Origin: Owenia fusiformis
Lineage: Eukaryota > Annelida > Polychaeta > Sabellida > Oweniidae
NCBI GenBank assembly: GCA_903813345.2
Contig: CAIIXF020000010.1
Location: 36,197,425 to 36,261,424 of the forward strand
Direction: 5' to 3'
DNA: 64,000 nucleotides
In this document: positions 1 to 64,000 of the stretch, in pieces
Layout: each line of letters begins with the position of its first letter
Position numbering within the stretch: position 1 is the stretch's first letter
The notes under the pieces: model-generated
What the model saw: only the letters and a program-made list of their open reading frames with translations
The model's database searches: none
What the model was told of the DNA's origin: nothing
Position numbers and translations under genes: made by a program

Positions 1-1199
1 AATTTATAGAAGGCGTGAATAAAGTCATTATTTCACCTGGTATTTATTGGTTGATATAATACCTGGTCTGTACTGAGTGTTTCGTTCAGTGCTAAGCTCT
101 AGACTGAAAGTAGGAAATGAAGTGACGATTTTGCAAAATTTTGGTGAGTTTTCATGTTTGAATCATAATATAGACCTCAGATCAGGTATTATATTGAGTA
201 ATAAATACCTTAGGGCTAGGCACAAAAGCTTTCAAACCCCTCACTCCCATTTGGTCATTCAGGGTACAGAAAACGTTTGTGCTTAGCCCTGTGGTATTTA
301 TTCGTCGATTGACTGAGATATGTTAGTCTCGGGACGATATATACCTGCTCTTCAGTCTAGATTTCTTAATATCTATGTTTATGTCAGTATTTAGCAAACG
401 GCTAGTAAGTCCATTTAAAACTGATGCATAATTTACAACAAATCTCCATAGTTTCAAAATACTAGGTAAAGTAAACAATGGGATAAGAAATGAGAAAATT
501 TGGGAAGTGAAAGCGTAGAATCAATATTAGCAACTTCAAGAACACGATTGTTACAGCCTCCATTTTTGTTACCACATTTGTCGTCGGTGGTTGATGCAAT
601 AACATTTTATTTAACTTTTGTAACAATTAAAGGTGGTGACATATTGTCATGTTTATGCATTGTAGTCTTTTATCCCAAGATATACACTCTATTCAGTGGA
701 AATAAAGCAGTGAAACAATCCTGCCTTGTTTATTGATGTGGATTTTGAAATCTAAAATAGACTAGAAAATAGTGATAATAAGCAAGGAAAAAAGTAAAGA
801 GGCATGTAGTCAACACTCTAAATTGTATAGAAATGCAAGAAAATCAGATACGTTATTCACATTTTAGAGAGAATTTGGAAATAAGTGAGTAAGGCATGAC
901 CAGATTCAGAGATTTTGCAAAATCTGAAATTCCCATATTTCATTTGATTCCACAGTTTTAATATGGATAATGTATACCTTGAAAACTTGAATATTTTGTG
1001 GTGTCTACTGCAATAAAATATCATTAATACTTCATCAAATTCAATTGTTGTGTTAATTTTACATTTAATGAACGTTGGGACCACTTTTTATGTTTTCCAT
1101 TCAAAGTGCAATACCCGGGAGTAAGTCTATGGTGGACGAAATACTGGACGAAATACCGTAATCAATTGTCAAACAGAAAAAATGCACAACACATATTTC
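1..1199. other. Intergenic, no gene seen
   Basis: I see no supported gene here. Short open frames at 77-286, 500-736 and (-) 857-1084 have no recognisable domain, signal peptide or paired splice sites. Around 775-900 lies one copy of the dispersed repeat whose other copies cluster in the CEP120 introns (recognisable by aaatgcaagaaaatcaga). Confidence 0.6.
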
Positions 1200-1291
1200 A
1201 TTAGCCTTGCCCAAGTCGGTATTTTTTACTTATCTGATCTTGAATATAGAAACCAAAATAAGTAAAAGAGACTGACTTGGGCAAGGCTAAT
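1200..1291. repeat. Small palindromic MITE-like element
   Basis: A 92-bp hairpin. The left end ttagccttgcccaagtc is repeated in inverse at the right end, gacttgggcaaggctaa, around an AT-rich loop. It is too short to code and best fits a miniature inverted-repeat element. No clear target duplication was assigned. Confidence 0.6.
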
Positions 1292-1642
1292 ATTTCATTT
1301 CATGTTTGATATGATCACTGTCAATATTTATATAGTAAATGGACAAAGAAGCGTTTAACTAAATATTGCGTCCAATAATAGGAATATTGCAAACCATGTG
1401 ATGTAGATATAATTGGTAATTTGGAAAATATATAACAGAGAAATTACATGATGGGGTTCCCAAAGGGTAAACTACGTATAATAATCTAGAGGTCATCAAT
1501 CGGAAATAGATCTAGAGCCAGAGTATGGTAGTTATATCATCATTAGAAGTGGTGGCATTGTTATAGTCTCCAACTTTTTGTGGAGGGTGTTCGGCGGTCG
1601 GAGAATGTAACAAATAAATGGCAGGTAGTGACACTTTGAATG

Positions 1643-2058
1643 TTAAGGTACAGCTGGAAAGTAACTTTTTGGTAAAAATTGCTATACCAGCACATGTTAT
1701 TTTCTGGTACAAAATAAAGTATGAAGACATGAGTCAGTTGCCTTGCTTTTTTCAGGAAAGTATCATTACATTGTCTTCTTTAAGAATATCTAGTAGGAGT
1801 TCAATGGGAACTCCAGGAAATTCTGATATTTCACACTTTCTATTTTTCCAAATTTTCTTTCAAAGTTTCCAGACAACACAGGAGCTACCATTGACCTGTT
1901 TCCAGGTTTACTAAAAGTAGACAGTGTAATGATACTTTCCTGAAAAAAGCAAGGAAATACACACATGCCTTCATACTTAATTTTGTACCAGCAAATAACA
2001 TGTGCAGGTATAGCAATTTTTTACCAAAATGTTACTTTCCAGCTGAACCTTAATGCCG
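1643..2058. repeat. Foldback element with about 130-bp arms
   Basis: The left arm (about 1643-1778) and right arm (about 1920-2058) are inverted copies with scattered mismatches and small indels. Both contain cagctggaaagtaac, a tataccagcacatgttat-like block and cttgcttttttcaggaaagt. The spacer is about 140 bp. The short open frames in it (+1618-1914, -1512-1730) are products of the arms and not genes. Confidence 0.7.
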
Positions 2059-2158
2059 TTTTAGATGCTAATATGCTCTGTTCAATATGAAATATGTTCA
2101 ATATGAAATTTTCAAGATGGCCACTAATCATCAAAATGTCTTTTGTTCGGTGGGATTT

Positions 2159-4746
2159 CAGGGGCGGATCCAGGATTTCAGGTTAGGGGGTGCGCCTTGA
2201 TTATTGAATTTTTCATGGCCGGTAGATGACGAAGGAGGTCGGAGAATGACTAACAGGGGGGGGGGGTCCCGGAAATTTCAAAAATTTGAATGATTTTGTT
2301 GCAATCTGAGCATGTTTCTTAGATAACGACAAACATATTGTTTTTCGGTAAAATTATTTTCATCAACCTCTGGTAAAATCTACCATTTCTTAATTGAAAT
2401 CTTGATTAAACTGAACATCCCAAACACATATGATAACGTATGATATACTTGTAATTGATAACTTTTTAAAATTTAAATCGACTGACCATATTTTTTTCTC
2501 CATCCTCATTTGTACGATGTGATGTTAGTAACATCAGATCGTCTGATTCTATCGAATATTTTTTGAATAACATTGTTACATATGTCCCGCATTTTCATGA
2601 TTCAAAAAGTCTGAACAAAGTTTAATGATACCAATAATGATTAAAAGGCTAATATTGCATTGTTATCTGAAATTAATTGTTTTACCAAAGTGAAAAGCGT
2701 CCGAGAAATAAAACAATCTATATATTTCATCAGAAAATGAGTGCGATGTCAAGGATTCCCAAAAAATCATCGTTTCCAAGCAGTGCATTGATTTTTCATC
2801 AGACGCTACATGATTTAAAATGTTAACAACGTTTTAATATTGAAGCATGGGTACCATCTATTATAACTATCAAAACTATCGTTTTGCAATTATTAAATTG
2901 GTGTTCTAACATATTGATTTGCCGCAGTTTTGAATTTACACCTTCGCCACTGTACTATAGTTTCCACGTTTTCGGTGTCAGATACTCTTTCCAAATCTCA
3001 ATTGGTATTATTCTCGTACTTGAATACGTGCATTTTTCTTTGATATTAGTTCTATCATTATTGTAATTTTTTCGTCTTAAATTGATTGAGTCTCTTGCGG
3101 CTTCCAGGCATCAGCTTCTCCTTGGCGAATATCTAAAAATCCCCTATTCTTTAAGGGATTCTCACATTATGGCATCAGAGGAATAGCTAAGTCCTGGTTT
3201 GAAAGTTATTTAAAAGACCGCAAACAATATGTCACCATTAACAATTATGAATCTAAACAATCATCTCTAAATTGTGGTGTTCCGCAGGGCTCGGTACTTG
3301 GACCACTATTATTTATTCTTTACATAAATGATCTGCCTTTTGTTGCCCCTAATCTAAAATTTATTATGTTTGCTGATGACACCAATCTTCTTGATAGTGA
3401 TTATGATTTAAATGAACTTATGACTAGAACTAATGCAAACTTGAATTCAATAGATGACTGGATAAAAGCAAACAAACTTTCACTTAATATTGGCAAAACC
3501 AATGCTATTCTATTTGGACCCCAAAAAAATCAAACAAATCTGAATCTTAAAATACGCAATGAGAACATAAATTTCCGGGAAAAATTGACTTTCTTGGAAT
3601 TATTATTGATAAAAACTTGAAATAAAATAGCACATAAAATCTGTTGAAACAAAGATTTCTCGCGTCATTGGTTCTCTTTATCACATTAAACATCTACTTC
3701 AAATAGACAGTTTCAAAACAATTTACTACTCATTGATACACTCTCAATTAAATTATTGCAACATAATTTGGGGTAACACATTTAAATCATTTTATGATCG
3801 TCTACATAAACTGCAGAAACAATTCTTAAGGCTAGCTTTAAATAAGGATAGACTTTCTCACTCCGCTCCCCTATTTAAAGATCTTAGAATATTAAATATT
3901 TTTGATGTCAACAGATATTGTACTGGTCAGTTCATGTACAAAATCTTTAATAAGCACCCCAGTCTTCCAAAAAATCTATTTCAAGACTTGTTTGATATCA
4001 ACATTAATATTCATCATCATTACACAAGACAATTGCATTATTTTCATATCCCTAAATGCTCTAAACTTTCCCTTCGCTATCTGGGTCCTAATCTTTGGAA
4101 TGCTCTACCACATGATATTAAAAAATGCTCCACTCTAAATATTTTCAAATCTTCATATAAAAAACTACTCATCTATCGATAATGTATAATACCAATATCA
4201 TACTATACTGTTGATTTTTATACTGGTACCCGATTCTTGTAACATTTTTACATTGTACATCCTTAGATTAATTGTTAATACCATTTTTATATACCTACAT
4301 GTAACATAATATAAGTGTTTTCTTTTATATGTAGTCTAGTTGTCATTTTAATGATTTCTGTCAAACCGCAACATATACCCACTAGGGTGTCTAGCGGCTT
4401 GTTTTTTTATAGTGTATATTATATAAGAATTATGAAATAAAAATAATTGAATCATAAGTAATTTCATTAACATTGTACGACTTGTATAATGCTAAATCGA
4501 AAATCTTATCAGCATTAAAATATATTTGTTTAAAATTGAAGAAGACGATCATCTAAGGTTTCTAGTATTTAACATTCAATATACAATTCATACAATCTGA
4601 AAATAAAAAGAACGATAATCCCCACCGGCATAAATTTAACTTGATTTACAATATGCAAGTGTTATTCAAATTACATTAGAACTAAATAACAATTTATTTA
4701 GGGGGAGCGCGCGTCCCGCGCGCACCCCCCTGTATCCGCCACTGGA
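2159..4746. mobile_element. Possible hAT-like DNA element with a LINE inserted
   Basis: The ends look like imperfect terminal inverted repeats: cagGGGCGGATCCA at the left and, read inward from the right, cagTGGCGGATACA, both followed by G-rich stretches and a gtgcgc motif. CAGTGGCGGAT-type ends are common in hAT-like elements (family knowledge). A convincing 8-bp target duplication is not visible; only gattt is shared at the outer flanks. A LINE fragment occupies the middle, so the host element would be old and non-autonomous. No transposase is seen. Confidence 0.35.
3115..4450 (+). mobile_element. 5'-truncated LINE, CR1/L2/Daphne-like reverse transcriptase
   Basis: The coding remnant starts near 3130 with HYGIRGIAKSWFESYL. 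It continues with the palm motifs GVPQGSVLGPLLFILYINDL (3278 onward) and FADDTNLL (the usual Y/F-A-D-D catalytic box), then the thumb-like segment DDWIKANKLSLNIGKT. This frame ends at about 3618. A second frame, to the stop at 4182, carries NYCNIIWG and the C-terminal block LRYLGPNLWNALPHDIKK typical of CR1/L2-type LINEs. The first part of the ORF, with the endonuclease, is missing, and a frame break near 3600 separates the two parts, so the copy is dead. The 3' tail is AT-rich and probably ends near the aaataaaaataattg at about 4440. The clade is inferred from motifs only. Confidence 0.85.
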
Positions 4747-6157
4747 TTTGTTACTTCGTGGAGTTTTCTTGTTACGTCTTACTTCACATTGTGTGCATGT
4801 CGTAGTTTTCAATTTGAAAATAAATATGGTATAAAAGGTACCATCCTTAAATCTGCTCATCTAACAGTAATGATACAAGATAAACTGCACTGTCATCCCA
4901 ACCATTTGACCACCGCATTTATACGGAATTGATACAAATCACATTGTAAGTACCTCAGCTGAAATACTCAATTCTGATTGGTTAATTAAAAGTATACTAT
5001 ATCTATATCTCGGTCAACAGTACTTTCAAGGTTTACAGTATCGGTATACAATGTTGCCAGTTGACCTTAAGAGAGGGCTACAATTGTCAAAAAGTCAGCA
5101 TTTATATGAAATCGATAAAACATAAACTACAATGACTATGTCATCCTAACCTTTACAGTCAGCATCTATACGGAAATGGATCTCGTGTTTTTAAAGGTTG
5201 TACCAGGTCCATTATATACATTGGGCATTGATCCATTTAATAGAATAAGAGACCCTTGTTTAAAGGTAGTATCAGATTTAGTATGCTAACAACAGAATTC
5301 TCTTTAGAATATTCCAGGCTTGTATCATTTCTTATCATGTCTATTTTCACATAATCAACACTGAGTGTTCTATTATTTGTGAAAAAATTATGATTTTTAC
5401 AAAAATGTGTTCACTTCTCTAAAAAAAATATTAAAACTTGCAATATTCACTTAATTTCATGATTTATCAAAAAAAATTGGTTGAATCTATTCAAATCACG
5501 AATGACATACTATGGAATGACCCTGTTAACGTACTTACTGTGATTAATCATGAAAATTTTGGTTGCCGAACGAATGAACCAAGATTTTAAAGAATTTTAA
5601 CATTGCATCAGTAAAGATTTGGCCCACAGTTCTTTTTAGAAAAGTTGAAAAAGCCATGGAAAATAATTTGATAACATTACTGTATATTTCAAAGTATTGG
5701 GAAAACATTTCACTTAATTCAATAGTATGTTTCAAAGAGAGATTTCAAAGCTAAGGTTTATTGAAACCCCTCTATTTGATAACACACTGCTGATGTTTTG
5801 GGAGATGGTAACGAATACAATACATTTGTAGGCCGTCAATATTGCATATGTTGCTTGTTACGTCTACATATCTGATACCGCCTTTAACTCTTATTTTAAT
5901 TTTCTTCGCAATCAATGCAGACAATTAATGGATGGTAATTACCTCCAAAATATCGATCATATTCACTTAAAAACATCGAAACCAAACAATAGTCTACAAT
6001 GAAAATTAGCAATAACTACTACGTATCAAAGTCAAAAGTGGTGGCAATGAAAGTTATTGTTACAGCACTACACTAAGGTCGATCTGTACGTTGGTTTTGA
6101 CGCCAAAGGAAAGGAACCTAGTTTTAAACTTCAACTTATCGGATACATAGCCTAAAA
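4747..6157. other. Intergenic upstream of the PAN-fucolectin gene
   Basis: AT-rich sequence without recognisable genes. The small open frames on the minus strand (4666-4860, 5544-5735) have no domain support. The promoter of the gene starting at 6158 must lie at the right end of this stretch, but I see no clear TATA box. Confidence 0.5.
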
Positions 6158-9100
6158 ATGGAAACATCCAAATTAGTATCACTTGTTTTCGTTTTTCTCG
6201 GAATTTGTGTCAAGATTATAGCCTGCAACCAGTGGACAGCAGGGATTTTCGCAATACCAAAATTGAATGTGAAGCTCTCCAACACGCCGAATGACACAAG
6301 TCTGGACATTCACACATGGAATCAATGTCTACTGTTGTGTGCGCACGCAACTACATGTAAAGCATTTAACTACCATGTATACTCCTTCAGATGTGAATTA
6401 TTTGTAGATGTGGATTGTAGGAAATTGGACAAGTCAGATGGGTGGAAATTTGGTGTGATTAAAACAGGTGAAATTTGCTTTATACGAGGGGCGATCAATA
6501 AATTTGCAAGTGACTTTCTCAACAAATATTTTGAGTCGTGTCATTATTGAGCCTACAAGACATATATTTTTGATTGGTCGCGAGTAAATCTCAGGCACGA
6601 CATGGAAATCTGAAATTATAGAGGGCGCATATTCATTTTACACACGGCGAAATGAAATGAGATTTCCCGGAAAATTTTGGACAATACTAGTATATTAATA
6701 GTCTATTGTACATTGTACAACCAGCACGATCACAAATCACATAGGGACCAATTAATATGCTCTAAAACAATCAACCACGTTCTGACCGAGCTTAGTAAAG
6801 AAAAAATATCAAGGATCAAGGTAAATCACTTATGATCAGGAACAATCACCTAAACCAGGGACAATCAACTAAGATTAAAACAATTGAGTACAATCACAGT
6901 ATCAAAACAAAATATTAAGAATCACAACCAAACAATTGCCCAGAAGAGTCAAGAAAAATTTAAAGTAATAAAAACAATCACTTAAGATTAAGAACAATCA
7001 CCTGTAAAATTGTTTAGGATCGACCCAATCCTTAAGGATCAAGACAGATACCAAAGATCAAGATCATGAGGATATTTCTAAGGATCAAAAACATTATCAC
7101 TAAGATCAATAACAATCACCTAGGATCAAGATTAATCACTTAGAATTAAGAACACCAAGGGCTCAGAAGAAATTTTTGGATCGGGAAAAATCACTTAGTG
7201 TGCTGTTAATGGGTTCAATAATGTAACTTAAAAGTCCAATATAAGATGAGATATAATGCATTTTTATTTGAGACATAAATACTATAACTTGACAGACATC
7301 TAGCAGCCCCTCGGCTATTGGCTAAAACACATCACGTGGTACAAAAGTAGGTCGAATTTGTGTAGTCCCGCCATATTTAGACAGACTTCCGGTACAAGTG
7401 CACTTGGATTTGCGCCCTCTATAATTTCAGATTTCCATGTCGTGCCTGAGATTTACTCGCGACCATTTTGGATTATATCCTGCGAATGTGATGTTATATT
7501 GAAGATCGTCTCATTGGCGCATATCATCAAAATTGGTGTTTTATCCACAACAAAAAAATGTGCAAATTATTCATTGAGTTCGCAAAATAGTTCTCTTCTT
7601 GGAAACTAATTTTGGGAATGAACTTAATATGAAGTGCATCCACAAACCCATTGTAAGAGGGATATCTTCAAATGTATATTGTTCTATTTTTAACTGATCG
7701 TTAAATTATTAACATTTCATTAGTACATCGGTCCTCACTGTATGACTTTGGGAAAGCCAATATCCATAAATAAATAAACATGACCTCCTTGCCTGGTTTT
7801 GGAATATGGGATGTGTTGTCAAAGCAGAGCAAATTTCCGCGAACTTATTGAACGACCTAGTATATCAAATAGCATTTTATATGGTTTTTGGATAAACCTC
7901 GGGCCTCAGGACAATCACCAGAACAACTATTTTTAAAGCAGGTTGCTCATAAACGTTTAGCTATTTCAAGTGTTTCTCGGAAGTACATGCCAAGTCTTCA
8001 AACGACTCCAAATACGGTAGTTTCTAAAAAAGAGGGTCTCTTAATTACCCAAATGCGAGTATGTAGTTACCAGTTTCACCACCAGGTGGCTGATTCGGGT
8101 CAATTAACATGGCAGGTATATAAGAAAGTTCCCTTAAACTTGAATATTATCAATTTAAGTGGCTCAATTTTCATATAACCCTTGTGTGTCTGATACTTAT
8201 ACAAATGAAAATATGTCCAGTAAAGCAAAATATTATCTGTCCACTATAAGAAAAGATATTTAATTTTTTGTGATTTTATAGCATGGGGTCTATGGCGAAT
8301 CTCCCCGAGCTAGAAGTCACATTTTCAAAGAAAATAAATTTTTCAAAGTTGATAAACACTTTTTAAAACCACATTTCTAGATGCAATTTTACATGTAGAT
8401 TTCAAATATGATATTACTTTGACTGAATTTTGAATTTTTAATGACGTAAATCAAGATTATTTCTACTCGCATCTGGGTTATTGATCAGCCCATTTCTTCA
8501 TGCATGTGTATGTATGATTTATTTATAAACAGAACCGTGAACTTTTTCTTCAAACTTTTTTATTTATCTATGAACAAACTTTTTTCATTTTACGAACAAA
8601 ACCTTCTCTTCGTATGCTATGATTTATTTATGAATAAAACAGTTTGTCATATGTTATGAACAAACACAATGTTAAAAACAAATGTAATCTTTTTTAAAGT
8701 CACATGGAGAGATTCTGAAAAAACAATCATTTCTGGCAAAATACATCGTGGTAAGCCACACCCTCTCCAGCGCTATCCTTCTGCGATGCAACAGAGAGAT
8801 GCTATGAGTATCAGAATGGCAAAATATGACAAAGATGATACATTAGCCAAGATGATATATTGGCACAATTTGACCATTATCTTTAAACGTTCAGATGAAG
8901 TCAAGACTTTTACTCTAGTGGGTCAGACTTTAATAGTAGAATAGATTAATAATAATATTAACATCATTAGCCGACTGTTCTTTTCAACCTGTATTAATCT
9001 TTTAGATAATAACTCCAAAACAAATGTGGCGGTAAATAAAACAACGTATCAATCTACAATCGGTAGCAATGGTCGATCAGGACGAGCTGTAGATGGGAAT

Positions 9101-9600
9101 ACAGAAGGGATATACAATGAAGAATCGTGTACACATACACTTGAAGAGATGCATCCATGGTGGATCGTTGACCTTGGGAAAGCATATGAACTGTGCAAGA
9201 TAGTTATATGGAATCGCCTCGACTGCTGTAGTAAGTACCTCTATGTATATATATTTCGGCAAGAGGATACGCAATTTTATGAATTATGAATGTACCAATT
9301 CTCTCTAATATTTAAATATTTTTTTCTTTGTAAGGTGATCGTCTTCATGACTTCGCAATCGAAGTAAGCAATGAGCTGTTTGATGGAGAAAACGTCAATA
9401 GTACATCCTGGTCTAGAGAATACCTGTACACTGGGACGCCGGCAAACAACCCGACAACAATTGCATTCCCACAGACGTCTGTTGGAAGATACATCAAGAT
9501 TCAGAATGCAATAGATTCGTCTATTGACGCTTTGACCCTGTGTGAAGTTGAGGTATATGTTGAGAGTGCCGACTGCGAGTGTGCATTGGGGAAAGTTTAA
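6158..9600 (+). CDS. Secreted PAN/apple + fucolectin (FTP) domain lectin
   Basis: Three exons, 6158-6467, 9006-9230 and 9335-9600, join in frame (phase 1 at both junctions) into 266 residues. Residues 1-23 are a signal peptide (METSKLVSLVFVFLGICVK). Residues 25-103 form a PAN/apple-like cysteine domain (WNQCLLLCAHATTCKAFNY then CELF). Residues 104-266 are an eel-fucolectin-type F-lectin fold. It has the usual SCTHT, HPWWIVDLGKAY, NRLDCC-S-DRL and LTLCEVEVY motifs. The two arginines of NRxDCCxxRL bind L-fucose in eel agglutinin and both are kept; the CC pair is also present. The likely role is binding fucosylated glycans outside the cell, as an innate recognition or adhesion lectin. Intron 1 holds a perfect 55-bp inverted repeat. 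The gene looks intact and complete. Confidence 0.88.
6575..7465. repeat. Perfect 55-bp inverted repeat flanking a GATCAAGAACAATCAC-rich segment
   Basis: The arm at 6575-6629 (starting tggtcgcgagtaaatctc) and the arm at 7411-7465 are exact reverse complements over 55 bases. Between them, about 6780-7200 is a degenerate tandem series around atcaagaacaatcacctaag. It lies wholly in intron 1 of the PAN-fucolectin gene. No transposase and no clear target duplication are visible; it could be a foldback element or a local inversion-duplication. Confidence 0.8.
8195..8490 (+). repeat. Dispersed repeat, copy 1
   Basis: From about 8195 to 8430 this intron stretch closely matches 29640-29890 (shared blocks: gaaaatatgtccagtaaa, acatggggtctatgg, aaaccacatttctag). 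A further piece at 8440-8480 (tctactcgcatct) resembles 31760-31800. That arrangement suggests this shorter copy lacks material present around the 30-kb copy. Confidence 0.65.
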
Positions 9601-9726
9601 TCTTTAATATATCGTGTCATAGTGGAGAAAACTGGAACTTCGTGAAAAAATATGACTCGAATCATTGAATTTATGACATTATTGTTAATATTCACTTGTT
9701 ATGCTTATCAAATCAGACAATCTGTG

Positions 9727-9732
9727 AATAAA
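9727..9732 (+). promoter_or_regulatory. Poly(A) signal of the PAN-fucolectin gene
   Basis: AATAAA about 127 bases after the TAA at 9598-9600; the first canonical signal downstream of the stop. Confidence 0.55.
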
Positions 9733-11454
9733 TTGACGTGTCCACCAGACGTTTACAAGATTTCACAGATAGCCTAGCAATCGAGAGCTTCAAAATCCAC
9801 CTAATTGAAAGCTACTCTTTTATGACCAACTTATTTTAATATGAATGGAATAGTGGCAAGTTCTATTCATATTTAATTGAATTGCCCATAACATAGTAGG
9901 TTAATCCGGTATCCGTCAGCAGAAAGTTGCATTCGCGAATACAAGCTAAGTCAAGTTTCAACTATGCTACCCCTTAGGCCTTATAAACGCTAATGGATAC
10001 ACCGGACAATGACATTTCTGACATCAATTATTTTTGTTAACTTCTATGATACCGTCATCAGTTGAGTTACACTAAGCGAAAATTAACAAATACAATTTCA
10101 ATCTTGAGTGAGTCGACAGTGGTTTACTAGGATTTTTTTAGATGTTCACTTATAATGCGCATAATAAACGTACGGCTACTCGTATATTACTTTGGTCGCC
10201 AAGACCTACTGACATGCCTTCCCTAAATACAGGTTACCATGGCAACCATATTTCAAAATTAAGTAAAGACATAGTTGTGATATTGTACCATTGTATGTGC
10301 AATTACATTATCTACTAGTTCTGAAATAATGAGAGGGATAGCTGAAAAAGCACAAAAATGATACCATTTTTATCAGAATATATGGATCGACCATTGTTTA
10401 TATATGTCCTGCTCCTCATAGATATCAATTCTATATCCCGCTGTTTATCTACCTGAAACCTCACTTGTCATAGGATAAATATAGATTATCCAATATGAGG
10501 TTCAGGATATTGGGATTATCCAGAGGCCAATTTGATATATCTGCCCGAGGGCCATAGATCCCGAGGGTAGATATATTATATTGGCCAAGGGATAATCCCA
10601 ATACCCTGAACCGACTATAGGATGATCTGTTTATCCCATACCAATCTTTGTCATCTGGTTCACATTGTTCAATCGTGGAAATATTTTAGAATATTCATGT
10701 CCAGTTTCGTTTTCTTGGCCGTGGGCGGATTTTCCTGTTCTCTCAAATATTCCCACATTTATTTTCTCGATTTTTTGCGGACAGATATATTATATTTGCC
10801 TCGGGATAATCCCAATATCCTGAACTTCATATAGGATAATCTCTATATTTCCCGCTCACCTCAGCAGTTCGATATTTAAAAGAACGCCCATGGGGTTTTC
10901 AAGAGATTAATCTCTATATATAGGAAAGGCGATTATGACGTAGCGGCCAGATATAACATCTGCCCGCTCGGAGCGGGACGTAAAGCTATATCTGCCCGCT
11001 GATGAAAATGTAAGCTTTTACAAACCGGCTTTATGTAACGTACTGTAACACGTCCAAGTATGGGATAAAAAGGTCTATTTTATGCTGTATTGTCATTATT
11101 TGTTTAAATCCTATTTACCACGCGAGACCAACAAAAAGAAAGTTGCAATTAGTAATTGTAATTTATCGAACCACGATTATTCTGTTCAGATAATCTTGAT
11201 CTTTGGTATGCATTGTTTTTAGTTGACTTCAGGATACCTTACCATGCAAGCAAAAGGAAATAGCAATAGTTGTAATTTACTTATCACGATAGTTTGTTTT
11301 ATAAAGATAAATAAATAGACACGTCAATCAATGAAATGAGTCAATAGGTGAGGTTGATTTGACAATTTACCATTCGAAAAATATATATTCAAAAATACAA
11401 ACTAGTATGTTTTAGGGCATAAACAAAGTTATTATGAATTCGTCAGCCATCTGG
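9733..11454. other. Intergenic with a complex foldback cluster at 10425-11010
   Basis: No gene is supported. The stretch contains ggttcaggatattggga and its inverse tcccaataccctgaacc facing each other at 10499-10612. A further right-arm-like copy lies at 10780-10830, and atctgcccg motifs recur between 10540 and 11000. This fits a nested or partly duplicated foldback transposon. A palindromic gttaccatggcaac lies at 10233-10246. Confidence 0.55.
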
Positions 11455-11628
11455 TGTAAAAGGGTAGGTGGTCCTATCAAATTTTGGTCCTACTCTCTAT
11501 TGATTTATATGGTGACCTAATTACAATTATTTTCCTTATTATTTATACACAGTCAGGGCCAGTAAGGGTCGTAAGGAAAGGGGACCATAATCCCCAAGGG
11601 ACCATAATTTCTTTTACACCTGTACCTG
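11455..11628 (+). repeat. MITE with CGGTGTAAAAG ends, copy A
   Basis: About 174 bp, starting gtgtaaaagggtaggtgg and ending with the inverse, ttcttttacacc. Its interior (gatttatatggtgacc, ggggaccataatcccc) recurs at 21573-21722 and, inverted, twice at 32506-32878. It is noncoding. Confidence 0.75.
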
Positions 11629-11954
11629 CTTTTCAACAATAAGAGAGTTGTAGATGGTCGTGTACTCGTATTTTAAAGATTTCTCCAAATAATGAGTGTG
11701 TGGAGTAGCCTAGTGGCTAGCATTCTGGCCTTTTGAATGACTGCATCTAAGGGATTAGGTTAATCCGTTTATTTCATTTTTGAACCACAACACATTTCTT
11801 TATATCTTCATGACATCAATGTAGATTAATATGATTGTATGTTCCTTGTGAGTATGATTTTGTTTTCTGGTCACGATTGATGCGATATGTCTCAAAATTT
11901 ATCTGAAATAAAAGAAAATATTTAAAGTATTAAAGGGTTTGGTTTGAGGAATGT

Positions 11955-11960
11955 TTTATT
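11955..11960 (-). promoter_or_regulatory. Poly(A) signal of the MAM-vWA gene
   Basis: On the minus strand this reads AATAAA, about 490 bases after the stop at 12450. The surrounding sequence is conserved at the same relative place (26037-26042) behind the paralogue, which supports it as a real signal. Confidence 0.6.
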
Positions 11961-12449
11961 TCTTTAATACCTGTCAATACCCCGGGGTCAATACAGTACG
12001 ATTTATCTGAGAGTTGGTGTATACAACTTTAATCGTAACGACAGGGTAATTAGAATGACTTTTACTTGATTTCGACACATTATCGATAATTCTTACCCTG
12101 CGTGCAGAGTCTAGTTAAACTACTAGACGAAGCTCTCTTTTAAGAAGTGAAGTGAAACGAATGCAAAGGGTAGATAATTCTTTTCATTGCAATGAAAAAA
12201 TTGATTAACATGTTTAATGGTTTATATCTTACATAAAACTATTGCATTCCAGCGTTTAAGTTGTTAAGTGTTGATCGTGAACGACGACAAGCATTAACAT
12301 TGATTATTTACGAGGATGTGAGAGATGATCCGGATACGCCAAAGATGCATCGTTATCCCTTATTGGTTGGAAACAAAATATAATACAAAAAACTGGTTTC
12401 TTTGTGTCGCAGTAATGCTATGGTTCGGGTCTCCATTATCACTTACCTC

Positions 12450-14670
12450 TTACATTGCATTGCAGATGCAGTCTAAATGAATTAAAGTTCTCGACCGATG
12501 CGATATCCCTGACGTCACATCCTTTTGAAGTACCCAACCACCGGATATTACGTTGTAGTCCAATTGCTCTGGATTGTCCCAGACACGGAAAACCACTTCC
12601 TAATCATGATATTTAAGGATTTAAACCCTTGACTCAATACAATGTTGTCTGAATTATTCCTCAAAAGGCGTGACTTCTACCCTTGCACGAGATGGGCAGC
12701 ATTGAGTGTGAAGTTTAGGAAATGACGCCTGAGTGGAATGCATCAGCCACAATGCATCAAGTCTTGGGCTTAAATTTTTTCACAGATTGCAAAATATTTT
12801 GTACGAAATCCCCCGAAAGATACGAAATCACTAAAATGACATGTTTACAGTGTATCCTTTTGCAATGGTCAAGTCGGCAAAGCATCAACTTCTATATGAC
12901 TCCAGTTGTCACATTGGCAACCATTCAACGAATGGTGAATAATATTATATCATAACATCGAGCCGCTCACAGTAAGATTGGGGTGTGAATGGACGTATCG
13001 ATGGAGTACTACCAATAAGCATAATAACAATGGCACGGATCTCTGCTTTCTTAGCACTGTTGAGAATATACGAGGGGTGATTCAAAAGTAATGAGAACGA
13101 TTTTATAGACTAATTGATTGTTATTTCAAAAATATTTTGAAATATTGATAGTCAAGTCATTTTAACAAAGATTTACAATTAATGATGTCATGCATGGTGG
13201 TTGAAAATTTAATTATGGGTATACCACATGTTTATGAAGTCCCATAATTTCCATAGTTTTTAATTCTGTAAAGTGAATGTTTTAAAAACGTATACATAGA
13301 TAATTGAATAACCCTGATTTATGCTAAACCTCACACCGACTGGGTGAATTCTGGTGTGGTGCATATAGATATTGCTTTTACTTTTGAATCACCCCTCGTA
13401 GATAGATTTAGAGAGGCTAACAGGTAAACACATACCCTCTCCTCTCCCACATAATGGAAAACTTCTCGATTTCCACCCTCAGGTGTCCCTTTCTGTAAAA
13501 ACGATTTCTCTGCATGTGCTCTCCACGCAGATATGATTTCATCGTACGTCTTACCTATTTGAAAAAATAATTTACTTCATTAACCATTAAACGGTTAGGC
13601 TAAAGAGAATTACACCAACGGTTAGGGGAGAGGGGTACATCGGCAGACCCCCCCCCCACCCCCTCTGATCTCGGAAACGAACAATCATTTGAGGGTGTAT
13701 TGGGTATCATTGAAAAGGTTATTCAATTCCCAGTATTTTGAGCTTATTTATAATTATACGAGACTACGAAAAAATATCCAAAATTCAAATGAGTGGGCCC
13801 TAAAATAGCAATCAAACAGTCAGCCGACAGCCGGTAGTTGATACCAGCGAATGTTACCTAAGTATTTCCACCGTTGGCATCTTTATTAACACAGAGGAAT
13901 CTGTTTAAGCTTAAGCTACTAGAATAATACTTAAAGCCTACCCGGTGGATAGCTAAGCTCACGGAATACAGCTATAAGCGTTTCACACTTTAGAGAGGCC
14001 CTTGGCATTATAGCCACCACAGCATTTGGAGATACTTCAAGACCAAGTGTCAATGTCGCAAAGTCATAGTAGTCCATCACTGGCTGCACATCGCACTTGA
14101 AACGGGGATCTTTCGTAAACAGTGCTTTCTCTAGATGTCCCGCGCTATCACAACCATACACAACATAAAGCCGATTTTCTGCTGCTGCCTGTGTGTTTCA
14201 ATAATTTAAAGACAATACACCTTATTATTATTTTCCGTAAAAGATCGGTCTTTACTTTCATTCATTTAATTAGTAGCTACTATCGCTATATTTAACGAAT
14301 CAAAACAGATGAGCTAGTCTTATCGTCGTTGCATCAAATGAACGAAGCAAAGAAAAAAACAAAAACAGAAAAATCTCAAAAATTACCCAACGTTTACCCA
14401 ACAGACGGAAGGACAAATGGACAACGGCAATGGAACTGTCAAAGATGTAAGTTAAGATGTAAGTTACCTTCAGTGGGTAATACATTTTGCAATTAGGTTG
14501 CCGGTCAAGTTCAGCTGCAAAGTCTTTGAGAAATTGTATGTCGCAGTTATCTTCATAAGTGCAATCCAAGATCGCGTTCACCCGACTGTACCGACGCAGT
14601 CCAGGTTGATCTGTCTTGGGAGGTGGGGGCGTGTACTGGCATTTCTCATGACACGGATGCTCCGGTTTTT
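12450..14670 (-). other. Unrecognised 10-cysteine tail domain of the MAM-vWA protein (last four exons)
   Basis: Exons 14670-14468, 14188-13942, 13554-13436 and 12599-12450 encode about 239 residues. Landmarks in order: HPCHEKCQY, LDCTYEDNCDIQFLKDF, PNCKMYY, GCDSAGHLEKALF, FKCDVQPVMDYYDFATL, SLKCETLIAVFRELSYPP, KTYDEIISAW, EVVFRVWDNPEQLDYN, SGGWVLQ, LDCICNAM. Ten cysteines match ten in the paralogue, suggesting five disulfides. The last exon (49 codons) was found because the same 50 codons, with stop and acceptor site, are conserved in the paralogue. The domain enters after a phase-1 intron, so it can be moved as a unit. Its function is unknown. Confidence 0.82.
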
Positions 14671-17600
14671 CTAAAACCCAAATGGTTCTCAAGATTATTA
14701 AAGATAAATAGGCAACATATTTTAGACATACTATTTTTACATCTGTGTGCCAATTGTAAGATATATTAAAATTAGACGTGGAATGTCATTGCTCGGTAAC
14801 CCAGAGAATGTGTTTGAACTGTTCAAAGTGACTTTTTACATGAACCCAAGTAGGTCCTACCCCTGATCTAAGTGTGACATATATGGACACATGGTAAGAA
14901 CATAATGATGGTTTTAATGAAAAAGAAGCCATAAAAAGTCGATAAAGAAGAGTAGAATTAAAAAGCACACTAATGGTAACAAGTAAAGAACATAACCATC
15001 GATCAAACGAACAGGGCACTAGCATCAGACCAAGCACCTTATAACCATCTACCCATCAAGATCAGGTGTCAAAGTTATTTTTTAACTTAAAAGGCTCTGG
15101 AGTCTTGAACTGAACTTTGTTCAATTTTACCTATTTAGTTATAAATATATTGGCATTGTTTCGATATTTTCTCAGTTGATTTGATGTTTCGCGTAACTTA
15201 ATTTTACTTTAACCCAAGTGTGACTTACTTTTACAAGTTTTCTGTACAACTTCTGCAGTAATTTCTTGAAGGCTGGCAGTGTCTTCAACATCAAAGTAGT
15301 AAGCATCAGATGTAACAATAGATCTTAATTCGGCTTCATCGAAGTCAGCATTTTTGACTCCGATTCCAAATTGAATCATTCCACTTCTATTCTTGATCTT
15401 TTGAACAGCAGCTGGTAGGGCGTCTCGGAATTCTGGGGAACTTTTCCCGTCAGTTATAACGATAGCTAGAAATATCAAAACACATCATGTAGGTCAGTCC
15501 ATTCGCAGTTGAGAGATACCGTGAGATTTTGTATCTTGTGTCAGGTTTTTTCGAGATATTATAGTGCCCAGTTTATAAAACATTGAACCACATGCTATAT
15601 CTAGTACCATTCATCTCACTTTATTAAACTCGTAGCTGATCCCATCAGATGAGATGAATATAAAAGAATGCGTAAAATGATGAGGGAATAAACGAAGAGC
15701 TCACGCGTCTCTAATATGGTTACGGAGACAGCGCCTAGCTTAGAACTTAGAATCAGTTGCATTACAATTTGTTTCTCTACAAAGGGTTTTATTGCAAAAG
15801 ACTAGTCTCGGTTTGGAGAACGAAGCTCATTAGTCTACTGCACATTACGCGCCGCCTGCTTTGGACAATTTTGATATTTTTACATATTGTAGATTTAAAT
15901 GTCCTCCTTTGAATATCCATAATTTAATTTTTTAAATAGATAAGTGAACATGTGTTCTTTGCCAAAATATTGATACTAGATGAGAAAATTACAATTGTAG
16001 TGTCCAAAAAATTGCTAAAGACCTTTCGTAAGGTCTTACCAATATCATGATTTGTTGCAAAGATGTCTACCCAAGGGATCGTCGGGAGAGTTTGAAAATT
16101 TCTTTTAAAAAATATTTCGTAGCTGACATGTTTTTTATTTATTTAATTCATAACACGTTCTCGCTTTTAAATGGTAAAACAATGTTAACAATAATAAGAT
16201 ACTGTTGGCCTTATTCACTATATTTTAGATTAAATTTGTTTTTGTTTTCCACCATCCCAATGTGACGATAACCGGTAGGAAGGTCATAGAAAGACTAATT
16301 ACTAAAAAAGAGTTTGATATCTAATCTGAGGATGATTACAACAATTGACAACCTATATCTTAAGTTTATTTGACACTGTAAGGTTCTGATAAATACTTTC
16401 CGGGGTTTTGGTAAGCACTACCGGTGGCAAAACTATTCTTCAATGTCCCATCATCATTCATTCATTCATTCATTCATTTATTAATTCAAATATATATACC
16501 TATATCAATGATACCATCTCTCTCGCCATTTCCAGGAGCGTAGAGGTCGTCTATCAATTGGTTCAAACCTCCTGCTAGATTGGTTGATCCTCTATTGCCT
16601 GAAAGTGGGAATGGATTGAAATATCAATGGGAATGGTGCAAATAAAAATGTCTATTTGTTTTTGAGCAATAAAGCAATTGAACAAGTTAAAATATAAAAA
16701 GGCAATTTTCTTGCAAAAGACGAATCTGAGATTTTTGTAGACAGAGAGGATCCAGAAGATTGAAATTCACGTTACACTGTTTTGAACGTATCATCATCTA
16801 CTTGTACATTACTTATTATGAAACTTTCATTTGCGTTTTTTCCTCAAACGTCAATGGAATTATTTTTCTTAGTAACCGTTTGAAATGGTACATTAACATC
16901 GGCATCGTTTTGTTGCATACCTCTGTTTTGGAGCAAAGGGTCAATTTTAGCCAAAATCTCAGCTTTTTCATACATCTCGTTCATCTTGAATCTGGTGATT
17001 ACTTCATTGGTAAAAGAAATAAATCCCACACGAACATTATCTTCTCCAATATCCAATAGATCTATCAGACTCTTTGTGAAATCCAACACTGATCTAAGCT
17101 GCGTGTCATCCAAACTTCCAGAGAAGTCAACCACAAAACCAATATCGGCAGTACCTCCAGCGCAACCTCCTGAAGCTAGGGAAAATGATAAAATCAAGCT
17201 GCTCAATAATCGTTAAAGTTGAAATGAAGTATCCTATCCAAAATGAGATTAACTCTCTTAGATATTACTAGAAACGAACATTAAAGTCCTTATGAACCTG
17301 TAAGGTTTAAGGTGGATTCCGGCTAGGGTTGAGAAATAGGGATCGAAACCAGCCATAGTTTTCTCCCGGGAGTTTTCTCCTGATGACTATTGTGAATTAT
17401 TGTGTTTTATTGATTAAGACAACAACGGCTTTGCGAATGGATGTTGACCCTTTGAATTGCCTATGGACTTCCATCCAGACTAAATTTCGTCTGTCCCACA
17501 TCATTTCAGACTGGATGCTCTTTTATGAGTACTAGTACTATTTTTGATGTTATGAGTATTGGCCATAAATTTTTTCAATTTTTTCAACATGTATTGTAAT

Positions 17601-20600
17601 ACTTCAGTATAAATGAAATGTCCCTTGGTGTTCTGGTCCTGGATTGTGATATTGGTTCTCGATTTGAGGGGGAAGGAGTGGGGGTATCAGACATTATTTC
17701 TTTTCACGTTAGATCGTGGTTTTTGAGATAACAGCCTCCCAATTGGCGTTATAGTGACCTTATACAAGATTTTTCTTTAAGTACTAATGCGAACTGTACA
17801 AAAGGGGATAAAAATCCATGGGAACAGGAAAATACAAAGCATACTATAGAACGGTGTACTCAACAAAAGTCAATGATATATCTCATTGGATATACAACGG
17901 CACAATATTCCCAACCTGTAGTATTTGAATATTTTAATTTAATATTTCCAATTTACATTTAACAAGGATGGTGGGTGTTTAAAGTTATCCTACATTGAAA
18001 ACAATTGGAAAGTAGAGAATTTGTGAAATGATTGACAATTCTCGCACATTGAGGTCAAAGGAGAATATGTCAGATTTGATTCTCTATTCTTACTTTTTAC
18101 CAATGCAGTGTATAAGATTCAATTCTCTATTTAATTTTTCTACTGTACTACTGTACATGTACACGTGAAACATATTTTGTGACCCATTTTCAGCAGAAGA
18201 TTTTTCTACTTTTAAGCAATTTTCTCTGCAAATTAGCAGGATTGCGTTTTAAAGATAGTGCTAATGTATACACTGTGCAGGTAAAAATGAAAAGCTCATA
18301 ATATGGTACTACGTATGGTAATTCGTAAATTCTTAAATCTAAGCGCACTAACACTCACATAGTTCTTTTGAAAAACACCATGGTTTGTTGCAATGGAATT
18401 CCTTTAGTGCACCAGCGACTAGCGGGTGTGGGGTTGCTTGACAGCAGTATTAAGCGGTGTTTACAAGGGCGTGTCGGGAGTGTGTGTGATCATGTAATTT
18501 GCACTGTGGAACTTATTGTTCTTTTTCATGATACCCAGGGGGGGAACTCATTATATATGCAATTTACTTGCGGCGCGGGCAGTTAAAAACGCAGCCTTGT
18601 AGGTTTTCAGTGCAAATGTAATGATGCTAAGATAGTGCTCCAGTTAACCTATCTTTCTAATTTATTATATTTTCCTCTAAATATATGTTATCACTAACCT
18701 CCGCTGCCAGAGTCTTCGCCGCCATTGCCAGAGTCACCGTCGCCATTAGTTCCTTCAATCCCAATATCATCAATGGCAATATCTCCCCGGAAAGGATGAT
18801 CATTACCTGGCTCCAGATTAATGCCGTTCTCAATCTCAAAAACAACCTCGAAATTTCCATTAATCAAGGGCAGAGTCACAGTTTGCAAGCCCCATGGAGC
18901 GTCACTACTTGTCTGTTGCTGCCCTAAAATCGCATCATTAAACTGTGAAATGCTGAGACAAATATGCTATTAGAATGTGGGGATGTAGGTAATGTGGGGA
19001 TAAACCCTAGTATGTCAAAAGTCACAATTTTCCATTGCACCTTAAAGTGGATAAGTAGTTAAGGCAGACTTATTCCAAGTAAATAGGCTTGTTTATAAGA
19101 TAATAAAACGATGTGCTACAAAGGAATACTAACGGAAATATAAATTATAGCCCTGTTTAGTAATTTGTAAATATTGTAGGAAGAAATAGAGAGATACAAT
19201 ACAATAGAAAACAATATGATACAACACAGTACAATAAAATAAATGAAATACAATACAATACAGTACAATTCAATACAATATAAGACAATACAATACAATA
19301 TGATACAATACAGTACAATTCAATACAATATAATTCAATACAATACAAAATAATAAAATGCAATACAATACAATTCAATGTAATACATACAATAGTCCCG
19401 GAATGAGATAAATTATAAAATCTGATTTTTCTAGGTAGCTATAACCGGTCACCTTGGCGTCCTGCTGCTGCAACTTCACTTAGAGATCCTCCTTGTCGAG
19501 TATAAACTCGAACGCGTCCAATATGACTCCCAAACATGTGGTAGCCATATGAGACGTTGTATGTATAACCAGTTCCTAGTAAGGTCGGTGAAATTATTCG
19601 TGTCCGTCTGTTTGGTTCTTTGACGTCTGTTGCCTCAAAGTAGCCATATTTACCTGAAAATTGAGAGAACTAGTTTTCTGCTGGGGCCGTTTTTGTAAAT
19701 GTTTGTACATCGTTTTGCACACCTTCTTCGTTAACTATGCATTTTAGGTCCTTACGACATAGCTGTGGCATATTAACATTTTACACTTAAACATTTTTCA
19801 AATCAAAACATTTTTACAAGAATTTGCAAATAATCCAAGAATTCATGCAAATTATATACCCCTTTTATTTCATGTCTTTTGTCTTTAAAACATTCATGAA
19901 TTTCATATTCGATTAGTTAAAGTTGACGTTACTTACTTCACAAACCAATTATGTGCAAACGTAGGGTTGTTTCTCCATATTCATGTATTATTGTATGTTT
20001 ATATATGATTCAAATATGGAAATAAAATAACCTTAAAAATGTTACTTACTTCCTGATCGCGCTCCACTAGGTCCTGTGTTGCCAGATGGGGTACTTCCTT
20101 CCCCGACCGTCCAATCAGCATCGTCGTTGGTATCCTGAGTCCAACTATTGCAAACACTTGTTGATCCTTTAGCCAATCCCTCAAAACCGCACGATGTGCC
20201 TAAAATAAGTGAAGCGAAACGTCTAAAAACATGTATTTAAAACAGCTGCACATTTAACCAATTAGTCTTTCTGGATCACCTTCAAATTGTTCAGTTTCCA
20301 AGCCGTCGTGTTAGATATTAAACTGATCATCATTCACTGTATGTACCTAAATTCCACAAATCTTACTTACAAAACTTCTAGTGTAACCCTAAAAATGCAA
20401 CGTTCCGTTTTTGGATAAACGAAGGATTCCTCAAATGAACCCGAAAAAATGCAGTCTTTATCCACTAAGGTGTCAGGGCAATGCATATAGCAAAAAACGT
20501 GCTTTTAATTTATGATGATGTGTATTGTATTATATATGTCAGAGCATGACATCTAAAGAGTCAATAAAAGATATATATATTCACTTAATAAAATAAATGA

Positions 20601-21992
20601 TTTGACAAACAGAGTCATAAAATGTATTTTGTATACCCGATATGGGATTTTATAAGAAGCAAGCTTTTTTAAAGGCATTTTAGGTATTTGTTAAAAGAAA
20701 CATTGTAGTGTATTTAATTGTAGATGAAAAAATGTTCACCTACTTGTCATGTGTACTTTTGTGTATAGTTTTGACCCGTAAGTAACCTTTGTCGGTGTAT
20801 AATGTAAACGCACATATACTAGCTATATATATATCTCATTGGATATACAACGGCACAATTTTCCCAACCTGTAGTATTTGAATATTTTAATTTAATATTT
20901 CCAATTTACATTTAACAAGGATTGTGGGTGTTTGACATATATAAAGTTATCCTACATTGATCATTTGTATTGGTCCATTAATTGTGCTTGCTCTGATGTG
21001 TTGAATGTATACTGACTTGTGCTGATGTGTAACATGTACATGCTTAATTTTTTGTAACTTGTGGGGACATGTAACTTGTATTGATGTGCAAAATGTATTC
21101 TTACTTCTAACTTGTGCTGATGTGTAATTCTATACTGACTTGTATACTAATGTTTTCTTATTTGTAACATGGGATGATATATAACAGGTATACTTACTAA
21201 CTTGAACCTTGGGTTGATGTTTAAATGTATTCTTACTTATCTTTGGTGGTATGTTATATGAGTGCGTACTTGTAACTTTTGCTGATGAGTAAAACGTATT
21301 CTTACTTGTAACTTGTGCTGATGTTGAAAATCTGTACTGACTTGTAGAAATTCTTTGGTGTGTTAAATGTGTTCTCACTTGAACCTTGGGTTGATGTTTA
21401 AATGTATTCTTACTTATCTTTGGTGGTATGTTATATGAGTGAGTACTTGTAACTTTTGCTGATGAGTACAATGTATTCTTACTTGTAACTTGTGCTGATG
21501 TTGAAAATCTCTACTGACTTGTAACAATTCTTTGATGTGCTAAATGTATACTTACTTGCACTTTGTGCCGGTGTAAAAGGGTAGGAGGTCCTATTAATTT
21601 ATGGTCCTACTCTCCATTGATTTATATGGTGACCTCTTTCCCTTATTATCTTATACACAATCGGGACCAGTAAGGGCCTTTAAAAAGGGGGACCATAATC
21701 CCTGGGTGTGTAAAAGTTATACTTACATGTTACTTGTACTGATGTGTTACAGGTATAATGACTTGTAATTTGCACTTTTAACATGTATACTTACAGTACT
21801 TATAATGTGGGCTGATGTGCAATGCAACGCAATGTATAATGACTTATGACTTGTAACTACTTGTAACACTGTATACTTACTTATAACTTGGGCTGCTTTG
21901 CAAAATGAATACTAGTACTTACTTGTTATTTGTGCTGATGTATATAGTACTCCTGAGAGTAATGCTAATATGACTAGGGCTGTCCGTGCCAT
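12450..21992 (-). CDS. Secreted MAM - von Willebrand A protein with an unrecognised C-terminal domain
   Basis: Eleven minus-strand exons: 21992-21923, 20199-20050, 19653-19453, 18923-18699, 17169-16921, 16598-16500, 15465-15229, 14670-14468, 14188-13942, 13554-13436, 12599-12450. All junctions keep frame and give 649 residues. Exon 1 is a signal peptide (MARTALVILALLSGVLY). Exons 2-4 are a MAM domain (TSCGFE start; SYGYHMFG; GDIAIDDIGIEG). Exons 5-7 are a vWA domain with a complete metal site: DFSGS, the Thr of GSTNLAGG and ITDGKS. A Gly/Ser/Asp linker joins the two. The last four exons encode a 10-cysteine domain I cannot name, shared with the neighbour at 26515-29506. MAM and vWA domains mediate adhesion and matrix assembly, so a secreted matrix or binding protein is likely. 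There is no transmembrane segment. The intron phases around MAM and vWA are all 1, as in shuffled extracellular modules. Confidence 0.88.
13071..13398. mobile_element. Tc1/mariner-type MITE in the last intron
   Basis: A 328-bp noncoding element. The terminal inverted repeats cgaggggtgattcaaaagta and its inverse are nearly exact, and TA dinucleotides stand directly outside both ends, as expected for Tc1/mariner insertion. It sits in the last intron (12600-13435) of the MAM-vWA gene, just beyond the donor site, and is absent from the corresponding intron of the paralogue. Confidence 0.85.
15795..15935. repeat. Degenerate copy of the TCTCGGTTTGGAGAAC element
   Basis: It contains tctcggtttggagaacgaag followed by sequence inverted relative to 31240-31330 (ctttggacaattttga, atttaaatgtcctcc). 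It is an intronic relic of the family seen whole at 30986-31381. Confidence 0.6.
17878..18000. repeat. Intronic duplicate of 20833-20960
   Basis: About 115 bp nearly identical to 20833-20960, including ctcattggatatacaacgg and caacctgtagtatttga. Both copies are in introns of the MAM-vWA gene and in the same orientation. Only a few differences and one small insertion separate them, so the copying was fairly recent. The element type is unknown. Confidence 0.75.
19190..19392. repeat. (ACAAT)n pentanucleotide microsatellite
   Basis: About 200 bp of imperfect ACAAT repeats in an intron of the MAM-vWA gene. Several stop-free frames across it (for example 19116-19378 on the minus strand) come from the repeat and code for nothing. 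Confidence 0.9.
20833..20960. repeat. Intronic duplicate of 17878-18000
   Basis: Second copy of the approximately 115-bp duplication described at 17878-18000. It differs mainly by a short tgacatatat insertion near its right end. Confidence 0.75.
20990..21940. repeat. Degenerate ACTTGTAACTTGTGCTGATG tandem repeat, interrupted by a MITE
   Basis: Tandem units of roughly 35-40 bp built on acttgtaacttgtgctgatg fill intron 1 of the MAM-vWA gene. One larger piece of about 185 bp (21195-21382) is repeated almost exactly at 21383-21560. The CGGTGTAAAAG MITE (21573-21722) is inserted within the array. Confidence 0.8.
21573..21722 (+). repeat. MITE with CGGTGTAAAAG ends, copy B (right end decayed)
   Basis: It begins cggtgtaaaagggtagga and keeps gatttatatggtgacct and ggggaccataatccct. 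The right end is shortened compared with the 11455 and 32.5-kb copies. It is inserted inside the minisatellite of intron 1. Confidence 0.75.
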
Positions 21993-24838
21993 GGTTCAAT
22001 GGGAATGTAGCCCCTAAACTTCTATATTTCTGGAGGTGGCTGCAACTAAAGAGGACGCCCAAACGGTTACAAACATTATCTAACTGCTCTTCGTTTAGAG
22101 GTGCAACAATTAGTGCAGGGGGCCATTCAACGATCATAGACCAGTGTCAAAATATTTGTCATAAAATTTGGACATTTCATCAAGACTAACATATATTTTT
22201 ATTATCTACAAAGAAACCCCCTGGATGAACATCATTTCAGCTGATATTCCTCTTGAAACGTGGTGAATCTTAAAAATCTATATGTGGGACTCCCTTTATA
22301 GAAGCTTTGAACTGAATTTACACTTCTTTTTACTTTGACACAAGTATAATTCATTTAATATTGTAAAAAACAGGAAAACATTTTACAATCATTTCCGGCA
22401 TATGATAAGCAAAGAAGTGCGAAATAATGTTTTCCATTGAAAAGTGGGCGTCGCCCACAATGCAATCCAATGTGACGGAAAGAATGGCAAACGGACCAGT
22501 TTTAACGTTATCTGATTTTGTTGAAAAAAATCAGTGAACTACCAGCGCCATTTGTAACCCCATGTTAAAGGGTCGTCATGATCTGAGAACATTCTTGAAA
22601 AATAAAACACCCTACTCTACAGTCCTTGTTGCCCCTTTAATCGTTTTTATAGCTTTTTTAGTAATCATATCTTGCTAATTTAGATAAGCATTACCTGATC
22701 AGAGTGTCCTCCTGTAGACAAGAATCCTTCACCCCTGCGTACCCCACTGATTCTTGAATATTTGTCTCTTTAACGCTATGTATATGACGCTGGCACGGGT
22801 ATGGCCTTAGTTCAAATAAAAACAAGTTTTTTAGCTTGCAGGCATTAACAGTACACTGAAAGACCGTCACAGATAAATTTAAATATCAAAGGCTTTTTGA
22901 ACAGTTATTCATAACATAGACATATACACACTACCCTACCACGTGACAACATTTAAAAGGGAAACAGGGTACAGTTAAGTTGCAAATGGAGGACGTGGGT
23001 TTAATTCCATATTTCTGAACGTAAAATACATTTTACATTCATTTCTAGTGTTCTACCAGACATAAAATAGATTCACCAAGCGGTTTGTAGAATATTGTTG
23101 GCAAAAAAAACATATAGGCAAAGATAGATAATAGTGGGCGCAGTGAAGCAAAACTCGAAAGCAATACAAGATACATTTCAGTAAATCTATTAACGTACAG
23201 GGAGCGTGTAAGTTTCACTTCGAAAATGTTACTTATTTTGACATTGGTATGTAACAAAAAAAAACAGTTAACTGTTATTTAAACTGCGTGTCATTGTGTT
23301 ATATGTAGATATGTTTTCTAGTATGTTATTCGACTGTATTTTTGTGAATTAATTGTTTTTCTAAAATCTTAAGATGAATAAAAAGTCGTCCCAGAAATGA
23401 ATCTTTACTTTGCCGTAAGGCACAGCATATTGTGAAACATTTTTTCTCTTGTCACAAAGAGGTTAATGTTTGTTTTGAGGTGTCTGGTGATGAGCGTTTC
23501 ATGATTAAATGCAAAATCACTGGAACAGATACCATCCAAAAATATCTGACATCCAACATGTCATATAAGACTACATCGATCTGGTAATAGTTTTCAGAGT
23601 TAAAAGTATGGGTTAAGCATAGTTATAGTATTATGAATCCACTTCCTACAAATACACTATTTGTACAGCACTATGTCTAGTCAACATTCAAAATGGCAGC
23701 GGTAATGGTTACGCGATAAACACGATACAAACATATGTCATATTCCGCTCATATAATTATTTTGCAGTTTTAGGCAAGCATTTCCATAAATACAGCATAT
23801 GAAATATTCTAATGACGTATTCTAATGACGCCCCTTGTATGCATTCGTGCATTAATGAACTCCAATGAAACGTATCATTCCTCTATTATTTATTATATTC
23901 TGGTTTTAAATCTCAAATACAGCTCCATGTACCATTGGATGAGGATATCAAGCGCATTAGAAAAATTGATTGGCACATGTACGTTGTTATTGTACTCGTC
24001 TGAAAATAAAGATTAGATCAATTACATTTAGTGGTTCAAAAATATACTATCACACTATTGTACAAAACATGATTCTAGTATATTATTGACTATCTCAGAA
24101 TTGTTTTTTGTGTAAAACCAGCGAATCGTTCTGTATAATCAGCTTACTTTCTCGCTCCCTGTACTATTGAACAATTTACATTCCTTGTACCCTGTGTTGA
24201 TCAACTTTTGCAACTGTACCCTATACTATGATATATCAAATATTTTAACATTTTAACTATTGCAACTGTACCCTATACTATGATATATCAAATTTTAACT
24301 TTTGCAACTGTACCCTATACTATGATATATCAAATATTTTAACATTTAAAACGATATTATTTACATTCTTTCTTCAACCATCATATAACTTGGAACATGG
24401 ACTTCACTATTGCACCACTGAAGTTCAGCGAATAACAATATATTGACTCACTCCGAGCACCAAAGGTATTAACCTTTTGACTAAGCAGTCGGTATTTCAC
24501 GCATGCACGATCGAGGTAGGGTAGTGTGGTAGGTGATCGCGTACATTATAGGGAATGGGGTCATTGCAAGAATATAACAGCAAATCGAGGTTAGTGATTT
24601 CAGAGTTCCTACTTAACATTGAGTCTTGAAATATTGCATACATATTCAATATATATAGTATGACAATATAGGAAAGTTTCAGCTACTACATTCCTGTAAT
24701 AGAGAAGATATTTGAACAACATTTCGTAAACGTAAACATATATGTATAAAACGGATGCCAATATGTATCATTTGGATTCAGAACGGTAACAAATAGATGC
24801 TACCATAAATTATACTTTTATCATGATGATTTATTTAC
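21993..24838. other. Intergenic, no gene seen; small minisatellite at 24195-24345
   Basis: No domain-bearing frame or paired splice sites found. At 24195-24345 a unit of about 55 bp containing caactgtaccctatactatg occurs three times. The promoter of the minus-strand MAM-vWA gene must lie just right of 21992. Confidence 0.55.
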
Positions 24839-25240
24839 AGAAGAACAACTGGCCAGATTTCCTGTTTATCCATTGCTTGGATAAACTTTCCTCATTCAGT
24901 GAAGCAATTGATCACACCATTCCAAGACACTCTTATGAAGAATTGAGAATTGATAGACTAGATAAAAATCCATCAACTGGAAAATGCTATTCCAGAAGAG
25001 AAAAACTATGGTTTCATCCCTCATACTGTGAACTTGAAAAATGGGTCCATATCATGTAATGATGACGATGAAAATATTGAAATCAGGTACAACAATCAAG
25101 TGAATTCAGAGCCAAAGACTCATCAACCCACTGTTTTACCCAAAGATCAAGACCCATTAACATCCCTTGACAGTGACTATGAGCAATCGACAGATGGACT
25201 ATCCGTAAATCTCGATGATTTTGTAAGCTCAGCTAAATGA
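24839..25240 (+). pseudogene. Possible decayed terminal exon, unidentified
   Basis: A good acceptor (tttatttacag) precedes 24841. The frame 24841-25059 reads FSEAIDHTIPRHSYEELRID... and a second overlapping frame, 25028-25240, reads an acidic Ser-rich tail ending SVNLDDFVSSAK and a stop. The coding flavour appears to switch frame twice within 200 bases, which looks like a broken exon. The layout faintly resembles the end of an IL-17-receptor-type SEFIR domain plus cytoplasmic tail, but I cannot support that identification. No upstream exons were found. Confidence 0.25.
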
Positions 25241-26036
25241 GCCTAAAGATTCCTTAAAACAAATGATTCAAATTCAAGATTTACAATTTTTTGAAATAGT
25301 GGTAAGTGGAATCTTTCCAATTACCAATATAGCATTGTTATTGTTTTTGGACACTGTGGTTTATTTCACCGCTCCGTGTACCCAACAAGTGAGATACGGA
25401 AAGGGTTCATGGGCTTTCTGTTGCATGGGAAGTTTTTAAAGTTAAACTTCATTCATTTTTACTTTTAATTCTTATGTTAATAAAAATGGTCTGGGTCAAC
25501 ACAGGCTTCGATAAAAAAAATATTGCAGTAGCAATATTTCTTAATTTAAACATTCTGTATTATAATACGACAATCTATTGAGAATTGCTTTAATACAAAC
25601 TGACATGTATGCTAATCTTATTAATGATAATTTTGAATAATCTTGTCGGAATTCTGGCTGATCTAGTAACCACCACTTTACTTTTTGTCCATCATCTACT
25701 CTTAAAGATATACACTATTACATTTTAAAGTGAAATCCTTATTCGATCTAGTAAACATTTAGTTGCCACTGTTAGTTTATTTCTATTTTTGTTTTCTTCA
25801 TTTTTAAAACACAACACATTTTATTCATATCAATCGGTATGACATCTAGTCATATTTATTACTTTAAGGTTTTAAGATATATAAATATGATTGTATGTCC
25901 CTTTAAAGTATGATTTTGTTTTGGATCACACCATTAGTATTATACTGCAGTATGTCTCTGATGTTACATCTCACTGTTGGGCTGAAATTGAAAAATAGCA
26001 TCATTTATCCATTTAAAGGGTTGGTTTAAGGAATGT

Positions 26037-26042
26037 TTTATT
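26037..26042 (-). promoter_or_regulatory. Poly(A) signal of the tail-domain paralogue
   Basis: Minus-strand AATAAA about 475 bases after the stop at 26515, in sequence conserved with 11955-11960 behind the other copy. Confidence 0.6.
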
Positions 26043-26367
26043 TCGAAATTAAATAGCTGTCAATACAACTACGATTCACTTATCTAACTTTAATTTTATA
26101 CAGGAAATATAAAAGCAAAATGACTTAGTTGATTTCGCCACATTTTTAATAACTCCTTTCTCGTACATTGCAATGAAAATTTTAATTTACACGACGTCCA
26201 ATGGTTTTATATTTTACAAAAATATTACTATACATTCTAGCGTTTAAGTTTAAGTAAAGTGTTTATTATGAACGACGACAAGCATTTAATTACGACCCAA
26301 GATGTTTCGCTTTCCCTTATTGATTGGAAACAAAATATAATACGATATCGGTCTCCGTGTCGCAGTA

Positions 26368-26488
26368 CTTGGGGAGAGCGGGGTAAGATGGAACGATGTG
26401 GTTTCAGTAACCTCTTTTAAACAATTATTCAATAAAAAGCCATCGTTCCGTCTGACCCCGCGTTCCATCTTACCCCGCTCTCCCCTAG
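26368..26488. mobile_element. Small MITE in the 3' UTR of the tail-domain paralogue
   Basis: A 121-bp element. Its ends read cttggggagagcggggtaag and, inverted, the same with one mismatch, giving arms of about 27 bp (to tggaacg). It starts 27 bases beyond the stop codon and so would be transcribed as a strong hairpin. Copy 1 of the duplication has an empty site here (cgcagtaatgctat), so insertion followed the duplication. The target duplication is unclear. Confidence 0.8.
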
Positions 26489-26514
26489 TGCTATATGTTT
26501 TCATTTTTACGTAC

Positions 26515-29506
26515 CTAGTTTTCATTGCAGATACAGTCTAAATGCAGTAAAATCTTCGACTCGTGACTTATACCTGACGTCACATTCGTTTGAAGTACCC
26601 AACCACCGCTTATTATGTTGAAGTCCAATTCCTCTGGATTCTCCCAGACACGGAAAACCACTTCCTAGTCATAATATTGTAAGTTTTAAAGCATTCAACG
26701 TTATCAAATGCAGACTCCCTCGTATTTTCGACCATTGACTAAATGTGTAGAGGATGTGCAACATTTGATCGAATTGGGTTTGGATACTGAATGCATAAGT
26801 ATGGCAAAACAACATCACTGCTACCCACCTAGTTACACAGACGTATCGTCAGTGTATCATGGCTGAACTACTTCCGGGATTTGAATTTGGTAAGATATAT
26901 TTTTATTTCTTGATTTACATCTACTTATAAGTCACGATATGGATTTTAATTTGGCTCGAAGTTATGGGAGATAGTCTAGTTTGAGAATGTGTCGATGGTT
27001 TTAGGTTTGGTATGTTAACGAAGACGCATTTCACATATTTAGTCCCTCGCTTTTGTTACACTGACGTTCGGCATTAATATTGCCAATATTACACTGATAT
27101 TGGTCGTTCGTCAGTGTAACAAAAGCGAGGGACTAAATACGTGAATTGTGTCTTCGTTAACATATAAAACCTAAAACCATCGACACATTCTCAAACTAGA
27201 CTATCTTCCTTAACTTCGAGCCAAATTATTATCCACAACGTGACTTATAAGTAGGTGTAAATCGGGAAATAAAAAAATCTTACCGAAACCTAGTCCCAGA
27301 AGTAGTTCCGCCATGATACACTGACGATACGTCTGTGTAACTAGGTGGGTAGCAGTGAACATTGTACAAAATGTTAATATACAACTTGTCAAAAGAAACG
27401 TTGTAACGTGGAAATTTTATAGAGATAAAAATAAAGTTTAAATAAAAAATACATACATTATAAAACTAAGCATAAACAAAGTTTAAAAATCTGATAGGTA
27501 GGTAGATATGATTCATGATGATACCGCATACCCTTTCCTCTCCTACATAATGGAAAACTTCGCGATTTCCACCCTCAGGCGTTCCTTTCCCTAGAAATGA
27601 TTTCTCTGCATGTGCCTTCCACGCAGATATGATTTCATCGTACGTCTTACCTACGTGAAAAAATGTTAAGCGCTTTCTAGAAAAAGCTTTCTTTTTCAGA
27701 CAGTTATATCTTGGATTGTGAGTTATTAGTACATATACTTTCTTTGATATAATGGATGAATCTAAACGATACACTCGTCTTCACTGTCCAAGATATTATA
27801 ACTATTAGAAATCACTTGCTTACATGAAGTCCCATGGGACATTTTAAGACAATGGTTGGTATACTCCTGCCACGTTTTATGCTGAAATCTAAAAGGTCTT
27901 TACTCAAAAACCAGAAAAATATATCAAAATATTTACTCAATGTAACTTTATTATCTATTTTAAGCTTACGCAACTAGAATTATACGTAAAGCATACCCGG
28001 TGGATAGCTAAGCTCACGGAATACAGCTATAAGCGTTTCACACTTTAGAGAGGCCCTTGGCATTATAGCCTCTACAGCATTTGGATCTACCTCGAGACCA
28101 AGTGTCAATGTCGCAAAGTCATAGTAGTCCATCACTGGCTGCACATCGCAATTGAAACGATGATCTTTCGTCAACAGTGCTTTCTCTAGATATCCCGCGC
28201 TGTCACATCCCATTATTATATAAAGCCGATTCTCTGCTACTGCCTGGGTGTTTTGATAATTTAAATGAAATACACCTTAAGTGAATATATTCCGTGAGAG
28301 GCAATTTACTTTTATTGAATTAATAACCATTCATAAACTATAAGATACATCTTATTGTCTCACGACAGAGGAGCTATTCTATATTGCCGATGCATCAAAT
28401 GACCGAAGCAAAGAAACAAACAAAAATAGATCTAAAAAATGCCCAAAGTTTATCACAGTCTGACGGATAGACGGACGGTAGGACAGGCAAACAACAGCAA
28501 GGGAACTGGGGAGATGTAAGTTACCTTCAGCGGATAATACATTTTGCAATTGCTTTGTCGATCAAGTTCAGCTGCAAAGTCTTTGAGAAATTCAATGTCA
28601 CAGTTGTCTTCATATGTGCAATCTAACATTGCATTCACTCGACTGAACCGCCCTAGTCCAGGTTGATCTGCCACGGGCGATGGAGCCGTATACTGGCAAT
28701 TCTCGCGACATGGATGCTCTAAAATCCAAATTGTTCTCCAAATTATTAAAGATAAATAAGCAATTGTGTCAATTGTTGCTGTAAGATACATAACAATTAG
28801 ACGCGGTATTCCATATAGTACAATCTGAATGATCGTCACTATTGATCAACAAATCAACAAAGTATCGCAACAGATTTCGGACAGTCATATGTTGGAAAAA
28901 TTAAGCTGAAAACAATGGATCGCATGAGTTTTCCCTATGGGAAAATAACATGGGAAATATTGTTTTCCACTTTATCTAAAAGGAATTACTTTTTTCCTTT
29001 AAAAGGGTTAACTACCTGATGCCTTAAAAAATTTGGAAAAAGAAAGGCTTAACTTTGAGGGCCTTTTGTACCCCCCCCCCTCCCCCAGGAGGGTTAATAA
29101 TAAACAAGTATTGTTATTATTTAAATAGAATCGGTTCAAACTTAAAAATACTTAAGCAATTACATCTACATCAGTTTAAACTAATAATTTGCTAATAATA
29201 TCATGAGAATGTTTGATATTCGATAAAGAACTCCCTCATTCTTTGTTGGTTGAAACGGAAATCTCCTCAATAATTTCGTTTCAGATTTGTATGCGATCAA
29301 GTTGTCCGTGAATGGGATTTCTTGATTATAATGAATACACCAGGGAGCCCCGTAATGATATACTGTTATTGCAGAAAATCACCTTCATAATGCCGGTGCC
29401 TATGACTGCTCCCACTCCATTTTCTTTTTCTACTCCATGATTTATGGGAACTTACAAAACATACGTCGATTAGGATCATCAGTAGTATCACCGCCAACAG
29501 CTTCAT
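26515..29506 (-). CDS. Secreted protein made of the unrecognised 10-cysteine domain
   Basis: Five minus-strand exons, 29506-29383, 28718-28525, 28243-27997, 27650-27532 and 26664-26515, join in frame into 277 residues. Exon 1 gives a signal peptide (MKLLAVILLMILIDVCFVSS) and a basic, His/Arg/Ser-rich stretch (SWSRKRKW, HRHRHY). The remainder is the same domain as the C-terminus of the MAM-vWA protein: HPCRENC, LDCTYEDNCDIEFLKDF, GCDSAGYLEKALL, FNCDVQPVMDYYDF, KTYDEIISAW, EVVFRVWENPEEL, SGGWVLQ, LDCICNEN. All ten cysteines align. I chose the Met at 29506 over an in-frame upstream one because it begins the signal peptide. MAM and vWA are absent, so the domain can work alone. It is probably secreted; function unknown. 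Confidence 0.85.
26816..27357. repeat. 540-bp palindrome with mirrored mini-exons
   Basis: Two arms of about 260 bp, roughly 26816-27085 and 27090-27357, are reverse complements with about 10 percent mismatches and an almost exact centre (tagtccctcgcttttgttac and its inverse). It fills most of the last intron (26665-27531) of the tail-domain paralogue. Each arm carries the same exon-like sequence: ATG at 26859 (+) encoding MAELLPGFEF then GTAAG, and the mirror ATG at 27316 (-) encoding MAELLLGLGF then GTAAG. It could be a foldback element that captured a first exon, or a local inverted duplication. Confidence 0.8.
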
Positions 29507-29639
29507 TTTCCTGATGCTGAAATAGAACACGGCCTGAAACTGATCATCGAAAATGCAATCTGATATAATAAAAAACAAACCCCAACAAGTCATTGAATAC
29601 AGTATAATAGTAACCTTGTGGATCAATTTTCATATTACC

Positions 29640-29890
29640 TTATGTATCTGATAGTTATACTTAAAATGAAAATATGTCCAGTAAAACAAAATATTGTCTG
29701 TCCAATGAAAGAAAAGATAATTCATTTTTTGGGATTTTATAACATGGGGTCTATGGAGAATCTCCCTGACCTAGAAGGTCACATTTTTAAAGAAAATTAA
29801 GTTGATAAACAATTTTTAAAACCACATTTCTAGTAATTGTACATGTAGTTTTCAAATATGATAATATGATATCACCTTGACTGAATTTTG
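29640..29890 (+). repeat. Dispersed repeat, copy 2
   Basis: Partner of 8195-8430 with about 85 percent visible similarity. Sequence resembling the right end of that copy is found again at 31730-31810, so the 29961-30751 and 30986-31381 elements may have split it. Confidence 0.6.
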
Positions 29891-29960
29891 AAAGGATATG
29901 TATCGATATGGTGAACCGAATTCAACAATGTTTTTCTCTTAAACCAATTACTGAAAATAC

Positions 29961-30751
29961 CATATCAAGAATATCGCGTCATTTTACCACGTGCTTTTTT
30001 GATTGTTTATGTGAATAATTTAATGACGTCACAGCTAGATTATCAAATCACGTCAATGATATACTTGTTCATTTCCCCGGGAACTTTCGGGGAAATAAGT
30101 AGAAAATAAGTACACTAACATGACACCTTAGCTGTAATGAAGATAAGAAACTATTGACTAGAAAGGTAAAATGAGCTCCTTTAAATGGCAGATCGCTAAA
30201 TAAAACGGGGCGTCGTAATTAAGCAATTTTCAATATTTAAGGCTGCTATGTAATCAACAGAATCATAATTGGCCATTTGATAAACGACCCATTTTGATTT
30301 TCTGGGGGAAGCTTATTTTTTAAACCCGAAGTATTGATCTTTTTATACTATGTAAGATTAATCTAGATCTTCCTATAACCGTTTCGAGTAAATTCTGATT
30401 TTAACAAATTTCTTTTTTACAGCCAGTTAAAGACGTTGAATTTGGCCATTTTCACCATGTTTTCACATAAACTATGACGTCACGCTACTGCTCTCCATAC
30501 AAAGTGATTTCAAAACACGTTTTTTCTGGGGGAAGCTTATTTTTTAACGTTGGGAATTCAATTTTTTCACCATGTTACTCGTAATAGTGTCATGTATAAT
30601 ATGCCATTTCGAGTAAATTCTAATTCGTAAATTATCACATACTTTATTCACTTTTTAAGAATTCCTATAGTAATTTCCCATTGACAATAATCTGTGACGT
30701 CATATGTCAGAATTTATGTTAATGAGCAAATGACGTGATATTCTTGATATG
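29961..30751. mobile_element. DNA element with CATATCAAGAATATC termini
   Basis: The 24-bp ends catatcaagaatatc(g/a)cgtcattt face each other at 29961-29984 and 30728-30751 with one mismatch. The block tctgggggaagcttatttt occurs twice inside (30301 and 30525). It has no coding capacity, so it is a non-autonomous element of about 790 bp. Family uncertain. Confidence 0.65.
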
Positions 30752-30985
30752 CTTTGTAAAAACACGGTCCTTTATGTAATGTTGACTGATTGGCAACAAT
30801 TTAATGCAAAAATTATTTATATATATTTTCTATAACTGTTTTTTGCAACATTTTTTAGTGCAATTGTTTTTGTTCCTTTCTACTAATTCTTGAGAATGAA
30901 ATAAAATGTCTTTCCGAACCTTGTTGGAACAAAATAGCATATACAACATTTTCTTAGACCTCTCAATATTATAGTTTTACAAAGC

Positions 30986-31381
30986 AAAGGACGATTCTCG
31001 GTTTGGAGAACAGTCTCCTGGGCTAATAATTTTTTTCATGAAAAATATAGAAATATTACCCAAATTAAACAATGAATATTCAAAACAGGACATTTAAATC
31101 TTCAAGATGTAAAAATAACAAATTGGTCTGAAGCAGGGATAACGCTCAATTAGACCGATTCAATAAAATACAAGTCTCGATTTGGGGAAAGAAGTTCATC
31201 AGTGTACTGCGCTAATATTTTTTTTGCGAAAAATCTAGAAATATTACCCAAATTAAATTATGACTATTCAAAAGAGGACATTCAAATCTATGTTATGTAA
31301 AAAAATCAAATTTGTCCGAAGCAGGGATAATGCTCATTTAGATTGATGAACTTCGTTCTCCAAACCGAGAATCGTCCTTTT
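30986..31381. mobile_element. Dimeric inverted-repeat element with AAAGGACGATTCTCGG ends
   Basis: The ends aaaggacgattctcggtttg (30986 onward) and their exact inverse (to 31381) match over 26 bases. The interior is two related units of about 190 bp in direct order, each with aaatattacccaaatta and ctgaagcagggataa/ccgaagcagggataa. It is noncoding. A decayed relative lies at 15795-15935. Confidence 0.75.
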
Positions 31382-32505
31382 GGTTGATTTAACAAAAAGT
31401 ATGCAAATGGATAAAAATTAAGATAACCCTTTTATTTCATTAATAAGATACGTTTTTAAAATCAACCAAACTATCCTTTATACAATTGCAATATTGAGAG
31501 ACCTAAACACGTTGTGTTTATGTCGTTTTTTTCCAATGAGGTTCGGGTAGATTCATTTCATTCCGAACATATGATACCAAGAACAAAAGAAGTGCCCGAT
31601 GTGTTTTCTAATTCAGTATAGAGAAAAGTATATATATATTTCAAATTATAATGCTACCATCCAAAAGATGACCATTGAATTGATGTGTAAAATTTTCAGA
31701 ATGTTTTGATGACTGGTATAAGAGATACGCGTGTTCAAAAAGTTCACGATATCGATACCACTCCTTTAATGATGTGAATCAATCTTTTTTCTACCCGCAT
31801 CTAGTCTATTGAAAAATATGATTTTATATATAAAGACAATAAAAAGTTATAGCCAACAACTCATGATAAGAAATGTCATATAAAGTAAAATTATTTTTTA
31901 AAGCCAAATTTTTGAAGGTAAAGACCTAACTACATCTGATGAAGAGACATATCGAAAAAGAGACATATTTATAATGAATTAAGTATTATATTTCTTTACC
32001 TTTAGTCGGTTCCTTGCTTGATGTGTTCTGTTCTTGGCACGTTGTGAGTTTATGGTTATGGTGACGAAGCATGTTTATGATTGTAATTTTTTTTATGTCG
32101 GAGCAAAACCACTTCACTCCCCAAGCTGACGATAGCGTAGTAATACCGGATTATGTAAAACGGATTGATTTTTATGACACCACTGGTGGGATATTGTGGC
32201 ATCAGTGTCAGATATTGGGGTCTCATTTTGTTCAACCTTTGGGCTGAGAAGAGAAATACAATGTGAGAACAGCAATCCTTATCATGACGTATATAGTTCC
32301 ACTTTACAAATGTCAATTTTACATTAAATTAATTGGAAAAGGAACTTTGAAGTGTTCCGTTCATGGAACCTCACAATCAAATCAATAAAAATTGTTGACG
32401 AAAAACCAAAAAAATTTGAAAAACATTTTGAAAAAAAAATTGAAAAAAATTTGAAAAAAAATAAATTAAAAAAAAAGTGAATTTTTTTCAGGAGCGGGAC
32501 CGGTG

Positions 32506-32878
32506 TAAAAGAAATTATGGTCCCCTGGGGATTATGGTCCCCTTTCATTACGGCCCTTACTGGCCCTGACTGTGTATTAATAATAAGGAAAATAACTGTG
32601 ATTAGGTCACCATATAAATCAATAGAGAGTAGGACCACAATTTGATAGGACCACCTACCCTTTTACACCGGGATGGATACAGCGTGTATCCATCCTGGTC
32701 CCGGTGTAAAAGAAATTATGGTCCCTGGGGGATTATGGTCCCCTTTCTTAAAGGCCCTTACTGGCCCTGATTATGGATACGATAATAAGGGAAAGAGTTG
32801 TATTTAGGTCACCATATAAATCAATGGAAAGTAGGACCATAATTTGATAGGACCACCTACCCTTTTACACCGGGGTGG
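32506..32878 (-). repeat. Two adjacent copies of the CGGTGTAAAAG MITE (C and D)
   Basis: The copies at about 32506-32672 and 32697-32878 have the same orientation, inverse to the 11455 copy. Each begins accggtgtaaaagaaatta or similar and ends cccttttacaccgg. They are separated by about 25 bp that is itself palindromic (ggatggatacagc then gtgtatccatcc). Confidence 0.8.
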
Positions 32879-34199
32879 TTATAATTACTTTTTTAAATAT
32901 ATCGTTACAGTTACTAGTATATTGTTTCTGAAGCATTTGAGATTACATCCAGGGTGGTTATTCTCTTCTTGGAAACGAGTATGGGTTATTCTAACATTTC
33001 TAAATATACTTCAAACATATTAGGTCAAATGTGCTATTAAATACCCTAAAATACCTTATTTTCCATCAAATTACTTATAAATATGGTTTTTATCACTTTT
33101 AACATTTATTTGAAAAAAATATTTTTCACCAAATTGATCTTTGGGGGGGGTAAAAATGAGATTTTTGACTATATTGTTCCCATGGTTACCATAGCAACCA
33201 CTGTTGCTATGGCAATCAAATTAATTTTTTGGAAAGCTGATGATATGTCCTTTACATATGTAGAGTTTCAATAAATTTGGGTTAACTGTTGATGAGAAAA
33301 TATACTTTAAAAACTGGTGATTTTAGTAAAAAATCCTTGAACAGGTCTGACTTCACAGCTATATTGTTTCTGACGCATGTGTGATGATTACATCCAGGTG
33401 TATATTATTCTAATAATTCTAAATATACCTTCTTAGTTAAACATTGGATGACGTTTGTAATGATGAACAGAGATTATAAAAGTTCATGGAGAGCAAAAGT
33501 ACAATGTCAATGATCTGGATAAATATGTTGTTGGAAACAGTGTTCACTCCTGGTTGATTATTTATAATTGTGAAATATACCTTTGTAGTTCATATTGATG
33601 ACGCGGCATTAATTGCCAACTGATGGCATTTGTGACTTGAAATAACGAGTGTGCTCTTTAGGGTAACTAGGCTTGTATTCAGGGATGCAACTTTCGGCTG
33701 TTGGCTACCAGATAAACATTCTGTTTTATGGTAAACTCATTTAAATATCAATAGTACCTGCCACTATTCCATTAATAATTAAATGAGTTCGTTGGTTATA
33801 AAATAGGTTAATTCAGCCGACAGCCGAAAGTTGCATTCGGTAATACAAGCGTAATCTTGGGTGGAGTAAAAATATGAAGTGAAGTGGCGCCATCTATTCA
33901 TTTTTGATGCTTATATGAAACAATGCCCTTCAGGACTGTCGATAGATGGCGAAAAATTCAGTGGGTTTAATAGCGTACTTTAACATGTAAAAATTGTTCC
34001 AAAAATCTCCCAAAGTAAATTTTATTGAAAATATCCAAAACTTCTAATTTTGAATCTTAAAACATGTTTGTAAATAATAATGAAGGAAAATATGATATTT
34101 ATTTTATATATGTAGAGAATTTGAAGTTTCAAAACAGCAATATTTACACACAAACCAATGGATCAGATGTGAAGAACAACCTAGTAGTTAAGTTAACTG

Positions 34200-35445
34200 C
34201 CATCTATACGAGTCCTAGCTCCCATTAGCAAGATGCATAGTAAAGCTAGGAAATGGGCCAAAATTGAATTTCGCGAGACAAAAATGGCGACCATTTTGAA
34301 ATCAGGCAAGCTTTTGAACCAGGAGTCATAGGGGAGTTTTTGTATTGATGTTGAACAAAAATAACTTGAAACTGGAATCCTATCGACAGAGGTTTTAAGC
34401 AAATGGTCCAAAAGAGGATTTCGCTAGACAGATGGACAAATCAATGTTAACTAAAATGGCTGAAAATAAAAAATGGATATAATATTTTGCCGATTTTTTG
34501 TAACAAAATTATTTCATACAACTACTCTTTACAGTGACATGACTTCTTACAATGCAGGACAGCTGAAATTATTTGCAAAGCTAGGAAATGGGCAAAAAGT
34601 GAATTTTGCGAAACAAGAATGGCGACCATTTTGAAAATAGGCGAGCTTTTGAACCAGGAGTCATAGGAGAGTTTTTTGTATTGATGTTGAACAAAATTAA
34701 CTTAAAACGGGAATCCTATCGACAGAGGTTTTAAGGTAAATGGTCCAAAAGTGGATTTTGCGAGACAGATGGACAAATCAATGTTAACTAAAATGGCTGA
34801 AAATAAAAAAATGGATTTAATTTTCCGCTGATTTTTCGTAACAAACTTATTTCATACATCTACTCTTTACATTGACATGGATTTTTACAATGTAGGACAC
34901 TTGAAAATATTTGTAAAGCTAGGAAATGGGTCAAAAGTGAATTTCGCAAGACAAAAATGGCGACCATTTTGAAAATAGGCGAACTTTTGAACCAGGAGTC
35001 ATAGGGGAGTTTTCTGTATTGATGTTGAACAGAAATAACTTAAAACAGGAATCCTATCGACAGAGGTTTTAAAACGTGCCACTGTTATTGACGGAAAGTG
35101 GATTTCGCGAGTCAGATAGACAAATCAATGTTAACTAAAATGGCTGAAAATAAAAAAATGGATATAATTTTTCGCTGATTTTTTGTAACAAAATTATTTC
35201 ATATATCTACCCTTAACATTGACATGGATTTTTACAATGTAGGACACCTGAAATTATTTGTAAAGCTAGGAAATGGATCAAAAGTGAATTTCGCGAGACA
35301 AAAGTGAAGGCCATTTTGAAAATAGGCGAGCTTTTGAACCAGGAGTCATAGGGGAGTTTTCTGTATTGATGTTGAACAGAAATAACTTAAAACAGGAATC
35401 CTATCGACAGAGGTTTTAAAACGTGCCACTATTGTTGACGGACAG
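34200..35445 (+). repeat. Approximately 340-bp tandem satellite, 3.5 units
   Basis: Units start at about 34245, 34580, 34919 and 35265 (marker gctaggaaatgg). Each includes aaaatggcgaccattttga, gaaccaggagtcatagg and cctatcgacagaggtttt. The array ends in a GACGGACAGACG-type microsatellite (35437-35475). The block tttacaatgtaggacacctg is shared with the different array at 40200-40330. Confidence 0.9.
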
Positions 35446-36121
35446 ACAGACGGACGGACTGACGGACAGACGGAGAAGTGAGTGATTGCAAAAGCTAACC
35501 ATGTGAGCTAAAAAGTGAGATTCAAACATTGACAGACCTTGAAATGCTATGCAATGAAAACTTCTGGTTTCCATACTTATGGGAGGGGAGAGTAAATCAA
35601 ACAATACATATGTGCTACATCACAACTTATGAATCAAGTTTTACAAAAGGCCTGTCATCCCATGTAAGCATGCTGTTTGCATATGCGGTGTTTTTGTTCT
35701 TGTTGTATTGTTCTTCCCGCACTTATTTGTTTCCGGCAGCACTTGTTGTGCAGTCTAGTTTAAGTGTTTCTTAGTTTTGCTGTGATGTTGTGTGGTATAT
35801 CAATTTCACAATTAAATACTTAAGTAAGAAATTCATAATTCTAGAAAATTACATGTATGAATTTAACATTTCATTGATTTCAAATGGTATATCAACCAAC
35901 TAATTGATATTTCAAGACTGTCAACAATCTTTCCAGTGATACATCAAATATTTGACAATTCAAAGTTTTTGTTGCCAATCCTTATAGCATTACATCAATT
36001 ATGTCACACTTCCAAAATTTTGTCACAAATTTTTCCAGTGGTATATATACTATTTTACACCTTGATATATTGTAACTGGTCTTTCCAGTGGTACATGACT
36101 ATTTCACACTTGGAGACTTTG

Positions 36122-39100
36122 TCACCGATCCTTCCTGGCTATAGTTTCCCTTATTTGTCTGTCAAGTTCTGCAATTATACGATCTTCAGTTGAATAAACA
36201 CCAGTACGTAACAATGTGTCTCTTTCCTCGATCAATCGCGTGATATGATCATCCACCGATTGGTTGTTTTGATCCATCGGCTGCATAGATGTCGATATAG
36301 ACGCTTTGTCACTGAGTTTTTGGGGATCTTGTTGTTGTTGTTGTTGTTTTAATTGTTGTTGTTGTTGTTCACTCATGCTTTTTAACCTGAAAATTATAAA
36401 CATATATATTTGACTGAAAACAATTGTGTTTGATCAATAACTCTGAATGTACATGTAATTCTTATTTGAAATAATGCATTTGATTAAAAATATGTATATG
36501 ACAATGTGAGATTGTAAATAATATTTTTTGACTTTTTGTATTTTTAAAATGAGGTGGAAAAGTGGACCCACTGTGGACCCAGTTGATAATTTTGAAATGA
36601 GTGGCCATATTGAAAATGCCTCCTTGAGTAGCGGTCCATATGCCCACAAGACATAAGGACAGGATAAGTTATTTTTATAAGATTCATAAATAGGTTCCAT
36701 AAGTATAGAAAACCACTTGTACAATGTAGAGCATGGCTATATGCATAAATATTTAGTCATACTTTCATAGTGGCGTAACGTGGGTATTTTGTGAGTGTAT
36801 GCCCTGAGCATACGAGCGAACGAACGAAAATGATATTGCATTTGAGGCATTCTTGGGCATTTTAAACATGAAATTCTAAATAATATGGACTAATTGCATG
36901 TAAATTATTGGTCATTTTTATCCATTCTATAGTGTGGGTCAATTCAATATAAAAAATCAACTCTTCTCTAAATCTTGAGAGTACGCCTTGGCGTTTTATG
37001 CATATACAGTATGTCGCTTCCCAATTGCTTTCACTTATGAGCAAAATCTCTAATATTTATAAACAAGTGGGCGATAATAAACATTAGCTAACGATAACCA
37101 ATCAACTTTTACATCCTCTTGTACAACAATGAATAGGGAAAAGTATAAGATAAATGCTTTAAACTATTTTCTTTTAATAAAACAAAAGCCTAGCATGGCA
37201 AAGCACTTCTCCTGTAAAGATACATTCAAATACAAATCTATAAGTTAATTGGATGCCTATTATTGGATTGCACCAAACTCATTTTTATAAACTCCATAAA
37301 ACATCATTCATGACAATAGTTACAATCAGGGACTAAAAGCATTGATCTTATATGTAATTGAAAATCCAAAAGCTCTTTAGTAACATTAAATCTTGCCCAA
37401 TTGATTTAATAATCAAAGCTAGAATATGTGATGAAAAGACAAAAAATTCAGCATTTAAGTAAGTGATTGATTTACCACTGTGCTTGTAAAATACTGAATA
37501 CTGTAGATTGGGTTAATTTGGCGCCCGCTTTAATTTGGCGAAATTGAAAAATTCGCCAATATAAATCTTCGCCAAAATTTAGATCAAATCCCTGGGAATT
37601 ATCCAGGGTATTTCATCCAGGGTATTTCGTCCAGTGTATTTAGGTCACTTCTGGTTTAGTTTTTCCAAAATATGAAAAAATGTCTCTCATAAATTGGCTC
37701 AGAACTGGTCAGTCACTCATTAATACTCAGGGAAAAACTAGAAAGGAAAAGCGTGGTATAGTAGCAGCATCGATCGAGGTGCAAAATGTAAAGGATGATC
37801 TCACAAACGTGGTGAATATCGGCAGTGGTCCTCAAAAGAAAAAATGGACATAGCCAAACATGCCCATTTACATGGTAATTCGCAAACAGCGCGTAAGTTT
37901 AACTTTTTTTTGCATATCCGCCAAATTAAATAGCCGCGAATATACCAAAAATGGCAAAATCGCCAAATTAAGTAGCGCCAAATTAACCCAATCTACAGTA
38001 TATTTGTTATAATATTTAAAGAATATTGCGAAAAATTAGGATTGTAATTACTGTACTACATTCGCAAGTGAAAAATTGAATAACTTGTTGATTTTCTTTG
38101 CATATTTTGAATAAGTGTCTGATTTTGTCGCATTTCTATACAATTTAGAGTGTTAGTTAAATACTTCTTTATTATTTGTTGATTTCTCATCTTTTCCACT
38201 CTATTTTCTGTTTTAAAATTGAATGAATTTTTGGTTTCCAAACAATTTAGAGAGTTAACTATATGCCTAGTTACTAATTCTACTCTTCTGTGATATTTTC
38301 CATATCAAAATGACATCAAATGACAACATTTTAAATAAGGCATCAACATGCAAAATGTCACCAACTGCAATTTGTTAAAGACACTGGACACCAAACATTG
38401 ACCACCGAATGGCAACCACTGCCCGGCAAACACCAAATGCGGAACATCATCCACAAAAAAGTTGGAGACTATAACAATATGTCAAGACATAATAACTGCC
38501 ATATTCTGAAGTGAAAAAATCGACTAACTTATTCATCTCTTCCTTTATTTCCTCTAGATGTTTTCGCTCTGATTTAACCACTTCCTGTTCCTCTGTTGCT
38601 AGGTAACGGAGACGCATGTGTTCTAACTCTTGTTGTTGTTTACGTAACTGGTCCCTGGCTGTTGTTTGTTCTTTTTGCTTGAGACGAGCGATCTCCTTCA
38701 AGGCCCGTCCCCATTGTTGCTTGTAATGTATCTTAGATTTGGTAACTGAATCAAGACTTCTTTCTAGCTCAGCCTATAAAAATAAAATCAAGATATTAAT
38801 ATCCATGTTTATGGTGCAGTTTGTTGTGTGATTGTTTTTTAGAAATATTCAATTTCATAAGTTCAACGTTGTTGCTAAATTTTGACATGATTAGAACATT
38901 AAAACTAAAATAATCTTATTCTCAATTAATCCTAGACTGTTCCTAGATTTTGAAAAACTACATCAGATTGAATTAAATAGGAGTGGAAAAGAGTAAAATT
39001 TGCAAAGAAGAAAGTAAACAGATATGTAACACACTGTAACTCCATGCGATTGAATGAATTAGAGTGGAAAAATAAAATTAGCAAAGAAGAAAGTTTTTCT

Positions 39101-42100
39101 TGAAAACTCCATGAGATTGAATGAAAAAAAGAGTGGAAGAGTAAATTTGCAAAGAAAGTTACTAAACAGATATGTAACATAAATTGCATAATTGAGAATT
39201 TCACTCCTTACTTATAACACACTGTACGTGTATAGAAATGCCAAAACATTCAATTTATAAAGAGAAAATGAATGGAAAAGCATCAGAAGAAGGAAAGACG
39301 TAGAATCCTCCATAATTGCTGTAAACATTTTGGAATGAACGATATCATCCAAAGAAGACAAAACAAGAACACAAATGTGTACAAAATGTCCCCACCAATG
39401 GGTGAACCCATCAAATGGTTATCCTGAAAATGAGTAGACAAGACTTTACCAACACAATTTTAATTGATCCGTCACACAGTTAACTAGAAAACATGTAAAC
39501 AAGACTTTACAGACAAGATTTTTGGGATGGAAAATCCAAAATGGCTGCCTTGACATTTACCCAGAATGTCAAAAAACTAATCTGTTCCTAGATTTTCATA
39601 CTAAGAATCATCCCTGAAAATATGACATTGATCTACCAAATGGTTCACCTAAAAACGCGTAGACAAGACTTTACAGGCAAGATTTTAAGACGGAAAATCC
39701 AAAATGGCTGCCTTGACATTTATCCAGAATGCCAAAAAACTAATCAGATCTAGATTTTCATACTAAGAATCATCCCTAAAAATTTGAAATTGATCTACAG
39801 AACGGTTCACCTGGAAATGCATAGACAAGACTTTACAGACAAGATTTTAGGACAGAAAATCCAAAATGGCTGCCTTGACATTTCCCCAGAATGCCAAAAA
39901 ACTAATCACTTCTACATTTTCATACTAAGAATCATCTCTGAAAATTTGAAATTGATCTACCAAACAGTTCACCTGAAAACGCGTAGACAAGACTTTACAA
40001 ACAAGATTTTAGGACGGAAAATCCAAAATGGCTGCCTTGACATTTACCCATAATGCCAAAAAACAAATCAGATCTAGATTTTTATACTAAGAATCGTCCC
40101 TGAAAATTTGAAATTGATCCACCAAACGGTTCACCTGAAAACACGTAGACAAGACTTCACAGACAAGATTTTAGGACGGAAAAATCCAAAATGGCCGACA
40201 ATAAAAAAGTGATTATGTGTTTTTGCTGATTTCTTCTTACAGAATTATCACATATTACTACTGTTAACAATAACATAGGCTTTTACAACAAAGTAGACCT
40301 GAAATTATTTATAAAGCTACTAAATAGTTAAAGTATGAAAACTCAAAAACACCATTCAATATGATACAAAGTATTATCGTGCGCTAACTTTTCTTAAGAC
40401 ATTCAAAATGGCTGACATGACTGAGCTAACAGGTCCAAAACCTAATCAGATCTAGAATGAAGTGAGCTGAACAAGATGTTAAAGTTTTAAAAGCAACTGT
40501 GAAGCCGTTTTTCTTAAAGTTTGCAGACAAGGATTTTAGCATTTGACTTCAAAATGGCCGACAGGAAGTAGGTATCGAGTTAAAATCTTTTCATCCACAT
40601 CTGTATGCACTCATAAGTTATCCCTGAAAATTTGAAGGTGATATCTGTAGCGGTTTTGGAGAAAACTCCCGGACGTACGGACAGACGGACGGACGGACGG
40701 ACGGACGGACAGATGGACGCGCCTAGGCCGACAATATGGCCCCACACTATGTGGTGGGGACATAATAAAAAGGAATAAAATAAAAATCCATGTAGTCAAC
40801 ACTTAAAATTGTATAGAGACACAAGAAAATGAGACACTTCATTCAAATTTTAGAGAGAATAAGCGAAAAAATCATTAGCAGACGGACTTTACAATTCAAT
40901 CATAAGATAGGCATTGATTGACTGGTCATAATTACAATGCTCTAACACGCTGCACTGTACAAATATTGTTCAAGACAGGGTGCTACTATTATTCAATTAC
41001 TTTCAATATAAAATAGGGACAAAAAACAGCAAGCCACTGTAGATGCAATCAGCGCAAAATATCTTGTGCCATTGCGCTTCACTGTACATATCTCGTTTAC
41101 TTCAGCGATTTTCATTATAAAAAACACCAGACACTCTTAGAGATTAAAGGATGTAGTTTTTGATGTAATTCTCTCAGAGAAGACTCTTGATTTTTGATAT
41201 GATACAAAGACAACAGAAGACGGAAACTAGCCTAAAGTGACAACGTAATAACTAATTAAAGCAAATATTATCTTGTGAAAAACTGCCACCAGGCATTGAA
41301 AACAATCGGGAAAGTTTTTTTTCTCATGAACATAGAGTCCGGTAATAGAGCACAACCTAACAGATTAAATCAGTATGAAGTTTGAGAAAATATGAAGCAG
41401 GCATTTATACATGAAAATTTTATGAAAATTTTCAAAACTCAGAAATTCAAAAATTAGTGGAATCAGCAAGTAATAAATCAATAATTTGGCATGTAGCAAA
41501 TACTTTAAAACTGAATAAAGATGTAGGAATTTTAAATGGATTAGAGTCAGGAATACATGGATTTGAAGTTGGGAACACTCTGATTAAATTATATGCAAAC
41601 AAGTAGAAATAATATGTCAGTAATATATGAATTAAGTGTCAAAAATATATGGTTTAAAAGTCAGTAATATATGGATTAAGAGTCAGTAATATATGGATTA
41701 AGAGTCAGGACTATATGGATTAAGAGTCAGTAATAAATGGATTAAGAGTCAGGACTATATGGATTAAGAGTCAGTAATAAATGGATTAAGAGTCGGGACT
41801 ATATGGATTAAGAGTCAGTAATAAATGGATTAAGAGTCGGGACTATATGGATTAAGAGTCAGTAATAAATGGATTAAGAGTCGGGACTATATGGATTAAG
41901 AGTCAGTAATAAATGGATTAAGAGTCTGGACTATATGGATTAAGAGTCAGGAATATATGGATTAAGATGATCATTATTTGGATAGTATTAGTCCTACTTC
42001 AATGTAAGAAATTACAATTTTATTTTACAGACTGGGTAATTAGGCAACATGATTTTACAGTTTTAACAATAATCATGTCATTCATCCTTAAGAGGGCAAG

Positions 42101-45100
42101 TTATTTTTCTGCTTTTTCAACTGACTCAATATCACTCATAATTCTTACAAACCAAACATGTGTAATAAAAAATTCTATACAATACTTGTTTGTAAAACTA
42201 TGGGTGGTTTTCTGCCAAATAAACAAATACTAACGAACGAGCAACTAATAAAGAATGAAAATCTACTATCTTGATGAAAATATCAAATGAAATATTGTAG
42301 CCATGTAGATATTTCAGACACAATCACTTTAAATTGTATAGAAATGCAAGAAAATCAGACACTTCATTCAAATTTTACAGAGAAATGGAGTGAAATAAGC
42401 ATGAGCAGCAGACGTACATTTAAAAATGGATTCACTTTTTTTCAGCCACAAGAGGCCAGAATTCCGATTCCGTGTTTCTCAAATATCAGGATTATTGCTA
42501 CGAATTTTATCTTCCTGAAATTCAGCTCATCTCAGATGCAAAACTGCATTGCGCAACCCATAATGCAACACTGACAAGCATACATGATGTCACGGAGAAG
42601 GACGCGTTAAAACAACAAATGGAAATAATATATTTAGATTCTGGGTTGAGTTACTGGTTTATTGGTAAGTCAATGTTTACCATATAAAAATAATAAGTTG
42701 CATTATTTCGAAAAAGGATGACATAATTCATTTTTTGGATAAAACAGTTAAACTGAAAAGAATCTCAACATAATTATTCAAGTGCGTAGTTTTGCTGTTG
42801 TTGCTATGGTTAAATTGTGGAAGTCAATTCAAACACAGCCTTCAATTTGGAATAAATATTTACCTTTTGTCCATCGAACTTCCACTCATGGTGTTTTATT
42901 ATAGGGACCCATATAATGCCACTGAGGTTTGGGTTCCTATTGTACGACCTGTTTATATACTAATATTAATTACAGAAAATAAGATCTGTTGATAATAAAA
43001 TAAAATCTGTTGATAAAAAGGAGGTAATTTGAATTTATTTCATCATGCAGTTTGTAACTAGTGAAAAGCGAGGAATTAATATGCAAAATGTCACCACCTG
43101 CCATTTGGTACAGATGCCAAATACCAACTGAGAAACACCAACCGCTAACTGCCGCAACAAAATTTTTAGAGACTATAACAATATAGTGAAAATGACATTT
43201 GCTTTTACTTATCGATACCGATAATTACTGATTACTTGATGTTTGTATTCCACGAAATCACAAGCTTCTATAATAATTTATTGATCAGATTTATTTTCAC
43301 TAAAATAACATTAAGAATGATTTGTTTTCAAAATTGCAAAATTAACGAAGCCTACTATTATGACTTATTATCTTTTAAGCAAATTGCCGTAAAAATTCAC
43401 AAATAAAATATGACAATTTGAATCGCTGTGCTGTGCATTGATTGTCATCGGAGGAATTTCTCCACAACACACAAATGAAAAAACTGGCTATTAATTGAAA
43501 AGAAGTGAGGGTATCCGTTAGCTGAATTATCTTATACACCATAGATAATAATCCATTAACAATTCAGAGCACAAATCAATGAAGTATCTACTTAGTGTAA
43601 GTTTAGTGCAGTACGAAAGTGCATAGAATGTGGGCGGCACTGACCCATTTCTGTCCAGTTAAAGGAATATTCCTTGCCAAACCATCTCTCTCCTCATATG
43701 GTAGCAATAACCATATATATGCTTGCCATGTTAAGCAAAACATGCAAAAATGTTTTGATATGGTCAAATTTGATCACTTAGAAATGTGATGCTCAATTCC
43801 AGTAAGCTGCCATCTTTTAAATTTCACACAGGAAGTGATGTCATCGACTCTCAACTTTGCATATAGCATTAGGTGAGGAGCTATTAAGAATAACAAAACC
43901 AGCTAAATATTCTTTTTCAACTTTGTATCTTATTTAAGCCTTCTGAAAATCTCTTCTTTTATCTAAGTTGACAAGCCCTGAATATATTTTTGCACAGAAA
44001 GTAATGATCACTTGTCTAGAAGTGATTTTGTGCTACTTTCCTAAACTGTTATGGGCAAGGTTATAGAAGTTGAGAGTTGATGACATCACTTCCTGCAAGA
44101 AATCTTAAAAGATGGCAGCTCACTGGAAATAAGCACTAGATTTTTAAATGATCAATATTGACCATATTAAAACATTTTCCCATGTTTTGCTAAATATGGA
44201 AACTATATATATGATTATAGCTACCATATCAAGAGAGAAAGGGTCTGGCAAGGAATATTCCTTTAAAACCAACATATATGCTCTTGAGAGCGTCATGTTG
44301 TATTGAATGTCAGGTATGTTTTTCAAAATAGTAATAAATATCTGAATCTGAAATGTGAACATTATGGTATATGTAATTGTGATATGCGTACCTATTTTGT
44401 CTTGTTTTTTCAAAGATGTGTGCAAAAAATACAGTAATACAATTAATTATTGTAGGTCTAAAAATATAATATATTGCGATTTTCAAGTGAAAAATGTTAG
44501 TTTTGATATGACATACAATTGATTATTGTAGTATTGTATTGAATATTGTATTGAATATTGTTTAAAGTGACACACATCTGATTATTGTAGGTCTAGAAAG
44601 GCACACAGTCTACAAAAATTTCTCATTCTGGGTAGATGGGTCAGCGGTAACATATACCAACTGGGGAAGTAAAATAGTAGGCACTACTGTACTATCTGAA
44701 CCAGATGGACTTTTACTAGGCGAGGACTGCACCGTTGTTATACGCAAAATAATCAACAAGACTGTCCAATATAAATGGCATGATGTACAATGTAATCGCA
44801 GACAGGCCTTTATATGCAAGGGATTTTACAATTCATCGGGTAATGAGTATTTTTCATAAAATAACAGATTAAAAATGGATGCCAATCTATTTAATATGGC
44901 TTTGATTGATAATTAATAGGTACCCAATACATCCTTTAATTTCAGAAAATAGATAATTAACAAATGGATATAAATTAATTTTTGATCGATATACCTTAAA
45001 TACCTGAGTAAACAGGTGCATTTACTCATGCTTTTTCTATCCTCACAAAATATGGTACAGTGAAACCTGTAAAGTGGAACACCCCTCAAAGTGGAACACC

Positions 45101-48100
45101 TCTGTAAGTCGAACACTTTTCAGAGTTCAACTGACTTAATGTTAAATGAACCCCTCTAAGTGGATAAGTGGATAAACGGAACACCTCCCAAGTGGAACAC
45201 TTAATATTAAATGAACCTCTCTAAGTGGAACACCTCTGTTAGTGGAACACTTCAGAGTCCCAGGACCAACTGACATAATATTAAATGAACCTCTATAAGT
45301 GGAACACCTCCAAAGTGGAACACTTTAAAGGTACCAAAGATGTTCCACATAGACAGGTTTTACTGTACAACTGAAACATTCATAACTTATAATTGCTGTT
45401 TATTTATTACAGGACCCTGTGGACCAGATGCCACAACTGTTATGACAAAGTCCATTAATGACACAACTGTCTATGACACAACAACTGCTCATGACACAAC
45501 TGCTCATGACACAACTAGTGGAATGATAAGCACAACTACAGAAAATATCTCAACACAAAACAACACCACTAATGAGTACCTCACTCCAACAATTACAACA
45601 AACAATAAAGAAATTACAACAAATAAACCAGAGATTACAAGTCATACAACTATGACAATAATAACAGCAATTAAATCAACAAAACCAGAAACCACAAGAA
45701 TGACTTTAATACAAGACACTACCAAAGGAGGACACCAAATCCCAGAAACCTCTCCATCTCAAAATATGTCCCTACCTCCTTTATCAATATACAAACGAGA
45801 ACCTGAAGAAATGACATTTTATAAAGACCCAATAACTTTAGCATTAGGAGGGCTTGGGCTTATTATATTTTTATCGCTAATAGGTGGCACTATATGTATA
45901 GATATCATGACGCTCACTAGGACTTGCAAAAGGAGGTATCCAATCAGAACAAAGAGAAGGAAAAGACGGAAGACCGTAACAGTTGAGTTTTCTAAAATGA
46001 CAAGGAGTGAAGCATGTCATGAATGTTTCATGAGTGTTGAGGCACAGCATATATAACAAGAATAAGCTCAGTAAATCAACCACAATCAAATCAATAAAGA
46101 TTATCTCAAAATAATACAATCAACATTTATGAAGATTTTTTCACCTTAATCAACTGAACTTATCAATGATATCATCTGAAAAAGGTTGTTTCAGACATTA
46201 AAAAATTCTATATTAATGTTCGTATTTTAATTGTAATTTGATTGTATGTCTTTTTTAAAAAATTAAATCACATTCAAAGAGAGGAATTAGCGAGGAATAA
46301 AGTAAACAGGCATGTGTTTAACATTCTAAATTGTATGGAAATGCAAGAAAATCAGACGATTCATTCAAATTTTAGAGAGAAGTGAGAGGAATTAGCAAGG
46401 AATAAAGTGAAGAGGCATGTTGGTGACACAAAAAATTATATAGAAATGCATGAAAATCAGACACTTTATTCAAATTTTAGAGAGAAATTGAGTGAAAAAG
46501 CATAAGCTGACGGACATTATACTTAAGGTTCTTATCACTTCATTCAAATTGTAGAGAGAAATAACTGAGAAGAAAAGTGTATTGATCATGCATAAAAGGA
46601 ACTCAAATGCACAGACAATACTCCTTTAAAAGAAACTAAAACTTCCTTTCAACAAGAAAATGGGTTAAGCAAAAGTATTGGAAAAAATAAATGCTTCCTT
46701 CACAAATATTAGCGCTTCATCTTCCCTTTGTGTTCCTTAACAACAAAGTATCTGATTAAAAGAGGTTATTCATTATTCAACTGAGCAGAAACATTATTTC
46801 ACAGTGCATTATGGTTTCATAAAGAACTGGACAATACCTTTTTATAAATGAGTGATAGTATATTTGAATTTATGCATGTAATAACCCACCCTGATAATGT
46901 ACTCTGCATAAAATGCACAAAGATGAAAATCCAGTTACAGATAAGACCTGATTAAAATGTCCATCTGCTAATGCTTATTCCCCTCAATTTTTCTCTAAAA
47001 TTTGGATAAAGTGTCTAATTTTCTTGCATTTCTATACAATATAGAGTGTTCACTTCATGTCTGTATAATTTATTCCTTGCTTATACCTCTCTCTTTCCCT
47101 CTATTTTCATTTAAAACCCGACCCTCCAAACCATTTATAAACTTTTCATAAGAAAACATCAAATAAGCACTTAGTATTTGCATGTACATAAATTCACAAA
47201 TGAAAAATCAACAGTTTGTTATAATGATGTTTGCTCATACCCTCAAAGACAACCTGCGTTATAATCTCATAAAAATCAATACAGTATTAAACTAAAGCTA
47301 ACTTGGCTTACCTGGATCATTTGCGAAAAAAAACAAAATATAAAAAGCCAATAAATGCAAAATGTCACTACCTGCCATTTGTTACAGAGACAGAATACCA
47401 AACACAAATCGCCAAAATTGATGAATCTCATGAAACCTTTTTTGAGGAGTATATTTACAAAAAGCATACAAGAAAGGCAAAATATGTAAAAAGTGCAACA
47501 AAGTCAGATATTTCATTTTTGAGGGAAATGACAGGTCCTGTTTTCAAACTCAAAATAGGGTGAAAAAGAGTGGAATTAGCAAGGAACAAAGCACACAGGG
47601 ATGTAGTAAACACTCTAAATTATATAAAAATGCAAGAAAATCAGACACGTTATTCAAATTCTAAAGAGAAATTCAGTTAAATAACATGAGCAGAGTGATG
47701 ACGATTTTAGTAAAATTACCTTTTCTAAGGAGAGCAGGCTGATCTCTGATTGAAGTCTCACTTCTGGTTTACTACTCTGCTGTTCTTTGTATGTGATAAA
47801 ATCTGTGTCTAATTTTTGATACTTTTTCTCCCATTCTGATATCTAAAACAGAGATGATATATCCACGTTACATTTTAAAGACGATAAATATTGCACAAAG
47901 TAGCAGCCAAGTAATTTACCCAACATGCCCAAAACCTAATCAAATCTTGGCATGTCTGCTCTTGCATCTGTAAAAATTCAAGTTGGATGGATAAGTGGCT
48001 TTCCTGGAAAGGATTTGATGAAAAGGTTTAATGCAATCATTTCTAGACATTATCATACAATTTTTGTGTGAATTAGAGGAAAATTGTTCAAATAAGAGCA

Positions 48101-51100
48101 ACTTTAGTGAAAATTTTTGTGACCGATTACCATGTCGCTCTGGGTTTCTAGGTCATTTCTGAGGTGACAAAAAATCGTCATTCTGGGTAGTCAAGAGGTC
48201 GATTTAAACAAAATTAACTGGTTGAGGCTGGTTGCAGGTAGGAGTTTATTCATCTTACATGTAACCAGGAATGGCAAACACAAAGTACCTCAGTGTTCAG
48301 TGTAGAATGGGTTTTTACAGCTAAGAACTACCAATGAGCATTTACCAACCGTACAGTTGCATTTTAGTAAAATCTCAAAAAGAACCTACCACTTATGTCG
48401 CTTCATAACATACAGTTATTTCATTTAATTGTCTATTTTTGAAAATGCGATAAATAAACTATAACATAGTTACGAGATAAATCCTTTTTCAATTTGACGT
48501 TTCATTCTAAATTTATATTTATAAAAACATTTCATAATAATCATTGATCATAACAAATTACACAATTGCACAAATGCAAATTGTTATTTTTGGAGAAACA
48601 GAAACCTGTTATCAACAATTGAATAAATGATTAATTAATTATCAATCATGAATACTAATGTTCAAAAGTCTCCATATACATCTGACTCATTCATATTTCA
48701 CCAAACATTACCAAATATCCAAATTGTGAAACAAGTTGTACCAAGCTTAGAGTTAAACACATATCCAATAGACAAACAACAAATTGCTTCAAGAAATTTC
48801 AAATAACTATCATAGGTGTTAAGCGAAGCAAGAGGCAGGCAAGGCAACTGCCTCACAAAAAATTTACAAAATAGCCTATATTTCAGACACTGTTTAATCA
48901 AAGTCCATATGGAATAATATACCTCTTTCAGCCAAAATTTGCCTCACCTATATCTATATTTGCCTCACCTATTAACATTTGTCTCATCTATTCAAATTTG
49001 CCTCACCTATTTGCATTTCCCTCACCTATTTACATTTGCCTCAACTATATCTATATTTGCCTCACCTATCTTATATTTGCCTCACCTATTTACATTTGCC
49101 TCACCTATTTATATTTGCCTCACCTATATCTATATTTGCCTCACCTATTTGCATTTGCCTCACCTATCTTATATTTGCCTCACCCTCACCTATTTACATT
49201 TGCCTCACCTATTTATATTTGCCTCACCTATATCTATATTTGCCTCACCTATTTGCATTTGCCTCACCTATCTTATATTTGCCTCACCTATTTACATTTG
49301 CCTCACCTATTTATATTTGCCTCACCTATTTGCATTTCCCTCACCTATTTGCATTTCCCTCATCTATTTACATTTGCCTCACCTATTTATATTTGCCTCA
49401 CCTATTTGCATTTGCCTCACCTATCTTATATTTGCCTCACCTATTTATATTTGCCTCACCTATATCTATATTTGCCTCATCTATTTACATTTGCCTCAAC
49501 TATATCTATATTTGCCTCACCTATTTGCATTTGCCTCACCTATTTTATATTTGCCTCACCTATTTATATTTGCCTCACCTATATCTATATTTGCCTCATC
49601 TATTTACATTTGCCTCAACTATATCTATATTTGCCTCACCTATTTGCATTTGCCTCACCTATCTTATATTTGCCTCACCTATTTACATTTGCCTCCTCTA
49701 TTTGCATTTGCCTCACCTATCTTATATTTGCCTCACCTATTTACATTTGCCTCACCTATCTTATATTTGCCTCACCTATTTTCATTTGCCTCACCTATTT
49801 ATATTTGCCTCACCTATTTACATTTGCCTCAGCATATTTTTTTTGATCTTGGCTATGCTTCTGGTTTTTAAATCATGCGATCAAGTTTTACATCAAGAAA
49901 AATACGTAGGGTACACGGACGGGCCAACCAAGGGACCCATATTCACTGAATGACCAGTGTTTTAGATACTGAGAGGGAGCGTCAACCTTGGGTAGATATT
50001 TCTTTTCTTTTGAGTTGATGGAAGTGCACTATGAACTGTGTCCCTGGTCTCTATCCATGTTTTTACTGTTTATCTCATTCTATGTTTTAATTAATTATTA
50101 TCTTCAAAAACGGAGGTGAAATAAATATAAAAATAATAATAAGCATATTTTTATGAAAATAGGCTATAACAGACCTGGTCTTTGTGTTGCGTTATTTGGT
50201 GCTCGAGGTCACTAACTTTTGACCTCTCTAGCGCCACCTGGTGCTCACAATCTTCCTTCATTCTTCTCGAAGCTTCTCGTGTCTCGACTAACTTACGCTC
50301 ATGTTCTCGTTGGAGATCCACACGTAAACGCATCACCTTAAAACATAAACACAAGGCATAAACATGCAAAAAATATCACCACCTGCCATTTGTTACAGAC
50401 CCCGAACACCAGACACTAGATTCCAACTGCCCAATGCTGTCACAAAATAGTTGAAGACCATAACATTGTCACCATTTTTGGTGGTGACATAATGTCACCA
50501 TTTTTGGTGGTGACATAATGTCACCATTTTTGGTGGTGACATAATGTAACCAATTTTGGCGGTGACATAATGTCACTGCCTACGTATGATTACAAAAGTG
50601 TAATTAGTGTGACTGCCTACATATAATGCTGATGCACATTTGGGATGTACAAGTGTACTCAATACAATGTCTAATGAATGGACAGATTTATAATATAGAG
50701 GCTGTAAATGAAACAAGGCATTAACATGCAAAATGTCACCATCTGCCATTTGTGATGCTTTGCAGGAATTCGCAATTCTAAAATCTAAATTTTTCAATTT
50801 TAACCAAAGTAATGAGTAATGATTGATTGGAATTCGGTAATTGATATTTTGTTCGTTGGGATTTGCTACTCTGCGGAGTTGCCATCATCTAGTTCCAATT
50901 CCAAAATGTTTTTTTTTTAAAAATAAACACTCATTCAAAATGGCCACTGATTCTATTGCACCTACTTCCTGTTCATTTGCGGCAAGTTGTTTATCTCTTC
51001 TGTCCACGTCTGCCAATGTGGAACGCAGTTGTTTCTCAAGTTCGCTATATTCTTGCAACTAAAATATAAAGGTCCTGTATCATTTTTATTGGAAAATATA

Positions 51101-54100
51101 CATGGGGTAATTTAAAAAATGCACATATTTTCTATTTCATATTATGTGACTAAGAATACATAAGGGGTAAAAAGAGCATAGTTTAACTTTCTCTATTTCA
51201 TATCATGTGACTATAAAGAAGACAATAACAGGATACACATGGGGTATATAATAAATGCACATATTCTCGCTTTCTCTATTTCATATCATGTGACTTTAAA
51301 TAAGCCAATGAACATCCAGCATACATATTGAATACCATATATAAAAATGCACATATTCTCGCTTTCTCTATTTCATATCATGTGACTTTAAATAAGCCAA
51401 TGAACATCCAGCATACATATTGGATACCATATATAAAAATGCACATATTCTCACTTTCTTTTTCATGATGATTTCCCGATCCATATCCCTTCTTTTCCAC
51501 TCCTCAGCCAGTGTCTTCATGTATGTTTCTTCTTTATTACGTAGCTGTAACAAAACAAAACATTAACAAGGGCAAAGTCTGGATTTAAAATTAGGTAAGG
51601 TCAACGTAAATAAGTGACTACATGTAGTGACTTAACCATCCTTTCGCAACTGCTGAACTATGTTTCTTTCATGGAGACCTAACCTACTTCAAAGCATCTT
51701 TTAAAACAAGTGTAACCTCTAAAATATTTTGTAAAATGTTTTGAAAATAGTAGTTTTAACTCACTAAAAATGGTATAAGAGCTCTTAGTCAAGAGGTAAG
51801 GTCAACGTAAATAAGTGACTTAACCATCCTTTCGCAACTGCTGAACTATGTTTTTTCATGGAGACCTAACCTACTTCAAAGCATCTTTTAAAACAAGTGT
51901 AACCTCTAACATATTTTGTAAAATGTTTTGAAAATAGTAGTTTTAACTCACTAAAAATGGTATAAGAGCTCTTAGTCAAGAGGTAAGGTCAACGTAAATA
52001 AGTGACTACATTTAGTGACTTAACCATCCTTTCGCAACTGCTGAACTATGTTTCTTTCATGGAGACCTAACCTACTTCAAAGCATCTTTTAAAACAAGTG
52101 TAAACTCTAACATATTTTGTAAAATGTTTTGAAAATAGTAGTTTTAACTCACTAAAAATGGTATAAGAGCTCTTAGTCAAGAGGTAAGGTCAACGTAAAT
52201 AAGTGACTACATTTAGTGACTTAACCATCCTTTCGCAACTGCTGAACTATGTTTCTTTCATGGAGACCTAACTTACTTCAAAGCATCTTTTAAAACAAGT
52301 GTAACCTCTAAAATATTTTGTAAAATGTTTTGAAAATAGTAGTTTTAACTCACTAAAAATGGTATAAGAGCTCTTAGTCAAGAGGTAAGGTCAACGTAAA
52401 TAAGTGACTACATTTAGTGTCTTAACCATCCTTTCGCAACTGCTGAACTATGTTTCTTTCATGGAGACCTAACCTACTTCAAAGCATCTTTTAAAACAAG
52501 TGTAACCTCTAAAATATTTTGTAAAATGTTTTGAAAATAGTAGTTTTAACTCACTAAAAATGGTATAAGAGCTCTTAGTCAAGAGGTAAGGTCAACGTAA
52601 ATAAGTGACTACATTTAGTGTCTTAACCATCCTTTCGCAACTGCTGAACTATGTTTCTTTCATGGAGACCTAACCTACTTCAAAGCATCTTTTAAAACAA
52701 GTGTAAACTCTAACATATTTTGTAAAATGTTTTGAAAATAGTAGTTTTAACTCACTAAAAATGGTATAAGAGCTCTTAGTCAAGAGGTAAGGTCAACGTA
52801 AATAAGTGACTACATTTAGTGTCTTAACCATCCTTTCGCAACTGCTGAACTATGTTTCTTTCATGGAGACCTAACCTACTTCAAAGCATCTTTTAAAACA
52901 AGTGTAAACTCTAACATATTTTGTAAAATGTTTTGAAAATAGTAGTTTTAACTCACGAAAAATGGTATAAGAGCTGTTAGTCTAGCCATCTTGGAATGCT
53001 GTGTACGAGTGTAAATGGGGCTAAGATGAATATACAGTGGTTTCACAGTGGTAATCATTGATTAAAAAGTCGCGATAATCAGAAGTAACCAACAGTTATA
53101 GTCACAATAACGTTTTATTCACTGATGAATCCTGTACCTGTGGGATGTGGACTAAAGGATGGACCCAAATGGATTCCAGAGTTGATAAATTGAATCTATT
53201 TCCAAGAAAACAATAGATTTATTGTAACAAACTCAACTATTAAATAGATATTCATTTTACCACTGAATCAATGTGCCCTTTAATCCATGTGCTCTTGAAT
53301 TCGCGCTGAACACCCAGATGCGAATATAGCGGAAATTAGGGCACCTTGAAAATTTGGGCTTTTACGGAACAAAGTATCAACTGAGTTCAATTTTTATTCA
53401 ATGCAACATATATCATGAGTGACATGTCTACGGTCTGATTGGTTGCTTGTTTGTTCCTACCATTCAAAGTATCACAATCTAAGATTTGTTGCAAATCTTT
53501 ACCTGTTTTTCAAAGACAGTTTCTTGAGCATGCTTCCACATTTCAAGTTCCATTGCAGCTTGATATTCCTGGGTCTCCCTTGGTTCTAGGGGTGGGGCAC
53601 TCTGACCTTGGGGTGGGTCACTCTGGACTGGGGGTGGGGCATGTTGTCTTGGAGGTGGGGCACCTATCGTTGTTGCCTCACTCTGTAAAAATCATGCACA
53701 ATAATTAGTTCATCTTGAATTCTCGGAACGACAGATATTTCTGATGAAAACGTTTGATGACTCGAGGTTTTAAAACCAAATTACTTTCAGTTTTTTTTAA
53801 AACTTGCAAATCAAGGTCTATTTTTAAACTGACCTGTGATGTGTCCTCGCCTACGGCCACACGCTGTAAGTTAATAGGACCTAAATCTTCCAGACTAAGT
53901 AGTACAAAGATTTCCCCAAGTTTGCGTAATTGTCTACAATTGAAAAACAGTACACATATATCAGATGACTTGCAGGCAATTTGTGCTATTTTCAAAGGGA
54001 TTAATGTTCTATTATATGCAACAGGCACTGTGACATTAGTCTAGTGTCATGGTAAAATGTCAAAACATGTTTGCGATTACGAAATTACAACAATCTTTTA

Positions 54101-57100
54101 TTCAGCTATTGATCCTATGTACAATGTTCATCTGCTTGTAATTATTTCATTTCTATTTCTGTCAAAATGTTGTCTGCTCATGCTTATTTCACTCAATTTC
54201 TCATTAAAATTTGAAAGAAGTGTCTATATTTTTAGCATTTCTATACAATTTAGAGTATTAACTGCATGTGTGTTTACTTTATTCCCTACAAATGTCACTC
54301 TTTTTCACTCTATTTTGAAATTTAAACTCACCCATGACATTTTACTTACACATATGTTAACTTACCCGTCAGCTGATATTATTGGGAGATGATCTGTAAA
54401 TGTCTGTCGCATACCTGTGGTGCCATCTTCTTTAACAATACGAGTTTTTTCCGACTGGAATATATGAGTAAGTGGAAGTTTTACAACTCCGAGGATGGTG
54501 TCTTGTGCCTTCTGACGATCTCTGTCCCAAACTTCAACAACTAAAGGTACACTGGAAATAAGGAACATATGATATTAGCGATCATCTCAAATTTTCATTT
54601 ATAAACTATCCATATAATTCATTTTCTTAACTAATGGGCTCACCCACCCAATGATGTTCAAACATTTTGGGAGTTAATATAAAAACTCTATATATTCTGG
54701 AAATTCTTGATTTCATGGTATTTCTATTCAATGATGAGTTCTGATTTTGGGAGTTAATATAAAAACTCTATATATTTAAAAAATAATGTTTTTACTTTTA
54801 ATTTCTACTAACTCTGTCTATCTCCTCTTGGTTATTCCATTCAATATCTCTTTAAAATTAGAAATTCTGGATTCCATGGTATTTATATTCAATAACGAGT
54901 TCTGACTCCATGCCTGTTTATTCTATTCCTTTGTTTTTTTATTTCTCTTTTTCAATAGAGAAAAGTAGAGAAAATACTGTGTTTTAAAGTGTTGTATTTG
55001 ATGATCTACATTTATTTTTTTCTAAAATGGTGGGAAATTCAAGTAACTGAAAATTATAAGATAAACATATGAAGTCATTTTCTTCAAAAGATGTCTCAAA
55101 CGTTTTTTCAAGTCATGAAAAGTAATATTATCTTTTCGAATTTTACACAGGGCTTTAAGTATTTTAACCCATGACCCCTGCACTTCATGAGAATCATACC
55201 TGACGATTGTGTCGAACAACTGTTGCGGTGTGGTAGCAAAGTTAAAAGCACAGAAAGACTGAGGGAGCAAAACTTCTGTGCCTCTCCTCACCTCGACAGC
55301 TGGCTGAGTAAGAATTGGAGCTGCACTTCCAAAAAATGGATAAGCATACCTAAAATGCCAAAAAACATTTTTTTATTCACAAGCAGCCAAAAATAGTTAT
55401 AAACATCATTGTAAATCACAAGGAGCTTTTTGTGTGAACTTTGATATATCTTGGAATTAAATCCATATTCTTCCCTGAAAAACATTAAAGGCCCCATATA
55501 AAGTTTAAACCCCTTTAGCTTATATTACAGTCTTGCCCAATGTTATCAAACTTTACATGGGGCCTTTAAAGCTTCAGAGTACAAAATTACATAATTCAGG
55601 AAAATATGAATTATAAAGCATGAAGAATCAAAGAGATAAAATTCTAATTCAAACCTTAAAAACACATTGACGTAAGTTTTTGTATCAAAATCCCGAATAC
55701 TACGAAGATCAATAGAAAAACAGAAATGGTGGTTTTGCTGAGGAACTGCTATATGTGCCTGGGTGGTGCTACTCTCAGTGGAGGGGGTGGGGTCTGGAGG
55801 GAGAGAAACAGCTCTCACTCCTGGTGACATCTTTTCTGATGTTTTAGTTTTATCACTTGGAGATTTCTTTGTTTTAGCACCTACAAGGAAAATGTTGGTA
55901 ATCAGGCCATTGCCAGTTTTTGTCACTTTTTATAAAAATTCCATGGGGTTCACATTTGACCATTTTGGCCCAAAACCCCTTGAAAGTGCTCAGAGTGTTG
56001 AAAAACTGAAAATTTTTGACATATTCATCATGATTTGAAACGAAAAAATAGATCAAAAAGAGAGATAGACCTTTCCAATAAATGCTGCCACCTTTTGGTG
56101 TATCAAAGAAGCTATGATACATTGGCTAGATTGATGATGTCATTGGTTGTATTTTTGATTGATGATGTCATAGGTTGCAAGTAGCAATATGTCCAAGAAA
56201 AAATAGGATAATCTTATTGCTAATTTTGAAAACACGTAACCAATGAACATCATCAATCTAGCCAATATGTCATAGTTTATTTGATACACCAAAACGTGGC
56301 AGGGTTTAGTCAGGAGGTCTATTAGCAAGGAATAAAGTAAACAACGGTGTAGGCATCATACTAAATTGTACAGAAATGTAAGAAAATCGAGAAATATTTG
56401 AGAAATAGAGTGAAATAAGAATGAAGTAAAACTAACCATCTTCTTTTCGCTGTTCTACTGAAATATTACTGATATCTTGGTCTGTTTTTTCCTCCTCAAA
56501 ACTTTCCGTATAACTCTCAGCTGATTTCGATAAGATTTCTTCAGGATGTTTAAGCTTGGACTGGTCCTTTGGAGGGGTCTTTTTAACTTCTGATGGCTTA
56601 TTTTCATTTTGGTGTGTTTTGGGAAGTTTTTCAGGTGGGGATTGATATTGTCTGGGTTGAGATGGCATTTCCATATTTGGAATCATGCTTTTAATTGGCG
56701 TTGAAATTCCCTAGAAAAGAATAACAACAATATATAAATACATACATATAGATAAAGTATATAAAATACATACATTTTACAATATAAAGATGACATAATT
56801 TAAATATATTCTGGTGGTGACATAAAAACTTAGAAATCTTTAAATACACGCTCTTTTTTGAGGTTTGAAATGCACAAAGCTGTGAAATGGTGTTTTGCAT
56901 TAGTCTAACTGATACAAAGTAATCCTATATCCATAACACACTAAATACTGAATTTAACAGACCGGCTCCCTCGAAATACCTGCTCTTCTTTCTTGAGAAC
57001 AATAGATATCCCAACGATTGGTTGCAGTTCTTCTGGAACAGGTGTTAATTGCTCTCTATGTCTATTTGGAGGTATCAACTACAAAACAAAAATTATACAA

Positions 57101-60100
57101 TTGTTCACTTCATTAGAGGTGGATAGTGAAAATTGTTTACCTCCAGTGAAAGCAAAGGATATTGACTAAAACTATACAAGAATTTCAATATTAGTTGACA
57201 CTATTAAAATTTTAAATGCACATTTCTTTTTAATTCATCTAATGTGACGGAGGCAGCATGGAGAGAAATCCCGTCATAAAATTTGATTAGCGCTGAACAA
57301 ATTCAATCAATTAACATTTATCCAAAATGGTACATATTCTCAGCCAAGCTAATCTGGGTGGCGAATTGGTACCAATTTGGTACTGTTTTTGATAATAGTG
57401 TATTCACCTCAAAAGCACCTTCGATTGAGACAGGTTTCATATATATCTCTGTGCTCCCCTTTTTCAATAGCGAATTCAGTGGTATTTTACTGCTCCCTAG
57501 AGATTGGTCCCCACAGCATAAATGCAGCTGTAAATAAATGAATAAAAATTCAGTGGTATTTTACTGCTCCCTAAAGATGGGTCCCCACAGCATATATGCA
57601 GCTGTAAATAAATCAATAAAAATTCAGTGGTATTTTACTGCTCCCTAGAGATTAGTCCCCACAGCATAAATGCAGCTGTAAATAAATGAATAATAAAAAT
57701 TCAGTGGTATACAGTGGTATTTTACTGCTTCCTAAAGATTGGTCCCCACAGCATAAATGCAGCTGTAAATAAATCAATAAAAATTCAGTGGTATTTTACT
57801 GCTCCCTAAAGATTGGTCCCCACAGCATAAATGCAGCTGTAAATAAATGAATAATAAAAATTCAGTGGTATTCAGTGGTATTTTACTGCTTCCTAAAGAT
57901 TGGTCCCCACAGCATAAATGCAGCTGTAAATAAATCAATAAAAATTCAGTGGTATTCAGTGGTATTTTACTGCTCCCCAGAGATTGGTCCCCACAGCATA
58001 AATGCAGCTGTAAATAAATGAACATTTAACCTCTAATTATGTGTATTAAAATATACCCAAATATGGTAAAAATTATTAACAATAAAGAACACAAAACAAC
58101 AAAGTAAACTTTAACCAACTTTCTTTCATATTTTTATAAATAATGTTTTTACGACATAATAAAATCATGACTTGATATTTATACTATATTAGATACTATA
58201 AATTCCCTAGTCAGACGTTTTTGGCTAGATTTCCCATTAAAATTACTAAAAATACATTACTTTTTGTGTCTCTCATTTACCCAATGTAAAATCGCCCCCT
58301 GTAAGTGGAACAACTTCCAGGTGTAACACTATTTTCAGGTAATAAAGGTGTCTTATTTTCACAAGTTTAACTGTATTTGAAAATCACCTCAAGGCCTGGT
58401 TGTGTGGACAGAAACACCATCAGAGCATCAATGCTGCTTCTAAGTCTAACGGAGGCACGCTCAGCAGCAAAGTTTGGAGTCATCAAATCTTTAAATGGTT
58501 CATTACTAACATCATTACCAAATAAGGAGTAATAGAAAAAGTATCCATTTGCATTGGCAGGAAGTAGGAAGTTACTTGGTACAAGCTGAAATTAGACGCA
58601 AAATTATATATGATTATAAATTTATTTTCTATTTGAGAAAGTGATTCCTTATAGAAAAAATCATCAAATTCCCCACCAAGATGTAATTGGCAAAAATAAA
58701 GCAAACAAAATGACAAGTTAACACTTTAAATTAAATAACAAGGCAGAAACATCCAAAATGTAACCACGTGCAATTTGTCAACCTCCGATCACAGGGCTTC
58801 AAAATCCAGAATATATTCATTCTTTTTACCCCCTGCGATAAGCAGTTAGGATTTCCCCGATTAAGAACTTGCAATCTGATTGGCTGTCGCAACACTGCGA
58901 CAGAAATCATGTATAAGTCAATGCGCAAAATTAGATCACCTGATTCAGTTTAATCGGGAGCTTCCAAATTGGTTATAGCAGGGGGGAAGAAGGAGGTATG
59001 GATTCTGGATACCTGCTTAGGAGGATGGCAATTTGTGAGAAACAAAGACTGCCAAATGCAGAAAACAGTCCACAAAAAGAGACTACAACAAGAGTTGACA
59101 TGAAAAAGCAGATGCAAAAGAGTCAATTCCAATTTTGGAGAGAAAATACAGAATCACTATTTAATGTCTTGTACGTTCTTAAAATATAAACGCATTAACT
59201 GATATAACATACAACAGCAGTTCTAGATATGAAAGGATGAAAACAACAAAGTGACAACAACCCTTTAATTCGTTCAATACCTGTGTTAGATTGGCCGCAA
59301 ATGCCACAGTAACCGACAGAATGAACTGGTCCGTGCATTTGTGCTCTGGGCCAATCTGGTACCATCCTTCTGTCTCGTTCAACACAGGCTTCAAACTATG
59401 TGGGTTCACTTCACTCCTCTCTGTTAATGGAGAGTCTAGAGCAGGAGCTGTAATAGAAAATTCATTAACATCTGCATATATTGCAATTCCAATGACATAC
59501 GAAGGATGATCATATGTTCTCATAACATCTCAAAATTTTCTTTATGTTTCAATATATTCTATTCTAATGAAATTTTCACAATTTAATGACACATATCGCA
59601 ATTCAATGACACATATTACAATTTAATGACATATATTGCAATTCAATGACACATATTTCAATTTAATGACACATATCGCAATTCAATGACACATATTACA
59701 ATTTAATGAGATATACTCCAATGGCATAAATTAGAACTCAGAGACTTATATTCCAATTCAAAGGCATATTTTATATTTATTTTACTAATATTAATTCAGT
59801 ATGTGTTGCAATATAAAGACAAGTATTACAAAGGAGGTCATATATTTGGCCATGTTTTGAAATACAAAATGTAATGGAAAAAATAGTGTAATTTCAAATA
59901 AATAAATTAACACGTTTATTGAAAATAAAAATGAAAATGTATAAATATGCAAATTTTCACCACCTGCCATTTGTTACAGATGCTGTACAAATTTGTTAGA
60001 CTCTGTGAAAAAAGTTGGAGACTATAACAAAGTTGTGAACCAATAAAAATGACTGAAACACATACCTTCCCCTCTTCTAGCAGGTGCGTCCTTTGCTTTG

Positions 60101-63100
60101 AATGTCTGTTGCGAGATCACGTCATTATCTATGTAGACGCCAACCTTCAACTCTGGCTTGTTTTTGCTATACTTTGAGTTCAACAGTGGGTACCACTTTG
60201 TCGTCTACAAAAGCACAAACAACTTTAGAGAAATGCCACAAAAATGCTTTGCCAAAATTTTACAGAAAAATATTGATTGCCCAATTTTTTTAAATTGCAA
60301 CTTTGAAAATTTCAAGTCTTACAACTCTATGATAACATTTTTCCCCTTTAACTTCGCCTCAGCAATTTTGCATCACATTCTATGAGATTCTGGTTAAATC
60401 GCTGAACTTGCCCCACAAAAGTTTAACAATTCTTAGAGATTCTGCATCAAGACCAAAAATCAGCCATGAAAATGTTAGCTATAACAATTAAATATGTGAT
60501 GACTTGAAAATATACCTGTTTAGTTTGCGCTGATCGTATATCTAGCATGACATAGCCTACAAGTTCCTTCATTGTACTTTGGGTGTCCACAGCATAGCAT
60601 TGCACCTGGCAAATAAAAATATATGTAAGGAAAATACTGGCATGATTTTAATTTTTGAAAATATTGCTTTCAACATCTTAAGCTCTCTTTCCCTTCCAAT
60701 TCCCTTGCAAAAAATTCATTCTCTTCAAAAATACACTTCTTCAAAATAAGACTTCTTCTGGCAATGTCATCCCACATGTCTACAATTATGTCTTCTCCAC
60801 ATAATGCTATTTATTTTGTGGTATTAAAAATTGACGAATTAAATAAGCATATTATGTCTAAAAGATTTTATTTCATAATCAAAATTCCTCTTGTTAATCT
60901 TTAAAATGTGGATTTCCACCTCCGATCACAGGGCTTCAAGATCTAGAATATATTCTTTTTCTGGCTGCATTATATTTTCTAACCACTTACTTTGATTGAA
61001 GACCTTTGTAGTTTGTGTTGGTGGAGCCCTCTTTTATCCAGTTCCCAAGCTAGCTCCTGTGTAAAGTCAGGGGTCTGAGAATGGGCCACTGGGTCTGTGG
61101 CAAGAAGCTCTCCGTCAAATCTTGCTTCTGCGATTAGCTCATGCCTAAGCCTCTTGGGAAATCTCTTACCTTAAGAATATAAATAGAATGTCACGCAGGT
61201 AGGTTACAAGAGGCCACGGATTTATTGTATGTAAAACTAATTTATCTGAAATACATAACATTTTGAGTGTAGAATATGAATTTATATTCCATATAATATT
61301 ACACTGTGGTCTTTTAATTGCTTATGTTTAGCTTTTATTGACGTACAACCTAAGTGCAATAAACTGTACTCGACGCTACCTTATAAATATAATAGTAATT
61401 TAGGCTTTCTAGACATTTCACCCCCTGGACGTTTCACCCCTAGACTGTTCACCCCTTAGACGATACACTCCCTGGACGTTTCTCCCCCTGGACATTTCAT
61501 CCCTTGGTTATATCACCCCTAGACATTTTATCCCTTAGACATTTCACCTTACCCCCTGGACATTTCACCCCCTAGACATTTCACCCCTAGACATTTCACC
61601 CCTTAGACATTTTACACCCTAGACATTTCATCCCTTAGACGTTTAACCCCCAAGACACCCCTTAGAAGTTTCACCCCTAGACATTTCAGCCTCAATATTT
61701 TACTCCTACATTTTTCATTCAAGCATTTCTCTTTGTTAGAACTGAATACCCTTAGTATAAATGGCATATATTATGGTACATATTTCCCACTGACACATTT
61801 TACTCAGTCAGATGATCTTACAGTTTCATGTAATAGGGTTTAGGTGGGTTTGATTAATTAAAATCAGAATATAATTACCATAAGTGTTTCATATAGCATA
61901 TTCAAATAACAAGTACTGTAAGTCACTAGTAATTCACTTATTTTTCCATATTCAGTTTTCAGGGTTTTGAAGTGAGGTCCAGTCAATTAATTATCTATTT
62001 CAGTTCTTCAAAAAAATGGTTATTAAGAACAACTCTGCTATTAATACAAAAAACAAGTTTTAGATCATTCTAGTACTGTTATTTATCATAGGCCTTACAA
62101 GCAAAAAGACATATGCATCAATTTCAGAAAAGGTGCACGTAAGATATGGCAAGCCATTTTCAAAGGGCTATATCTTTAGTTCGAATAACGCTTTAACCAC
62201 AAAAACAAAAGGTTCTGTTAGAGCCATGTCTTGTCTTCAATAAATGACAGTAGGATGATAATCAAGTTGAATGGATTATCTCTTAAGCTGTTCCTAATCC
62301 AACCATCTTCACCAATTTTCCCTAATTCTGACGCAATTTTCACCAAAAATGCAGCATTTTATTTCAGCTTTTATGGCAAAATTACAATTTATTGCAAGGA
62401 ATGATCTACCTCTAAAAAGGAAAACTTGATTACTTGGGGATTAGGATAATCCAAAAACAATAACTTTTTTAGGCCGAATTTTTTACCTAAAAATAGCAAT
62501 TTTTTAATGAGATTAATGCACGAAAACATTGAGCTATTTCACATGATTGATTTCCAAAAAGAAAAAAATGATCTAAATGAGATAAGCATTATCTGATAAT
62601 CCATTTGTCATTTTTACCTCATAGGCCATGACCTTAGTGTGAAGTGTATGAAAAGATGTCACTTAGAGCGACATTTGATGTACCCTATTTTATGCAATGA
62701 TGTTTATAGATAGAGTTATATATGTTCCATAGATGGCATGATATATTGTACATAGGCGAGTGCTTAATACCCTGAGTGTGTATTCAATGTTGCATAATTG
62801 CGTATTATAGAAATGAGCATGGATAATGTCAACATGACTGTGTCGTGTAAAGTATGTTCAGTAAAACATAAATGATCTTTCGAATAGTGTTATATGTAGT
62901 AGGTATTGATACAGGTACCACTGTATACAGAGTACACGCAGATAATAATTTTCTCCAATGGTTTGGCCAAACATTTGTTGCACTTTTTGTTCATTTCTAA
63001 GGACCATATGCACTCTCCATTGGGATCTCCCTATGAGAAAAAAATAGTTCATCTGATTTTTCAAAATGAGTATTCTGCTTTAATTATTACATTTATATGC

Positions 63101-64000
63101 ACACTAGTATCTTGTTGACCTATATTCAGCACTGTATTGATGTATAGGCCACTTATTAGGGTCATAATTCAATCATGAAGTGTAGAGGCATAGATTCCAA
63201 ACCAGGAAGTATTTTTATGACTGTCAAAATCCATTTGCATCCTAAGCATCCCTACATCTTATCCACATATGTTACTACATAATGAAACATAATAGTATAT
63301 TCTTTGGTTTTACGAAGTTGTATGATTTTTGATAAGTGTAAAAGTTGTTTTTGGAGCATTTTTCTATAGCCATTTTGTAGGGAAAAAATGATGAAAAAAT
63401 GCACAATCATTTAATTTTAAGTATGACCTGAACCGATTGCAAACTTCATAATTGCACATTTGATGAGATAAACCATTTGTGTCATATTATGAAATTATCA
63501 AGGTTGCAGTCGATTCAGGTCGTAGTGTATTTTTAGTATTTTGGTGATAATCAATGGAAACCAATGGCCTCTATAGGGATCTGCTGATATCCTCATGTTA
63601 AGTCAATGATGCACAGTCCCATGTAAGTCAATACAACCTTACTGAACTAAATGGCCCCTATCTCAGCCTATATGTGCCCGAGCACTTTAATATTTTCCAA
63701 AGAGTTATATAACATTCAATTCTTCATGTTACATCTAAGAATTATTTATTTTGACCATGGGGATATTATTTGCCAATAAACGCGCCTGTTCTTTTTATTG
63801 GATTGTTTTTGCTGATTGGGATTTTTATGGAATAAACAGTTTAATGCTATGGGTTTTACCCTTTGACAATAGGTGTATTGCCTTGTGTAATTATGATATT
63901 GTCACTCGATCACTCTATTCTCTTAGTCAATACCTCAGGCTTTGTATGAAAAACCTTATACCTCGTACCCACTTACCCGCGTACTTGGCGCATGATATAT
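36122..64000 (-). CDS. CEP120, centrosomal protein of 120 kDa (start outside the window)
   Basis: Nineteen minus-strand exons join in frame: 61169-60991, 60605-60516, 60204-60066, 59447-59281, 58585-58388, 57527-57408, 57078-56980, 56710-56437, 55880-55655, 55349-55200, 54551-54366, 53933-53834, 53682-53503, 51544-51455, 51058-50966, 50336-50175, 47842-47720, 38773-38529, 36386-36122. They encode about 1027 residues plus stop; human CEP120 has 986. A candidate earlier exon ends at 63977. Similarity to the vertebrate protein is strong throughout, for example [49 protein letters not shown] and [19 protein letters not shown]120 works at centrioles, promoting elongation and cilium assembly with CPAP, SPICE1 and TALPID3 (known for vertebrates). 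Introns are repeat-rich; one holds a lectin gene on the other strand. Confidence 0.95.
36330..36372. repeat. GTT/CAA trinucleotide repeat inside the last CEP120 exon
   Basis: Imperfect (GTT)n on the plus strand encodes two runs of glutamine ([13 protein letters not shown]) in the CEP120 C-terminal exon. Its length is likely variable between individuals. Confidence 0.85.
37501..37998. mobile_element. 498-bp MITE with CTGTAGATTGGGTTAATTTG ends
   Basis: The terminal inverted repeats extend about 37 bp, with small differences (ctgtagattgggttaatttg and its inverse at 37979-37998). TA stands outside each end, a Tc1/mariner-like target. The interior repeats tttggcg/cgccaaat motifs and includes two near copies of ccagggtatttc. 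It lies in the CEP120 intron 36387-38528. No transposase. Confidence 0.85.
38050..38470. repeat. Dispersed repeat family beside the CEP120 exon, both parts
   Basis: Two repeat modules recur together or apart through the CEP120 introns. Module 1 (aaatgcaagaaaatcaga, cattcaaattttagagag) is near 38060-38240, 38980-39270, 40795-40870, 42325-42410, 46270-46600, 46975-47110, 47560-47690, 54165-54315 and 56325-56415, in both orientations. Module 2 (gcaaaatgtcaccacctgcc) is near 38340-38470, 43080-43190, 47355-47400, 50360-50470, 50725-50770, 58750-58790 and 59945-60030. I see no RT or tRNA-like head, so a SINE or non-autonomous DNA element is possible. Confidence 0.6.
39400..40705 (+). repeat. Approximately 150-bp tandem repeat with a GGAC tail
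   Basis: About five units containing tagacaagactttacagaca, aaaatccaaaatggctgcc and atcatccctgaaaattt run from 39430 to 40190. They are followed by a unique-looking part sharing a block with the 34-35 kb satellite, and by a (GGAC)n microsatellite at 40675-40710. It is in the CEP120 intron holding the lectin gene. The frame 39784-40053 is repeat-derived. Confidence 0.85.
41640..41965 (+). repeat. Minisatellite (about 42-bp unit) abutting the lectin start codon
   Basis: Eight or so units of atatggattaagagtcag alternating with taataaatggattaagagtc. The last unit ends directly at the ATG of the lectin gene (41967), so the leader and proximal promoter consist of repeat. Confidence 0.9.
41967..46056 (+). 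CDS. Membrane C-type lectin with Thr-rich stalk, nested in a CEP120 intron
   Basis: Four exons, 41967-42003, 42446-42664, 44592-44839 and 45413-46056, join in frame (phase 1 throughout) into 382 residues. Exon 1 is a short signal peptide ([12 protein letters not shown]). Exons 2-3 form a C-type lectin domain: [67 protein letters not shown]. The usual calcium residues are only partly kept: EPD instead of EPN, and WHD instead of WND. Exon 4 adds a mucin-like Thr/Asn stalk with [12 protein letters not shown] repeats, a transmembrane helix ([20 protein letters not shown]) and a basic tail of about 55 residues ([13 protein letters not shown]). It is a probable cell-surface glycan or pathogen receptor. 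It is encoded opposite to CEP120, between its exons at 38529-38773 and 47720-47842. Confidence 0.88.
43660..44275. repeat. Foldback element with about 200-bp arms in lectin intron 2
   Basis: The arms read aaaggaatattccttgcca at the left and its inverse ggcaaggaatattccttt at the right. They continue inward with similar blocks (agatggcagctcactggaa against ccagtaagctgccatctt; gttgagagttgatgacatca and its inverse). It is about 616 bp and noncoding, an inverted-repeat transposon relic. Confidence 0.8.
45055..45370. mobile_element. MITE with ACAGTGAAACCTGT ends and AAGTGGAACACCTC repeats
   Basis: The outer ends tacagtgaaacctgt and acaggttttactgta are inverted repeats. The interior is a degenerate tandem series of aagtggaacacctc. 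It ends about 40 bp before the acceptor of lectin exon 4 (45413). A shorter relative lies at 58290-58375 in a CEP120 intron. Confidence 0.7.
46093..46098 (+). promoter_or_regulatory. Poly(A) signal of the lectin gene
   Basis: AATAAA 37 bases after the TAA ending at 46056, within AT-rich sequence. Confidence 0.65.
48930..49835. repeat. 900-bp minisatellite, about 19-bp unit
   Basis: Roughly 45 units of ttgcctcacctatttacat, with variants carrying tatatctata, ttgca or cttata, fill part of the CEP120 intron 47843-50174. The unit lacks stops in all three forward frames, so three long overlapping frames of 280-324 codons cross it. They share no protein features and are not genes. Confidence 0.95.
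50462..50580. repeat. Self-complementary 27-bp tandem repeat
   Basis: Four units of tgtcaccatttttggtggtg + acataa. Each unit is internally palindromic (caccattttt-ggtggtg). Intronic in CEP120. Confidence 0.85.
51068..51452 (-). repeat. Tandem repeat (about 97 bp) abutting a CEP120 splice donor
   Basis: Three to four diverged units containing aaatgcacatattctcgctt and tatttcatatcatgtgact. On the minus strand the boundary with exon 51544-51455 reads AAAGAAA then GTGAGAATATGTGC. The repeat units carry AAAGCGAGAATATGTGC at the same place, so they look like copies of the donor region in which GT reads GC. Confidence 0.75.
51593..52985 (+). repeat. 201-bp tandem array, seven units
   Basis: Units start at 51593, 51794, 51981, 52182, 52383, 52584 and 52785 (marker aggtaaggtcaacgtaaata), with one unit of 187 bp. 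Copies differ at only a few positions, so the array is young. It is in the CEP120 intron 51545-53502 and has no coding potential. Confidence 0.95.
53503..57078 (-). other. CEP120 linker and third C2 domain exons
   Basis: Exons 57078-56980 and 56710-56437 encode [18 protein letters not shown] and then a low-complexity, Lys/Pro/Glu-rich linker. This linker is the least conserved part. Exons 55880-55655, 55349-55200, 54551-54366 and 53933-53834 encode the C-terminal C2 domain ([71 protein letters not shown]). Exon 53682-53503 adds a Pro-rich stretch containing four near-repeats of SAPPP-like text, and opens the coiled coil ([19 protein letters not shown]). Confidence 0.93.
57460..58020 (-). repeat. 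Seven-copy array of a CEP120 splice acceptor plus exon start
   Basis: On the minus strand the real exon starts at 57527 after TTATTTACAG. The same acceptor and the following 18 codons ([18 protein letters not shown]) recur with starts at 57601, 57675, 57762, 57836, 57923 and 58007. Spacings are 74, 74, 87, 74, 87 and 84 bases. Only the most downstream copy runs on into the rest of the exon ([17 protein letters not shown]...) and its donor. The 84/87 spacings keep frame, the 74 ones do not. Confidence 0.95.
59560..59725. repeat. 36-bp tandem repeat
   Basis: About five units of caatttaatgacacatat alternating with cgcaattcaatgacacata in a CEP120 intron; the last units are degenerate. Confidence 0.85.
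61170..63976. other. CEP120 intron near the 5' end; minisatellite at 61405-61700
   Basis: No other gene is seen. At 61405-61700 an 18-20 bp unit such as tagacatttcacccctta is repeated about 15 times with much variation. The rest is AT-rich unique sequence. Confidence 0.6.

Follow-up and report, generated by a model that had tools for sequence, protein, structure and literature searches.

A minisatellite was very probably born across a 3′ splice site of the CEP120 gene, so that the intron now holds decoy copies of its own acceptor and the copy joined to the exon would be the one that is spliced. In the window (the whole stretch of 64,000 nucleotides analysed here), seven tandem copies of a unit of 74, 84 or 87 bp occupy this intron-exon boundary on the minus strand, at 57474-58022, for a total of 549 bp. 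Each unit contains about 20 intron bases ending in TTATTTACAG and then the opening 54 bases of a CEP120 exon. Minisatellites which duplicate an intron-exon boundary have been described in amphioxus under the name of mirages (PMC3087553). Kinesin, dynein and myosin genes of the same genome carry similar repeats, so that the CEP120 array belongs to a recurring class, for which minisatellite birth across exon edges is the best explanation.

Structure of the CEP120 array

A preliminary description of this DNA had reported seven tandem copies of the CEP120 3′ splice site together with the first 18 codons of its exon. This is confirmed by seven exact occurrences of TTATTTACAG on the minus strand (starts, in forward coordinates, at 57528, 57602, 57676, 57763, 57837, 57924 and 58008), all seven acceptors being intact, and by TRF, which delimits the whole array at 57473-58022 (score 698) and also finds a period of 161 at 57551-58022 (score 805, 94% match). 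In gene order, the spacings are 84, 87, 74, 87, 74 and 74 bases. The features of the region are the following, the stops being those met in the exon frame:

58388-58585, minus strand: upstream CEP120 exon, donor CTTGAG/GTGATT (tblastn-type exon match)
57474-58022, minus strand: mirage-type array; intron tail plus first 54 exon bases in seven copies, units of 74, 84 or 87 bp (repeat and splice-site scan)
58008-58017, minus strand: acceptor 1, stop after 77 codons (frame reading)
57924-57933, minus strand: acceptor 2, stop after 49 codons (frame reading)
57837-57846, minus strand: acceptor 3, stop after 20 codons (frame reading)
57763-57772, minus strand: acceptor 4, stop after 36 codons (frame reading)
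57676-57685, minus strand: acceptor 5, stop after 7 codons, through its own Q>TAA change (frame reading)
57602-57611, minus strand: acceptor 6, reading out of frame into copy 7, stop after 34 codons (frame reading)
57528-57537, minus strand: acceptor 7, the sole one giving an open reading frame (frame reading)
57408-57527, minus strand: functional CEP120 exon of 120 bases, the first 54 of which are copy 7, donor GAG/GTGAAT (open reading frame; PDB 6ewg and PF12416 both match)
56985-57078, minus strand: next CEP120 exon, 3′ end approximate (exon match)

The intron running from the CTTGAG/GTGATT donor to acceptor 7 measures about 860 bases and contains the array, which thereby enlarges an existing intron; no new intron was seen.

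The identification of the gene as CEP120 holds. Together with its neighbours, the array exon matches PDB entry 6ewg (E 3e-38), with the motif present once and contiguous, and Pfam family PF12416 (E 5e-45). In the genome, PF12416 is found at a single locus, by three exon matches which all fall within the window. With a human CEP120 sequence as query, tblastn gave, in addition to the array copies and some weak hits due to chance, 17 exon-like matches on the minus strand, the first at 61.2 kb and the last at 36.1 kb. A single CEP120 locus was found, as was a single place for the array in the 498-Mb genome, by a search skipping very common words; nothing thus points to a dispersed satellite or to a second gene, and we rejected both a dispersed satellite and a paralogue or retrocopy. 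An Rfam scan of the window gave no structured-RNA match at the gathering score.

The copies are close to one another without being identical. The 18-residue CEP120 motif is the same in copies 1, 2, 3 and 7; copy 4 carries one residue change, copy 6 carries two and copy 5 has a stop at a Q codon. Over the 54-base exon parts, the mean difference is 2.5 bases and the maximum 4 (21 pairs). A higher order is also visible, as 87+74 dimers are common to copies 2-3 and 4-5, while copies 2 and 4 have in common GGA and an insert. The near identity had been taken as the mark of a recent expansion, which is one reading only: homogenisation between copies would fit equally well, in view of the 87+74 dimers.

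These private differences and ordered dimers also argue against an assembly artefact, in which the copies would come from a mis-assembled repeat. There is a precedent for it, one amphioxus mirage appearing aberrantly assembled in the genome draft (PMC3087553). However, the present 549-bp array lies inside a 37-Mb contig and arrays of the same kind occur at unrelated genes, and we hold an artefact to be very improbable.

Acceptor choice and fate of the decoys

The claim that only the last copy is followed by the rest of the exon is borne out: copy 7 alone is joined to the remainder, and acceptor 7 is open across its 40 codons, whereas acceptors 1-6 all meet stops. Judging from these reading frames, acceptor 7 most likely makes full-length CEP120. 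For acceptor 1, it had been proposed that translation would read through three copies in frame and then hit a frame-changing unit. Copies 1-3 are open and mutually in frame, but the read-through is ended by an in-frame TGA inside the linker of the third unit, ahead of any frame change. Moreover, the six spacings add up to 480 bases, which is divisible by 3; the stops and not the overall frame therefore block read-through from acceptor 1. The options initially considered, namely use of the last acceptor, skipping of the array or variant proteins, are thus narrowed by the stops, no read-through to the rest of the exon being possible from acceptors 1-6.

The same data bear on the idea of a true repeated protein segment, in which several copies would be translated in one CEP120 protein. 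The open frame running through copies 1-3 is what this idea would need; yet the TGA in the third unit, the absence of read-through from any acceptor before acceptor 7 and the single block present in the solved relative (PDB 6ewg) make it almost certainly wrong.

In the explanation that we favour, a minisatellite would have arisen over the 3′ splice site of a CEP120 intron and would have expanded to seven copies by replication slippage or unequal exchange, to which conversion among the copies probably contributed. Each unit makes up an apparently complete 3′ splice site, with an intron tail carrying AG and an exon start, and the exon's own CACTGAAT, located 20-odd bases before the next AG and picked out by eye, is a candidate branch point. 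The copies would thus remain as decoys inside the intron. Full-length CEP120 would come from splicing to copy 7, the one continuous with the exon body, probably because exon definition couples this copy to the donor lying 120 bases downstream; splicing to one of the six other acceptors would lead to a premature stop. The array may be nearly neutral. Some use of the decoys is likely, since acceptors 1-6 are identical to acceptor 7 in their last ten bases and are transcribed first.

Alternatively, this use could be regulatory: in a bank of poison acceptors, some transcripts would use acceptors 1-6, meet a premature stop and be degraded, setting in this way the level of CEP120. The six upstream acceptors have kept AG and an identical tail, and each of them leads to a stop, as do 17 of the 18 acceptors of the kinesin array described below. 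Stops, however, are expected anyway from passive copies separated by linkers of mixed length. The private non-synonymous and nonsense changes in the CEP120 copies also fit poorly with such a function, as does the existence of similar arrays in unrelated genes, on acceptor and donor sides alike, and we consider the regulatory bank improbable.

Other boundaries of CEP120

Our survey of the CEP120 boundaries covered 18 exon segments (the 17 tblastn matches and one set by eye, with ends partly approximate) and gave eight comparisons with local repeats, around or flanking five exons. Among the boundaries surveyed, only the seven-copy array is counted as boundary-spanning, a donor near 51453 being doubtful:

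51187-51466, minus strand: possible donor-side mirage, made of 92-bp units, at the CEP120 exon ending near 51453 (TRF and boundary comparison)

The two closest copies of this repeat have GC instead of GT, and it is doubtful as a second CEP120 mirage because the homology extends over about 12 bases only on the exon side. The repeats beside the CEP120 segments 61170-60992, 50375-50202 and 47850-47711, at least some of which lie in intron flanks, were not counted as boundary-spanning. Within a CEP120 coding exon, a 21-bp tandem repeat at 53589-53663 gives a proline-rich repeat in the protein. Over the whole window (1-64000), tandem repeats account for 13% of the sequence.

Similar arrays at other genes

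Seventy-five further loci (L005-L079) were screened and nine showed a local repeat, of which six were read by eye (L023, L038, L054, L058, L070 and L075) and three left out (L014, L044 and L074). Sixty of the loci are matches to two motor families, namely the best 30 of 92 for myosin and the best 30 of 80 for dynein, with some overlap, and boundary-spanning copies were found among them in three exons. A dynein exon (L070) has eight acceptor-side copies, seven with AG and one having lost it. A dynein heavy chain exon (L075) has seven copies of its donor, spaced by exactly 59 bp and always with GT. The third case is a myosin acceptor (L038) present in two copies of 79% identity. At L023 and L054 the arrays adjoin the donor and do not cross it, and L058 is a 35-base duplicate. 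In the region of L075 (G000:C8:1640405-1640590), the repeated donor is EGEE/GTACGT or GTGCGT.

The largest array lies at a kinesin motor exon (L080, G000:C2:23266200-23269900), found via repeated Pfam matches, where 18 tandem acceptors are 159 bp apart except for one spacing of 158. As in CEP120, the last copy alone continues into the exon: copy 18 runs into RARKIKNKPVVNRDPQAAEILRLKQLV, and acceptors 1-17 each lead to a stop after 44 codons. Units 2, 4, 17 and 18 of this array contain an unbroken run of 8-9 T; the T tract is interrupted in most units.

For the 60 myosin and dynein loci, with the ends of the Pfam matches as the only stand-in for exon ends, arrays of period at least 20 cover 7.5% of the flanks versus 0.4% of the matched exon bases. 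With such a coverage of the flanks, arrays that reach an exon edge need no special targeting. Random placement would lead to about nine spanning arrays over 120 boundaries (two match ends per locus taken as stand-ins), and two TRF arrays (L070 and L075) and one two-copy repeat (L038) were observed at these same stand-in boundaries. Arrays are thus, if anything, kept off exon edges, and there is no need to invoke targeting.

Variation among the copies

In the kinesin array, with units cut at 125 bases, just before the likeness to the last copy breaks down, the exon parts of the 18 copies display 8 synonymous and 2 non-synonymous variants, for an expected non-synonymous share of 0.756 (P 3.5e-4 by a binomial treating variants as independent). 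At base 17, the functional copy 18 has AAC, which is found otherwise in copy 3 only. This pattern suggests that kinesin variants may have spread by way of the functional copy. The synonymous excess is a point against idle decoys evolving independently, and it is absent in CEP120, L075 and L070. The synonymous to non-synonymous counts are 3:4 among the CEP120 copies, 1:1 for L075 and 2:7 for L070 (from seven of its eight copies, copy 6, which has a deletion, being left out); they add nothing to the kinesin pattern, and the four arrays pooled give 14 synonymous and 14 non-synonymous variants. Within CEP120, the variants present in two or more copies are 2:0 and the private ones 1:4.

These counts bear on another reading, compatible with minisatellite birth across the splice site, according to which the first codons of the exon and the decoys replace one another by conversion or unequal exchange, the functional end being both drawn from the array and a supplier to it. 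The 8:2 ratio and the distribution of AAC at base 17 in kinesin are in its favour, together with the synonymous nature of the shared CEP120 variants against the mostly non-synonymous private ones. The counts are small, however, and the phenomenon would not be general, in view of the ratios of L075 and L070. In amphioxus, arrays are reported to evolve concertedly inside with the cluster boundaries excluded (PMC3087553), which also speaks against it. We regard such an exchange as possible but rather doubtful. The wider proposal that mirages are frequent in this annelid genome, and that a functional exon edge exchanges sequence with its decoys so that the first or last codons of an exon evolve as a member of a minisatellite, is likewise put forward tentatively; for frequency, it draws on four arrays and one two-copy repeat (CEP120, kinesin, two dyneins and myosin) from the few gene families looked at. 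As regards the kinesin array, the coding exon end and the intronic copies may evolve together.

Mirages and related systems

Amphioxus Adh is reportedly the subject of a paper by Canestro et al. Amphioxus mirages are documented in Adh3 and in the globin genes BflGb6 and BflGb9 (PMC3087553), to which PGBD5 and troponin C have been added (PMC3902484). In the former, Adh3 data and globin RT-PCR are said to suggest that regular splicing is undisturbed (PMC3087553); haplotype length differences as well as somatic instability are also reported for amphioxus. Judged by its sequence, the CEP120 array has the structural features of a mirage, namely tandem units spanning a boundary, splice signals in seven of seven units and a higher-order arrangement in 87+74 dimers. 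The amphioxus mirages and the present arrays share minisatellite-like units of 10 to about 160 bp lying across an intron-exon boundary, on the acceptor or the donor side, AG or GT kept in many units, and a genic copy which is the one joined to the exon body. They differ by the host, an annelid here and cephalochordates in the reports covered, which describes a range and does not define the class, and in copy number, BflGb6 having 6 and 3 units whereas the Owenia kinesin has 18 acceptors.

The literature covered, for the most part open to all readers, contained boundary-spanning arrays in amphioxus only; reports from other animals may exist, for instance in a published census of human genic tandem repeats. 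On Owenia minisatellites, the same literature gave no report. Mirages are thus a kind already known; what is new lies in the probable group of the host, in the repeated occurrence of such arrays and in the many copies of the kinesin one. With an annelid as host, minisatellites of this type would not be peculiar to amphioxus, and how the spliceosome chooses among near-identical sites could be tested on natural arrays, which have 7 to 18 copies. Concerning the host, the annelid erythrocruorin linker family PF16915 has three places over the cut-off in the genome, which tells against a cephalochordate: one translated match was confirmed, and another place has a weak PDB match to haemoglobin linker (E 0.0025). 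The GFP family and the mollusc haemocyanin family had no match in the genome, a weak indication since no control genome matched either, and a COX1 search gave no match.

Introns can also be gained by tandem genomic duplication, in a model where a duplicated AGGT yields both new splice sites. As in CEP120, exon sequence is duplicated together with splice signals; but this route needs AGGT, which occurs 0 times in the CEP120 array (gene strand) and is likewise not found in the kinesin array. NAGNAG and other tandem acceptors lie few bases apart and change few residues. There too several acceptors compete for one exon, whereas those of CEP120 are 74-87 bases apart and six of seven lead to stops. 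Since they look like repeated exons, arrays of this type are a warning to gene predictors.

Finally, tandem mutually exclusive exons resemble the CEP120 array in consisting of tandem coding copies within one gene, but they are whole, diverged and equipped with both acceptor and donor, while mirage units repeat one splice site only. In a screen of the kinase family, with 144 matches listed and 124 of 876 candidates scored, one adjacent pair (L081, G000:C10:2256200-2257900) was rejected as a mirage, as it consists of two alternative whole exons. Of this kinase, which we take to be GSK3-like, the two exons have 47 bases between them, a distance that would favour mutually exclusive use. One myosin gene, at G000:C9:37986009-37994334, matches one and the same part of the myosin head model (within 18-84) twelve times in a row, probably through a bank of alternative exons.
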